The position numbers and the translations under genes are program-made. A stretch of 64,000 nucleotides of DNA from Paracyclopina nana (lineage: Eukaryota; Arthropoda; Copepoda; Cyclopoida; Cyclopettidae): positions 3,043,001-3,107,000 of the forward strand of contig JAGUCH010000008.1 in NCBI GenBank assembly GCA_019096065.1. Reading direction: 5' to 3'. The notes beneath the pieces were generated by a model, which did not search any database, was not told the origin of the DNA, and worked only from the letters and a program-made list of their open reading frames with translations. This document shows positions 1 to 64,000 of the stretch, in pieces; position 1 is the first letter of the stretch, and every line of letters begins with the position of its first letter.

Positions 1-3000
1 GCATGGTTAAAGCAATATGAGAACAACGCGAGCGCAAAAAATGCTGGGAAAAAAGTGGCATACGCGTATTATACCATAGAAAGCCCTGTATAACATACAG
101 TATAGTATATAGCTGTAGCATTATAATGGCTGCCTTCTCATTAATAAGGCTTAATTGCTGCTGTCACAAGTCAACGAAGCCACAGCGAGAAATTGACCTC
201 AAAAGGTCTCAACTTTCAGCATTTTGAAGAAACTATTACTCGATCATTTTTTGCCACTGGTTGTAGAAAGCTTGCAGCAAACTGGCAAGTTTCTCCGAGC
301 ACACGCACGATTTCTTTTGAATGTTTGCTTGCTTTGGCCAAAAAGGCGAAGGTCAGTAGAAGAGCAATCAAAGGCTCCATTGATGAAAAATCCAGGCAAG
401 GCAATTAAATTGCATTGTTCTCTCCCTCCTTTTTGTGCACCCAAATGATGCACATCGTGGAAGTGACTACAAACCTTTGCATTCACTCCTGTGTGCATAT
501 TCTATGGAGAATACATATGTTTGCGATTCGCTTAGAGTGGCCTTCAAAAGGAGCTGTTTAATTGAAGGGCTCCTCTCAATGAACTTTTTGCACAAGGCTA
601 ACTTGTACGGAAGGAAGCCCAACTATACGCCTTTTGTACTGGCAATTTGCATCGATGATGGCTGCTTTTTCTGCACAGGAAAATTCCTTTCACCATCACT
701 CGGAATTGGAGGGGAGCTGTGTAGCTTTTGTGGCGATTTCTACTGCCCTGCTGCATACTGAAGAGCTCTGTAATTATGAAGGGAGCGAGAGCAATTTTCG
801 AGTAAGTGGCGCCAGGTCAGCAGCTGCTGATTTGGATCAGAAAGTCCCAAGAGATCCTGCAATTGCAATTGATAAGAGGAAGGTTGCTGGTCAAAGCAGA
901 ATTGGCACCAAATCTATACATTTCCAGGGAGGGAGGAGACAATATACTACCATCATCTTCAAAGGCTTCTCCTTTCATCTAAATAGTCCTCTTATTCGCA
1001 ACATATTACACATAGAAGCAAGAGAGAGACAAAAAATAATGTTGGTGAAAAGTTGCTGCTGCAATCTGTTGTTCCTACTACAGAAGTAGACCAAATTTGA
1101 CCCTATTTTCTGTCAAAACTTTCAGCTGCTGCCAGCACACACAAAAGGGGGAACTAATAGAACTACTACAACAAGTTGAAGGAATGCGCGTCCAAACTGT
1201 TTTGAGGTAGTTTATTATTCAGAAAGGACGAACAAATTAGCAGCAGCAGCTAGTCAAACAATCCTTCACGAGTGGATACCTAAAACATGGATATTTCCTC
1301 CAGATTTCTGGTCTGAAATGGCCGATAGAAGGCAAGAGCATAAACGCGTTTTATGCTGCTCGTAAACACCGAAATCGTTGTCGTTACAAGGTTGCTCAAG
1401 TCGATGCTGATTTGCATATGCACGAAGATTTTGCTGAATGAAGCAGCAGAGTTGCTTTCACTTTTGACCAGCAGCTGCAGAATAAAGTTGTGAACCACCA
1501 GAGCACGTGCTCCACCAGTTTGGTTTGGTTTTGGCTTAGCTTGCATTGGTCTGGTGGTTTTTGTGATGAACCATTGATGATGATGGCTTATTCCACCAAT
1601 GCTAACCGAACGTGGTCACTGATTGCTTCCACATTTTCTCTGTTTTTCAGGTGAGTCTATCGAGGAGGAAAGCCTGTCACCACCCAAATTGGGAGAAAGG
1701 CCACCAAAGGAGGCCAAAAAAACTTCAATCCCTTTCACAAATAAATTGTTTGGGTTTGGCTATAGCTGCAGCTTTTGGGCTAATTAGAGAATTTCCACAA
1801 GATTTTACAGAGTTTTGTAAAAAGGGGAATTCCTTTGGGCGATGTTTGGCTATGGCAACGTCATTCCATTGAGTGGAATTGGGTCCAACGGTGGCTGTCA
1901 GAATGTGCTATGCCACCAAGCAGGAATTTTCTAGTGGAATCTAGGGCGTTGTTTGAAAAAAAAATTCACGTCAATTTCGGTAATGGCCGTCTTGGCCCGA
2001 AAAGTTGTGGGAAATCTTGATGATGAGACAAGAAGAGTCGGTCGTTGGTGAGGGGAGAGAAGAGAACAAGTTTGGGCTTACTTTTATGACTTTTACTTTT
2101 TATAGGTGAGTTTATCTAGGTTTTCTGGCTGCACATTTGGGGCGGAAATTTCAGGCCCCATTTATCATGAGTGAAGGCAATATAGCCGATGTCAGGCAGC
2201 ATTGCCTACCTAATGATGATACATTTGTCAAAATTCTGCGCTTAAATTGGCTTGGGACTCGTGTATATCAAGGTTGACACTCGACAAATGGCCGCGATCA
2301 GTCAAACTCATTTTGCACAATCCAAACGTCGAGCTTTTCCCAAGATACTAGTACGAAAAAGGGCGAAAATGGGTACATACAAAAGTGAAAAATCCCCAAC
2401 CAAGCCAAAAATTATTTTTGTTCTCATTAAAAATTGGAGGCTTTTTTTGGTTCGAAGAAAGCCTCCTCGTTAAACTGCAACAAAAGCTCTCTAATAATCT
2501 TTTGTTTTCCTACAATGTATCTCTGTTTAATCACCAATCAGAGATAATAGAGGGAAAAGCTTACTGGTAGGTCTACTAGTAAATCTACTCAATGAGGACA
2601 ACTAGCACGAGTTTCAAAAGCTTTGAAACGAACGCTGCTACTGGTTGCTTTTTTGCCCACCTTTCTTTAGCTGACTGCTATTATTGTTTGCAATTATCCA
2701 AGCATAAATGTTGTGTTGCAGGCCCTAGCTTATTTTTTGCTCGCAACATCTGCTGTCTTCCTTCCACTTTCCGAGGATGAAAATGTCGTCCTTCCAGCCA
2801 TAATGGCTGAGAGTGGAGCTACGACAAATCTTCATTTTTCTCTCTTCTTTGGACACTGTGGATAATGATGGATTAGACTATTTATGGCGGCCCAGAAAAA
2901 GGCACCAGATTTCCTGCAATGAATGGACCAAAAATGGCCAACTGCAAATGTAGTTGCAATGTGACTAATTTTTGCGTTTAATTTCCCCAAGTGCTTTTCC

Positions 3001-6000
3001 TAGGCCTTTTGGTACCGGCAGCAGGAGCCAGCACCAAGCTTGTTGTTATGACACTTTTCTTTTTTATGTCTTTTCTTTTACTGTTTTGGCTCTTCTTTGA
3101 GACCGAGAAAAAAAGGCTTTTTGTCAGTGAAAAAATTCACAGACCATTTTTTCATAGCAGCAACAACTAAAACAACAAGGCAGCCTTCGAAAGTTTCTAC
3201 ATACTTGGTAATTACGAGGAAGTCTTCTCTTATAGAACGTTTCTGTATGCGTTTCGCGAAATAAAGTAAGCGGAATACAGTGTACAGGTTGCCCCTCGGA
3301 AAACGCTACTACAGTGAGGCCAAGCCGCGCTAAACATTGTTTACATTTAGTGCGGTTTCCGTGAGCCGGACAGTAAAACTAGCAAACTTTAGAGCATGAT
3401 GCGTTACTTTGTAGTTACACTATAATTCCATCTCATGTAACCTTGTGTAGCACACACACATTGTGAGATTCAATTAGGAACTTTTAAAAGTGAGCTTTAT
3501 AAATAGAGGGGATCTTTTTTTCATAATCTAGGGCACGACGTAGTTGTAATATTGTAATTGAAAAGCACTCACGCGACATCACGAGGCAACTGCTTTAATT
3601 CAAGTCTTTAATTAACAACAAACTAGCATACTAGTATGCAGAATGCTATGCTAGAATTGGCAGGTGAAAGCGAGCAGAATGTACTAGTAATGCATGCGTA
3701 CAGATCTTTTGGCACAGTTTTTCCGCGTGCACTGGCAAAATAAAAGTAGGCCAACTTCGATTCAGCTGTCCTTTCCCATGGAAATGATGATGTTTGGCAT
3801 CTCAGAAACTGAAAGCTCAGCATATTACCAGCGTACTGACATTAGAGCAAAATGGTGAAGAGCACGCGACATCATCATGGTTCAATAGTTTACTACCACA
3901 GCTCAGTACAGAGTGCAGAAGTTGCTGTAATAGCTGGTATTTCCCCATTCATATGGAAATGTTAGCTTCTTATCAAAGTACCACAGAGCTGCTCCTCGTC
4001 TCCAGCAGCAAATCGTATATTTTTCAGTGAGAAAAAGGAGAAAAGTCGGCCATGACATCAATTTCACACATAATAAAACACACGCAGTTCAGTCGATTAC
4101 AAAAACTTTGCGTCTCATCCCTGGGGATTTTACGGGCCAGGAACTTTTTCAAAACTCGCGTATTCGTTTCACCTAGCAAAATGCATAATCACAAGTTTCA
4201 GACTTGCTTTCTAATTTTCCAATAGGCGAAGAAATAATCTTCTTAAAAATGTCTACAGACCAGTTGAAATTAGCATTTTTCTCAGACAGAGGAGAGCTCA
4301 TTTCATGGTGGTTATGGTGCTAAAAAGCCCCTCACCCCTTGCTGTATTCACGCAAAAATGGTCTTTAAAGCATAATCCTCTGCGGGGTTATTTATAGAGG
4401 TTGCATCCTGTAGTGGATATGGCTTTCTCTGTGTATGCGACCTCACCTCGTCGATCATGGGTACGTGTCAACCCCCTTTTTGTGATGTTGATCTTCATTG
4501 TCTAGCTCGATACATACACAGCTCAGCATGAAACAAACCACCGCGAAAACATCATCACAACAATAATGCTGCCAACGTGTTCTGACTTCAGAGCAGAGCT
4601 CACAGCTGGTCTGCTGCTACTGGGGAATTACCATGTAGACTTGCTCGTGTGTCTAATTCCTTTTTAGATTTTATCACCATTTATTTATGGCCATGCTTTT
4701 AGCTACTTTGCGAGAAGTTTGAGCTGGCTACAAACCCCCACCACTCGTATTCTTTTACACCAAACCAACTACTACTGAATATTTTGAACTTGATACTATC
4801 TTTTCGAGAAAGTTTTTAAAAGCTCCATAAAGCTGGAATCACCAGGCTTAAAAAAGGAAGAGCTGCTGCATAAAAAACTGATTTTTTTGGGTGTTTCTAT
4901 TGGAGCTGAACAACAACTGCCAGGTCATGTTTCGAGTGTTCTTTTCTCGGAGCCACAGAAAATGATGAATGATCCAATAGAAATCGATACAAATTCCGCA
5001 TAGAGGCACACACAAAACATAAGCCTTGAAAAGCATTGAGGCATGCACTGCCCACATAACGGGAGCAAAACTTGGACATGCTTTTTCTATGTAAGGCATT
5101 TTTTTCTTACCCACAGTGCAGCTAGTAGTAGTGGTGACCACTCGCAGAAATACAATTCCACAGCAGCAGAAACGTCATCATCATATAAACCAAATCAAAT
5201 GTGGCGGAACTAATGCGAAAGTTACACAAACGTCTTTTCAGAATGTTTGTTATTGTTCGAGAGCCAATTTTTGTGCGCTCAGAAAGAATGTAAAGTGGCT
5301 GCTGATAAGATCAAAATTGAATCATCTTCTTCTGCTATAAAGCACTTTATGCAAATATGGTAATTGAATCAGCGCATACACGACGTTGTTTTATAATCTT
5401 GTTTCAAACCCTTACACGGCAAAAAGCGAGTACTCGAGAGTTTTATGGATTTGCTAGCGAGGCGGGAATTACAAGATTTTTTACGGCCATATGCATCTTT
5501 TTTTTTCGAATTTGCTGCTCACAAATTTGACTCTCTCCCCCCCCCCCCCAAAAAAAAAAAAAAAAGATTAACATTTATGCGTTGCATGCGGCTTTAAAAG
5601 GGCCATTTAAATCTGACTTTCACCCTGCTTTCACTTCTAAATCCATTCCCATTGTTTACGTCAGCAATTTCAGTTGCAGCTCTCAATATCCGAAAATCGA
5701 GATATGTCTTGAGATACGCGAATATGGCGGAAATTACCAGACAAATTGAAGTAATTTGAGTTTTGGTGGAAAATTAGATTTCCTGAGCCTCCATGAATAA
5801 TTTCCGGAAAAAGTGCATTGCGAAACGTGAGGTAGCAAATTTCTGCATCATGCAAGATTGTAATAATAAAAGATGCGTGTGCATGGTTCTCATCTGCTCG
5901 GTGATGATAATCATCATCATCATCATAGCACCAGCACCTCTTGTGGTGCCAGTATCAAACATATGCATACTATACTAGTAATAGAGTGATGCAAGGATTA

Positions 6001-9000
6001 TTATAAAGGAAGAAAGTCCTTCAAACTTCATTTGAAAAAATACAGTAAGGAAGACCATGGTGCATTCCTGGCCAATATCACAGAAACTGCATCGCGCGGC
6101 TCGTAACAAAAAGAAGCAATTCCCTTTGATCTCCAATAATGTCGTAATTGTCAATTTTCCGAGTGCGCTCAATATTGCACGAGGCCTGCTCTTTTTTGCT
6201 TTTTTTCGAAAGGCAGAAAACTGCAGAATGTGATTTTTAGAAGGCACACTTTTCTATCTGCAAACCTTTTAGGTCGATTAGCTTCAGCAACTTTCCACTA
6301 TAGTATAGGCGCGGTTGTTGCAAGAATAGAGCTCTGATGAAGTAGCCATTTTTTCCGTGAGCAAAGCAAATGATTTCCTAGCTTGTACCAGTGAAAGCGG
6401 CCGCATAACTTTGCTAATTTCATTTCCACGCTCAAGTGGAGCTAATTGGATTCTCAGTTAATGAATCAAATGAACCGTGATTGGAGAAACCTAGCCTGCA
6501 GCTGCAGAAATTAATCAAAAAACTCGAAAATGGAGCCAAAGTTTGCCTTTGCCTTTGTGCATTTTCCATGAGTAAAAGCTTTTTTATTTTACGTTCTCAA
6601 CATAAAATTGCTGGTGGCTCAGCTAGAGAAACGATCTCTCTGGCCTTGAATGGTGGGAACCAAAGATGTCCAACTAGAGAAAAAATTCGCCATGAGATTT
6701 GCTACCTTTTTTTAAAAAAAACCCGCCAGAATTCGTATTATAGAAAGTGTGAGTTTGCAACATGTTGCGAGCTCGCAATCTGGAGATGCAACCAGTTTTC
6801 AATTTTCAGACATCAAAAGGCAAGCAGTCAACTTTACATTTATATGAAAAATCTCCGGTTTCATGAGTTGGGTGTGCCAGCTGCTTTTTGAGGCTTTTAG
6901 TGTGCTTTAAAAATTACTTTCGAGGGAATGATGGCGTTGCACTTGGAGGCATAAGTGACAAGGCTTAATTTCCCAGGTATTTTGTTCATTGTAGCAGAAT
7001 TGACAAAAATTTCTTGCGTGGATGCGCTCATCAGTTATAAGCGAGAATGAACAGTTTTCCCTTGGGCCTCATGTTGACACAAACAAGAGACAACAACACG
7101 GGAGCATTCTTCCCTTTTTTCTCGAGTTGCAGCATTATGAAGAGAAATGTTGCCACAACACGTGAGCAAATCACATAAAGCGTAGAATTGGGCAAAATGC
7201 TAGGCTTGCCATCAGAGAGCATCTCAATACATATTGCATGATTACTGCAAGCTACAATAATATTGTTTCGGCAATGCTCAGGAAAAGAGTTGCAATCAAT
7301 CAGGCCGTTTTGCCAGGAGAAAATCAATCATGCCAAAGGCTTAGCTCTTTTTTCCAAGTAAACTTGACTAGATTTGTCAGTTGCTATTGCATTTTGCCAT
7401 TTCCTCAACCGGATTGCCATTCAGGCTCGCGAGTGCATTTACATCGCATAAAAAGTGGCTAGCAGTAGCTCCTTGAGGAAAATTTAGCAGGGAACTTTTT
7501 GCAACGAAACTAGCAAGTTTTTTGGTCGAAAAACAGTCGCAAATCCATTTGAGAGCATGGGAATGGTGGAAATGACACTTTGTGCAAATCTGTTTTCGCA
7601 TGGCGCGCCTCCCAAAGAATAAACCCAAACTGTAGCAAGGAGAATTTACCGGTCCGGTTGGCCATATCATGGTGTTTATGGTGTCGCATAATCCTTCTCG
7701 ATATCGCATGATTGCAGACACTATCGTTGCGGTATGGTGGACACTGGCAAAAATTGCGAAAAAAATCGCTATCTTCATAATGTCAGAAGAAAATCTGAAA
7801 TTGTGAGCGCTTCCAAGCTGCAACTAGAAAAACTTTCTTGACTCAACACGCAGCAGTAATTTATCTCTACAATAAAGAGAAAATATTCATATTGTGTGTA
7901 AAAGCGCCACATTCATGCCCTTTTGGAATTTAAAACCGCGTATCTGGTAACAGTGGCTTTTCTGGTAAACTGAGTGGCGCGGCACGGCCGTACGCGGCAG
8001 CAGCAGCAGCTGACAATATTCGAAATTTCGCAAGATTAAAACGAGTTCAAAATAAGAAATCAGCTGACTGCAAGGTCAAAGAAGCTAAGGAGGGAAACGA
8101 CCGCGACGGTTCTATAGAAATTGTGAGTAGTTAACGACAAACCAACTTTTTGCCACCGCAACTCGTGCCTCGTTTAGTCCCACTGTGAGAGCAGAGCACA
8201 ATCTATTTCGGCGAGAAACGGCCATTAAAGGCCATAGGGATAACAAGGCCTTTTTTGCGGCAGTAAATCTTATTTTGCTATCAACCCACAGCATGCTCAA
8301 AAATTATGATTATGGTTGTTTTCGGCAAAGCCCCACGTGGTAAATTACCACTTTGCAAGAATGTTCTATATATATTTAGCAAATAGATTTCGACGATTTA
8401 TTTCGATGGTAGCCCATTTCTCATTGTGTTTGAACTTAGGGAGGAGACCTTAGCTACATATATTTCTTTTGCTTTGAATGGAATCCAGACGTTCTATTTG
8501 CTTGCCTACTCTATAAAAACTTTGTACGATTTCAAACTTTGTTAGCCTAGGGAAAACCGATCGACACAGGCCTTTTTTCCACTATTGCAGATATTGTAGA
8601 AATTACCACACTGAGGCAATTGTTTCACCTTGGTAAGAGTTTGAGGTAAACCTTCATACCCTTCAATTTGTGTAGGCAGTCCACGGCTGGCTACCTTCCA
8701 TTAGCATTATGAGCCACGTGCAAAAAACATGCAGCCTTTCAAGCCACAGCAAGGCCTTGCTTTTCTTTAAAATGGCCCTTTTAAGATGTGAGCGACTCGA
8801 TACTTTTAGCCATGGTTAATTTGGACTGTTGACTGTGCAGGGCTCGCATATTTGTAAGTCGTTTTTGCAGGAGAGGGCGAGATTATTCATTTTCTTGACA
8901 TTTGTGCCATGACATGTCATGTCGGCTGTCAGCTTAAAATTTTTTGGAGAATTTCTATTTTTCGAACGGGGGCATGAATAATACACGCTCCAGCTTCTGT

Positions 9001-9502
9001 TGGCTTTACCACATTTTAAGCTGTTGGCATTAAAATGGAAGCCATGAAAGTGACTTCATTGAGAGAGACAGAGAGAGCTAGTCTAGATTTCATTTTGCAT
9101 TTCCAAGCCACCTCCCCGTCGTCTTGCTTGGCCTTTTGATGCCAAGCAAGTTTAATTTACATGATGTCTGCTCACTTTATGTTTCATTTCCTGGAAGATT
9201 CAGTCCATCAAGTCAAAAAGGAGGGCAATAAAGCGTGATTTCCCTGCGGAGCCCAACTTAAGAAGTAGCATGCGCTTTCACTTTACAATTTTATGCCCGC
9301 GCAGGTTGTACTTTGTATTATTATGAAAGAAGACACTCACGCGGGGAAAAAGTTGGTTTTTGCAGCATTTTCTGGGAAGGAGACAGACTGACCTGTCTCC
9401 AGGGAGTGAGTGGGAGTGAAAGAAGACTTTTGGGACAACTTGTTTTTCTCTTGAGTGAAAATTGATTGGTGTCTAACTTTTTCTTTTCTTTGTGTTTTCC
9501 AG
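1..9502. other. Gene-poor stretch upstream of the Klingon-like exons
   Basis: I see no exon here that I can support. Open frames are short, overlap on both strands, and show no recognisable domain or clean splice-site pair. The first recognised exon of the next gene starts in phase 1 at 9503, so at least one upstream exon (start codon and signal peptide) must exist. It may lie here as a short exon I cannot identify, or left of the window. Part of the stretch may therefore be a large 5' intron. Apart from one homopolymer tract I see no organised repeats. Confidence 0.5.
5537..5565. repeat. Poly-C/poly-A homopolymer junction
   Basis: About 13 C residues run directly into about 16 A residues. 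This is low complexity and prone to sequencing and assembly length error. No function is inferred. Confidence 0.9.
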
Positions 9503-12500
9503 GCGATTTCGAGCACCAAAGGCACCAGCCGGAGCCTCAAATTTTGAGCCATGACCAGATTTTCCGGGCTCAAGTGGGCGAAGCAATCGTTTTGCCCTGC
9601 AAAGTGGCCAACTTGGCCACCTTCGTCCTCATGTGGAAGCAGCAAAAGAGGGTCCTCACCGCTGGCACTCTGGTGGTGCGAAAGGACTTGCGGATGAAGC
9701 TGAGGGATGATTTTTCGCTCGAGTTGACCAACTTGAGGCCAGATGACCAGGGCACTTACACTTGTGAGATTGACGTCATGGGCAAGCCCATCTCGATTCA
9801 GCACAAGGTAATATTAGTAAGCTAAATGGAACAACACAAGTTGCTTGTTGCTGCTGCTGAAAACTTTGAGGCCTATAGCCAAGAACTTATTCAATTTGAA
9901 AAGTTTCTGCTAAAAGCATCAAAAGTCATTTGAGTCAAGTGGTTTTTTGGCCGCCACCGCAGCACCAGGCAAAACAACTTTTTTGTCAGCCTGTCTCAAG
10001 GCTTAAAATCCCACGTCTCTCGCAGGTCGAGGTTATGGTCCCACCAGCCATTCAGGCCATGCCAAGGGAGGGCAAGGTGATGACCCGCAAGGGCCAAGAT
10101 GTGACCCTTCGCTGCTCTGGCAAGGGCAATCCCAATCCCAGGATCACCTGGTCGAAGAAAGTAAGAAGCATTGGCATTAAAAAAGCATGAAGTGTAGTAG
10201 CACATTCAAGCCCTCAGCTCACATGTTTGAATGGGCGTTGATTTTTTTGTACTCTGTAGCAACCTTTGCTCCTACTTTGCAGTCTGGTCTGCTCCCATCC
10301 GAGCACAAGACCCAAGAGGGCCTCTCGCTCGAATTGCGAGATGTCGGTCGACAAGATGCTGGCACCTACGTTTGCACGGCAAATAATGGGGTCGGACAAG
10401 AAGCGAGCGCGGAAATCCAAGTGGAAATCAAGTGTAAGTGCAATGCATCCGACTTCATGTAGCAAATGACCTTCAAGGCTGCTTGAAACTTTCTTTTTTT
10501 TCTACTTGCTAAGCAGGCACCAACTTTCTTTCTGTTGCCTGGAAACGTTTGTCAAGGGACTTTTTCTTTTGTAGTTGCTCTCTTTTTTGCATACTACGTT
10601 GTCAGTACACACAAGTGCTGACTCATGATAATTCAGACTTGTTAAATGCTCGAGTATACCAGCTGGTATATCACGTTATTGTTATGGGTAAAGCGAGTGG
10701 GACATTTAGCTCGTTTTTTAATGACACACCACTTGTTCTCGGGGAAAGCAGTTAACGATGAGCTTTGCGAGAAAGTTTAACTAATTGCCATAATACTTTG
10801 AGGCTGTTAAAAGGACCATATCCGTTTAAAACTGCCTACGAGAACGTACTATTAGTGCAGAGCTTTCTAATCTCACCTCTTCTTGCTACAGTACTTTGAA
10901 GAAACGAGGTCAATCACTGTTTACAAATTTTGCCTAGATTGATGGATGCTTTTTTCGCATTTTTCCCTCGCAATAAATCTTTTCGGTGCGTAAAAAAAGT
11001 AGCCAAACAATGAAGAAAATAAAGCAGCTACGGCACCGCTATATGCTCGTCGTAGCATGGCGTGCAGTTTTCTTTATGGATGTTTATTTCCGTTTTGTTA
11101 GCTTTTTTGCGGCTTTTTTCTAATAACGACAACAACAACAACGGTTATGGCCTAATTTTGAACAGCACCACAACCAGTCTTTGCTGCGAAGGTTTTGTTG
11201 TAATAATCATAATCAGGGAAAGAGAAAAATGACCTCAAAAGCGAGCATAATTTTCTTTAGCCTAGTGCATTTCTCGCCTAGGCATAAGCTTTGAGGAGCA
11301 TAATTTCGCTGCAAAAAGTGCATTTTCCATGGTAAACGCCACTTTTTCAATCCTTCTGCTGCATGGCTGGCAGTCATTTGAGAGATGGCACTTCTGCTAT
11401 CTTTTGCACACACTTTTTTACTCCGAAGCTTTCGTAATATTAGGCATGTTTTTCCTTACATTCAACCACCGCCTTTTCATTTTCATAAATGGATTTCCTA
11501 ACCTAATTCTGTCACGGCTTTCGCCTTTCCGCTACTCGCGAAGAATCCATTCAATTACGCAACTTTTGAAGCCAAAACAAAAAATTGCAAAAATCGGCAG
11601 GAGATGCAGAAAATTAAGGTTTAGCAGCTTTATTTATTAGCCTCTGCCATTTATCGTGCACGCGCATAAAAGGACAAAGGAAAGTCCATTAATTTTGAAA
11701 TAATAGCAGATCGCGAGCCAGCTTTCTTTTGTGAGATTAATAAAGATTTCCTAGTAGCACTGACTACTGCGACAAAAGCATTATTTGAGATTAAGCGATA
11801 TGTCATCCTGCGGAGCCTGACACGCGAAATAAAGGGCTCCCCTGCATATAGTAGCAACCTATAATAATTGTAAATAATTCGTACGGCAGTCAATTACACA
11901 CGATAAATCTATCGACTAATAACACATATATAGTCCCAAAGTAAGTGCTGAAGAAAAAAGGCTATCGGAATTCGATCCTGATATCCAATCTGAAAAGTAC
12001 GATTTCTATTGGAAGAAGAAACCCATCTCGCACTTTTTTCGCCAAACTAAACGATTTTAAGAACAGTCTCCATGGATGATAGTCAATTTAGTTTGGCCTT
12101 GACCTTTTTAAAAACTGCAGTTGCACACACCCTTCTTAATTGGCATGATGACGCACTTGGTGTAGCACACTCTTCTATTTCAGCGCATTTCAGCAGAAAA
12201 TGAGCTCCATTATTCATATTTCCAGTTGCATATTTTTAGAACGTCGTTACTGCATTCATGGTCTTGCATGAAGTCGTACCTCTGAATAATTGATCCACTT
12301 GAAGTTGTGGCACAAAAGAAAAAGAGCAAAAGAGCAAAAAAGCAAAGTCTCTCTTATGTAGTAGTTTATTGTGCTAGTTTGAGCAGTCTTCGATCATGAT
12401 AAATCCGGAAGAAGAGCAGCCCAAAGATTTGCCTGATTCCGCACTTTTTCCCAGTCTATTTTCCAACCTTTTCAAAGCTGGCAAGATCGATTTCAATTTG

Positions 12501-15500
12501 ACGTGAAGGGTATATTGGATTTACTGGATCTATACCATATCCACATGGGGCGTCCTTCATGGTGCTCTTTGGGGCCTATTGTTTTTCGCATAAAGCACTG
12601 GGGGACAGCAGCAGTACAATTGGCCTTCAAAAGGCCGGGAAATCAAGTTATGGCCCAGCTTGCGAAATTCTCCTGCCAAAAAGGGCACTTTTCGTCAAAT
12701 GTTTGGTCCAGTGTGCATGGCGTTGTTACAAGAGTGACACTTAGAGGAAGACAGAGAGTAGCTAAAGAAAATGCCTCTCTCTTCTTCCTATGAGCTAAAC
12801 TTCACGCTCAAAATTCAGCTCACGCAAACCAATTTCTCCTTTTCAAGCTTTCACACCACTTTTTCGCAGCTGCCAGCTTGCCAAGAGAAATGACAATACT
12901 GTTATGGTGAATAATCCGCTCATCTAGGTCAGGATTTTGATTTTGATATCCTACGCGAGCGCCGCCGGATTTATTCATAATCTGGGCCGGGAAATGGAAA
13001 AGCTCAAAACGAAAAAGCTTGAATACACAATGAAGCCTAGGCCTTCATCTGGAAAAATATGGGACGTCGCACGCTGATGTAAAAAAATCGAATCGGGGGT
13101 AAAATTACAAGATAAGGAGATAAATAGGATTTTACCTTTGAAGTAACAAGAGCTTTCTTTTACGTTCAATAGATCACGTAGTTGCGTAACTCAGCAATTT
13201 CCACTAATTATTCTTTTGTTGAGAGAGCTCTTCAGCTCGTGAATGGGCAATTGCTGTTAGTCAAAATTAAGGCCCTGAGCCTGTACTTTTGGCCTGCAAA
13301 AGAAGATCTGAATTTTATTCCTTTCACGGCCTCCGCGAAAATAGGCAGTTCAGTTTCTGCAGCCCATTCTTGGAACCAGAGAGAGAAGTTCTGCTATTCT
13401 TTCTTCTAAGTCCTCTCAATTGGAAAATTGCCCAATCTTCTTACGCACAAAAGTTCCACTTGAGATTACCGACGTGGGGTTGTTCTAGCCGACTGAAATT
13501 ATCATTATTATAATCCCTGTCTCTTTTGCCTTGCAGATCCGCCGGAAATCGAGATTGAGCAAAACTGGTACAAAAGGGACGGCGAGGACGTCGAGGTCGA
13601 GCTCATATGTGTCGTGCATGCCAATCCAGACGCTGAGGTATACTTAACTTTTTCCTCCTTAAAGTTGACTTCTTCATTAGTGTAGCAAAAACTTGGGTTT
13701 CAACTTTGAAACGAGCTGCTTCGGCGGTAGCAGAAGGACTCCTAAAAGGCCTCTTTCAATAATTCAGAGCTTTTATTTCTTGAAATGCTGGCTTTCCTGT
13801 CCGCCATTTGGAGAGGAGACCTCTTTTGCGATTGTCCACCGTTTATAGCAGTTGCTTGGAGTTGTGATCGCAGGAGAGAAACGTCAAAAACAAATGTCAC
13901 ATGTTCGCTCTATTGCAATATCTACAAAATAGTACAAGGCTCCTTTTCCCCCTGAATATATACATACACGTGGCTAGAGGCCTTTTCCCCCTCTGCTGCT
14001 ATGTCATCTTTCAGTTGAATTTTCGCAGCAAAAATTGTCTCTTTCAAAAGCAGGGTGAAAGGTGTTTGATATGATGCAGTGCTCGCATTCTTTTGATTGA
14101 TTATTTTTGCCTCGCAGACAGGGGAAAACCTCTTGGTGCTGCTGCAGTATTTAGGCGTTGAAGCGGATTTTCTCCCTTTGTTGAATAATGAATGATGCCT
14201 AAGAGCGACCGAAAACTGACGTAGCCTCGCAGTTAGTTGGGCCTTCATTCGAGACCTTCAAAGTTAGCCGTTGCTTGTTTAAAAAATAAGTAGAAGAAAC
14301 ATGTGGGAGTAAAAATTCATGCCTACTTCAAGTCGACTTGATCTCTCTCATGAGAGCTGTTGCCAAAAAAGTGCATTTCCTCGTTTGACTTGCGAATTTT
14401 ATAGCCCGTTTTGCAGTTCTGCAAACTGCCCTGCTCGCGAAGAGTTGATTAATTGTCACGTGCTTTTAATTAAACCTTCATTAGACATGTCAACCTTGAG
14501 TTATTTTGTGCCAAATCACTCAGGAGTCGAGTTGTTTTTGCTCACATGCCAATAATAATTGAGTGACATTCTTTGAATTTTTCATGGTTGCACTCATAAA
14601 GAGTACATATAAGAAAGGAACTGTTTTTTTTGAAAAAAACAGCTCGAGGCCTTGGCTGGATATGAGAACATCGGGTGCCATTATTTTCCACTACTGTTTT
14701 TTGACCTACACTTTTATGTCTATTGTTGATAAACGTGTATTTTCTTAGATACTGTACTGACATTTTATAGAGTACTGGTATTGATACTGACGTTAAATCA
14801 TCTACATTATTAGAGCTACATAATTTTTACTGACATTTCTTCCACTACTGGCCATTACATTAATTTGCCTACTTGTGCAGTTTTTTGAACTACACATTTT
14901 GGACCATCTTTCTATTACCTACACTTTTTTTACAAACATAATTTGCCCAGGATTGCTTTTACTCACTGATTTTTCACTACACTTCTTTATCTACACAATT
15001 TGAACATGGCTTTTTTGATATACACATTTTGGAAAAACTTTTTTTTTCTCTACAGGTGTTTGAATTGGCATAAAAGCTAACTTTATTTTTGGATTGAATT
15101 CATCTTTCAAAAGAAGGTTCATACCAATTTTCATCCGGATTGCTGAAAGTGAGGCAAATCAGTTAAGCAAGGGAGAAAAATCAGCCACCTCCTTAGAGAC
15201 CTCCGATCCGGATGAAAATTGGCATGAAGATTCTTCAATACGCTCTTATGAATCCCTCCAAATTTGGTTCCAATCGGCTCAATACTTACTGAGTTATGAG
15301 CTTCCAAAGTGCCTTGCTTTGCTTACCGCCTGCCTTACTGAGTTTTATGAGAACAAGCTTATATTTGATAAAGTTCTGGAAATATATTTTATGTAAAAAA
15401 AGCAATTAAACAGTAGTATTTTTGAAGGGAAAAGTCTTTACCATCAGGAATAAATTGCAATCACAAATTTCAATTGGCTACTGCAGTCAGAGTAGCTCAA

Positions 15501-18500
15501 AAAAGGCTAGTTAGCAAGAAATAGTAGACCATAAAACTCAAGTAACAAAAACGTAAAAAGGCTCATCAAAAGTAGATGAAATAACATTGGGGACAAGTAT
15601 ATCATATAAAGCATGTTCATGAACAGTAGCTTATAATATATTTGTAACATAAGAGTATAGCTCAAAGTGTAGTGAATAATACTTCAGTGAGTAGATAAGA
15701 AAAGTGAGTAGTAGTCCAGATAGTTAAGAGACAAAAGTGTTGAGCAAAATGTGTATGTAATTTAAGGACATGTTCAATGAGGGTAGATCAAAAAATATCT
15801 GTAACAGTTGAGCAAAAAATGCTTGTTCTAAAAGTGTATAACATTAACTGTCAGTAAAGTAGATAAAAAAAATTCGATCATAAAGGGCAGTACAATAGTT
15901 CAAAAAAAGTTTCCCCGAGAACATCTATTAAGGCAGCCTCACAGCATGTTCTTCAACTCATATAGAGAACGTGGAGATAAGTTGTAAGTTGCTCTGTATT
16001 TTCTAGGTATTCTGGTACCGACGTCAGAAGAAGCTGCACGAAACGGATCGGCTTTTGTTGCAGACCAAAGGCAGCAGGCAGACCTTGTACATTCGCAAAG
16101 TTCACCCTTCAGATTTCGGCAACTATTCGTGTCGAGCAGAAAATGCCCTTGGCGAAGCCAGAACATTCACTGAGCTCTCAGGTAAATAATACTCGAAGCA
16201 GCTTTCTAAAAGCTCAAAGAAGCATTGCACTGAGAGTGTCATATTTCTTTGCATATTTCTTTGGTGGTGGTGGCCATTCCCTTTTGGATTCAGCCGATAT
16301 GTGCGATGATTTATAATTCACTTCCATCATCATTTATTTATCGCTCATGTAGGTCGACCTCGGCCTCCCAGATTCACATCCGAGCCCTTGGGATACAGGC
16401 CTCACTCCTACAATCTCACCTGGACCACGGACAGTTTTGAGCCCATCACCGAATACAAGCTGCTATTCAGGAGATCGGACGTGAGTTATTTACTGCCACT
16501 TCTGCAGCTCAGGAATTAGCTAGGGATGCTTTTTGTGCCATGCTTTATTTATGGCACTTTCACCGCTTTGGGAAGAGCTATTTTAGTTATTTATTTCGAG
16601 CTGGGGCACGTAAAGTAGGGTCATTAAATAGCTGAGCGAGGATTTTAAAATGGGAAAACTCGAGTACAGCTTTACTAGCCCGAGCCTGCGAGGGCTGTAA
16701 TTGTACGAGTGTTTTTCCATTTTTAAATCCGAGGTCAGCTATTTAATGACCCAATTTTACGTGCCCCAGCTCGGAATATACAATTTTATATTCTGTAATA
16801 CGATTTTTGAGTGTTTTAATGAAGTTACCGGGCTGCCCCGTGCCCTAGAAAATACTGCTCGGTTTTTAGTTGCTATGTGAATATCACTGGCTCTCATTAG
16901 CTAGCATCCAGTGGGTTGGGAGCAATTAAATAGACTTTCAAAATCCATTTCTTCAGATGTGTTCCTATGGCACAATGGTTAGAGCGCTAGGCTCTTGATT
17001 CAGGAGTCTAGGGTTCAAACCCCAGACATTCCTCAACTAACTTTTTTTCTTTATCTGGCTAAAATTATGGTTAAGTCCTATACATAGCATATCATGATGT
17101 TTCCATAGCTCAGTGGTTAGAGCATTGGGATGCTAATCCTACAGTCTGAGGTTAGAGTCTGGATGATCCTCTCTTTTTTCCAACTTCTTTGGAATTTGCA
17201 TTACTTCCATGGAATATGAGGGGCATTAAATTACTTAAAATCCCTCAAATTTGATTCAAGGGCTGTTAAGTATTTAATATCCCCCAAATTGCTTAGAAAG
17301 AACTGTGATATAAAAGAGCTGAGTCGGATCGGTAAACTGAATTATAACACGAGGAAATCGTATTACAGTATATAAAACATTTGAAAGTCTCGTTATGATT
17401 AACGAGGATGCTTCTTACGCAACATATTTAATTCCAATGATGCATTAGCGCATTTTTACGTCTAATTATTTAGGGAAAACGGTTATCTGCATGCATTCAT
17501 GATATGATGACACACCATAGTAATTGTACAGTATTTTTACCTTGAAAGAGGCTGGAGTTTCTCTTTGATGCAGATATTATGTCATTTGCCTCAAGCTTGT
17601 AACAGCGCAACCGCAGCCATGCAGCCAGTGTAGCAGAATTTCATTAGCCTAATAAAGTAGGCCCGCGTATGTAGTAGCAGGAAGCATGGTCATTGAGGCA
17701 TTTTTTGCCCTTATACATTATAATGATAATCTGACCCAATTTCCTCTTAGGGCCTTCCTATTCCCCAATGGGAGCATATTGACGAGACCTCTGGCAACTG
17801 GGAAACAGTTTTCATCCCAGTTCCTTCGACTTCGCCTCAATTTTCCGTCAAAGCCTCGTACACTCTGAAAAGCTTGAGATCTGGGGCTGTCTACGACATC
17901 GTTGCCAAAGCCAAAAACAAGTTTGGCTGGTCCCAACTGTCCAACGTTTTCAATTTCTTTAACAAGGGAGTTGGTAAGTGGAGACCGAGATTTAAAAAAA
18001 AATACCGAAATGGAAAGCTTTCACTTGCAATCAAAGTATCCTTATCCTAGTTTTGCAAACCTCTCTGCCTCATACCATTCTGCGGATTTTTACGATATAC
18101 CCACAAACTTTTGCACTTCCCAATAATCTTTGCACAAGGAGCGAGCATGGATGAGGAAAAGCGCATTTTTTTCACAATTGGATTCGCGCGCGTGTGTTGT
18201 TCATTTGTAGCACTGATAAGACTCGAGTCCCATCAGTGACTAAATAAATGAGGACGGCCTGCACTGATGGGACGTACTGATGGGACCTCAAGGGAAAGTT
18301 GGGTCAAATGAGTTCCTGAGGTCAGTAGAATTCATTTGATACCAAATACTTGAAAATGGGTGGTTTGTCCCATCAATGCCATTAGCCATCAGAACGATGA
18401 CCACTCCCTAATTTCATTTTTTGAATTATCTCGCAACCTTTCCCAATCAGTGAGTGGTCATTTTTTGGCCATCAGTGAGTGGTCATTCTTTGGCCATCAG

Positions 18501-21500
18501 TGAGTGGTCAATGTCCTTCAAGGAGTGGTCAGTTATTCCAGCTCATTTTATAGGCAGATCCACTGCTCTTGACTTTGCCTCACATTTTGAGTCAAGTTGA
18601 CTCAAACTATCAGCAGGAACTGGCATTTTCACTGAAAATTGACTTAGCCAAGTATTTCGTGTTTCATTAGCAGTTAAGTAGAATTACCGAGCGATGCGCA
18701 TGTTTTCTCTCTTGCGAATTCAAAATGAATCAAAAGTTTGACTTTGCCTCATATTTTGTGTCAAGTTGACTCAAACTATCGACTTCAACTGACATTTTGA
18801 CTCAAAATTGACTTGGTCAAGAATTTCGTGTTTTATTAACAGTAAAGTAGAAGTACCGCGCGATGCGCAAGTTTTCACTCTTGCGAATTCAAAATGAATC
18901 AAAAGTTTGACTTTGCATCACATTAATTTTGAGTCAAGTTGACTCAAACTTTCAGCTGCAACTGTCCTTTTGACTCAAAATTGACTTGGTCAAAAATTTC
19001 GAGTTTTCATAGCTGTCATCTAGTAGTAAAACGCGATGCGCAAGTTTCGGCATTTGCGAAATCAAAAAGTGTCATAAGTTTGACTTTGCCTCACATTTTG
19101 AGTCAAGTTGACTCAAGCTTTCAGCTGCAACTGACATTTTGACTGAAATTTGACTCAGTCAAGAATTTCGAGTTTTCATAGCAGTCACCTATTAGTATAA
19201 CGCGATGCGCAAGTTTTGGCATTTGCGAATTCAAAAAGTGTCATACGTTTGACTTTGCCTCACATTTTGAGTCAAGTTGACTCAAACTATCAGCAGCATT
19301 TGTCCTTTTGACTGAAATTTGACTCAGTCAAGAATTTCGAGTTTTATTAGCAGTAAAGTAGAAGTACCGCGCGATGCGCAAGTTTTCACTCTTGCGAATT
19401 CAAAATGAATCAAAAGTTTGACTTTGCCTCATATTTTGGGTCAAGTTGACTCAAACTATCAGCTGCAACTGACATTTTGACTGAAATTTGACTAAGTCAA
19501 GAATTTCGAGTTTTCATAGCAGTCACCTAGTAGTATAACGCGATGCGCAAGTTTCGGCATTTGCGAATTCAAAAAGTGTCATAAGTTTGACTTTGCCTCA
19601 CATTTTGAGTCAAGTTGACTCAAACTATCAGCAGCAACTGGCCTTTGGACTGGAATTTGACTAAGTCAAGAATTTCGAGTTTTCATAGCAGTCACCTAGT
19701 AGTATAACGCGTTTGAAATTTGCCTCATATTTTGGGTCAAGTTGACTCAAACTATCAACTGCAACTGACATTTTGACACAAAATTGACTTGGTCAAGAAT
19801 TTCGTGTTTTATTAACAGTAAAGTAGAAGTACCGCGCAATGCGCAAGTTTTGGCATGTCCTTGTAAGAAATGGTCAAGGTTCTATCAAAGAGTGGTTAAT
19901 GTTCCATTTGGAAGAGGTCAATGTCACATTAGCAAGTGGTCATTCTTATAAACTACACCACGTTTTGAGTCCAGACTGATTTAGTGTAACGCGATGCACA
20001 AGTTTCGGCATTTGCGAAATCAAAAAGTGTCATAAGTTTGACTTTGCCTCACATTTTGAGTAAAGTTGACTCAAACTTTCAGCTGCAACTGACACTTTGA
20101 CTGAAATTTGACTAAGTCAAGAATTTCGCGCTTTCATAGCAGTAAAGTAGAAGTACCGCGCGAACATTTGCTAATTGAAAAAGGGTCAAAAGCTTGACTT
20201 TGCCTCACATTTTGAGTCAAGTTGACTCAAACTATCAGCTGCAACTGACACTTTGACTGAAATTTGACTAAGTCAAGAATTTCGAGTTTTATTAGCAGTA
20301 AAGTAGAAGTACCGTGCTAACATTTGCTAATTGAAAAAGGGTCAAAAGCTTGACTTTGCCTCACATTTTGAGTCAAGTTGACTCAAACTATCAGCATCAA
20401 CTGACATTTTGACTCAAAATGGACTTAACCAGGTATTTCGGGGATTTCACCTCTGCTGTCTAGTCCAAGCTTAAGTCATGCAAGTCTTATTTGTAGCCCG
20501 GTTCCAACAAGGAAAATCAGCATAGTCAGGAGACGTAACTTGACTTTTTAGCATAGTCAGGTCACAGCTAGCTCGCGCTCTCAGCTCAACCTGACTTAAC
20601 TGGTTAACCGTACTACACTATGCTGATATCCCGTGTTGGAACCGGGCTTAAGTCTTATCAAGGAGTGGTTAATTTTTCACTCAAGCTTGGAAATCTATCT
20701 GGCTAGGAATAAATCTAATTAAAAGTCCCATCAAGGAGTGGTTATTTGCAAAAGTCAAGTCCAGTTCTTAGTAACTTTAGAGAGCTAAGCCAAATAAGTT
20801 TTTGCAGACTCATTTACTTAAAGCACTGCTTTCAAGTCCTAGTGTAAGTTATACAAGTCTTAGCTATGACTTGACATAGCCTTGGGAGACTAAGTCTTAT
20901 CAAGGAGTGGTTAATTTTTCACTCAAGCTTGGAAATCTGTCTGGCTAGGAATAAATCTAATTAAAAGTCCCATCAAGGAGTGGTTATTTGCAAAAGTCAA
21001 GTCCAGTTCTTAGTAACTTTAGAGAGCTAAGCCAAATAAGTTTTTGCAGACTCATTTACTTAAAGCACTGCTTTCAAGTCCTAGTGTAAGTCATACAAGT
21101 CTTAGCTATGACTTGACATAGCCTTGGGAGACTAAGTCTTATCAAGGAGTGGTTAATTTTTCACTCAAGCTTGGAAATCTGTCTGGCTAGGAATAAATCT
21201 AATTAAAAGTCCCATCAAGGAGTGGTTATTTGCAAAAGTCAAGTCCAGTTCTTAGTAACTTTAGAGAGCTAAGCCAAATAAGTTTTTGCAGACTCATTTA
21301 CTTAAAGCACTGCTTTCAAGTCCTAGTGTAAGTCATACAAGTCTTAGCTATGACTTGACATAGCCTTGGGAGGCAAAGTCTAACCAAGGAGTGGTTAATT
21401 TTTCACTCAAGCTTGGAAATCTGTCTGGCTAGGAATAAATCTAATTGAAAGTCCCATCAAGGAGTGGTTATTTGCAAAAGTCAAGTCCAGTTCTTAGAAA

Positions 21501-22833
21501 CTTAAGAAAGCTAAGCCGAATGAGTTTTTGTGGACTCATTTACATAAAGCACATAAAGGCAAAGTCAAACTTTTGATTCATTTTGAATTTGCAAGTGAGA
21601 AAACCTGCGCATCGCGCGGTAATTCTGCTTAACTGCTAATGAAACACGAAATTCTTGGCCAAGTCAATTTTGAGTCAAAATGTCAGTTGCAGCTGATAGT
21701 TTGAGTCAACTTGACTCAAAATGTGAGGCAAAGTCAAACTTTTGACACTTTTTGAATTCGCAAATGCTGAAACTTGCGCATCGCGTTTTACTACTAGATG
21801 ACAGCTATGAAAGCTCAAAATTCTTGATCAAGTCAATTTTGAGTCAAAATGTCAGTTGCAGTTGATAGTTTGAGTCAACTTGACCCAAAATATGAGGCAA
21901 AGTCAAACTTTTGATTCATTTTGAATTCGCAAGAGAGAAAACTTGCGCATCGCGTGGTACTTTAACTTAACTGCTAATAATGCTCTTAATTCTTGACCAA
22001 GTCAATTTTGGGTCCAAATGTCAGATGCAGCTGACAGTTTGGGTAAACTTAACTCAAACTATAAGGCAATTGATGTTCCTTTGGCCTTGCTGTTAAAAGT
22101 GGCTCTTAAAAGTCTTATTATGGAGTGGTTAAAGCTATTCAAGTACCATTATGGAGTGGTCTAATTACATGTCCCATCAGTGTATAATAAGATAGGAAAA
22201 GTCAGACTGAGTCCCATCAGTGTATAATAAGACCATAAGGTCCCATCAGTGTATAATAAGAATAGAATGTCTCAGATTTTGATGAAACTTGGCAAAATGA
22301 TAGATTTTAGGGTCTAGTTTCCGAAAAAAATTACTCCAGCTCTCCCTGACCACCAGGAGCTGAGAAATCGCCGAGTGGTCAACTTGACCATCAGTGCTAC
22401 ATACCGTCCTTCCTTTAACCACTCGTCCTATCAGTGCTACAGTGCGCACGAATATATGTGTTTGCCCAAGAGCAACACGTTCGTTTTCTGGCATCGAATC
22501 TGGCGCACGTGTTTGAGCCGCCATTAATCTTTGCTCTCGTCTGAATTGTTCCATTTTTCAGATTATTCGACTCAGCAATTGTCAGACCGGTCAGACAAAC
22601 AAGACTATCAGCAACAGCAACAACAACAGTTCGGTTTGATGGATGATGAGGGTGTTGTGGGAAACCACATTGATCACCCATCAGACTTTTCACCCTCGAC
22701 CCTCGAAGGAGGCCTCAGTCCCTTCGCATCATCAGCCTCAATGACCTCGAAAACCAGCCTCCACCAGTGTCTATGGACTGCTGCCTTCCCCATTGCTATG
22801 CTACTGCTACTCCATGCATACAGACCGCTGTAA
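9503..22833 (+). CDS. Klingon/Wrapper-like Ig-FN3 cell adhesion protein (5' end missing)
   Basis: Eight exons join in phase: 9503-9807, 10026-10160, 10283-10433, 13537-13637, 16007-16181, 16353-16480, 17751-17973, 22562-22833. The product has three immunoglobulin domains, each with the Cys pair and the D-x-G-x-Y-x-C signature (YTCEI, YVCTA, YSCRA). One fibronectin-III domain follows across exons 6-7 (YNLTW to KNKFGWS). A poly-Gln stretch comes next, and the C terminus is hydrophobic (about the last 20 residues, ending HAYRPL), as in GPI-anchored proteins. Drosophila Klingon and Wrapper share this 3xIg-FN3-GPI order and act in neuronal and glial adhesion; assigning that role here is inference. 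The start codon and signal peptide exon are not found. Introns 4, 6 and 7 are swollen by repeats. Exons are clearly richer in G and C than the introns. Confidence 0.88.
14750..15905. repeat. Foldback element with degenerate short-repeat arms
   Basis: This lies in intron 4 of the adhesion gene. The left arm (about 14750-15060) is full of degenerate units of the type CTACACNTTTTTGA or TACTGACATTTT. The right arm (about 15480-15905) has the same motifs as reverse complement (AGTGTAGT, AAAAGTGTAT, CTCAAAAAAG). The outer ends resemble each other inverted: ACTGTACTGACATTTTAT on the left against ATTGTACTGCCCTTTAT read from the right. The centre holds a shorter palindrome with CCAATTTTCATCCGGAT near 15123 and its complement near 15208. 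The layout resembles foldback transposons. Boundaries are approximate and no target duplication is evident. The 100-codon open frame at 15094-15396 is not recognisable. Confidence 0.55.
16597..16773. repeat. Palindromic MITE-like element
   Basis: An imperfect palindrome of about 177 bp in intron 6 of the adhesion gene. It starts CGAGCTGGGGCACGTAAA and ends with the matching reverse complement. The inner arms also pair (GGGTCATTAAATAGCTGA against TCAGCTATTTAATGACCC). There is no coding capacity, consistent with a non-autonomous DNA transposon. Confidence 0.8.
16961..17034 (+). pseudogene. tRNA-like sequence (degenerate)
   Basis: It contains a good A box (TGGCACAATGGTTAG) and B box (GGTTCAAACCC), spaced as in a tRNA, and a T-rich run follows as a possible polymerase III terminator. 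The 5' and 3' ends do not form an acceptor stem, and the anticodon loop lacks a proper U33, so a working tRNA is unlikely. It may be a tRNA-derived SINE head or a pseudogene. Confidence 0.55.
17099..17170 (+). pseudogene. Second tRNA-like sequence (degenerate)
   Basis: The D-arm/A-box region is strong (TAGCTCAGTGGTTAGAGC), but the B box is weak (GGTTAGAGTCT) and the acceptor ends do not pair. A CTCTTTTTT run follows. It sits about 65 bp after the previous tRNA-like relic in the same orientation, so they probably arrived as a pair. Confidence 0.5.
18567..20460 (+). repeat. ~170-bp satellite array, direct orientation
   Basis: Monomers start near 18571, 18740, 18909, 19082, 19251, 19420 and 19589, a spacing of 169-173 bp, followed by truncated or disrupted units to about 20460. 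Each has a core GACTTTGCCTCACATTTTGA followed by the self-complementary GAGTCAAGTTGACTC. Later in the unit come an AAGAATTTCG block and a GCGATGCGCAAG block. Monomers differ at scattered positions, so the array is not newly formed. Confidence 0.9.
20495..20648. mobile_element. 154-bp MITE, AGCCCGGTTCCAACA family (copy 1)
   Basis: The ends are AGCCCGGTTCCAACA and its reverse complement. The interior is nearly identical, as reverse complement, to the inner MITE at 49087-49240, with the same 154-bp length. It sits at the junction between the 170-bp satellite and the 242-bp tandem array. No clean 3-bp target duplication is visible at this copy. Confidence 0.85.
20649..21551 (+). repeat. 242-bp tandem repeat, about 3.7 copies
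   Basis: Units begin near 20649, 20891, 21133 and 21375, exactly 242 bp apart, with the motif AAGTCTTATCAAGGAGTGG. The first three are almost identical; the fourth has diverged and is cut short at the inverted satellite. High identity implies recent amplification. The unit contains AAGGAGTGGTTA, also found in the flanking arms of the larger element. Confidence 0.92.
21552..22060 (-). repeat. ~170-bp satellite array, inverted orientation
   Basis: About three monomers of the satellite seen at 18567-20460, here as reverse complement (GTTTGAGTCAACTTGACTC, then AAAATGTGAGGCAAAGTC). With the direct array they could form a very large foldback around the 242-bp repeat. Confidence 0.88.
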
Positions 22834-24089
22834 GCAGAAGAAGAAGCATCGTATTATGAGAAAAAGAGGCTGTGAAATCATCAAAGACGAGAAAGGTTTT
22901 TGAGGCTGTGATCTCTAATGGACGACAACGTTGCTCAGTGACTACTATTCCCAAGAGAAGGTTTTATTATACCTTGAGATTTGGAATAATAATGTGCAGT
23001 CCTGGATGTGAGACGATATGTTAATGTTTCTGCATAATCGTGTGAGCCATAACATCAGCCACTGTGGAACACCACCATGCACTGAGGGCTGCAATTCATT
23101 GGAAATCGAGGGTCGAGTAACTAGAAAAAATGCGAAAATGTTAAATCCATTGCTGAAAGTGCAAGGTTTTCTACAATTCCAAGATGGCCGTCTTCTTGCA
23201 TTTGGGAAGGTTTCCAAACCGTATATGCTACCATATTCTGTGCAGAGAGTATTATTATTAATCGGCTTAATTGTGTAATCGTATATAATCATACTACTAT
23301 ATATAGAGAGTGAGTTCATGCTGCAGCCTGTACAAAATGTGACTTTAAAGCAAAGAAGATCTAAAGAAACGAGCATGTACGCTAACCACTTGGCTTTGTA
23401 AAAGCCCCAAATCCATAATTATTATCATTCATGTGTACCATACATTCTTAAACTACTAAATCACCACTCGAATTAGCAAATTGTGTTTAGCGCGCAGAGC
23501 TTATTGTTTTGAAATACAACTACTACGTGTACCAAACAAGCCTATAATTCTCAAGTTTTACTCTCAAGCTTGGAACTACTGGATAACAAGAAAAAGTGCT
23601 CACAAATCTCGGGGAAGTATTTTCCTTCCTGAAATAATACCATCAGTTAAGGACAATGAATTGACAGACATTAAGAGATAGCTAGTGGAAGTTTCCCAGT
23701 CTACTATATATGGACTAGTCTCCCTCCTCATCTTCAACGGTTATGGGTAATGGTACCTTCGGTCTTCGTGTGTCCCCCAAGGGAGGCTCTCAACTTGTAT
23801 CGAACCGCATTTAAGATTAGCATCAAATTACAATAAACTCGCGTGGACAGACATTTTTTGCCTTCCATCTCCCTGGCCATGGGATACTTCCACCACAAAG
23901 AGGCACTCTCAGCAAATTGCGTGAGTCGTAATTGTGCAGCCAGTGGCTTTTTTTCGATCGGTTTCCAATAGGGAATGGCTTTTCATCAATTACAGACTCC
24001 GTCCGACTCGGGACATCATTGGGAATGCTTAAAGGTATGCTATATAGCAGAGTACACAGCTACGGATATAAATCCACTGTGGACATCTG
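22834..24089. other. 3' flank of the adhesion gene
   Basis: No coding exon is supported. The stretch probably includes the 3' UTR of the Klingon-like gene, but the poly(A) site is not certain; one AATAAA lies at about 23832-23837. It ends at the left terminus of the EnSpm-like transposon. Confidence 0.4.
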
Positions 24090-24328
24090 CCCCACAAAAC
24101 ACGAAAGTTTGTTTAATGTCTGTGTAAAGTTTCGATGGCATATTCTTTAATCAAACTTTAAAGTTTGTGTACAGTGACGCTAAGTATTTGAAATGAATCC
24201 TTCACCGTACCATTAAAAACGACTTTAAAGACATATTATTCAAACTTAAAAGACTAAGTCAGATAAATATTATACATACATTATTGATCATTTAAAACCA
24301 TTTTAACGCCTGCTGGCAGCCTGCTGCT

Positions 24329-24383
24329 GCCCGCTCCCCCGCTCGCCCGCTCACCCGCTCACCCGCTCGCCCGCTCTCCCGCT
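24329..24383. repeat. GC-rich octamer tandem repeat CCCGCTCN
   Basis: About seven contiguous 8-bp units of the form CCCGCTCN lie about 240 bp inside the left end of the transposon. They stand out in AT-rich surroundings. Function unknown; a subterminal protein-binding array is possible. Confidence 0.85.
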
Positions 24384-25023
24384 GACCCTTTTTATGCCCT
24401 TTTTTAATAAATGCATGTATTGAAAATCTTTTATGCTGAAACAGATATATTGTTGTGATTAAGACCTTAATGGCTCTTTTTTAAATCTTTTATTAATGTA
24501 TCATGTTATGTGGCTGCAATCCATACAAAATGCAATTGAATTATTTGCAGACATAGGAAAAATGAAGTATCGTAATATATTGCATATTATATCAATAATA
24601 ATTTCTCTCATCTGTAGATCATCCTTCACTCTTGTTGTGTGCTATTGCCAACAATTTTCTTCTCGCGCGCAAAGTCGGTTAGCGTTATCGTAAAGTTGTT
24701 GAGTGGTTGATGTCAAAAAAAAGATGTACTTTATCAATCATATTCTTCTTAATCTCTTGCAGGTGTGACAGCAATTGCAAAACGCCGCCGCCAATTGAGA
24801 AGCCCTTGACGTTTATCTAATCCAAAGAGTAGGAGTTTGGTTTCTGAAAAGGCAAAAAGGGGAAGAAATGAAATAAAAGTTCATCAATCCATGGTGGCGA
24901 ATGCATGCATGATTCATCATGGCGAGTCATTTCAAATAAAAGTTGCGATTGCTATGTACTAATAGGTACATAAATGAAATAAACTTTAAAAAATTGCTAA
25001 AGGATGCAAAAGGCTATAAAAGG

Positions 25024-28000
25024 CTATGGGCTTACTGGAGGCTGAGGATCATTGTCATCATTGCCTGGCTGTCCCATTTCTTGGTCTTCAGGCACTGCAT
25101 CATTGTCTGCAGATGCCTCTTCGCCCGAGGCTTCGCCACCAGAAGGCTCATCGCCCATTGCCTCATCAGTTGATTCGCCTTCCTCTTGCAGAGTATCCTC
25201 TTCTGCCTCATCGGTCTCTTCATCAGACTCATGAGTGACAACCTGAAAGTCATCATCACTGTCAGAGGCTTGGACCTTCTTCTTTTGAAGCTTGGCGTAA
25301 CGCTTTTCATTCAACTTTTGCATGTTAGCTGAGAATTCTCTCGCTTCCTACATTGTACAAGCATTATAAGTACTTACAACTACAATTAAGTAATGGCAGA
25401 AAGTTTACCTTAGATTCGTCAACACTAGATGACTTCTCAATATTTTTAATGCTACGCAGCCTCTTTTCTTGTTTCCTCTGAGAGCGTCCCGAAAGGCAAA
25501 TCCTCTTACGACGAACTGTTTTGCCAGCCTTTTTCTCGTCTTCAACGTCATCGGCAAGTCTTTTTTTGCCACCACTGGCGGTTGCTCTCTTGCCTTGGCT
25601 GGTTGAACATTCATCAGTCAACATGTCAGTTGGATCCTGTAGATCTTCATCTTGAATCTCTTCCTCAGAAATGATGTCATTAGTGACTGTGGCAAGTCCG
25701 TCATTGTCAATGATCATCTCGTCCTGATTGACATTGAAAAGAGTCATGGCCTCTTGGAGGTCGAGTGATCCATTGTCAAGAAGCTCTTGGTACTCCCTTG
25801 TAACCTAAAAGATGATTGATACTTTACATAGTCTTGTACCCAATTTTAATCTGTAATAAAGCATATAACTTACACCACGAGTGAAGTCCGACTCATTGAA
25901 CTTGTTCCGCTCTTTGGTGACTACCTCCAGAACTCTGATGAGCTTGAACACTTCAAGCTCTGTCACTTCATCCTTAGCATCGCAATAAACATCCTTAAAG
26001 ATGACCTGAAGGTCGTCAGAGAAGGGCTTGTTAGGTGGCCTAGCGCCCCTTTCCTCAATAGAAAGCCTTTCCTTGACAGGTTTCATCTTATTGATGTGAT
26101 CATCATATTCCTGCCTTGTCATGACTGGAATTTCAGTCGGAACGGCGTGCTACAAGAGTTTAGCATAGTGCAAAGTTTACTTAAAGATTCATTCAATGCT
26201 TACCAACATGTTCTCGCGATATTCCATGTCTACCGCATACATCGCATCCCTGAATGCTGCAATTGTTGGCGTGTTGTCCATGCCAGCACGTAGCACCTTC
26301 TGGCGATCGTTCGAGAACTTATTTTGAATACCTCCCCGGCAGCTAAGGTAGTTTTCTTTGATGCTGGTTGCCTTCAGATCATAGACTTTCCTAACGTATT
26401 GAATGACACTGCCAAGGACCCAGGCACTGAACTGTGGCGGCATTTTCCGTTTATAGTAGAGCATTTTGCTCAATCCACTGTATGTGCAAAAAGAGTGTTG
26501 TTCAAGCTAATTTTTCTTCTAGAAAACATTACGAAAGTGTTTTACTTACGTTGGAGTATCGGCAAAGGCACAGTGACTTGACGCCATTGGGCACAACAAA
26601 GCCTTGATGATCGTGTGAGCGATGGCAAACATGATGTTTGTGTCATCCAAGCATTCGAGCAATGGCTGCAAGTAGTACAACAAGTACTTCCTGCAGAGTG
26701 AGGACGCAAAGAATATATCGAACTGCTTGCCAACAGTCTTGAATGGCAGCAGTTGGGCGATCATGCCAACAGCGGTAGCTCTTCGCTCGGCAGCTGTCTC
26801 ACCAAGAAGCTGTACCTTTTGATCCATCTTTTTCTGCTCCTTGGTTAGCTGATCAACCTTATCAATGATCGAATCCAATTTGTTATCCAATTTCTGAAAT
26901 TATAGAGCATTGATGTTACATTAAGCAAACATTTTGGATAGAAAAATGACACGTACGCTCAAGGTTTTCTTGAAAGTGGCCGCCATAAACTCATTGGAGT
27001 CCTTTGACGCTCCAGCTCTAGCAAAAGCTTGAGTCTCGCTCTTCACGGCAGCTTTCAGAGCTTTTGGCAAATCATCTTTGATGAATGCTTTTAGCGCTGC
27101 AGCAAAATCAAATGCAACTTGATGGCCATGCTGATCCATCTTCTCCATCAGCTCTTCTTTCATTGCTCTCATTGCCCCAGACACATCAAAAGCATTCATG
27201 CTCACTGGAGTCACAGGACTCACGCTTGGGCTGATGTGTGCATTGTCAATTGCTTTCTCCAGAGTGCTGGTCAGGATGTCCTCTCCTTGCAATGCCATTT
27301 GGCGAGGGACAGTGACATTTTTCCTGGGACTTACTTTAGGGTCACTTGCAAGCATTTTCGATTGGTCATTGGCCTTTTTCGTATCGACTCGTACAGAAAC
27401 AGAAGATCTTGTAACTGCTGGAGAGGTTTGCTTCTCTTGTCCGGGCTTGGTTGTGCTCTTGCTAGAAGACGCAGTAGCTTGTGGCGGTGGCATGATTGCC
27501 GCATCTTTCTTAGGAGAAGGAGCTGCTACTGCAGCGGCGAGAGCTGCCATTGCAGTCATAACATCAGAAGGTGATGCTCCTGCCGGCAATCTGTTGGCCT
27601 GGATCAACTCTGCCATTAATGGAGACGAAGTTGCCGATTCTTTTTCAGCAGGCTTTGATGACCCTTTAGGCTGAGGCACAACAGGAGTTAATGGTTTGGT
27701 GACTGCCGGAGATTTCTTAGAAGCCTGCTTTCCTCCTAGAGTCTTAGCTGCAGATGGTGACTTTGAGACCGTGCTGACAACTGGACGATAGAAGCCAGAT
27801 GGTCCAGGTTTGGGCGATAAGCGCTTAAGCGGCTTCTTCACAGACCCAGCCTTCTTTTGAGATGCTCCACCCTTTGTCGGTGTTTTCGTGGACGCCGCCT
27901 TTGTCGGCGTTTTAGTGGTCGCAGCCTGTAAAGGTGATAATTGGAATGTAACACGTTGTCGACACTTTTAATAAACATGTACAACTACCTTAGTAGGAGT

Positions 28001-28598
28001 TGGCTGCAACTCGTCGCTGGTGCGAGGATATCCAACTTCCCGTCCACGAGTCGTCCTGGCACCAAATTCCGCAATGATGAACTTGTTGGTCGCCCTATCT
28101 TTCTTAGGATAGTTGAAGTCTTTAGTAACCTTCTCGAGGTAATCATACACCATGGTTTTTACATAGTATGATTGTCGTTGGCTGGCTTTTTGATTCTTCA
28201 ACTCCTTAGTGAGATCATTGATGATGCTTTTCACGAACATTGGATCAGTGCCTATTAAATTAAAACGTCAAAAAAGGTTTGTAAAGCAATCGTCGAATTT
28301 TACCTTTTTCGATCCGTGCAAAAATTGCCCAGCGTGATGGCTTATCGCTGCCAGGCTCAAGGACATTCCGGAATGCCAATCGGTAGTTGATTTCAAGCTC
28401 GAATTCGACATTGAACTTGAAAATGTCCTTCAACTTCTTCTTGTTGGCATCCACAAATTTGATCGGCACGACCCTAAATTGGCATTTGTCCAGATCGCAA
28501 ACAATCAGACTGTCGTAAGCGGCATGACTTGTTGGAAAGGTCGTCAATGAAGTCCGTAAGATGTTGATGACATCGGGGTGTCCCTCAAGGGAAGACAT
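25024..28598 (-). CDS. Transposon accessory protein, ~1046 aa (unknown family)
   Basis: Eight exons read right to left: 28598-28304, 28251-27989, 27925-26957, 26893-26550, 26477-26204, 26149-25874, 25804-25409, 25347-25024. All introns are GT-AG, 43-75 nt long, and phases match, giving 1046 aa. Exons 1-2 (residues 1-186) look globular. Exon 3 begins with a Lys/Ser/Pro/Ala-rich low-complexity stretch. Exons 3-4 contain likely helices (KLDNKLDSIIDKVDQL) and exons 4-6 appear globular. Exon 7 has basic, nuclear-signal-like clusters (KTVRRKR). The C terminus is acidic, rich in Asp, Glu and Ser. I do not recognise the fold; exons 4-5 weakly recall the DUF4806-type domains of animal transposon proteins. 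It shares a roughly 575-bp intergenic region with the transposase. By analogy with plant TNPA it may bind the element's ends, but that is inference. Confidence 0.75.
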
Positions 28599-29173
28599 TG
28601 CTGTTTCTTGCCCTTAAATTTCAAGTTTGCTAAATTATTCGGCGAGCGAAAAATGGCGACGAAAAATGAGTGGCGGTTAGTTTTCGTTGTTTTCCTGGCC
28701 GCGCAGTAAGCAGCAGCAATGGGCAGAACCGGCGGTTTTGGCAGTTGCGGCTGCCGATTGAGTGTGTTCGGGCAGCCAGGTTGATCGGCAGTTACGGCAG
28801 GCTTGTTTAGCTAGCAGCAGCTGCGCGAGCTAATTAATAATAAAAAGTTCGCCAAATCGGCGGTGGTCAAAGAAATCGCTAGCGAGTTTTCAAATTGCAA
28901 AATTACGCGAATCTAGCATCCTTCAGTGTATAAAAAGTGCCGAATTGTGATCGCTGATGCCCGATTGGTAAGATTTTCACACTTTAATTAAGTTTTATCG
29001 AGAAATATACCTCTACGAAACTTTTGATTTTTGCCGATGTCCTTTTAATGGCCGACTTCTTTAACGAATGACGATTTGACATAAAATTTAATTGATTTCG
29101 GAAAATTAATTTGTTAGTGGAAAAAATATTCTCTCACGTAATTTATTACATCTTTAATTGCAGATTAATTAAA
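28599..29173. promoter_or_regulatory. Shared divergent promoter region of the transposon
   Basis: The only gap between the two divergent transposon genes. It contains repeated CGGC-rich motifs: GGCAGTTGCGGC at 28740-28751 and GGCAGTTACGGC at 28787-28798, with related CCGGCGG and GGCTGCCG nearby. A possible 5'-UTR intron of the transposase ends with ATTGCAG at about 29156-29162, just before its ATG. A bidirectional promoter is inferred from gene order, not from a recognised core element. Confidence 0.5.
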
Positions 29174-32100
29174 ATGACACGTTCACGGCCAAAATTGACA
29201 CCTGCGGAGAGACAAAAGCAGCGCCGAAAGTTGAGAAAACAAGATGCGGAGTTTGCTGCTTTTCTTGCACGAGCTGGACACGATAGCAACCCTGCAATAG
29301 TAAGTGCAATGCGAAGGGATGGAATCTCATTCATTACTCCGGATGATCGAGAATACTTGGAGAGGACACGTCGAGTTTTCCAAGAGGCACGGCAAGTGCT
29401 ACGTGGTGGTCCAGCTCATGACAATGCTGTGGATTCCGGTTCGGCGTCTGATTTGAGTCACGTCAGTGAAACTGATACGTCGAGGGAAAGTGTCGACAAC
29501 CAATCACCTGCCAATTTGAAAAGGAGCAAGTCAGAGGGCGACGTTCGACATGCCAATGTTGAAGTTGACGACAATGAAACATTTGTTGAAATGAGAAACA
29601 CACTTTCTCAAGCTTCCTATGGCTCTCCTGAAGGAAGCAATGGTGAAAATGGCGGCAATGTCACCAGCGCCACCAATAATCCATTTGTTGAAGATGAAAC
29701 TGATGACGAAGAGTTAGCCGCGAGAACATTTCCAGCGCCAAGAACACGGAACGAAAAGCGTGCCAGAATGGATGCAATATTGGCTGAAGGTAGAAGTTAT
29801 CTTAACGCCATCTCAATGCCAACTTCACTTGAGGGTCCTCATTCTGGATTTTCATCATTCGCTTTCTATCGTGGAGATGACCGTGATCGCAACCAGCCTA
29901 CGTACAATGAACCCGAGGCTATGTTTTCTGCAGAGCCGAGCTATGTCGAACAATATGACAAGTACTTCTATGACAAGTACTATTTGCCATCTAAGAAAGC
30001 AAAAGTTGCTGCATGCGTGGAAGAAGTCATGAACGAGCAATTAATTGAACGTGCGAGTCATTATGATGAAAGTCAGCGTGGGTCTTTTGCTAATGAGCAA
30101 GACGACACTCCCATCCGTAGGGAAATTGAGGAGGAACTGGTGGAAGATGATTTTGTTGTCCACGCTGATGAGCCATTCATCTTGGAGTCAGCCAGAGAGA
30201 AGCTCAAAAGAAAGTATGATTACACTTTCCTTCAACATGATGATAACTTACAATTCAACCAAGACAATACTGAAGAAGAAGAGGTTGATGCAGATTTTGA
30301 AGATGACCTGGACAGATCAGCATCCGAAAATCGAATTGATGTCATCCTTAATGGCGACAGTACTGATTTTGCTGATGTGAGTCAATTAGAATTATTATGT
30401 AATCTAAATCTGAAATAAAGCTATTATTTTGCCTTCTCTTTAGGATGACGAAACGTTAAATTCATTGCTCGATAATGTATCCATCACTGAGGATGACGAG
30501 GACAGCCAAGTCATCAGTGAAGCCTCTAGCTTTAACTCAACCGAGAATGAAAGCAAAGATGAAACTTATCAAATGACTCAAGGCGAACTTAGCTATAAAT
30601 TCACAAGAGAAGACAAGACTTATAAGCAGGTTTGCAAAGAGTACTTGGCTGAGATGGAGCAACCAACAAAGGAGGCTCGAAACGATTACCTTGCAAGGAC
30701 ATTTTTGAGTGATTGCAGCAAACTGAACTTGTCGGAGCGAGCGAGTCGTTTGTTTTGGGACAAGGAACGTGCTGTGAGGAATAATTATCCGTTTTACCGA
30801 GGCTTGAAATGCTATCAAACGATACGTCGAAGAATGCTACGAATCACTCCCAGGATTACTATGAAGTGGGAATTGCGCAAAAGAAACGGCCCTCTCAGCA
30901 ATCGAATCTACTACAAGGGTGATCATTATCCTCAAAGCAGATACCCACGTTCAAAGTACGAAACACTTTCTGTGTGGACTTATTCCAACATGGAAGATGT
31001 TTTTCAATTCCATCAATTGCTTCACAAAGAAGAGATAAGCGAAGAGCCATTCTACAAAAACTACGACTTTTGTATGGACGGTGTCCCTCTATCAGTATCG
31101 GGGATCGATCAAATGACGATCTTGTGCACAAGATTCTCAAGTTGCTCTGAGGTATACACATCAGGCATTTTCATTCACAGGAGAGGCAAGGAGACTTCAG
31201 TCTTGAAAATGCTTCAAAATATGATGAAAACGTGTTACGAGAAATGCTTCTACCTTAGACATTTCATTGCTGATTCGCCAATGCGAGCCAAATTAAAGTG
31301 TATAAAAGGCCATACAGGATTCTGTGCGTGTGATCGGTGCATAGCTTCAGGAGTGACGTTGAAAAGGCGAGCGAAGGAGGAAATGAAGCGCAAAAGACCG
31401 CCAAAGAGAGTTGTCACTGATGACGAACCAGTGGCGAAGCGATCAAAATTTGATAGAGGTGGTCAGGAAGAAAACAGGTACGGCGGAACTGTATTCTACC
31501 CGGCGAACACGGTTGATATGAAGAGGCGTACTCACAGCGACTTTCTTAACATTTACGACAAATTAACGGCTGCAGAAGGAAAGAAAGTGCTCTCAGAAAA
31601 AGTCACATTTGGCATCAAAGGCAAATCTGTGTTAATAGAAGATGCTGGTGTCGATATGGTTGAGACGTGTGATATTGAGCCTTTTCACAACCTTGGGTTA
31701 GGAGTCACTAAAAAAATTATTCACACCATTTTGCAGCCTAAAAAGGGCGACGAACAGTTTAGCAAAGCAAACCGTGACATTGTGAACAGTTTCGACGACG
31801 AGTGGAGTGAACTGCTAATTCCATGCGAATTTAATAGGCGACCGCGCAAAATGGCAACATCTCTTGTGCATTATAAGGCAGAGGAGTACATCAGTATTGC
31901 AACGTGTGGATTTCTTGCTTTCGCAAATGCTTTGCAAGGCGTTCACAACAAATTAAACCGTCAAGTATGGCTGATGTTCACCTACCTAATGATTGCTGCC
32001 CTTCTGCCACAACCAGAGTACGAGGCTCTGCTTATGTCAGGCATTTGCTTGGAGAGTCTACACAAGAACTTTTACTGGATGTACGAAAAAGCATTTAAGA

Positions 32101-32621
32101 TAATTAATTGCACCTACAACACTCACATCTTCTACCATTTGCCGGAGGTGCGCCGAAAAAAAAGACTCGATGAGATCAGTGCCGAACCTTTTGAAGCCAG
32201 TTTTCAATACATTAAGAAGATTATAACCAATAACACATGCTCGTTCTCAAAAACGTTAATGCAAAAGTGTTTCATAAACAAGTTTTGTGAGCACAGCTGT
32301 CAACGTCGAGTCACAATCTCAAGTAAGAGTCGTATGTCACGGTCTGAGGACACCATCATTTATGCTCGTCACAATGAGAAGCCAGATTTCTTCCAAGTGG
32401 TCAACGTAGATCCTGATTGTTACGTTTGCGTACCATTCATGACTGAACGATATCACCATGACGATGTTCCTTTCTTGAACTACGACAAGATTGGTGTACG
32501 GCGATTTGTCTGCAAAAGAGAAAATGAAAGAATCAAAATTAAGAAGGATCAAGTGATTGGTAAAGGTGTGAAATACCGATCTGTGTTAATTAATGTGTCA
32601 TTTTCGACCCTACACTTGTAA
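29174..32621 (+). CDS. EnSpm/CACTA-superfamily transposase, ~1126 aa
   Basis: Two exons, 29174-30376 and 30444-32621, join in phase 0 at GAT|GTGAGT and TTTAG|GAT. The N-terminal ~500 residues are charged and acidic. The conserved core holds DSPMRAKLKCIKGHTG, then CACDRC, matching the D-x-P-x-R-A...KGH-x-G...C-x-R-C pattern of metazoan EnSpm transposases. DIEPFHNLGLGVTKK follows, corresponding to the family's DYMHLVCLGV block. Such proteins cut and paste the element by a DDE-type mechanism in the nucleus. I did not assign all catalytic acids. The ATG at 29174 is chosen because a splice acceptor lies about 11 nt upstream; the frame is also open back to 29111. AATAAA stands about 30 nt after the stop. 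Confidence 0.82.
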
Positions 32622-32971
32622 CAACAAATTATGTAACATCTAACTGTTCAATAAAGAAGCAAAAATACTTAAAATCTAAGAAATATGCTTAACAATGTAT
32701 GAATGTCGGGTAACATTCTTGCAATTCTTCAAACAAACATAAAAGAATGAGTAAACTTGGCAAAGGTGCAAAATCCCGATATGTCAAAATTGTCACTTTC
32801 AAGCCTTCATTTCCGACAACACATTATATAACATTTAAAAGTTTAATAAAGCAGCAAAAATTCTTAAAGTCTAAGAAATATGCATTACAATGTATGAACG
32901 TTAGTTCACTTAGATGTGAAAGTCGGGTAACATTATGGCGATTCTTCAAACACTCATTAAAGAATGGGTAA
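32559..32971 (+). repeat. Tandem duplication of the transposase 3' end
   Basis: The last roughly 60 bp of the transposase frame plus its 3' UTR (about 32559-32757) recur, diverged, at about 32759-32971. Both copies contain GGTAAAGGTG or GGCAAAGGTG, CAATAAAG or TAATAAAG, AATCTAAGAAATATGC or AGTCTAAGAAATATGC, and GTCGGGTAACATT. The second copy extends an open frame (32747-32971) whose start resembles the transposase C terminus, so it may be a leftover or alternative 3' end carrying a second poly(A) signal. Confidence 0.8.
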
Positions 32972-33192
32972 AGAACGCAAAAATGTTTGTTTAACAGCAC
33001 ATTAAAAGTTGGTCTTAATGTTGATTTAAAGTTTTGGCAACCGATTAGAAAAGACTCATTTTAAAGTGTATTTAAAGTTACATTTTAAATCTTGAATAAA
33101 GTAAAATTATTGATGCTTTAGAATAACTTTATTTTTAAAGTCTCTATAAAGAATCGATTGACAATTTTAAAGTTTGAATTTGTTTTGTGGGG

Positions 33193-36100
33193 TGGGGAAA
33201 ATTCATGTCTGCAGATAAGAGGACCTGGGCATATTTTTCCGAGGGCAAATCCGTATATGGTAAAAACAGGATTAGACAAAAAGCCTCTTGGATTAGGCTC
33301 AAAATTAGCATACTGTATAGTAGCAGAGTGGGAAAGACAAGTGGGTTGCAGACAGACGGGCGCCCACTTTGCAGCTGTCGCGAGCGCGCGCGTTTTGCCC
33401 CATTGCTAGAAATGTCCAACGGTTCTTTTGTGGGTTTTTGCAGCCCTCAAGTCTGGGCCAATTTTCGTCAAATAGCTAAGCAGATGAAATGCTCCAAATA
33501 TTGGCTGTCAACCATCTGCAACTTGAGCCCATCAAAGCATCACGTCTAGACCAATTTCTTACTTGGCAGCCTTTCATGCAAAGATGGGTCAAAATGAGCG
33601 CTTTTATGATACTAAAAAATGAGCCACTAAACCTAGCGTGAGAGTCATTTATTTCTTGTCAACAGGGCTTACTAAACATTGTGCCAGCAAGAAATTCTGC
33701 CACCCATGATGAGGCATGTAAATGCCCCCCATTAGGCTTGATGATGTGACAGCACTTTAGCATTGTAGCCCTGACTTTCTCTTTTCAGGAGCACAAAATA
33801 CCAACTTATCGAGTGAATTAGTCCTTGCTCTCTTCATTACCCAAAGAAGCATGATTTTTATGCGTACTATGCAAATACTGCAGTGAAAGAAAAGTGAAAG
33901 CCTGTACAGCACACTGCTTTTTATGTGTAGTATGCTCCAGCAGCAGGAAATGGAAATACTTAGTAAAAGGATAAATACCTATTTTGCGTCAGGACAACAT
34001 TTCCAGGAGAATGAATGGCTCAGCGCTTTTCCTTGAAGATTTGCAGCCATTCAGGAGCAACGAGGCCCAAAAAGGGCCTGAAAATAGACTGGCTTTTTTT
34101 CTCAGAGCTCTTTTGCTATACATATAGAGACAAAATTGAATTAAGTGCGCACAGGCCTGTGACACGAGTTGCTCTTAACGTCATTTCGGAGGTTGCCGCA
34201 GAAAATTGACTCAATTAGTATCGAGGTTAATATGCCATCATTGGCGACCTTCATCACAACTAATCAGGTTACCATGTATTTAGCACAATAAAGTTTTTGT
34301 GGCCACATCATGCTTATGCACGATGATGGCCAACGTCCATAATGAATAAGAGATGGCCTGCTGCGGGGAAGACACTTATTACAAAACATGATAGCATAAT
34401 AATTGCCAACATGCAACCTTTATATTTTACCATCATGCAGCTGTAATGCTTGTGTATAGTAATGTATTACGAGCCCCTTTTTTTGGTCAAGGAATTTTGG
34501 TACATTCTCCCAACTTGAGGAGCTAGGGGCCAGTCTCGCACTATTACTGCGCCATAGCATATTGTCCTGGGATGCAAATAAGAGCTTTGTCAAACTTTTG
34601 TGTAGTATAGGACCCTTTTTAAATGTGGGTCACGCACAATAAAGGTTGGGAGAGGGTGTTGGAAAGTTCTAGATTGATCATTCCATTAGTAGTTCACTTG
34701 ATATGAGGCCAGCTGGTATAGAGGCTCGGGTCTTTTTTTAAAGATGCGAGGTGGTGTAGTAGGGCGGGGTTGCGATCATAAACTTGTGCCAAGACTCTAC
34801 TTATGTGAAAAGGACACGCGCGTGTCTTTTTATCCCTTCGAGAAAGTTGAGTGTAGGGGTCGTTTAACTAGTTAACTACGGAGCTGTACCAAACAGGAAT
34901 GCAGTTTAGTAATGACTTTTCCTGACTGCTTTCTAATTCTACTCGATTGGTGATATTACGTGAAGGAGGTCTGATTTCCGTTTGAAAATAAAACCAAGTC
35001 TTGCGCAAGATGTGTGCACAATTTGGGGATCATTGCAATATATGTAGTGAAAATGGTCAGAGCTTAATTGGGCGAGACGCGCGGTCTATTGGCCGCAAAG
35101 CGGGCTCTCTCTCTCTTTGTGAAACTATTAACGATATGCAACATCTCTTTCCTGTTAGCAGTAGTATTATAGTTGTTGTTGAACTCTGCGTTGAGGCCAC
35201 GAGGCCGCGATGCTTAGTGTGGCATATGGACCACGTTTAATGTACCATCCTCTTCATGTTCGCTAAGGCGTGAACAGTGCTCTTCAATGTTTTTTCACAG
35301 TGAAACCCCCAACTTCTTGAGTAGCAGCATTTGTGTAGCAGCTTTTTGCGCAATTTTGCCCCTGCGCGCGAACGTACAACAACGTCCTGCAAGGAATTGG
35401 CCCCAAAATGCAAAGAACTGAAAACTAGCTCTCGTGCAATTTGGGCCTTGCCAAAAATTCAAATGTGCGGCCCCTGGTGGCTAATTTAGGGGATATGCTA
35501 CTATATAGGATATATAAAACGAGACCTGGGAAAATTCTTTCAGGAAAAGTTTTTTCACGATTTCCACTGCAGCAAAATTTTCACCACTCAAAACTTGCCC
35601 AAGCTTCTTGAATCTCAGCTCTTCTTTTTGATTTCGCACAAGCCTTCAATTCGCAATAATGCTCCAAAATATGGTAGAAGTATGAGGTACTTTAAGTATA
35701 CTTGGCAAATGATCTACGTTGCGGCCTTCGGCTGAAATGCTTTGACCATTTGCTCAGCGTGTGATATGTTTGCAGACGGACAATCTTTTATCTGTAAAAG
35801 AGGCCGGGAGAGCCACTACTGCAATATGTAAGGTGGATTCCTGCCGCCAACCACCAAGGTCCAATGGAGGCCATCATTCGTCATCCTTTGGTGAAAAATC
35901 TCAGAGTCTTTCCTTGAGGCAGGCGAAAATTAGTCTTCTCTGTCTGCGAAAAAAGACAAATTCGGCCGGGGGAGAAATCAGGCTGTGTATAGAGCTTAGC
36001 TGAGAGGAAAGAGAAAGGGGCTTAGATCATGGGCTAGCAAGGCAAGTAAAAACTACGACAGAAGTACTTGCTCGAGGCCATCCATCACTCGGAGGTCGGG

Positions 36101-39100
36101 AAGTCACGCGGGAACCGAAGAACCAACGGCTTGATGACGACGACGATGGAACTAACTGAAAAAACACCGCACAAATAGGCTCACCTAATGTGATCCCATG
36201 CTCGATACAGTATATATACCTGATAAGTGAAAAAAGCTGACCATTGGAAAGGTTTTGCTCGAGGCTCTCAACATGACATAGCACACCACTTTTTTTGCTG
36301 GCTTAGTAGTTTCAGTGAAGCACAATTTTTGGTTGCCTGAGAATAAGCCACTTAGAGAGCTCCTAAAATATTCAGAGAACTTTTCGTTGTGTGCTATTAG
36401 CTTAGCTAAGATGCTCAGATACAACTACGCAATTAGTAAGATTCTCGACATGTTGAGCTTGCCGCTGTCTGGTCCTTTTTTCAAGTTTCCTCGCGCGGTG
36501 TTTCTGTCATCTGAGTTGGCATATTGCAATTTTGTGGCAACTAGAAACCAACTCCAGAACTTGTGGGCAAAACTTTGGGCCTGGTATAAGCTAAGAGGAG
36601 CAGGAGAAGGTATTAGTTGCTGGCTCCTTTTTGGCAATCATTGAAACTTTGCTGCTGTGAAATGGCCAAAGTAGGAGCACATTTACCTCGGAAACGACGA
36701 CGCAAAAGTTGCCTAATCAACCATTATCACACTATGTTTCAGGTCACGAGGCCCAAGCTCCGAAGAGAAAACTTGCAAACTTTACAGTGTACGAAAATCT
36801 CAGCTTTCAGCGCCGTATTTTCCTTCATCAATATTTGGTCAATTTGAGTAGAAAAAACTGGCTTTCTAGATTTTGTTAGGCTAAGGGATCTCGTTTTGAT
36901 TATCGCTAGATGATAAATAAGAGTAAGCTTTCTTTTTAGTGTTTTATGAGTGTAGCTAATGTGAAGTCCCAAGGGACATCAATACCACGGTTTTCCCTTT
37001 TTCTTTACCAGCTTTCACCAGAAACCCATTTTCCACTTTCCAACTGCGAGGCAGTTTGTAGACTTGATCCACTTTCCATTTTGCTTTCAAGCGCTCCTCT
37101 TTTGTTGCTGATTCTGCCACTGCACAAGCAATTTGAAACTGGTTCAGAGCCTCATGGCAAAGCACTCGAGAAGTCATTAAAAAGCCGTAATTACCTTGTG
37201 GACGAGAGCTGACATTTGAAAGTGTACTACTACTGCAATATGCTGGCTGTTTTGGCAATGTTGATGGGATATTTTGCCCCATCTTTTACCCTTTCTCTTG
37301 GTTCTAGAAGCTTTCACTTTTTCTTCTCTCTGACAAGCACTACGGGGATAATGGACACTTTCCAGGCAAAACCAAGAGCCTAACTACTGAACTGCACGTA
37401 CTTGAAAATGGCTGCAGAAGATTGCAATTAACCCCGAATACTTTTGAAAGCTTTCATTCGCTTGGTGCTCAAGTAGAACTAGTAAGTTTGGGTTCTATGA
37501 TCCGTATACACATAGATGGAGCCCCATTTGCATACCACCACTTACGTACGCGGTACTACCTATATGTACTAGAGCAAAATTCAGCAAAAACTAGGGAGGA
37601 AAATATGACACTCAAGGGTCTATCCTGCTTCTCCAAGAGAATCTCCTTCAGTTTTATTCAGACGACCAAAAAATTGGATGCCTCTGTCAAATATAGAGGA
37701 TCGATTCTCATGGCAACAAATATATATCTGCTTTTAAACTGAATTCTCCAGAGAAGAAAAAAAAACCAGATTGATTTACTCAGTATTGCATTTGCAGAAA
37801 TCTGATACAATCGATAGTTTTGCCTATAGAAGAAATGGCAGCAAAAAGTCTTGAATGCTACTAAAATAAAAGTAGGTTATGCAAGCCTCCAAAACGCACA
37901 CTAGTACCGCCAAATTACCTTGGAAACTTGAGACAAACTTTGTTGACATGAATTTTTTAATGAGTTTTTTGAGCTACTTACACCAAATAAAAAGCCATAT
38001 TTGTCATGCTGTAATCCTTTAAAATTAGCAGCTCTGAAAATTGCTAAAACAACCGACCTTGATAAAAGCCGCTGAAAAAGCAGAAGAATAAATGATTCTT
38101 GAGCATGGCGAAAGCAACGTTCAGAGATCTATCTCATTTCATTTCCTTCAGCTCTTTTAAGGAATCGTCTCCAGCTGCTGAGATGGGAAACGCAAGAGGA
38201 CCACAGTCAGCTTTATGCACCTCCAAAAACATGCCTGTTACGTAACTCACACACAAAAAAAATCTGACATCAAGGCCTTGAGCTGATTTGAGTAATTGGA
38301 TTATTTTGGTAGGTTTTCCCACAGTGCAGCATAAAAAAGGTTCCAAGTAGTGATTAATGATATACATCGTATGCTTATGCTAGTTTTCAATGCAATGATC
38401 ATAAGCTTGCCTACTACTTTTCTTAGTCCTTTCTTGAGAGCTAGACACATTTCTACCTATGATCTCTTGTGCACCAAATCGAGGCTCGTAAAAGTCCCTT
38501 GGGAAAACCTTTCTCTATAGTACACAAAGAACGGAAACCTGCAGGTTCAAAGCAGCTCGCAAACTCTCCTGTCTGTGAGAATAACACAAAGTACGACCAA
38601 TTGTTTCCCGAGTGATGCAAGCTCCAACTTCTTGAGCTGAAAAAAATTAGGTTCTTGATGCAAAACTTAAGCCAAAAGCTGATTTTGTCGTAACGCAGAT
38701 TAATTTTCTGATGTGATTTACAAGGTTACGTAAGGCTTTTGAGATTGAGGAAAAAACTGGCTGCCTTTGATCACTCACGGATCAGATTTTGAGCCATCTG
38801 ATAAAAAGTGCAGAGGATGATGTCATCGGCAAGTTTTCACCTCGCAATATACTTGCAGTTGGGTGGACATGTGTGTAATTGCAAAGTTGACACCATCATC
38901 AGCATGGAGATGGAACGAGATTGTGGACATCATCATCAAGAGTGAATCCAATCAGGAAAGCAAGTTCAGCAGGGAAGGAAGTTTGCCAACAACCCTATTC
39001 CGGTCCAAAAATGAGATATGCCAAGCTTGCATCAACACCTTATTTATAACACACCCTTCTTAGATATATGCCATGAAAGAGCTGGCTTCTCAAAGATTGA

Positions 39101-39290
39101 GACTTCACTATATCAGGATTTTCACGTCTTTTATGTCCACATTGAGCGTGATAAAAAGCAGCCAACTAGGGCAATGAAAGTGAGAAATTGAGCCAATTTC
39201 CAGAAGCCCTTTTAGCTGAGCATTATCTCCACTACTGAAGCTTTGTGCGCGCTCAATCGCGCTAAATTTAACAAAAAGGAAAAACTTTGT
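33193..39290. other. Intergenic stretch without recognisable genes
   Basis: Only short, unconvincing open frames are present and no protein family was recognised. Local AT-rich tracts and scattered CT-rich runs occur. I see no organised tandem repeat or long palindrome here. Confidence 0.5.
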
Positions 39291-39362
39291 GGGCTCAGCC
39301 GGGATTTGAACCCGGGACCTCCTGCACCCAAAGCAGGAATCATACCCCTAGACCACTAAGCC
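39291..39362 (-). tRNA. tRNA-Pro (anticodon TGG), copy 1
   Basis: 72 nt on the minus strand. The acceptor arms GGCTTAG and CTGAGCC pair, with one G-U. The anticodon loop is CTTTGGG with anticodon TGG, and the T loop is GGTTCAAATCC. A T-rich run follows on the minus strand (A runs at 39272-39284). No intron. The sequence is close to the usual animal tRNA-Pro. Confidence 0.95.
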
Positions 39363-39759
39363 ACCTTGCTACTGTAAAATTTGTTTTCATAATATTTTTT
39401 ATGTAGTCCCTTAAAAGCATTAAATGAGGTGGATTTTAGGACCATAATTGAATGGGGATTTTAAGATACAAAGAGGAGGGCCATAAAATCCTCAGGTTTT
39501 TGGTACCTGGATAATAAGAACTAAGCTAAAAAATCGGTTGAAATTCCACATGGGAGCTTAAAACCTTACAACCGGGATCGTATGATCTAAAGACCTCGGC
39601 TTTAATATCTAACAATCGGGTGTAACTACTAATTCTGTAAATTTTGTAAAAAGGTCAATAAGTTTAGCTGGTAAACTTAATACCGTAAGGATGCCTACGC
39701 TGTGACTTTTCCTCTAAAGACTATATCGCACAGAGTTTAATTAGAAATAAAAATAACTT

Positions 39760-39831
39760 GGGCTCAGCCGGGATTTGAACCCGGGACCTCCTGCACCCAA
39801 AGCAGGAATCATACCCCTAGACCACTAAGCC
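39760..39831 (-). tRNA. tRNA-Pro (anticodon TGG), copy 2
   Basis: Identical over all 72 nt to the tRNA at 39291-39362, same strand, with 397 bp between them. Flanks differ apart from a short A/T-rich run, so the duplication is old or gene conversion keeps the tRNAs alike. Confidence 0.95.
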
Positions 39832-40174
39832 ACTTCTCTCTTCTATAAATATTTCTTTTAATTTTGTTCTTACGTATTTCCACTCAATTTTTTGTTATTG
39901 GCAAGGTTCTGAGTAAATTACCACCTGCCAAACATCTTGTGTCAGCTAGTCCCATGGGAAAGTATCCGGACTTTCTAATCAAAAAGTGGGCCAGCAAAAA
40001 TCCCATCAACAAGGTTGACTCGGGCCTTGATTGAGATCTTATCTAAGGTCACCAAATGTGTGACGTGTTAATATCCGGCCTATCCCAACTTTTCCAGAAG
40101 TAACGTGTAGTCAAAGTCGACTGTTCAAGCCAGCAGTCGTCGGTAATGAATGTTGCAAACAAATCAAGGCAAAC

Positions 40175-42190
40175 ATGGAGGAAAAGTCAAACATTGCTGG
40201 CAATGGCGGCTCAAGTAAAAAAGGCAACGTTTCGCGAAAAGTAAGAAGATAATTAAGATTTGGCCGAGTGTTGACTTTTAATAGTCGGCTTTATTTTTTC
40301 ATAGCTGGTTTCGCTCAAGCGAAATATGGGCGTGCAGCCTCCAATCAAGCATGTCATGCCTGACATATCTGCTGTCAGTCCCAAAATTGATCGCAAGGGA
40401 ATAAAAATTGTCCACCCTGATAAAGTAGGCATTTTTCAAACAATAATCCATCCTTCATTTTCACCATTTTTAAATACGATACGCTAGACTGATCACATAG
40501 TGGCCAATTACAAAAGGCCGACGTTCGAAGGTCTGCAGGCCAAAATTGACAACAAAGGGATCAACGTTTCCCGCGGTGATCGGGCCTCTTTGGCTTCGTC
40601 CCTCCTCACTGGCCTCAATCACGACATGCCAAATATTAAAGGCATCAAGCACAAGGTGGACACCAAAGGGACTGACCTCGCAAAATTGCCTCCGAGCCCG
40701 AGCAAACTTGTTCACCAAGGATTACCTTACAACAAGCAAGATATCAGGGCTAAAGTGGGCTCGTGGAGATATCAATTCCTCACGGTGAGAAAAACTCAAT
40801 TGGATCATAGCTGTTTTTTCAAATTTCTGCTTGGCTAAAAATAAAGGCATATCTAAATTTTTTTCATCACATGACTTGGTAATATTTTGCCTAATGCAAA
40901 TTGAGTGGAAATTATCATGTCTCCTCGGTGACACTTTTATTATGAAGTGATTACTGCTACTACAGCATATACACACAACACTAACTTTGTTTGCAGCCTG
41001 GAAGTTTGGCTTTGTTACCTCGAGAGCTAGAGAGGGCGGAGAGAGACACGTCAACTCAGACTGTGTCTCTAAGAGACTCTTCTGTTCAAGTGGTTGCAAC
41101 GCAACTTCTTCATGACGACAACAACGACACAGACTCTTTAGCCTCGTTTGTGGCCATCAAATACGGAAAAACGAGCAAAAGCCAAGAAATACGCGAGGAA
41201 GAGCTAGAGAGCATGACGGCTTTCCAACCGCCCTTGGGTCCGTCTGTTGCAATTCAGACGTCCTGTTTTGATGAGGTTATTGAGGTCAGAGACGAAGTCA
41301 TCTCCATCGATTCTGGGTATGGCAATGACATGCTTTCAGAGGAAAAAATTAAGGAGGCCACCGAGGAAGATGATACCAACAGAAGTAAAGAGAAAGCAGA
41401 AGAAGTGGCTACCATTAAAGATGATGAAAATGATACTGAGGATCAACTGGAAAAAATAAAGGAGGTCAACGTGCAAGAGGTTTCCACGATATATCACGAA
41501 GCTGAGACAACTGAGGATTGGCCGAGACCTTTTCAAGCCCAAATTGAGGATGATGACGAGCTAATCTCCATCCCGGATGGATTTTTTGACTCTAGTCCAC
41601 ACAAGGAAGAGCAGCCTGGAAGTGTTGACTTTCCAGAGACAACAGAAGCTTTCTCTGAAGAAATTGCATCAAGTTGTATCAAAAGTGACTCAAAGTCAGT
41701 GCGTTCCCCTGCTTCTTCAGTAAGTTCAGTTGAGGTGACAACGCTGGCAGTTATCACCCAGCCAAAGAAGACCAATTTCGAGCAAGCCAAGCCAATCAGC
41801 TCTGTTGATCAGAGACCTTCGCGACGGCTTCCGCAAAGAGAAAGCAGCATTAAAACGGGCTTATTCGGCGATTCGCAAGGCAACAGCACCACTTGTTGTT
41901 CTTGTTTTGGTTACTCCTCAAACTCTCGCGTCTCTTCATTGGCCACTTTGTCATCCTCAGCTTCAAGACCAATGTTGATAAGTGGGACCACGAGACGGAG
42001 TTTTCCTTGCTTTGAAACCACCGATTATTCAGGCAAGAGTGCCTCGGCGAAAAGAAGCCCAAAAGGGGTGCAGAAGATAGCAGTGAAAGAATCAGTGCAT
42101 GAAAAGCCTAGTAATTTGGAGAGAGTCCAGGAATCCAATTTGCGAGAGATGAGTGCTACAACACAACTTGGCCTGAGGGGATGGCTTTGA
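40175..42190 (+). CDS. 558-aa protein with tau/MAP-like repeats and acidic tail
   Basis: Four exons in phase 0: 40175-40240, 40305-40424, 40488-40784, 40997-42190. The N-terminal half has related short segments, SPKIDRKGIKI, QAKIDNKGINV, KHKVDTKGTDL and IRAKVGSW, each Lys-[IV]-[DG] flanked by basic residues. The spacing is about 35-45 residues, and IRAKVGS recalls the V-x-SK-[IV]-GS core of tau/MAP2/MAP4 microtubule-binding repeats. The large last exon is Ser/Glu/Asp-rich and probably disordered. A microtubule-associated role is a hypothesis only: the PGGG half of tau repeats is absent. Exon 3 is begun at 40488 because that acceptor keeps the frame; the nearer AG at 40499-40500 would not. Confidence 0.7.
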
Positions 42191-45100
42191 AGTGGATTGT
42201 CAAGCAAATATACTACTTTTCTCATTACAATTATGGCATGCAGCTTATGCTCTAGTACAAAGCTGTTTGCTGTTAAGCCGATTTGCAGGGGGTCTTGGCT
42301 AATCTGCAGGGGCGGCCAAATCGTTAAAAAATTACCTTCTCATACCATGTTTTGAATCTAGGTCAATTTGGCCAAACACTCGTCACTCTTGACTTGATTT
42401 AAAGTGCTATTTTTGCCTGTAGGGAAAGAAAATCCCCCATAATCCCCTTGTCATCCGTAGATGAAGGTAGCAGAGCTGGTGGGTCCATCTTCCATTTCCA
42501 ATGTAGCTGGTTATTGGCTTTCCTCTCTCCCCTTTTCTTTCTTTTTACGTAATGCATGTCCAAGAGCCATTTACTTGCCTTTTTTAGCCAACATTACTCC
42601 GCTACTCGTCATTTGGAACTGGTGTGAAACAATTTAAAAGTAATTACACAAAAGTTGATGGTTTCTCCGACATCATGTACTGCTATGCAACCAGTTTATA
42701 CTGCATGATCCTTGCGAGGAATATTAATGTAAAAAAGTTGCTATTTACAAAACTAGTACTCGGGAAACTTCACCGCAAGGCAGCAAAAAGAGCAAGGTAG
42801 CCTTAGTAGTAATGCGTTTTATCTTGCTAATTGATATTCAATTCCTTCCATGCTATGATAAAAATCATTAAATATTGTTGCTCAGCAACGAGCAAAACCG
42901 ACGTACAGAGGATGTATTTTGAGGAAAATCTGAAATGAGGGCATCATTGACCAAAAATAGTGGGCAACATTTGAAGCGGCAGACAATGGCTCCCATGGGA
43001 CAGATCTTTATGTAGCATTTGCCAGCGACTCAGCTAAGCTAAATTGTAATGTATGGGCGATGTGCAGACGCAAAGGCGACAATGCTCCAATTTCAATGGG
43101 AATTCTTCATCTATTATTCGGCCTTGTCATCTTCACTTTGGGCTTCACAGAAGAACTTTTCACGCTTGAAGAATAGCTTTTAGAAAAGAGCAACCGCCAA
43201 GAAAAAAAAGGTGAATGCTGCTGCAGTAGAAGGCTCTGAGATGATTAAAAAAGCTGCTTTCAAAGTCAGAGAGTCTAATCAATGAACAATTTCTGGTGAA
43301 ATCGTAGCATAATGTAGCGTGCAACGCAAGTCATGAAGCTCACTTCAGTAGGGTTTATATAAGCCTATTTAAGGGCCCTAATTAAAAACTGTACACAAAC
43401 CTTATTTTACGTCAGTCACGGCGTAAACTTAAACTGCTCCTTCAAAACATAATAAAAAATGATATTTTTTTGCTGCGTGAATATTTCCAGCCAAAAAACT
43501 GAGGAAAATTGGATTTATAGACAAAGTTTTTCATGCTGTCTGCATGGGCTCAAAGAGCTGGAAAGCAGAGGGATTTCCTAACTTCTTTGGCCTCGTTTTA
43601 TTATAGCATGGCACACCCCCTAATACTGCTACGATGATCTATTGTTTTTTGGAGAGATCTCAGCTTGCTTTCACGATGTGTCGTGATTGGTATTCACGCA
43701 TATTTGGCCCGGTTTCCCCCCTGCTGCTGCTTCTTGAAATCAGAGAGCTCCCTTTCAGGAAATTCCAGTTCATTCATTCCTGTATTATTGACTGAGCTTC
43801 TCCAACGTGATTACAAGGATGGCTGCCAACTATTAATCTAACCATAATCCAAATGCTATAATTACAAGCACAAATATTTGCTGGAAACCAAAAATGAAAA
43901 ACGAGATTTTTATAGGAGAAAGTTCTGGGAAAAAAAGGCAGACTTTTTGGTGGTGCGATCTCTCTTCTTGTTATCTAGATTATTAGAGGCCAAGACAGAT
44001 CTTTCACGAAAAAACTTTTTTCTCGGCCTGAAGGATAAGTAGACGTGATATCTAGCTAAAAGTAGAGTAAATACATCATAGGCCTTTTTGCAGGTTGACT
44101 AAGCGGCTGTCTGTCTAGCTTGAAATTCCGGGAACAGAGACGACCATCCATCTTCATTTTGCGGCCATAGTACATTTTATAGATGTGATGCTACGTCCCA
44201 CGCACGTCAGAATACTGCTACTACTATTTGCCACTACATACTACGTTCAGAAAATACTACGTCAAAATTCTCCCCACTTCTTGTCAGAGACTGTGATGGT
44301 GGTAAAAGCTGGACCAAAATTGATACCAGTCTGCGTTATCAAGGATGACACATGCATCCGAGGAAAAATTGCAAATTTCCTCTCTGTATTCTCCGAGGAA
44401 AATAATTACTGAGCGAGAAAATAATTGCTTTGTTCCCTTAAGATGATGATGTTGATGGGGGGAACAAATCGAAGTACGAGGAAGAGAAATTGTCTGCTGT
44501 TCCAAGAGGGGTCGTGTTGAATAATATTACCCTTTCTTTATACTTTCACTTGACCCTTCTGGGTGCATCAGCAAAGCAAACTGAGGCCGTTGAGGAAGTT
44601 GAAAAAGCAGGAGCTAAAGGCTTTTAGTGAATTGGAGAAACACTATTATATCCCTCTGAGCAATAAAGGGCAATGACAAAATAGCGCGGGGCTTTCAATT
44701 TACATCGACAATCCATCAACAGCAAAGGAGGCCATCCATCAATTACCGCAAGTATGGAGCACATCTGGCCAAAAAATGACTCGGTGGATGACATGTTTTC
44801 CTTCTCTTAGAATGCTCGGGCTAGAAAAAATCATTCAGTTTGGATATTTCTGCATGGTGACAAAACACTTGCTTGCCAGACAAATGGACCACAAGGGAGC
44901 TTAATAGTCGACAGCAAATTCATCCCAATATCCATTATTTTTGCCATTTATACTAGTGCAGAAATTGATTGCTTTGACCATGTGCAATTGCTCCCATATC
45001 AGCTTAATGGACAGATATTCTGTTAATGACGATGCCAAAAGTCGGTCTAAATTGTGTCAACAATAAAAAAGAAAGCTCTATTTGCGAGCAATTATCATTA

Positions 45101-45219
45101 AAAGCCCGAGGTTGAGAGGTTGCGTGAGAGTCGAGTTGAATAGAAGTAGCGCAGATGCTCATCAGGAAAACAAATGAGACATGTCAACAAATAACGAAAA
45201 TGGCCGCAACTTGAAGCAG
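42191..45219. other. Intergenic stretch without recognisable genes
   Basis: No supported exon. It includes the 3' ends of two converging genes, but clear poly(A) signals were not fixed for either. No organised repeats seen. Confidence 0.5.
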
Positions 45220-46216
45220 CTAAAACCATTTGAACATTATTCCCGTCATGAAAACGATGAAAGCCACACTGACGAGCATGATGAGACTTGCTGCCCCTCT
45301 GAACATGCAATCATCGCATTTTTCTGATCTGCATTGCTCTGGAGTCTGCTCCAGGCTGGTTGGCAGAGTGAGTGGTTGAGCCGGTGGTTGTGGTACCACA
45401 CTCAAGTCATAGCTTTGGATTTGATGCTGCACCAAGGGATGGTTGATGTGCACCCTCGGCCTGAAGGAGAAAGAAGACACTTTTGGCATCAAATGTTTGA
45501 TCTACATAAAGACGCTGGTCGCTGGATGATGTAAGAGCGGCATGACATTATTGGACCAATCAAAATCAGGTGCAAATTGGCAATGGCCAATCAGAAGTTA
45601 GTATTTTGTTGACGTTTTGTGGTCTTGCGAAACGAGACAATTTTTTTAAGGATCGTGTAAAGCATAAAGTTTAAAAAATATTTTGCAAAACAAAATCACT
45701 GCTTCAACTTGTGAGATATTTTCCACGAAGAAGATTATGAAGCAACATTTTAAGCCACCAAAACAATGGGTTTATTGATGAACCTATTGAAAAGCTCGTT
45801 TTTTTGGCGGCTTGTACTTTTGCACCAAGAAAATGCCATGCCGCTCTTATTTAGATCTACTCGAGAATACATGGTTACATAAGGGATGCTGGGGCTGGAC
45901 GCAGTTGGAAAACATCATTAAATCTGTCTGCTCCAAAGTGATCACTCTCCATCTTTTCGGAACCAGGTAAGCCACCACCCTTCACAGTAGTAGAATTCGA
46001 TCCCAAAATGGAGGATTGTTTGTGAGCTTGTGAGCTTGGCCTTTGATTTCTGGGAAAAAGTGCATTCAAGTCAGCTGATCCTGCAGGCTCTCGCTGCTCA
46101 ACTGGTTTCGGGCAAACAATCCCTGAAATGCTTGGTATTTCGGGTGCTTTTCAGAAATTTGCGTTTTTACCTCGTGTATCAGTGAATCTGATCCTCTGTT
46201 GTCGGTCAAGGCTCAT
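45220..46216 (-). CDS. 176-aa protein with C-terminal membrane segment, unknown
   Basis: Three exons right to left: 46216-46171, 46122-45879, 45460-45220. Phases match (1, then 2), giving 176 aa. The N-terminal part is polar (RQQRIRFTDTRG at the start). A Pro-rich linker and a Cys cluster (CRSEKCDDC) come next. One hydrophobic segment of about 20 residues (IMLVSVAFIVFMTG) ends just before the last residues FKWF. There is no signal peptide, so it looks tail-anchored with the bulk in the cytosol. Exon 3 is taken from the TTCTCCTTCAG acceptor because this restores frame; the AG at 45502-45503 does not. Intron 2 contains a MITE. No family recognised. Confidence 0.65.
45534..45847. mobile_element. 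314-bp MITE with TA target duplication
   Basis: The inverted ends are AGAGCGGCATGACATT and AGAGCGGCATGGCATT (read from the right), flanked on both sides by TA. A TA duplication suggests Tc1/mariner-type mobilisation. It sits in intron 2 of the tail-anchored protein gene. Only non-coding sequence lies inside. Confidence 0.75.
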
Positions 46217-48950
46217 GGGGTTGAGAATTTGAGTATCTTCAAGGCTGCTTTGCAGCTAACTGAAGCTGCTCGACTAAAATTTGATTTCCTTTTGGGGCCT
46301 CTCTGCAGCATTTAAAGGTCATCATCCCCTACCTTTCTCTCTCCAATATGAAATGTCAATTTTGAGGCACCAGCCAAAAAAAAGTACTCTGCTACCAGCG
46401 TAACTTTCTGTTCACTAGGGCTTTACACCCATTCATGATTTACTCCTTTTTCCAATACCCTCATAAATCATGGAGAAGCCTTAAAACTGAATTACAGCTA
46501 GTCGATGTAAATGAGTGCCCCGCCATTTTCTGCCCCACCACATTGAGGTATTTTAATTTTGTACCCAAGAGCATTAATAGGCAATGAAAGCTAGGGGACA
46601 GACAAAGGGAAATTGACCCGAGGGGGTGGCGAATACGAAAACACGAAAGCAATCACAGTCAGTCGTCGTCGTAGAATTCCTGAATGCCCTCGAGTGTTGA
46701 GGAATTTTCTGGTCGACCCTATTTAGCCCTTTCCTTTCTGGAGGAGCTACGAGAGGAAGACAGATGGCCCCTTTTTTCGCGTACTTTCCAAGAAAGTGAG
46801 TGTTTTTAGAGCAGCAGTGTATAGAGTGGAGCTTACTCTTTCTCTTGACTGCTGGCCACCTCAAGGGAAATCTTGTTAATGTCAACAAAACCAACAAAAG
46901 TGCTATATTTTCTTTGACTTTTTCAAAGCATAATTCATCACGACATATTAAGAGCTCCGGCTTTCCTTTTTACTACTACGGCTAGTTTACCAGTCACGCA
47001 GTTTTAAGGGCGCGTCAGCAAGCAAGCAAGGCTTATCTTTTTCAAGCTTGAGCAATCAAATTTTCGATTCCTTTGGGTGCTGTAAAAGCCCCTAGATTGG
47101 CAGCATTCACGCCTCGGAATTGAGTCTAAAAGTAGCGGTTCCCGCCTCTAAGGTTTCCCCGTGCGTAGCAATCGCGGACTTCCCATTTGCTTGCTCTGTC
47201 ACGACCTTGCGTCGACAATAATATCGGCACAATATGGTATTATCGCACTCAGCTTAAATCTTTTATGGTATGAAAGCTAACTCCTTCGCCACTGCAGTTG
47301 CAGATTTCATAGGCTATGTAATGGCCGCGAGCAAGAAGACTCGGGTTTTTTTCCTGCTAGGCAAAATGAATTGTCTAATTTCCGCGTTGCTTTTTCTCCA
47401 CGTTTCTTGGCTGATCAGGTGTCAGTCACATGCTCAGCTAGGCTCAAAATTAGACTCTGTCAGTCTGGCTTCTCCTGAGGCCAAGTCCGTTCATTTAGCT
47501 CTAAACTAGAGTTCAAAGTTGTGCGCAGAGGAGGACAAAAAATGGCGGAAACTTTGCCCTCACAGACAATTTGAAGTTTTGAGGGCTGCTGCTGCTGTGA
47601 GAAGTGAGAAGCTTGATTAGAAGAGCCTTCTTTTTGGCCTTGATGCTCGCTCATTTTTTTTTTTTTTTGCTGAAAGTCCATTGAATTTTGAAAGCAACCT
47701 TTTTTCGACAAAAGCATCTTGCAGCCAGAGTCTCTCTTTTTTCCCTGAAAAGGAAGCTTTTAGCAGTGCATTTCTTCCACATAGAAGCGAAAGGCTAAGG
47801 GAGCTTGACTAGGCTTTTCTCAATATCATCACTATAAAAGTGCCAGACTTGATAAATTCACAGGCACTACTGCACTGTCAACAAGTCCTAAACCAGTGAA
47901 AGATGGCCGACGCACTAGACAAGAGGCGTAAAGATGCAGTTTCCATTTCATGAATGCAGCTCAATTCTAGAAAGCTGATGAAAGGTTTGGAGAGTCGTTT
48001 GAACTTTATTGCGCTAGAATACAGAAATGACTTAAATTGGTGATTGTTGTACTAGGCTTTTGAATACGTTTTTGGGAAACCATAATTTTTAGGATTTTTT
48101 CCGAGCAAGGTTGGTGTACTGCAAGTTTATGAGAGCCCAACTTAGCTTCATTTGTACGCATATTTGGTAAAATATTGGAGTGAACTTTTGAGAAACTGAA
48201 ATGTTACATAAAATTGAATGAAGACTTTTACAGGCAAAAAGAACCTTTCCGAAGAAAAAATAATCCGTTTAGCTGAGGAGAAGATCAACTTCAATTGCTT
48301 TGATTTTTGGCTCAATATTTCTAAGGAAAGCTCATTTGTTTCGGCTTTCCGAAACTTCCAAGCAAATTTTGTGACTTTTAAGCAGGTAGGAAAAAAAAGA
48401 TGAAAGGATGGCTTACCCTGACCGTTGTTGGGAAACCATTTTGGTTGCAGCTCTCAGAATTACAAATCTCCCAAAAAATGAATCGCCACAAATGCTTGGA
48501 AACTTTCTTCCGTGCATTCAAGACGATATTCCTCTGAAAAGATAGTCTTGCAAGATGCGTAAAAGAGAAATGGATAATTTCAAGATTGGAAATTTAAGAA
48601 TCGAAAAACTCTTGACGATGGAAAACATGGGTTCTGATGTTGTTTGAAGCCACATGTGTTTTCGCCAAGTTCTGTAAAAGTTGCAAAAGAAACCTATTGG
48701 TAAATTATTTCAAAATTACAATATCCTTTTAACTTTTTTTTCAAAGGAAGCTTCCGTCACAATTTGCAGCTGAAAATAAGTAAGCCTAGATCTTTTGCCG
48801 CACATTTATTCAACGAAAGAATTTCCTAATACCTAGAGCTAGTTTTCTAAAAAAAAATAACCAAACTGTTGCGGTAATTACACTTTTCTTTTAATGAATA
48901 TGTCTTTTCATGCTCTCTAATCGCATTAATGTTGTTCGTTCATTTCTTTT
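46217..48950. other. Mostly non-coding stretch
   Basis: No firm gene. It probably includes the promoter of the minus-strand tail-anchored protein gene. One isolated signal-peptide-like exon is listed separately. There is a long T run near 47655-47668. Confidence 0.45.
47366..47418 (+). CDS. Possible signal-peptide first exon (isolated)
   Basis: ATG opens MNCLISALLFLHVSWLI, a good signal-peptide shape, and AG|GTGTCAG could serve as a donor. No in-phase downstream exon was recognised, so this may be chance. If real, it would start a secreted or membrane protein whose other exons I could not find. Confidence 0.2.
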
Positions 48951-49262
48951 AGCCCGGTTCCAACAATGAAAATCAGTATAGTATGGACACCTTACTTGTA
49001 CTTATAAGTATAGTATGGTCCGTGCTAGCTCGCGCGCTCAGCTGCACCATACTATACTGGTTAATCGTACTTATACTATACTTATTAGCCCGGTTCCAAC
49101 ACGGGATATCAGCATAGTGCAGTGCGGTAAACCAGTTAAGTCAGGTCGAGCTGAGCGCGCGAGCTAGCTGTGACCTGACTATGCTAAAAAGTCAAGTTAC
49201 GTCTCTTGACTATGCTGATTTACCATGTTGGAACCGGGCTATTTTGTTGTTGGAACCGGGCT
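48951..49262. mobile_element. Outer AGCCCGGTTCCAACA-family MITE (copy 2)
   Basis: Ends AGCCCGGTTCCAACA and its complement, flanked by TTT on both sides. The outer arms contain AGTATAGTATGG-type inverted sequence. The element is interrupted by a 154-bp relative; without that and one duplication it would be about 155 bp. Confidence 0.85.
49087..49240. mobile_element. Inner nested MITE (copy 3)
   Basis: 154 bp, ends AGCCCGGTTCCAACA and its complement, flanked by ATT at 49084-49086 and 49241-49243. It is inserted inside the outer MITE near its right end. It is nearly identical to copy 1 (20495-20648) in reverse orientation, while the outer element is clearly different internally, so at least two subfamilies exist. 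Confidence 0.9.
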
Positions 49263-49740
49263 TTTAATCAAGTAAGATGAGAAGAAAATGTTATAGTTGC
49301 TTGTACTCTTGTAAAAGCATAAAAACTACCTCAATTGACCACGTTTTCATCAGCGTACATACACGCAGTCGGCCTTATTGCAACATGAAGGCCAAGTCCA
49401 GAGGATGGCCTTAGTAATCTTATTAATCTGGGACTGAGCCAGGGTCTTTATTGCAATGGCCCTCATAAAACAGGTTGCTTGTTTTCCAACCGAGTACTCT
49501 TGACTAAAAATCGTTATTTGCCTTTTGTCCATTTTTCTCAAGTTTTGATATGCTATGCTGTACTCATTACTAGATAATCCGATTTCTATCATTATGCAGT
49601 TGACCATATCCATGACAGATACATATTATCCCCCCAAAAAAGCTTCCTAGAAAAGTAAAAATACTGCCCTGATGACGAGTCCATATAGGGTTTTTCGCTC
49701 ATGAGTAGTCAAATGAAAGATCACCGAGTGGAATTTTACA

Positions 49741-49797
49741 ACGATAGAGCAGACCTTTCATTCAACAGACCCAGGTTCGAATCCCGGACAAGTCTTT
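49741..49797 (+). pseudogene. tRNA-derived fragment
   Basis: The 3' half looks like a tRNA: GATAGAGCAGACC, then a strong B box GGTTCGAATCCCGG, and a seven-T run. The D arm and acceptor stem are not credible. It is probably a SINE or tRNA pseudogene. Confidence 0.5.
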
Positions 49798-49831
49798 TTT
49801 TAAATTGAAGAAGAACTCTCAAGTTTTCCAA

Positions 49832-49890
49832 CTGTACAATAATGAGCATTATGTCTTCACGTGTGTCGAAAAAATACCATTATTGTACAG
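49832..49890. repeat. Small hairpin with 13-bp perfect arms
   Basis: CTGTACAATAATG is matched as reverse complement 33 bp later. It could be a short MITE remnant. The T run of the preceding tRNA fragment lies just upstream. Confidence 0.6.
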
Positions 49891-50190
49891 TGGATGCGAG
49901 CGCACGCCAAATCTCAGCAAAATACAGGGATTTTCGCTTCATTGCCGTATGTAGTGAACCCACCGCCAAGTTGACAAAAATGATATTTTCATGCTGTTAT
50001 CTTATATGAAAGAAATCTCAACTCTTACTAGATGGCGACCAAGACCTTTAGAAGAAGCTTTATAGCTAGTTGCTGAGGGCTGATTATTACGTACATTCAT
50101 GGTTTTGGCCAGTTTCAATGACGCTTCTGATTCAAGCTAAGAAGAGTGTTGGGAAAAGATTTTGCATTACCTATAGAGCGGACAAGCTTA

Positions 50191-50296
50191 TGCTCTGTTC
50201 ATCTACAAACTCCTTAAGGAATCGGAACGCGAAATTCCTTTGCGCAAAGGAATTTCGCGATCCGATTCCTTAAGGAGTTTGTAGATGAACAGAGCA
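50191..50296. mobile_element. 106-bp near-perfect palindromic MITE with TTA duplication
   Basis: Almost the whole element folds on itself: TGCTCTGTTCATCTACAAAC at the left, its complement at the right, and CCTTTGCGCAAAGG at the centre. It is flanked by TTA on both sides, the kind of 3-bp duplication seen with PIF/Harbinger elements. A second family member lies at 51132-51283. Confidence 0.88.
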
Positions 50297-50763
50297 TTAG
50301 GCCGATTACATACATAAGTAAGCTCAAAAATAAGCAAGGTACTCCAAAGAACCTAGCTAAGCTTGCCTTACCCAACCAGAAATTCTGAGCCCTCATATGC
50401 CAAAAAAACCTCAGCACAGTGGACAAAAAAGCCGTTTTCGCGCTCACTAGAAATTCTGCCAAATCGCCAAATTCTCATTTCAAGACCAATTTTCAGCTTC
50501 TTATTTGAATGACTTCTAGGCTATCAAAAGTGTCAAAATTAGTAGATATGGACAAATTAAGATGAAAGTTTGCCTTAGAAATCAATTTTTCATGGATAAA
50601 GTCCATTTTTGGAAAAATAGTAGAAGAGCCATTTTTGGCTATTTTCAGGCAGCTATAACTTTTGTTTGGAACCGGCTATAAGAAAAAGGTGCTACGTCAA
50701 TTTCGCGACTTTTTCGGGATGAGCGTGTAAGCGGCATTTTTAACCACTGTGCTCAGTGAAACT

Positions 50764-50940
50764 CACTTATACGTTTTATCAACATTGAGTTTAAGTCATT
50801 ATGTAACATTAACTGCCTTGACACCTACGTAAAATCGAAAATACCAATTTTCCGTGGCACCTTAGATTTTCTTCGATTTTTTACATAGGTGGTAATGTTA
50901 CACAACGACAAAAACTCAACCTGGGTAAAACGAAGGAGTG
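50764..50940. repeat. Imperfect palindrome, about 177 bp
   Basis: Arms CACTTATACGTTTTAT and (reverse complement of the right end) CACTCCTTCGTTTTAC. Inner arms pair as TGTAACATTA and TAATGTTACA, then ACCTACGTAAAATCGAA and its near-complement. No target duplication identified. MITE-like. Confidence 0.7.
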
Positions 50941-51131
50941 AAAACACGTTACAATAACTTTCAAAAAACTTGAGAAAATTTCTTGTTGGGTAGCTTGGCT
51001 TCGAAAATATGAAATCCGCCTATTTTGTTATCTCAGCGCTGATTAGCGTGGGTCGGAATTATGTTTTGATGAAACGAGCCAACTTATTTAGGCAAAAAAA
51101 ATTTGCTTGTTTTCGATGAAACAATGACTTA

Positions 51132-51283
51132 TACTCTGTTCATCTAACGTTCCTTAAGGAATGCATAATGACGAAACCATGCAGAATGACAACTCTACGC
51201 AGCTAGTTTATGTACTGAGAACTCCTTTGCGCAAAGGAATTTCGCGATCCGATTCCTTAAGAAGTTTGTAGATGAACAGAGCC
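51132..51283. mobile_element. 152-bp MITE, same family as 50191-50296
   Basis: Ends TACTCTGTTCATCTA and its near-complement, flanked by TTA on both sides. The right half matches the 50191-50296 element closely (CTTTGCGCAAAGGAATTTCG); the left half differs, so one arm has been replaced or diverged. Confidence 0.82.
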
Positions 51284-52183
51284 TTAATTTCTCTAATGAA
51301 ATAGGAGCATATAATTAAACACCATCATCGTAGGGAAATGCATGGCACAAGTCGCAGTTTTGTTTAAAGTTCTGCAAAAGCAATTGCTTGGCTCTGTTAG
51401 TCAAACCTTTCCTGAAATAAGGTAATCACTCAAGTACACTTTAAACAGCCATTAGCTCAGAGAATTGCTGAGCACGGGATAGATTTTTTTTGGTTTGACC
51501 AAACTGAATTTACTCCCGACTAAAGTCATCATTCTTTTTGTATTTAGTTTGGCCAAAATCAGTTTGGTTTTACTCAAATCAGTTTTGGTTGGACCAAACT
51601 GCGCTGTGAGAAAGCCCGTTTTTCCATTTCAAGCTTGAAAATTAAGTTCTAAGCAGAATGCATTTACATAAATGCGGGCACCCGTTACTAGTAATCTTTA
51701 CATGGTTACGTTATTTTGATTAGATCCTTCAAACACCCCGTAGCTGAAAACGCACTCATGTGTCGTAAAAAAGGAGAAAAAGGCAGCATGCAATCAAGAA
51801 TCTGAGGCTCAGTTACTCATCGGATCACAGCTAGTGAAATACGCTTAATTTGTTTTGGTGGTGCGTTTGCATACGTGAGCCAGGTTTGAATAACAAAACA
51901 CGCAGCCTCAGAGAAATGTTATCATTTCATTTTTAAATATTGATACAAAGTTTTTGTAATTCCATTAATCAGGCTGTAAAGCAAAAAGCTAATGCGCTTA
52001 GAAATGTGATCTCTTTAGTATTTGAGAAATTGAAGAAATGGCTCAGTAATTCAATTACCAAGAGACCGATTCACTGAATTTGATGTTAAGTTTTTTATCG
52101 GATTAAATTTGCAAGGTCATTTTCTTGTGACTGACAGGTTATTTGAAATACGTTAATTGAGCATGTTTGTGACAATTGGCTTA

Positions 52184-52405
52184 GGGCCTGTTCACCTGCT
52201 TATTATGGCCGTTATTTTGGCAAAATATTGGAGAGAAATACTGAGAAACTGAGGATTTTTATATTGGTGTAGGATGGCTTTTTGTACCAATAGACCGATT
52301 CCGAAGTCAAAATCTGAAAAATGATTTTACAAATACCAGATAATTGCAAATTTAATCATAATATCGCGCGTTATTTTGCTGATAATAGTGCAGGTGAACA
52401 GGGCC
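52184..52405. mobile_element. 222-bp palindromic MITE, first of a tandem pair
   Basis: Ends GGGCCTGTTCACCTGC and its complement. Inner arms contain ATTTTGGCAAAATA-type and ATATCGCGCGTTATTTTGC sequence. Flanked by TTA at 52181-52183 and 52406-52408. Confidence 0.9.
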
Positions 52406-52408
52406 TTA

Positions 52409-52630
52409 GGGCCTGTTCACCTGCTTATTATGGCTGATATTTTGGCAAAATAACGGAGAGAAAAACTGAGAAACCGATAATTTTTATATTGGTGTATGAT
52501 GGCTTTTGGAACCAATAGGCCGATTCAGATGTCAAAATCTGAGAAATAACTTTACAAATATCGGATATTTGCATTTTTCAGCAAAATATCGCGCGTTATT
52601 TTGCTGATAATAATGCAGGTGAACAAGGCC
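52409..52630. mobile_element. 222-bp palindromic MITE, second of a tandem pair
   Basis: Same length and family as 52184-52405 and in the same orientation, with scattered differences. Flanked by TTA at 52406-52408, shared with the first copy, and at 52631-52633. Confidence 0.9.
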
Positions 52631-52633
52631 TTA

Positions 52634-52792
52634 GTCTTTCGCAAGTTTTGTATAGTCACGCTTTTTAAATAACTCATAGCATAAAATGTATTTAAATTGC
52701 CTCTGAATGTATTTTAAATGGCTGCTATTAAAATACATTTTATGCTATGAGCTATTTAAATAGCGCGTGACTATGCAAATAGTGCGAAAGAC
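52634..52792. repeat. Palindromic element, 159 bp
   Basis: GTCTTTCGCAAGTTTTGTAT at the left pairs with the right end GCAAATAGTGCGAAAGAC. Inner arms TAGCATAAAATGTATTTAAA and TTTTAATACATTTTATGCTA-like also pair. It starts immediately after the last TTA of the tandem MITE pair. Confidence 0.8.
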
Positions 52793-52794
52793 GA

Positions 52795-52965
52795 AGGCCC
52801 GGTCCTTAGCAGGTTTTCTCATCATTAGCTGGTGACGGGTATTTAAATACCCTATGTAGTAAAAAAGTATTTAAGTAGCTGCTATTTAAGTACCTTTATA
52901 CTACATAGGGTATTTAAATACCCGTCACCAACTAATGATGAGAAAACCTGCTAAGGACCGGGCCT
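52795..52965. repeat. Palindromic element, 171 bp, long near-perfect arms
   Basis: AGGCCCGGTCCTTAGCAGG at the left and its complement at the right. The arms extend over more than 60 bp each, including GACGGGTATTTAAATACCC, itself almost self-complementary. High arm identity suggests a young element. No clear target duplication. Confidence 0.85.
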
Positions 52966-53524
52966 AAGCCGATGCTAACGTACGTGCGTCAAACTCTTGA
53001 AAAATTAGGGTAGGCTATCCACTATTTTGTGCATATCAGTCATCAGCAAGCCTAAAATGGGCAGATTTTCATAGTTACCCTTTTTCCTTGAAGGTTACTT
53101 AATTTTACCATAGTTTCTTTAAATTAAATAATACTTTTTTGGTATTTTATACATGTTGGTTTTCGGAAGAAAGTTGCTATTTTGGCAAAATGTTGACAAA
53201 GATTGATCTTTTAACTGTTTCATTCAGCAATTTTTATGGTCGCCGCATTTTTCAAGCCGTCGACATTTTGGAGAGGATGCAGTTACATAAGAATTGCTGT
53301 CATGTTACTTAGCAGGAAAAAGGATCCAAAATAACAGAAGGAAAAAAGCTCGTATTCACGTTGCCATTTCTTTGTGCAGTCGTAGAACGTGACACAGATT
53401 TCCCTAGCTACTGAAGCACTGCGCACCCTAATGCCACAACGACCTATACACGAAAAATAGGAGGGATACGTTGGCCTCATTTGCCTCAAGGTAGCACCAG
53501 CCGCCATTGGAGCAAGAGAAAGTC

Positions 53525-56500
53525 ATGGTTGCACCTAGAGGTTGCAAAATATTGCTGGTGGTGGCCTGGCCTGACACTAAACTCCCAGTAGTTGGATCAA
53601 AACCTTGTGCTGATTACTTTTGTCCTGAAGGGCAAGACAAACATCTCCCAGCTACAGCTGTCATCAAGTGCTACTCAAATCCGTTTGTCCAGTCACTGTT
53701 AAGGCTCTGTAATGACGTGGAAACGAATCCTGGCCCCAATCCGAATTCTCCGGTGAAACGAAGATCCAATTCTCGCAGAGGAGCGGCCTCAGAAAGACAG
53801 CAGCAACAGCCTCCAAGGTAAGTCAAACGATGCATTCATTTTGAAACTCACAAAATTGCAAGATCGCAATCGCAGACATCTAGGAGAGTTGTGCTGGAAT
53901 TAATACTTTTGTGTGGTGTTCATCTACGTCATCTTCCCTTATCCTTCAATTGAAGTCTATGTAATTTTCGTACTTGGTAACTCAAGAAATATTTTTTAAG
54001 ATTCAGCACTGAACTTATTCTGCTAAAAAGAGAGCTAAAGGATGTGGATAACTTTCCTCTGCAGTAGATGAACACCACATTAATCTGCATCTCGAAAGAG
54101 TGACCCTGTCACAAGCTATCACACTTATATTACGTGCTATTAGCCACATGGTTGTTGCCAAGCTGTGGGCGTATTAGTGATCAAATTATTTTTTTTATCC
54201 AAGGCAAAGAAGTCGGGCTCCCAATTTTTCTGACGAGGACGCGAGTGATTCTGGGGAGCAAAGAGGGCGGGGCCGGTCACGCCTCTCGAGAAATGGAGCC
54301 GCACTAAAGGATGACAAGAAGTATCCAGAGAGCAAGCACGACAACCTCCAAGAAAAAGTACTTTCCATCGAAGAGCAGGTAATTGTTTTGGTATTTTTAG
54401 GGTTTCGCCAAATGTAGCCATGCATGCGAGCAATATGACGTTCGTACAATTCTCTCCCATTTCTTATCTAATAATGCTCATCAACAGATGGCTACGGTGC
54501 AAACTGCGGTAGCTCATGCGGAAAACACCGCCAAAATGGTGGATCATTTGACTTCCAAAGTGAGCCAAATCGACGGAATTGTCAGTAACTCTGACAGTGG
54601 CCTCCTTCGTGAGAATTCAAAGCTGAGAGACGAAATCAGTTACTTGGTGAAGACATGCAAAGCTTACGAAAGCCGACTCGTCGACATGGAGACTGAAGTG
54701 CAGGTATATTAGCAATTGGCTCATTATCTTCCGCGTCTTTGATCGTAGCATGGTTGCGGTTGTTATCGGTTCTTATTTACTGACGAGGTTGCGATGTCAG
54801 TAAATAAGAAGCGATAACAACCGTAACCAAGTCACGATCAAAGACGCGGAAGATAATGAGCCATTATGTGACTTTTAATAAAACGCTCGAGCGGATAATT
54901 CTGAGCAGAACCTTCAGGGCATCAAAACCCAGATGAACGAACTGGTCTGTGTCTACGATGACTTGCAAGATCGGCTCTATGACATAGACCGAAGTTGGCA
55001 GAATAACTTGGTATTCCATGGTATCAAACCAGACCCTGGTGGCGTGCATGAGAGCATGGATTGCTTGGAAGCCAAAGTCAAGTCCGTTTTGCGTACCACT
55101 CTAAACATCGGAAGAGACATTCCAATCGTGCGGATCCAGCGAATTTTCAACGGCTCAGACGTGAGAGGATACAAGCCTGTAGTGGTAAACTTTCAGGTAT
55201 TTGCTATACCATGTTCTTGATGTAACTCAAGCTTACTGCTTCATAGCTTATGCGCGTCAAAAACTTTGATCTCTTTTGTGCACGTAGAAATGGTCAGACA
55301 AAGAGGATGTGCTGCGTAAATCGAAGATTTTGAAAACTTCAGCCATCTATGTGGAAGAGGATTTTTCCAGGGCGGCCAAATTTCGCCGTAAGGAGCTGGA
55401 AAAATTTGCCAAGGAGATCAAAGCCCTCTCGCCCGACAAAAAATGCATATTCAAGTAGGGATAAAGTTGATTCCCATACAATTCTTATGTTCTTCTTTAC
55501 TTATTTTATGCCCTGTTCATGTACGCCAATAAGTCCCTTAGGAGAATGGCAAAATGCACGAAAAAAGCCAGCTGAATGCAAAAGAAATCAGATCGACTTT
55601 AAGCCGACTTGAAAGTTAACAAAGACAATTTAAATGCTCTGAATTATCAATATTCTCAGCTAAATCAAAAAGACATTGATTACAGCTTCTTAAAGTAAGC
55701 AGATTTTGTTATGAAAAATCTTGAAAAAGTTGAGACCAAATAGGCCCTAATTTGCCCATGAAAACGCTGCTCGGGCACCAGCTGAACTTGCTAATTTATA
55801 CCCAGCAGCAGACTATTTTTCCATGCCTTTACCATTTTCACATGAACAAGGGATAATACCAAGCTGTTGATTGTAATACGGGATTATGTTTTCACTCTAT
55901 TTTTCCTTGTCATTAACACGAACCGAGATATACTATTGCAGGCATGATAAGCTTATCATTGACGACCACGTCTACATTTACAACGATCAAGAGCATCGCA
56001 TAGAGAGGCTTCCAAGCACTTTATCAAGTGGCCTAGATGAGGAGACGGGTGATGCGGTCACTCTTTCAAGGAGGCTGAGACTAAAGCAACAAATGGCGAG
56101 CTCCACTACCACGAATGGAGGAAATTCAAAGCGTGCTCAGTCTGTTGAATCGATGCTTGATCGAATTCCGTCCGTAGTCGGCAATCATCACTCATCGGAT
56201 CATCACTATGGGGGTAATTCGAACTTTTTCGCCAGGTTCAGCTTGAGACCGAGCGGCGTTTTCATGGGCAACATATTAATCAGGATTTTTTATTAATCAG
56301 CTAGCGTTCAACATAAGAGCTTTATTTGGCTGAAAATATTCTTATAATGTATCTATTAGGATCAGTCTGATAAATCATATTTAAAAGTGTTCTTTGTTTT
56401 TAAATAGATAATGCCTCATATTTCTCTTTTATTTTGAGGCTGTCGTTTCAGCAAAATGAAACGTGATTTGTGCTAGCAATTTGTACGTATTTGCGTTATT

Positions 56501-56744
56501 TATTTCACCAGAACCAGGCGAGCGTTTTTTATGTGTTTTCCATTACTTCTTTACAGGGCATCAACAAGTACAAGGCCTTCTTACTTCCAGCGTTAGCTCC
56601 TTCAATGTGAACTCTCAAGCTACTCATCAATCATCGCCTGAGAGAAGATCGAAGCAGCGAGCTCTTGCAGAAGTTGATCAAGACAGCACTGACATGGATG
56701 TGGGAACTGGTGATGAGGCAAATAATAGCCAAAGGAGCAACTGA
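53525..56744 (+). CDS. Spliced LINE ORF1-like protein with N-terminal 2A peptide, 532 aa
   Basis: Seven exons, phases matching at every join: 53525-53817, 54204-54378, 54488-54703, 54909-55196, 55288-55454, 55942-56213, 56557-56744. Residues 64-71 are DVETNPGP, the canonical 2A ribosome-skipping motif, preceded by LLRLCN as in many 2As. A basic Gln/Arg-rich stretch follows. Residues 157-255 look like a coiled coil. An RRM-like region begins at NLVFHGI (about 264) and a C-terminal domain contains DKEDVLRKSKILK and EDFSRAAKFRRKEL. That is the coiled coil-RRM-CTD order of L1-type ORF1 RNA chaperones. 2A-like sequences at ORF1 N termini are known from animal non-LTR retrotransposons. Here the frame is broken by introns and no reverse transcriptase is seen nearby, so I infer a domesticated or retired ORF1. 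AATAAA stands about 80 nt past the stop. Confidence 0.8.
53714..53737 (+). other. 2A ribosome-skipping motif coding site
   Basis: Codes for DVETNPGP, matching D-[VI]-E-x-N-P-G-P. In known 2As the Gly-Pro bond at the end is not formed and translation continues from Pro. Here that would release a 70-residue leader, which contains the hydrophobic stretch ILLVVAW, and start the main protein at Pro71. Confidence 0.85.
54717..54863. repeat. Palindromic MITE in intron 3 of the ORF1-like gene
   Basis: 147 bp with near-perfect arms: TGGCTCATTATCTTCCGCGT at the left, complement at the right, and inner arms TTCTTATTTACTGAC and GTCAGTAAATAAGAA. It makes up most of the 205-nt intron, so the intron would be ordinary in size without it. 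No clear target duplication. Confidence 0.88.
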
Positions 56745-57764
56745 AAATTTTCTCCAAAAGCAAGGCTTTTTGCAATAGATGTTCCGCCATTAAAAGAATG
56801 AGTGTATATTGCTTTTGGAAAAGAATAAAAAATCAGATTTTAGTGCGTTGACTGGATCTCCGTTCGGCCACGTTTGGACGACATCGTGCCAGCTCGGTGC
56901 ATTGCCACGTTTTGGGCAGTATTGGGCAGCCTGAAATTGCTAATGGGATTGAGACACACTTTTCCTCTTATGTTACTCTAAGCAAATGGGTTTCGTGTGC
57001 ATACTTGTTGCTGTACGCTTGGTTGAGTAACAATTGAGATGACCATCACTCTGTCTCAAGAATGCTGCTAAGCTAACAGTTTTCGCTGAGATTATCATAA
57101 AAGCCATAAGGAATTGTGATTCCACTACTCAGCTATGGCTCTTCTCAAAGTACTTTGCTAACTTCTTATATTTTGAGGTCACCCATATGCCATGGAAATG
57201 ATCAAAACATGTCCTTCAAGTTGTTTTCACTTCCTTGTTAGGTAAAGAGTGAATTACAGGTAATGCTTCTTAACTCTTTGTGATGTATATACTAACCTAA
57301 TTGAGAGACAGCACAAGGTGGACAGAATGCAAAGGGAAACTGAATGCGAAGTACGTAGGATTGTAATGTGTACCAAGGGTAAGCCTCTGTTTTCGTTAAG
57401 GTTTCTTCTGGTAGGATACGTACTCACTCTCGATTTAATTTTATCCAAGGCTCTCAACAAGAGTTAAGCTTTCGAAAGCTTACAGCGAAGAAGACATAAG
57501 TAGGTAGATTTACAATTAGAGACAAGGTTAAGCCGACAAATAAATAAGGTCTTCATAATCTCTATGAGTAGGTAAACCCAATTACAGAGGTACTATATCC
57601 ATGCCGCTCTTTCACCCATGCCTATAGACATGCAAAGTATTTGGAGCAATGCAAATGGAGAAGATCGACCGGACAAAAAGCAGAGGAAGGATAAGCTGTA
57701 GTATTTAAGCGTCATAGACTTTAAGGTTTATTACGACGGAGGTGTCATCGGTAAAATAGGTTTG
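56745..57764. other. Intergenic gap between converging genes
   Basis: Contains AATAAA near 56824 for the plus-strand gene. No exon, repeat or RNA gene is supported. Confidence 0.5.
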
Positions 57765-59554
57765 CTACTCGTCTCTTGGTCTGGGAAATGATGAGCAAGC
57801 ATAAAAGCACAGGGAAAACGCACACCTGCATTGAGCCGTCGCCAGATGGCGTAATTGCTTTCGAAATCTTCGCCCCAGGCAAACGTAGATGATCATATTC
57901 ACGGACGAGTTTACCACCAACAGAAGGTGATTGATATTGCCGCAAATCAGGAGAAAGGCAGGTACATGGAGTTTATCCCTTCGATGGCAGTGCTGAAATA
58001 TCATTCAAATGATTATGGTATGTATAGGGCAAAAGATAAGCATAGCAATACGTAGAAATACCAATTTTCGTCTGTAGCAGAATACCATTATATGCACAAA
58101 ATGCTGGTACATAAAAAACTATACTCAATTGAACTTACTTCAAACAGCTTTTGGCTGCCATGAAGAGGACTGCTGACAACCTCGTAGATCTGGATGATGA
58201 ATCTGAGCAAGTGACAGCCCAAAAAGATGATGATTATGGCGAGCAGAATAGCGGTGGACTTTTCCTTCTTGCACTGGAACGGCTTGGCAGATTTCCCCTC
58301 TTTGGGCGATTCCACTTCGTCATCGTCAACTGCGTTGCAGAAAAAGGTCACGTTTACAACATCTGGGATTTGTACTGTAACTTTTCTTACTCTCTTTCAC
58401 TGCTGACAAGGTCCTTCTGACCTTTTCGTTGGTGACTTGGTCAAATACTGCCATCATTTGAAATTCAGACTGGGCTCCGTTTGCTGACGACGTGCCGCCT
58501 ATATACGTATAAAAACAGCCTTGCACATAAACTCCTTCTTTAAATGTAATCACTCACCTCCAACATATCTGCCAAGATCGATGAAGCAGGACAGCCTTAT
58601 TCTCGCGTAGATTTTGTAATTGTAGTAGCAGAGTGCCGTGAGTGGGAAAATGATTGTGGTCACCAGCTCGTTGTAGCTGCTCCATTTGATGTATCGCGGA
58701 TCCTCGTTGAGATCGGTGGTCCAAAAATCCGCCTCAGACTCGTCATAAATCAGGCTGAACTCGAAGAAACGAGGCAGATTGTTGAGCGTGGCTGCAGCTA
58801 TGGTGCACAGCGTGAAGCACAGGGCTGATGGCTGCAAGCAAATAATAATGGCAATAATCGGAAAAGGTATTATTCTCGTCGCAGCTAGGTTTCCTACTCG
58901 GTACAGCATGGGATGACAAATGGCTCGTTGTCGGTCCGCAGCCACAACCACGACCATGAAAACGGTGGCCGAGAGTGCGATGGCCTTGCCCGGATGCAGC
59001 AGGAATGGATACAGCGTGATGTACCACTGAGGCTTCTCACCTCCCCACGTGGTGAAGAAAGACTCGATGAGGAAGAAGATGACGAGCACGGTGTCAATCA
59101 CGAGCAAATGCGTGAGCAACTCGTCGAAGGACGTGCGACGCATCGAATCGCATCGCAGGATGTGCAGACTCACGAGGTTGCCCACGATGCCAATGCAGCC
59201 GACAATCCCGAGGGCCACGCCTTCGATCCAGTATCGACAGCCGTCCAAGATGGGCTCGATGGAGGACAAATTTTCGTAGCACTTGATCAGCGTGTCCTCC
59301 GGATTCCCCTTGCTCCTCGACTTGGTCAGAATGCTGGCCATGAACTTGGTATCACTCAGCAGCAGCAACGAGCTGTTTCCCTTGAAGAGTGAGCTGATGG
59401 AGTCGAAGCCCTCGTCCACTTCGGGGCTTTTGTGCTGCGGTGTGAGGTAGCAGAACAACGAGTACACATTATAGGGGACACCGAACAGGAATATGATGAG
59501 GAAAAGCGCGATGCGCGAGTAGTTTTGGCTCCGATTCCATCGAACCGAGTTCAT
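57765..59554 (-). CDS. Class-A (rhodopsin-like) G protein-coupled receptor, ~507 aa
   Basis: Exons right to left: 59554-58558, 58498-58391, 58329-58139, 57992-57765, all in phase. The N terminus has a signal-like stretch (IALFLIIFLF, about 16-25) and a ~75-residue extracellular part. TM1 carries IGIVGNLVS (about 121-129). The end of TM3 has DRQ (207-209) in place of the usual DRY. Long hydrophobic segments follow, with TM6 near STAILLAIIIIFLGCHLLRF and TM7 with NSSVNMIIYVCLGR. It belongs with peptide-type receptors such as the FMRFamide or myosuppressin group, but the ligand cannot be assigned. The ATG at 59554 is chosen because a splice acceptor (CTCTTCCAG) lies 12 nt upstream. The last exon may carry an optional 45-nt intron (57781-57825) that keeps frame. 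Confidence 0.85.
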
Positions 59555-60575
59555 CTTGATGGCAATCTGGAAGAGAAAGCAAGGAGATGACATTTCCCTA
59601 TTCAAACCTTTCATCTGGCGCCGTTAATAACAGAATAATGCACTCAACTACTCGTAATCATGTTTTTTTCAGGCTCACTCACACAGATTGATTTCCGTAA
59701 AGACAGCTATACAAAATTATTGTATGCATAAATCATGCATTTTATCGGATTTTTGATTTTTTTGGCGGCGCGCGTGATCCTCAAAAATCTATGAGCGGGC
59801 AAAAAATTGCAGGAATCTTTCAAGAGTTGCCTAAAAAAATGAAAGATAAGCTTGCAAAGAACACGACATTTCCCATAGGAAATTTGCTTTGTGCTGCATT
59901 ACGATAATACTTAAGGGATTGACAGCTGGATTTACTTTCTGCAATGTTAAGCATGGTTTGACGTGCGTAATTGTTTATGTGGCGTGCTCGAATAATGCAT
60001 CAGAAGCTGGGGTATGGCAAATTATGGAAAAAGGGATTCGTTGCATGATATTTACCTTTGCTTTTGTGCACGAGTGCAATCAAGCTTTGGTATATGCAGT
60101 GAAACGTGAGTACATTCCTAACCAGAATCTATTTATTCACATACTAGTATCTACGGAGTTCTCTAATAAGATACCCCTCATTTTTGTATCCAGTTATTAG
60201 GCATCTGCTACAGTATAAGTGATGAGCGAACAATTGATCAATTTTCTTCGGGGCTAATAAAGACGCGTTATTCGTGCAAATTGCCTTATTGTGATTTGCA
60301 GTGTGTGAGCCACTATAAAAAAGAAAGCCTCAATCGCATCTCGAAGTGCTATCAGCTTTATTTGCTGGCTCCCTCAAGAAGCAGATAACAAGGAAGCAAA
60401 GAAAGCAAGTTCAATAGCAGAACGCTAGAATTTGCAAAATATCATTGCAGCTGCTTCAAAGGCAAAGCTTTGGGTTTTTTTTCTAGCAATACAATGACAA
60501 AATGGGTTAATTAACATGAAAGCCACTCAATCCGCCTTTTAAACAACTATGGGCTATGGGCACAACCAATAAAAT

Positions 60576-60944
60576 TCAATATATCGAGAAGAGTGAAAAA
60601 AGTGAGGAATGTAATCTAAAGTTCGGCCAACTTTGTGGAATTACCTCGGCTGATGACCTCCTATCTTCATTTCGAGAATGGCCAAGGCCGAAAATGTAGG
60701 GGAAGCTACACCACCAACTTGGGCTCAAAGATGGGCCGCCTAGCGGAGCCTCGAAGTCCACGGAGATCTGGTCACGACCGTCCACAACCTCGATTTCCAG
60801 GCCCAAATTTCGCCGCTCATCACATTGCACTGTGAGCAAATTAGGGGTGAGATTTGGGCAAGAAGCCACGGGATTGGTGGTCACGCGGGAAAGTGTGTGA
60901 AATGTCACTGTCTCGTTTGTTTCTGACGATGAGCGAAGCGTCAT
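60576..60944 (-). CDS. Possible 122-codon open frame, unknown
   Basis: Its middle (CDERRNLGLEIEVVDG to ISVDFEAPLGG, about residues 53-83) has GC-richer, coding-looking codons and balanced residues, unlike the surroundings. The C-terminal part looks like random sequence, so at most one segment may be an exon, perhaps of an unlisted minus-strand gene or of the GPCR 5' region. No domain recognised. Confidence 0.25.
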   Translation of the reverse strand: MTLRSSSETNETVTFHTLSRVTTNPVASCPNLTPNLLTVQCDERRNLGLEIEVVDGRDQISVDFEAPLGGPSLSPSWWCSFPYIFGLGHSRNEDRRSSAEVIPQSWPNFRLHSSLFSLFSIY

Positions 60945-61261
60945 AGCGCGCCAAGAGATGCTGAGAAACTGAAAAAAACCGGAGCTTGATCCGCGCTAAA
61001 TTAAGAGCCCCTTGGTTTACTCTCTTCACCTACTTCAACAGAACCAGCACGTACATCATTTTTGGGCTCTCTTGGAGGCGAACGCGCGAGTTCTAGCATC
61101 TGCGGATTTGAAGCGAATGCTGACTGCAGCTTATGTTTTCTTAATAAAAAAAAACTTTCAGCAGGGATATCACGGATCGAGTGATTAAAAATATCTTATT
61201 TATTTGAGCGACTCCATCAGTGGGAAAAGTAGGGTTTTTTCTTCAGTTAATAGGAGTGACT

Positions 61262-61320
61262 AGGATCGAATCCGCGACCTGATCGGGAAATCGGAGCTTT
61301 GCCGTTCAAGCAAATCGAGA
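61262..61320 (-). pseudogene. tRNA-like relic
   Basis: On the minus strand GGTCGCGGATTCGATCC resembles the variable and T-loop part of a tRNA (B box GGATTCGATCC). The rest does not fold as a tRNA. Confidence 0.35.
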
Positions 61321-62419
61321 TTTATGGAGGATTAACGGACACACCCCAAGTTGAGGTGCTCAAAAAGTCTGATAGAGCTCACAAAAAAGTTACAGTATTA
61401 TTGAAGACTACCTTCCGTTATGTATCCATGGATGGATTGCCGTAAGTAACAATTATTGTATGATGATTAAAAAACCAAACACAGAAAAGGAGCAATGCTG
61501 CTTTTACCTTAACAAAACCCTAACTCAGGTAGAAGACAAACTAATTATAAGCTGAAAATTGGCTTTAAAATTGAGAATCAGCAATTTGACGGAATCTCTT
61601 GCATCAAGTCGGCCTTTTGATCTACTGTGCAAACTAAGGGTGAGTGACCTTATAAGTGTCAGTGAGGTCTATCTATATTGGGGGGATTGTTTGTGTTCAT
61701 TTGGCCTCTTTCATTCCTTTCAGCTTATTTATTTAGCTCAATCTATAATGTCTGACAAAAAATCAATTATATTTGTATCAGACCTAAGTGACATTTTTGG
61801 AATACTTTCTGCCCACTTTAGTTAATATCATCTGAGTGATATGTAATCAGAGTTAGGAGCAGACATCTTTTAACAAAAAAGGTAAAAAATTGAGTCACTT
61901 TTTTCAGACTTTTGAACTGACTCCAAAGGGGTGTGCAATGCCGGTCATAACTAGTCCAGCCGTTTCCATTTGTTTGTTAGAACTTGTTGCGAGGCTTATT
62001 TCAAAATAATCATTGATCAACCCTTAAATAAAAAGCATTAATCAAAGCCAGTTGATGAACCGGAAATTTGCCATCATCAAGAAAACACTCTTATTATATA
62101 TTTTTAATAAGGGAAAGGGTCAATGCAAGCGAGGAAAAAAAAGGATTTTCAGCTTTTCAAAGTTTATAGTATGAGGCCAATTACTTATTATGTTGAAAAA
62201 ATTGCAAATTTTAGCACAAATTACGCTCTGCGTAGGTCCATATATTTTTATCTCAATTGTAATGGCTTCTGTTTCATCTCAGTTTTCTTATGAATGGCAC
62301 TCATTTCTTGAAAGCTCAAATATCTTCCATGCAATTGAAGCAGTAAAAGAAAGCACAGCAGAAAAATTGCCGGCAGTAAAAGTTGGCTTTATGCCAATGT
62401 AGCTGTCACCCTTGCTAAA

Positions 62420-64000
62420 ATGGGTGAAAATGGCATTCAGTACCACTACTTATTCCTTGGTGATCCACCAAAGCAAAACCGCACGAAAGACTTCATCCCA
62501 AGGGCACGAAGAAACAATTGTGCAGCCAAAATTGGAACAGCCCCAGTGCACTTTATTCCAGACTTGGAAACCCAGAAGCCTCTAAACGAGACAATTTTGA
62601 AGACTTATGGCTGCATTTCTTTGAATGTTGGGCCTGGGGAAGTCATAATTGCTGCAAAACCATTTGTCATTGCTCCAGCCACGAGGTATGAGTTAAGCCT
62701 GTTTTTTCCAATCAGTTTCACCTTTGATGAAAATCATTAGGGTGAGATTAAAGTTGTACGAGGCTGACAGCACTTATTGGATTACCATCTTTTCACAAAC
62801 AGCATGCATGAGGTCTGACTCGTACTTAGCTAAAAACTAGGCTTAATATTTTGCTACTCTCTCCTTATCTTGGGAACCTAGCTTACCGTTGATAGATAGC
62901 TGATTCGAGTTCATGCAGAGTATGAGCATAACTATGAGCTATAAAGTTGTGGAAAAATCAATGAATCAGACCTTATTGCGTGTACTCGATCAGGCATTTA
63001 ATGCGCATGACATGCCATACTCAATTTTATCCATATAAGCTTCTTTTGATATTAGCTGCCGAGGCGAAAGATGCGAAAAGTGCTTTCAAAAGGCAATCAA
63101 GCTTTTCAAGTGCCCGAATTGCAATTATGCCTTGTATTGCGGAGCGATTTGCATAAGTAACGACACTGCGGCACATGTTGAGTCTGGCGAGTGCAATCTC
63201 ATAAAGAAACGAGGCTCACCATCCAACGACAACGTTCGCTTTATGCTCAGATTTCTGCTCCAATTGAGGTTCCAGCTGGGCCAAGATATTCCCTCCATAT
63301 CGGACTTGGTTCCAGGAAGGCCAACTTTACGAACTTTCAGGTAGTAATTCCATTTAGGATGAGATTGCGTTTTTGAAAAGCTGCTGTTGTTATGCTTTGA
63401 ACAGAGACCTTTTGGATCACTTTGACGATATCGTGACGAGGTCTCCATCAAGGCTGGCACATGCTGAGAATTGCTATGAGGAAATTGTTGACTTTTTGGG
63501 GATTGAGGGGGCGCCACCACCCAATTATTTCCTGCAAGTTTATGGCCGAATGGTGATTAACTCGTTCAATGTGATCGACTCCACAGACCAGGTAAACGAG
63601 TGCCGTTTTAGCCTGCGAAAATTAATACAGCTTTCACTGAAGGTGGCAGTTGCTTCAGCTCTCTACATTGGCCCCTCAATCATCGATCATTCGTGCACTC
63701 CAAATGCAACTGTGTCGTTCGACTTGGACAATGATGGGTAAAGCTGCTTGCCATATTAGTATGATATAATTTTTTACCAGGATTTGCTTTGGGTTGGCCA
63801 CAGTGTGCTCAACTTGTTGCTTTCTTAATTATTCCCTGCTTTCGGAAGAGGCAGCCACCCATCTTCTGTCAAATAGGCACAGAGTAGTAATCTCATCTTA
63901 TGAAGAATTCATTTCATCCAACCAACTACTACAGGTCCATTGTTGTTCGAGCAATAGAAGACTTGTCAGCAAGGCCAACTGATCAATTTTTCATAAGCTA
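62420..64000 (+). CDS. SMYD-type SET/MYND lysine methyltransferase (3' end outside window)
   Basis: Exons 62420-62685, 63056-63340, 63405-63591, 63643-63737 and 63935-64000+ join in phase. A split-SET N-terminal part contains GPGEVIIAAKPFVIAP. The MYND zinc finger follows with Cys pairs CEKC and CPNC, then YCGAIC and H...GEC. The SET core is YGRMVINSFNVI, LYIGPSIIDHSCTPNATVSF (equivalent to the family's SxxNHSCxPN) and VVRAIEDL...FISY. SMYD proteins methylate lysines on histones and other proteins. The start is uncertain: the frame is open upstream to 62339 (reading WLYANVAVTLAKMG, a little like a SMYD4 TPR helix), and a second open frame ends at 62402. Intron 4 is only 51 nt and is itself in frame, but removing it restores family alignment. 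The gene continues beyond the window. Confidence 0.82.

Follow-up and report, generated by a model that had tools for sequence, protein, structure and literature searches.

The copepod Paracyclopina nana carries a gene that joins a 2A (StopGo) motif to a LINE ORF1-like protein and is divided into exons, which raises the question of whether it is a remnant of a mobile element or a host gene that has kept the element's translational device. The gene lies on the plus strand at 53525-56744 of the stretch analysed here (the window), which comprises 64,000 nt of contig JAGUCH010000008.1 in assembly GCA_019096065.1. The analysis makes it probable that the gene belongs to a set of about nine old host paralogs derived from ORF1 of an L1-type LINE with an N-terminal 2A, and that the 2A was kept after the LINE was lost.

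A seven-exon gene with an N-terminal 2A motif

An initial annotation had described a frame of 532 codons built from seven GT-AG exons, in which residues 64-71 read DVETNPGP, and all of this was reproduced when exon joining was re-computed. The seven exons are separated by six introns, all GT-AG, and together give 1599 nt encoding 532 aa and a stop, with no internal stop codon (Table 1). GC content is 44-53% in the exons versus 34-41% in the introns; stops occur in all three frames in five of the six introns and in two of three frames in intron 2. The gene is predicted to be spliced from these seven exons.

A 70-aa leader had also been proposed. The ATG at 53525 stands in a good context, but the length of the leader is uncertain: an upstream first exon is possible because exon 1 contains acceptor-like AG sites. 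The frame of exon 1 is open from 53495. Following the leader and a basic/polar linker, heptad periodicity was found in every segment scanned from residues 104-173 to 196-265, across exons 2-4 (nominal p 0.003-0.027, 300 shuffles per segment), and a second, weaker patch lies at about 324-417 (p down to 0.017).

Table 1. Features of the focal gene in window positions, and the paralog loci of the family. Core introns are given in focal residue numbering/phase.
Feature	Position	Strand	Remarks
Exon 1	53525..53817	+	leader and 2A; ATG start in GTC ATG G context; start codon uncertain
2A/StopGo core octapeptide	53714..53737	+	DVETNPGP, residues 64-71; LLRLCN directly before
Exon 2	54204..54378	+	basic/polar linker; putative coiled coil begins
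Exon 3	54488..54703	+	putative coiled coil
Palindromic MITE-like insertion	54717..54863		in intron 3; 147 bp; 68-nt arms, 93%
Exon 4	54909..55196	+	putative coiled coil ends; first part of RRM (NNLVFHGI...VVVNFQ)
Exon 5	55288..55454	+	remainder of RRM and CTD start (EEDFSR...RRKEL)
Exon 6	55942..56213	+	last part of CTD, then beginning of Ser/His-rich tail; tail based on open frame and splice sites
Exon 7	56557..56744	+	tail; TGA stop 56742-56744; weakest-supported exon
AATAAA, possible poly(A) signal	56825..56830	+	about 80 nt past stop; read by eye
Focal core introns	324/0, 380/2
Paralog C9	C9:2585k		core intron 367/0
Paralog C8a	C8:1656k		core intron 284/0
Paralog C8b	C8:1952k		core intron 294/0
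Paralog C2	C2:4158k		core introns 248/0, 367/0
Paralog C7	C7:491k		core intron 321/1
Paralog C4	C4:7409k		core introns 284/0, 357/0
Paralog C8d	C8:4298k
Paralog C1	C1:9779k

The MITE-like element in intron 3 has at least 34 other copies in the genome at 95-100% identity, and its family is recent and possibly active. Creation of the intron by this element was considered and rejected, because the element sits inside intron 3 and supplies neither splice site. Upstream of the gene, inverted-repeat elements adjoin each other at 52627-52968, and the inverted repeat at 52795-52965 (85-nt arms, 94%) has at least six copies elsewhere at 97-98%.

About nine divergent loci share a constrained core

A protein search of the 92-Mb genome with the focal protein returned 25 matches, comprising its own seven exons, 16 matches in eight other loci and two weak matches (E 0.07 and 0.85). 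Nine loci, the focal gene included, therefore have a similar core, which corresponds to focal exons 4-6. Against the focal core, the paralog cores show 31-44% identity; the weakest paralog, C1, is reached with E 0.015 from the focal protein and 7.7e-6 from C8d. For the paralogs, complete spliced models are approximate, and their use was confined to the 2A exon and the core introns. No non-self protein match exceeded 44% identity (27 of 27 candidates scored), and at the DNA level, where 40 of 890 candidates were scored, no exon matched anything other than itself. The high-copy, near-identical copies that the initial annotation had named as speaking against it were not seen among the candidates scored in either search. 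A scan of IMG/VR found no relative. The stretch downstream of C8b encodes parts of a SIK3-like kinase, its exons matching Pkinase and SIK3 UBA.

Codon comparison of seven members (21 pairs), in which an insertion of about 17 codons in C7 was skipped, gave pN of 0.35-0.48 and pS of 0.71-0.94 in the core. No estimate of dS was obtainable in 18 of the 21 pairs, and dS was 2.2-3.2 in the other three, and identity by codon position was 52/65/33% for positions 1/2/3. High pS with lower pN indicates long-standing conservation of the core protein; as read from the paralogs, this long constraint on the core may include a period spent within the LINE.

Similarity did not extend in the same way to the C-terminal tail. 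Motifs of the form SPxK and SxESL appeared to be common to five members, in tails that an aligner had selected with the focal protein as its guide, but the claim of tail conservation was dropped because the shuffle control was beaten in only one of six paralogs (C2, p 0.025; cut-off p <0.05). For C8b and C8a, the tail score was lower than the mean of the shuffled tails.

The core matches L1 ORF1p

Scans of Pfam and PDB with the focal protein singly gave no ORF1 match, and Pfam Transposase_22 matched none of seven members at E 1 and nothing in the genome. A profile built from all nine cores (A2) was then compared with 177,635 PDB sequences, and placed 2ldy first (E 8.4e-5) and 2w7a (LINE-1 ORF1P) second (E 0.0049), with the next match at 0.28. 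The label of entry 2ldy says no more than 'ORF1 codes for a 40 kDa product'; its identification as L1 ORF1p comes from the residues that it has in common with 2w7a in the alignment. A seven-member profile (A1) ranked 2w7a first, though at no better than E 0.075. The nine-core alignment to L1 ORF1p is collinear with small gaps, running from NLxxxG through the RRM and the ED-S segment into the CTD. The L1-type ORF1 homology with RRM and CTD signatures that had been read from the letters was thereby borne out. The proposal of an exapted ORF1 holds as regards this homology; its picture of a single gene gives way to one of about nine related genes.

No LINE partner was found

An endonuclease/reverse transcriptase partner beside the focal gene had been reported missing, and searches with RVT_1, PF14529 and PF03372 agreed. 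None of the 150 RVT_1 hits scored, from 658 candidates genome-wide, fell inside the nine loci; the scored matches listed are about 471-501 nt long, which we take to mark the LTR type, and LINE reverse transcriptases may occur among the candidates beyond those scored. PF14529 (Exo_endo_phos_2, the LINE endonuclease family) had no genome match (2 candidates), and PF03372 (Exo_endo_phos) had 10 from 18 candidates, a number that would fit cellular enzymes. One of these 10, lying about 1-2 kb from C8d, was inspected as a candidate LINE endonuclease and rejected, since, judged by eye from a motif of that enzyme, it looks like a neutral sphingomyelinase encoded in several exons. In these family searches the control genomes that matched, and so served as positive controls, were all prokaryotic. 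APE-type LINEs seem to be absent or rare in the genome, while its RT hits are many and apparently LTR-type.

Open frames were also examined, 20 being chosen (11 in the window, nine in the paralog loci) from the 90 frames in the window that are 90 aa or longer and the 118 in the loci that are 110 aa or longer. None of the 20 showed a reverse transcriptase or endonuclease; they gave host domains, weak sub-threshold hits or no hits. Elsewhere in the window, an immunoglobulin V-set/I-set exon lies at 9466-9822 on the plus strand (E 6.9e-10), an open frame of 348 aa without a Pfam match at 26924-27967 on the minus strand, and two successive plus-strand frames, also without a Pfam match, at 29096-30415 (440 aa) and 30444-32618 (725 aa). 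Two tRNA-Pro(TGG) genes with equal scores lie about 400 bp apart on the minus strand (39291-39362 and 39760-39831). The cuticle domain Chitin_bind_4, which marks arthropods, had 84 matches in the genome, all over the cut-off.

These results bear on a quite unlikely alternative, that of a host RRM/coiled-coil family that never derived from a LINE and gained its 2A independently. Against it, the only PDB matches under E 0.01 are L1 ORF1p, collinear from NLxxxG through ED-S, and N-terminal 2A in LINE ORF1 is reportedly known already, Odon et al. being said to have described it in 2013 in the N-terminal part of the ORF1 protein of APE-type non-LTR retrotransposons. What it would account for is that the genome searches turned up no LINE carrying this ORF1 and that Transposase_22 went unmatched; moreover, 2A sequences do occur in host NLR genes of the sea urchin (PMC4981915).

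The exact 2A pattern occurs only at family loci and is mostly retained

DVETNPGP is encoded once in the 92 Mb, and the pattern D(V/I)ExNPGP seven times, against zero in a reversed control. All seven sites are at ORF1-like loci, on the same strand and 0.3-4.4 kb upstream of the core, and the 2A exon of the paralogs is predicted to be spliced to the core, least surely in C8b, where the distance is 4.4 kb. No 2A motif was seen at the two remaining of the nine loci, C7 and C1. Allowing any residue at the first position gave nine genome hits; around the two extra sites, with E or V there, the 3-kb loci yielded no convincing core (best tblastn E 0.21), and the sites were rejected as members, as they lie outside the family and their first residue is not D, G, C or N.

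A random open frame with a DVETNPGP arisen by chance is thus an exceedingly improbable explanation. The gene model is purely sequence-based and exon 7 weakly supported, which is what such an explanation would draw on; the rarity of the motif, the empty reversed control and the absence of a core at the extra relaxed sites oppose it, and for the core it is excluded by paralog conservation and by the profile matches to L1 ORF1p.

The fixed residues of the 2A core are intact in seven of the nine loci identified by their core, at silent-site divergence at or near saturation, and they are intact in the focal gene, in agreement with the annotation's view that 2A was kept there. Position p10 is S, C or A in all seven 2A members; position p11 is G in C9, C2 and C4, while the focal gene, C8a, C8b and C8d carry N there. 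Leucine-rich upstream classes in which (A/S/C)G stands next to the D have been described (Li et al. 2026, PMC12846837). The upstream context of the focal family, Leu-rich with a small p10, is near the LLLLSG-like class of that article, but the focal p11 is N, and we regard the context as fitting the L-rich class in part.

It is also worth weighing a fossil 2A, in which the motif is retained without skipping and one 532-aa protein is made. Asn rather than Gly at p11 in four of seven members, the focal gene among them, speaks for it, given the strong preference for G there when the core starts with D and the essential role of the upstream context (section 10 of PMC12846837). Retention of the fixed residues despite saturated or nearly saturated silent sites, and a small p10 residue in every 2A member, speak the other way, and we hold a fossil motif to be rather unlikely.

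With the nearest ATG as start, the leaders of C2, C8b and C4 would be 21, 21 and 28 residues long up to the skip site. The maximum 9-residue hydropathy is 1.8 in C2, 3.1 in C8b and 3.1 in C4; it reaches 2.3 in the focal gene, C9 and C8d, and 0.2 in C8a. Three paralogs (C2, C8b and C4) thus likely encode hydrophobic leaders of 21-28 aa.

Intron positions suggest that spliced genes were duplicated

Introns in the core were modelled in all nine loci, those of C8d and C1 being uncertain in position. Two positions are each common to a pair of genes, 284/0 to C8a and C4, and 367/0 to C9 and C2; neither of the two focal core introns is common to any paralog. For two coincidences in seven genes, P is 0.003 (random phase) or 0.007 (phase-matched) if placement is uniform, and preferred insertion sites would weaken this value. 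The comparison covered seven members over residues 240-407, leaving aside C8d, C1, introns upstream of residue 240 and a 54-nt intron made by the aligner in C7, where the stretch reads as the insertion of about 17 codons. Since positions are common to pairs, at least some of the duplications probably copied spliced genes. The introns may have been gained after exaptation, or the family may have spread in spliced form and later lost introns.

The nine-member tree is star-like with long end branches, and none of its six inner branches is supported; because of this, one exaptation and several exaptations are indistinguishable. Such a tree, together with intron positions that are mostly not common, is expected of separate LINE insertions, and two of nine loci lack 2A. 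The loci could on these grounds be relics, that is, old ORF1 copies without EN-RT that are decaying, in which the 'introns' are insertions or decay read as splice sites. Yet nothing interrupts the focal frame along its seven exons, seven of nine loci retain every fixed 2A residue at or near silent-site saturation, identity falls at the third codon position as set out above, and two intron positions recur in pairs at the probabilities given. We therefore judge decaying relics unlikely, and derivation of host genes from a 2A-bearing ORF1 remains the preferred reading.

Discussion

With L1 ORF1p (Pfam Transposase_22; 2ldy, 2w7a) the focal family has in common the order of a putative coiled coil, RRM and CTD, and the profile match. 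It differs in being intron-bearing and low-copy, with no ORF2 EN-RT found, in its long Ser-rich tail and N-terminal 2A, and in that single members fall below a Transposase_22 match. Compared with the 2A-bearing ORF1 of APE-type non-LTR elements, the family again has introns and low copy number, and no endonuclease/RT element was found with it. Another comparison is mammalian L1TD1, which to our knowledge has no 2A; the focal gene represents one ORF1 spread over seven exons, has about nine paralogs and keeps its 2A. In L1TD1 the coding sequence of an ORF1 has been domesticated; the gene has introns and lacks ORF2, and the human gene has two coding exons that are each homologous to ORF1. In 2014 it was described as the sole domesticated gene known whose coding sequence comes almost wholly from LINE-1 (PMC4161310). 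In sea-urchin NLR proteins, N-terminal 2As whose activity was assayed serve as both signal and skipping sequence (PMC4981915). The likeness to the present family lies in an N-terminal 2A in a host gene, with a hydrophobic leader in several paralogs; the downstream protein is ORF1 in place of NLR, the focal leader is longer, that of C8a is not hydrophobic, and here the features are read from sequence.

We propose that the mRNA is spliced from its seven exons and that the ribosome would first make the Leu-rich leader. A skip at NPG/P (Gly70/Pro71) would free this leader and yield a separate protein of about 462 aa starting at Pro71, which may assemble by its coiled coil into a particle, probably a trimer, that binds RNA by way of the RRM and CTD in the manner of ORF1p. 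The targets of the particle might now be cellular RNAs, or it might counter other elements. Where a paralog has a leader that is short and hydrophobic, molecules that escape skipping may reach the ER, such that one mRNA would serve two locations. We put forward tentatively, at somewhat less than an even chance, that about nine cellular genes outlived their LINE and kept skipping as part of host expression, producing from one spliced mRNA either a hydrophobic leader and a free ORF1p-type RNA-binding protein or, in molecules that do not skip, a membrane/secretory fusion.

2A/StopGo sequences in cellular genes are described as rare (PMC12846837). A 2A-bearing, intron-bearing ORF1 gene family was not found among the literature matches listed, as judged by title and the start of the abstract, and Rao 2025 on eukaryotic 2As may include such genes. 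If several intron-bearing ORF1 genes do retain 2A in the absence of their LINE, this would show that translational skipping can become fixed as a host trait, and their seven natural 2A sequences with different leaders would offer a means of testing skipping against signal-sequence function.
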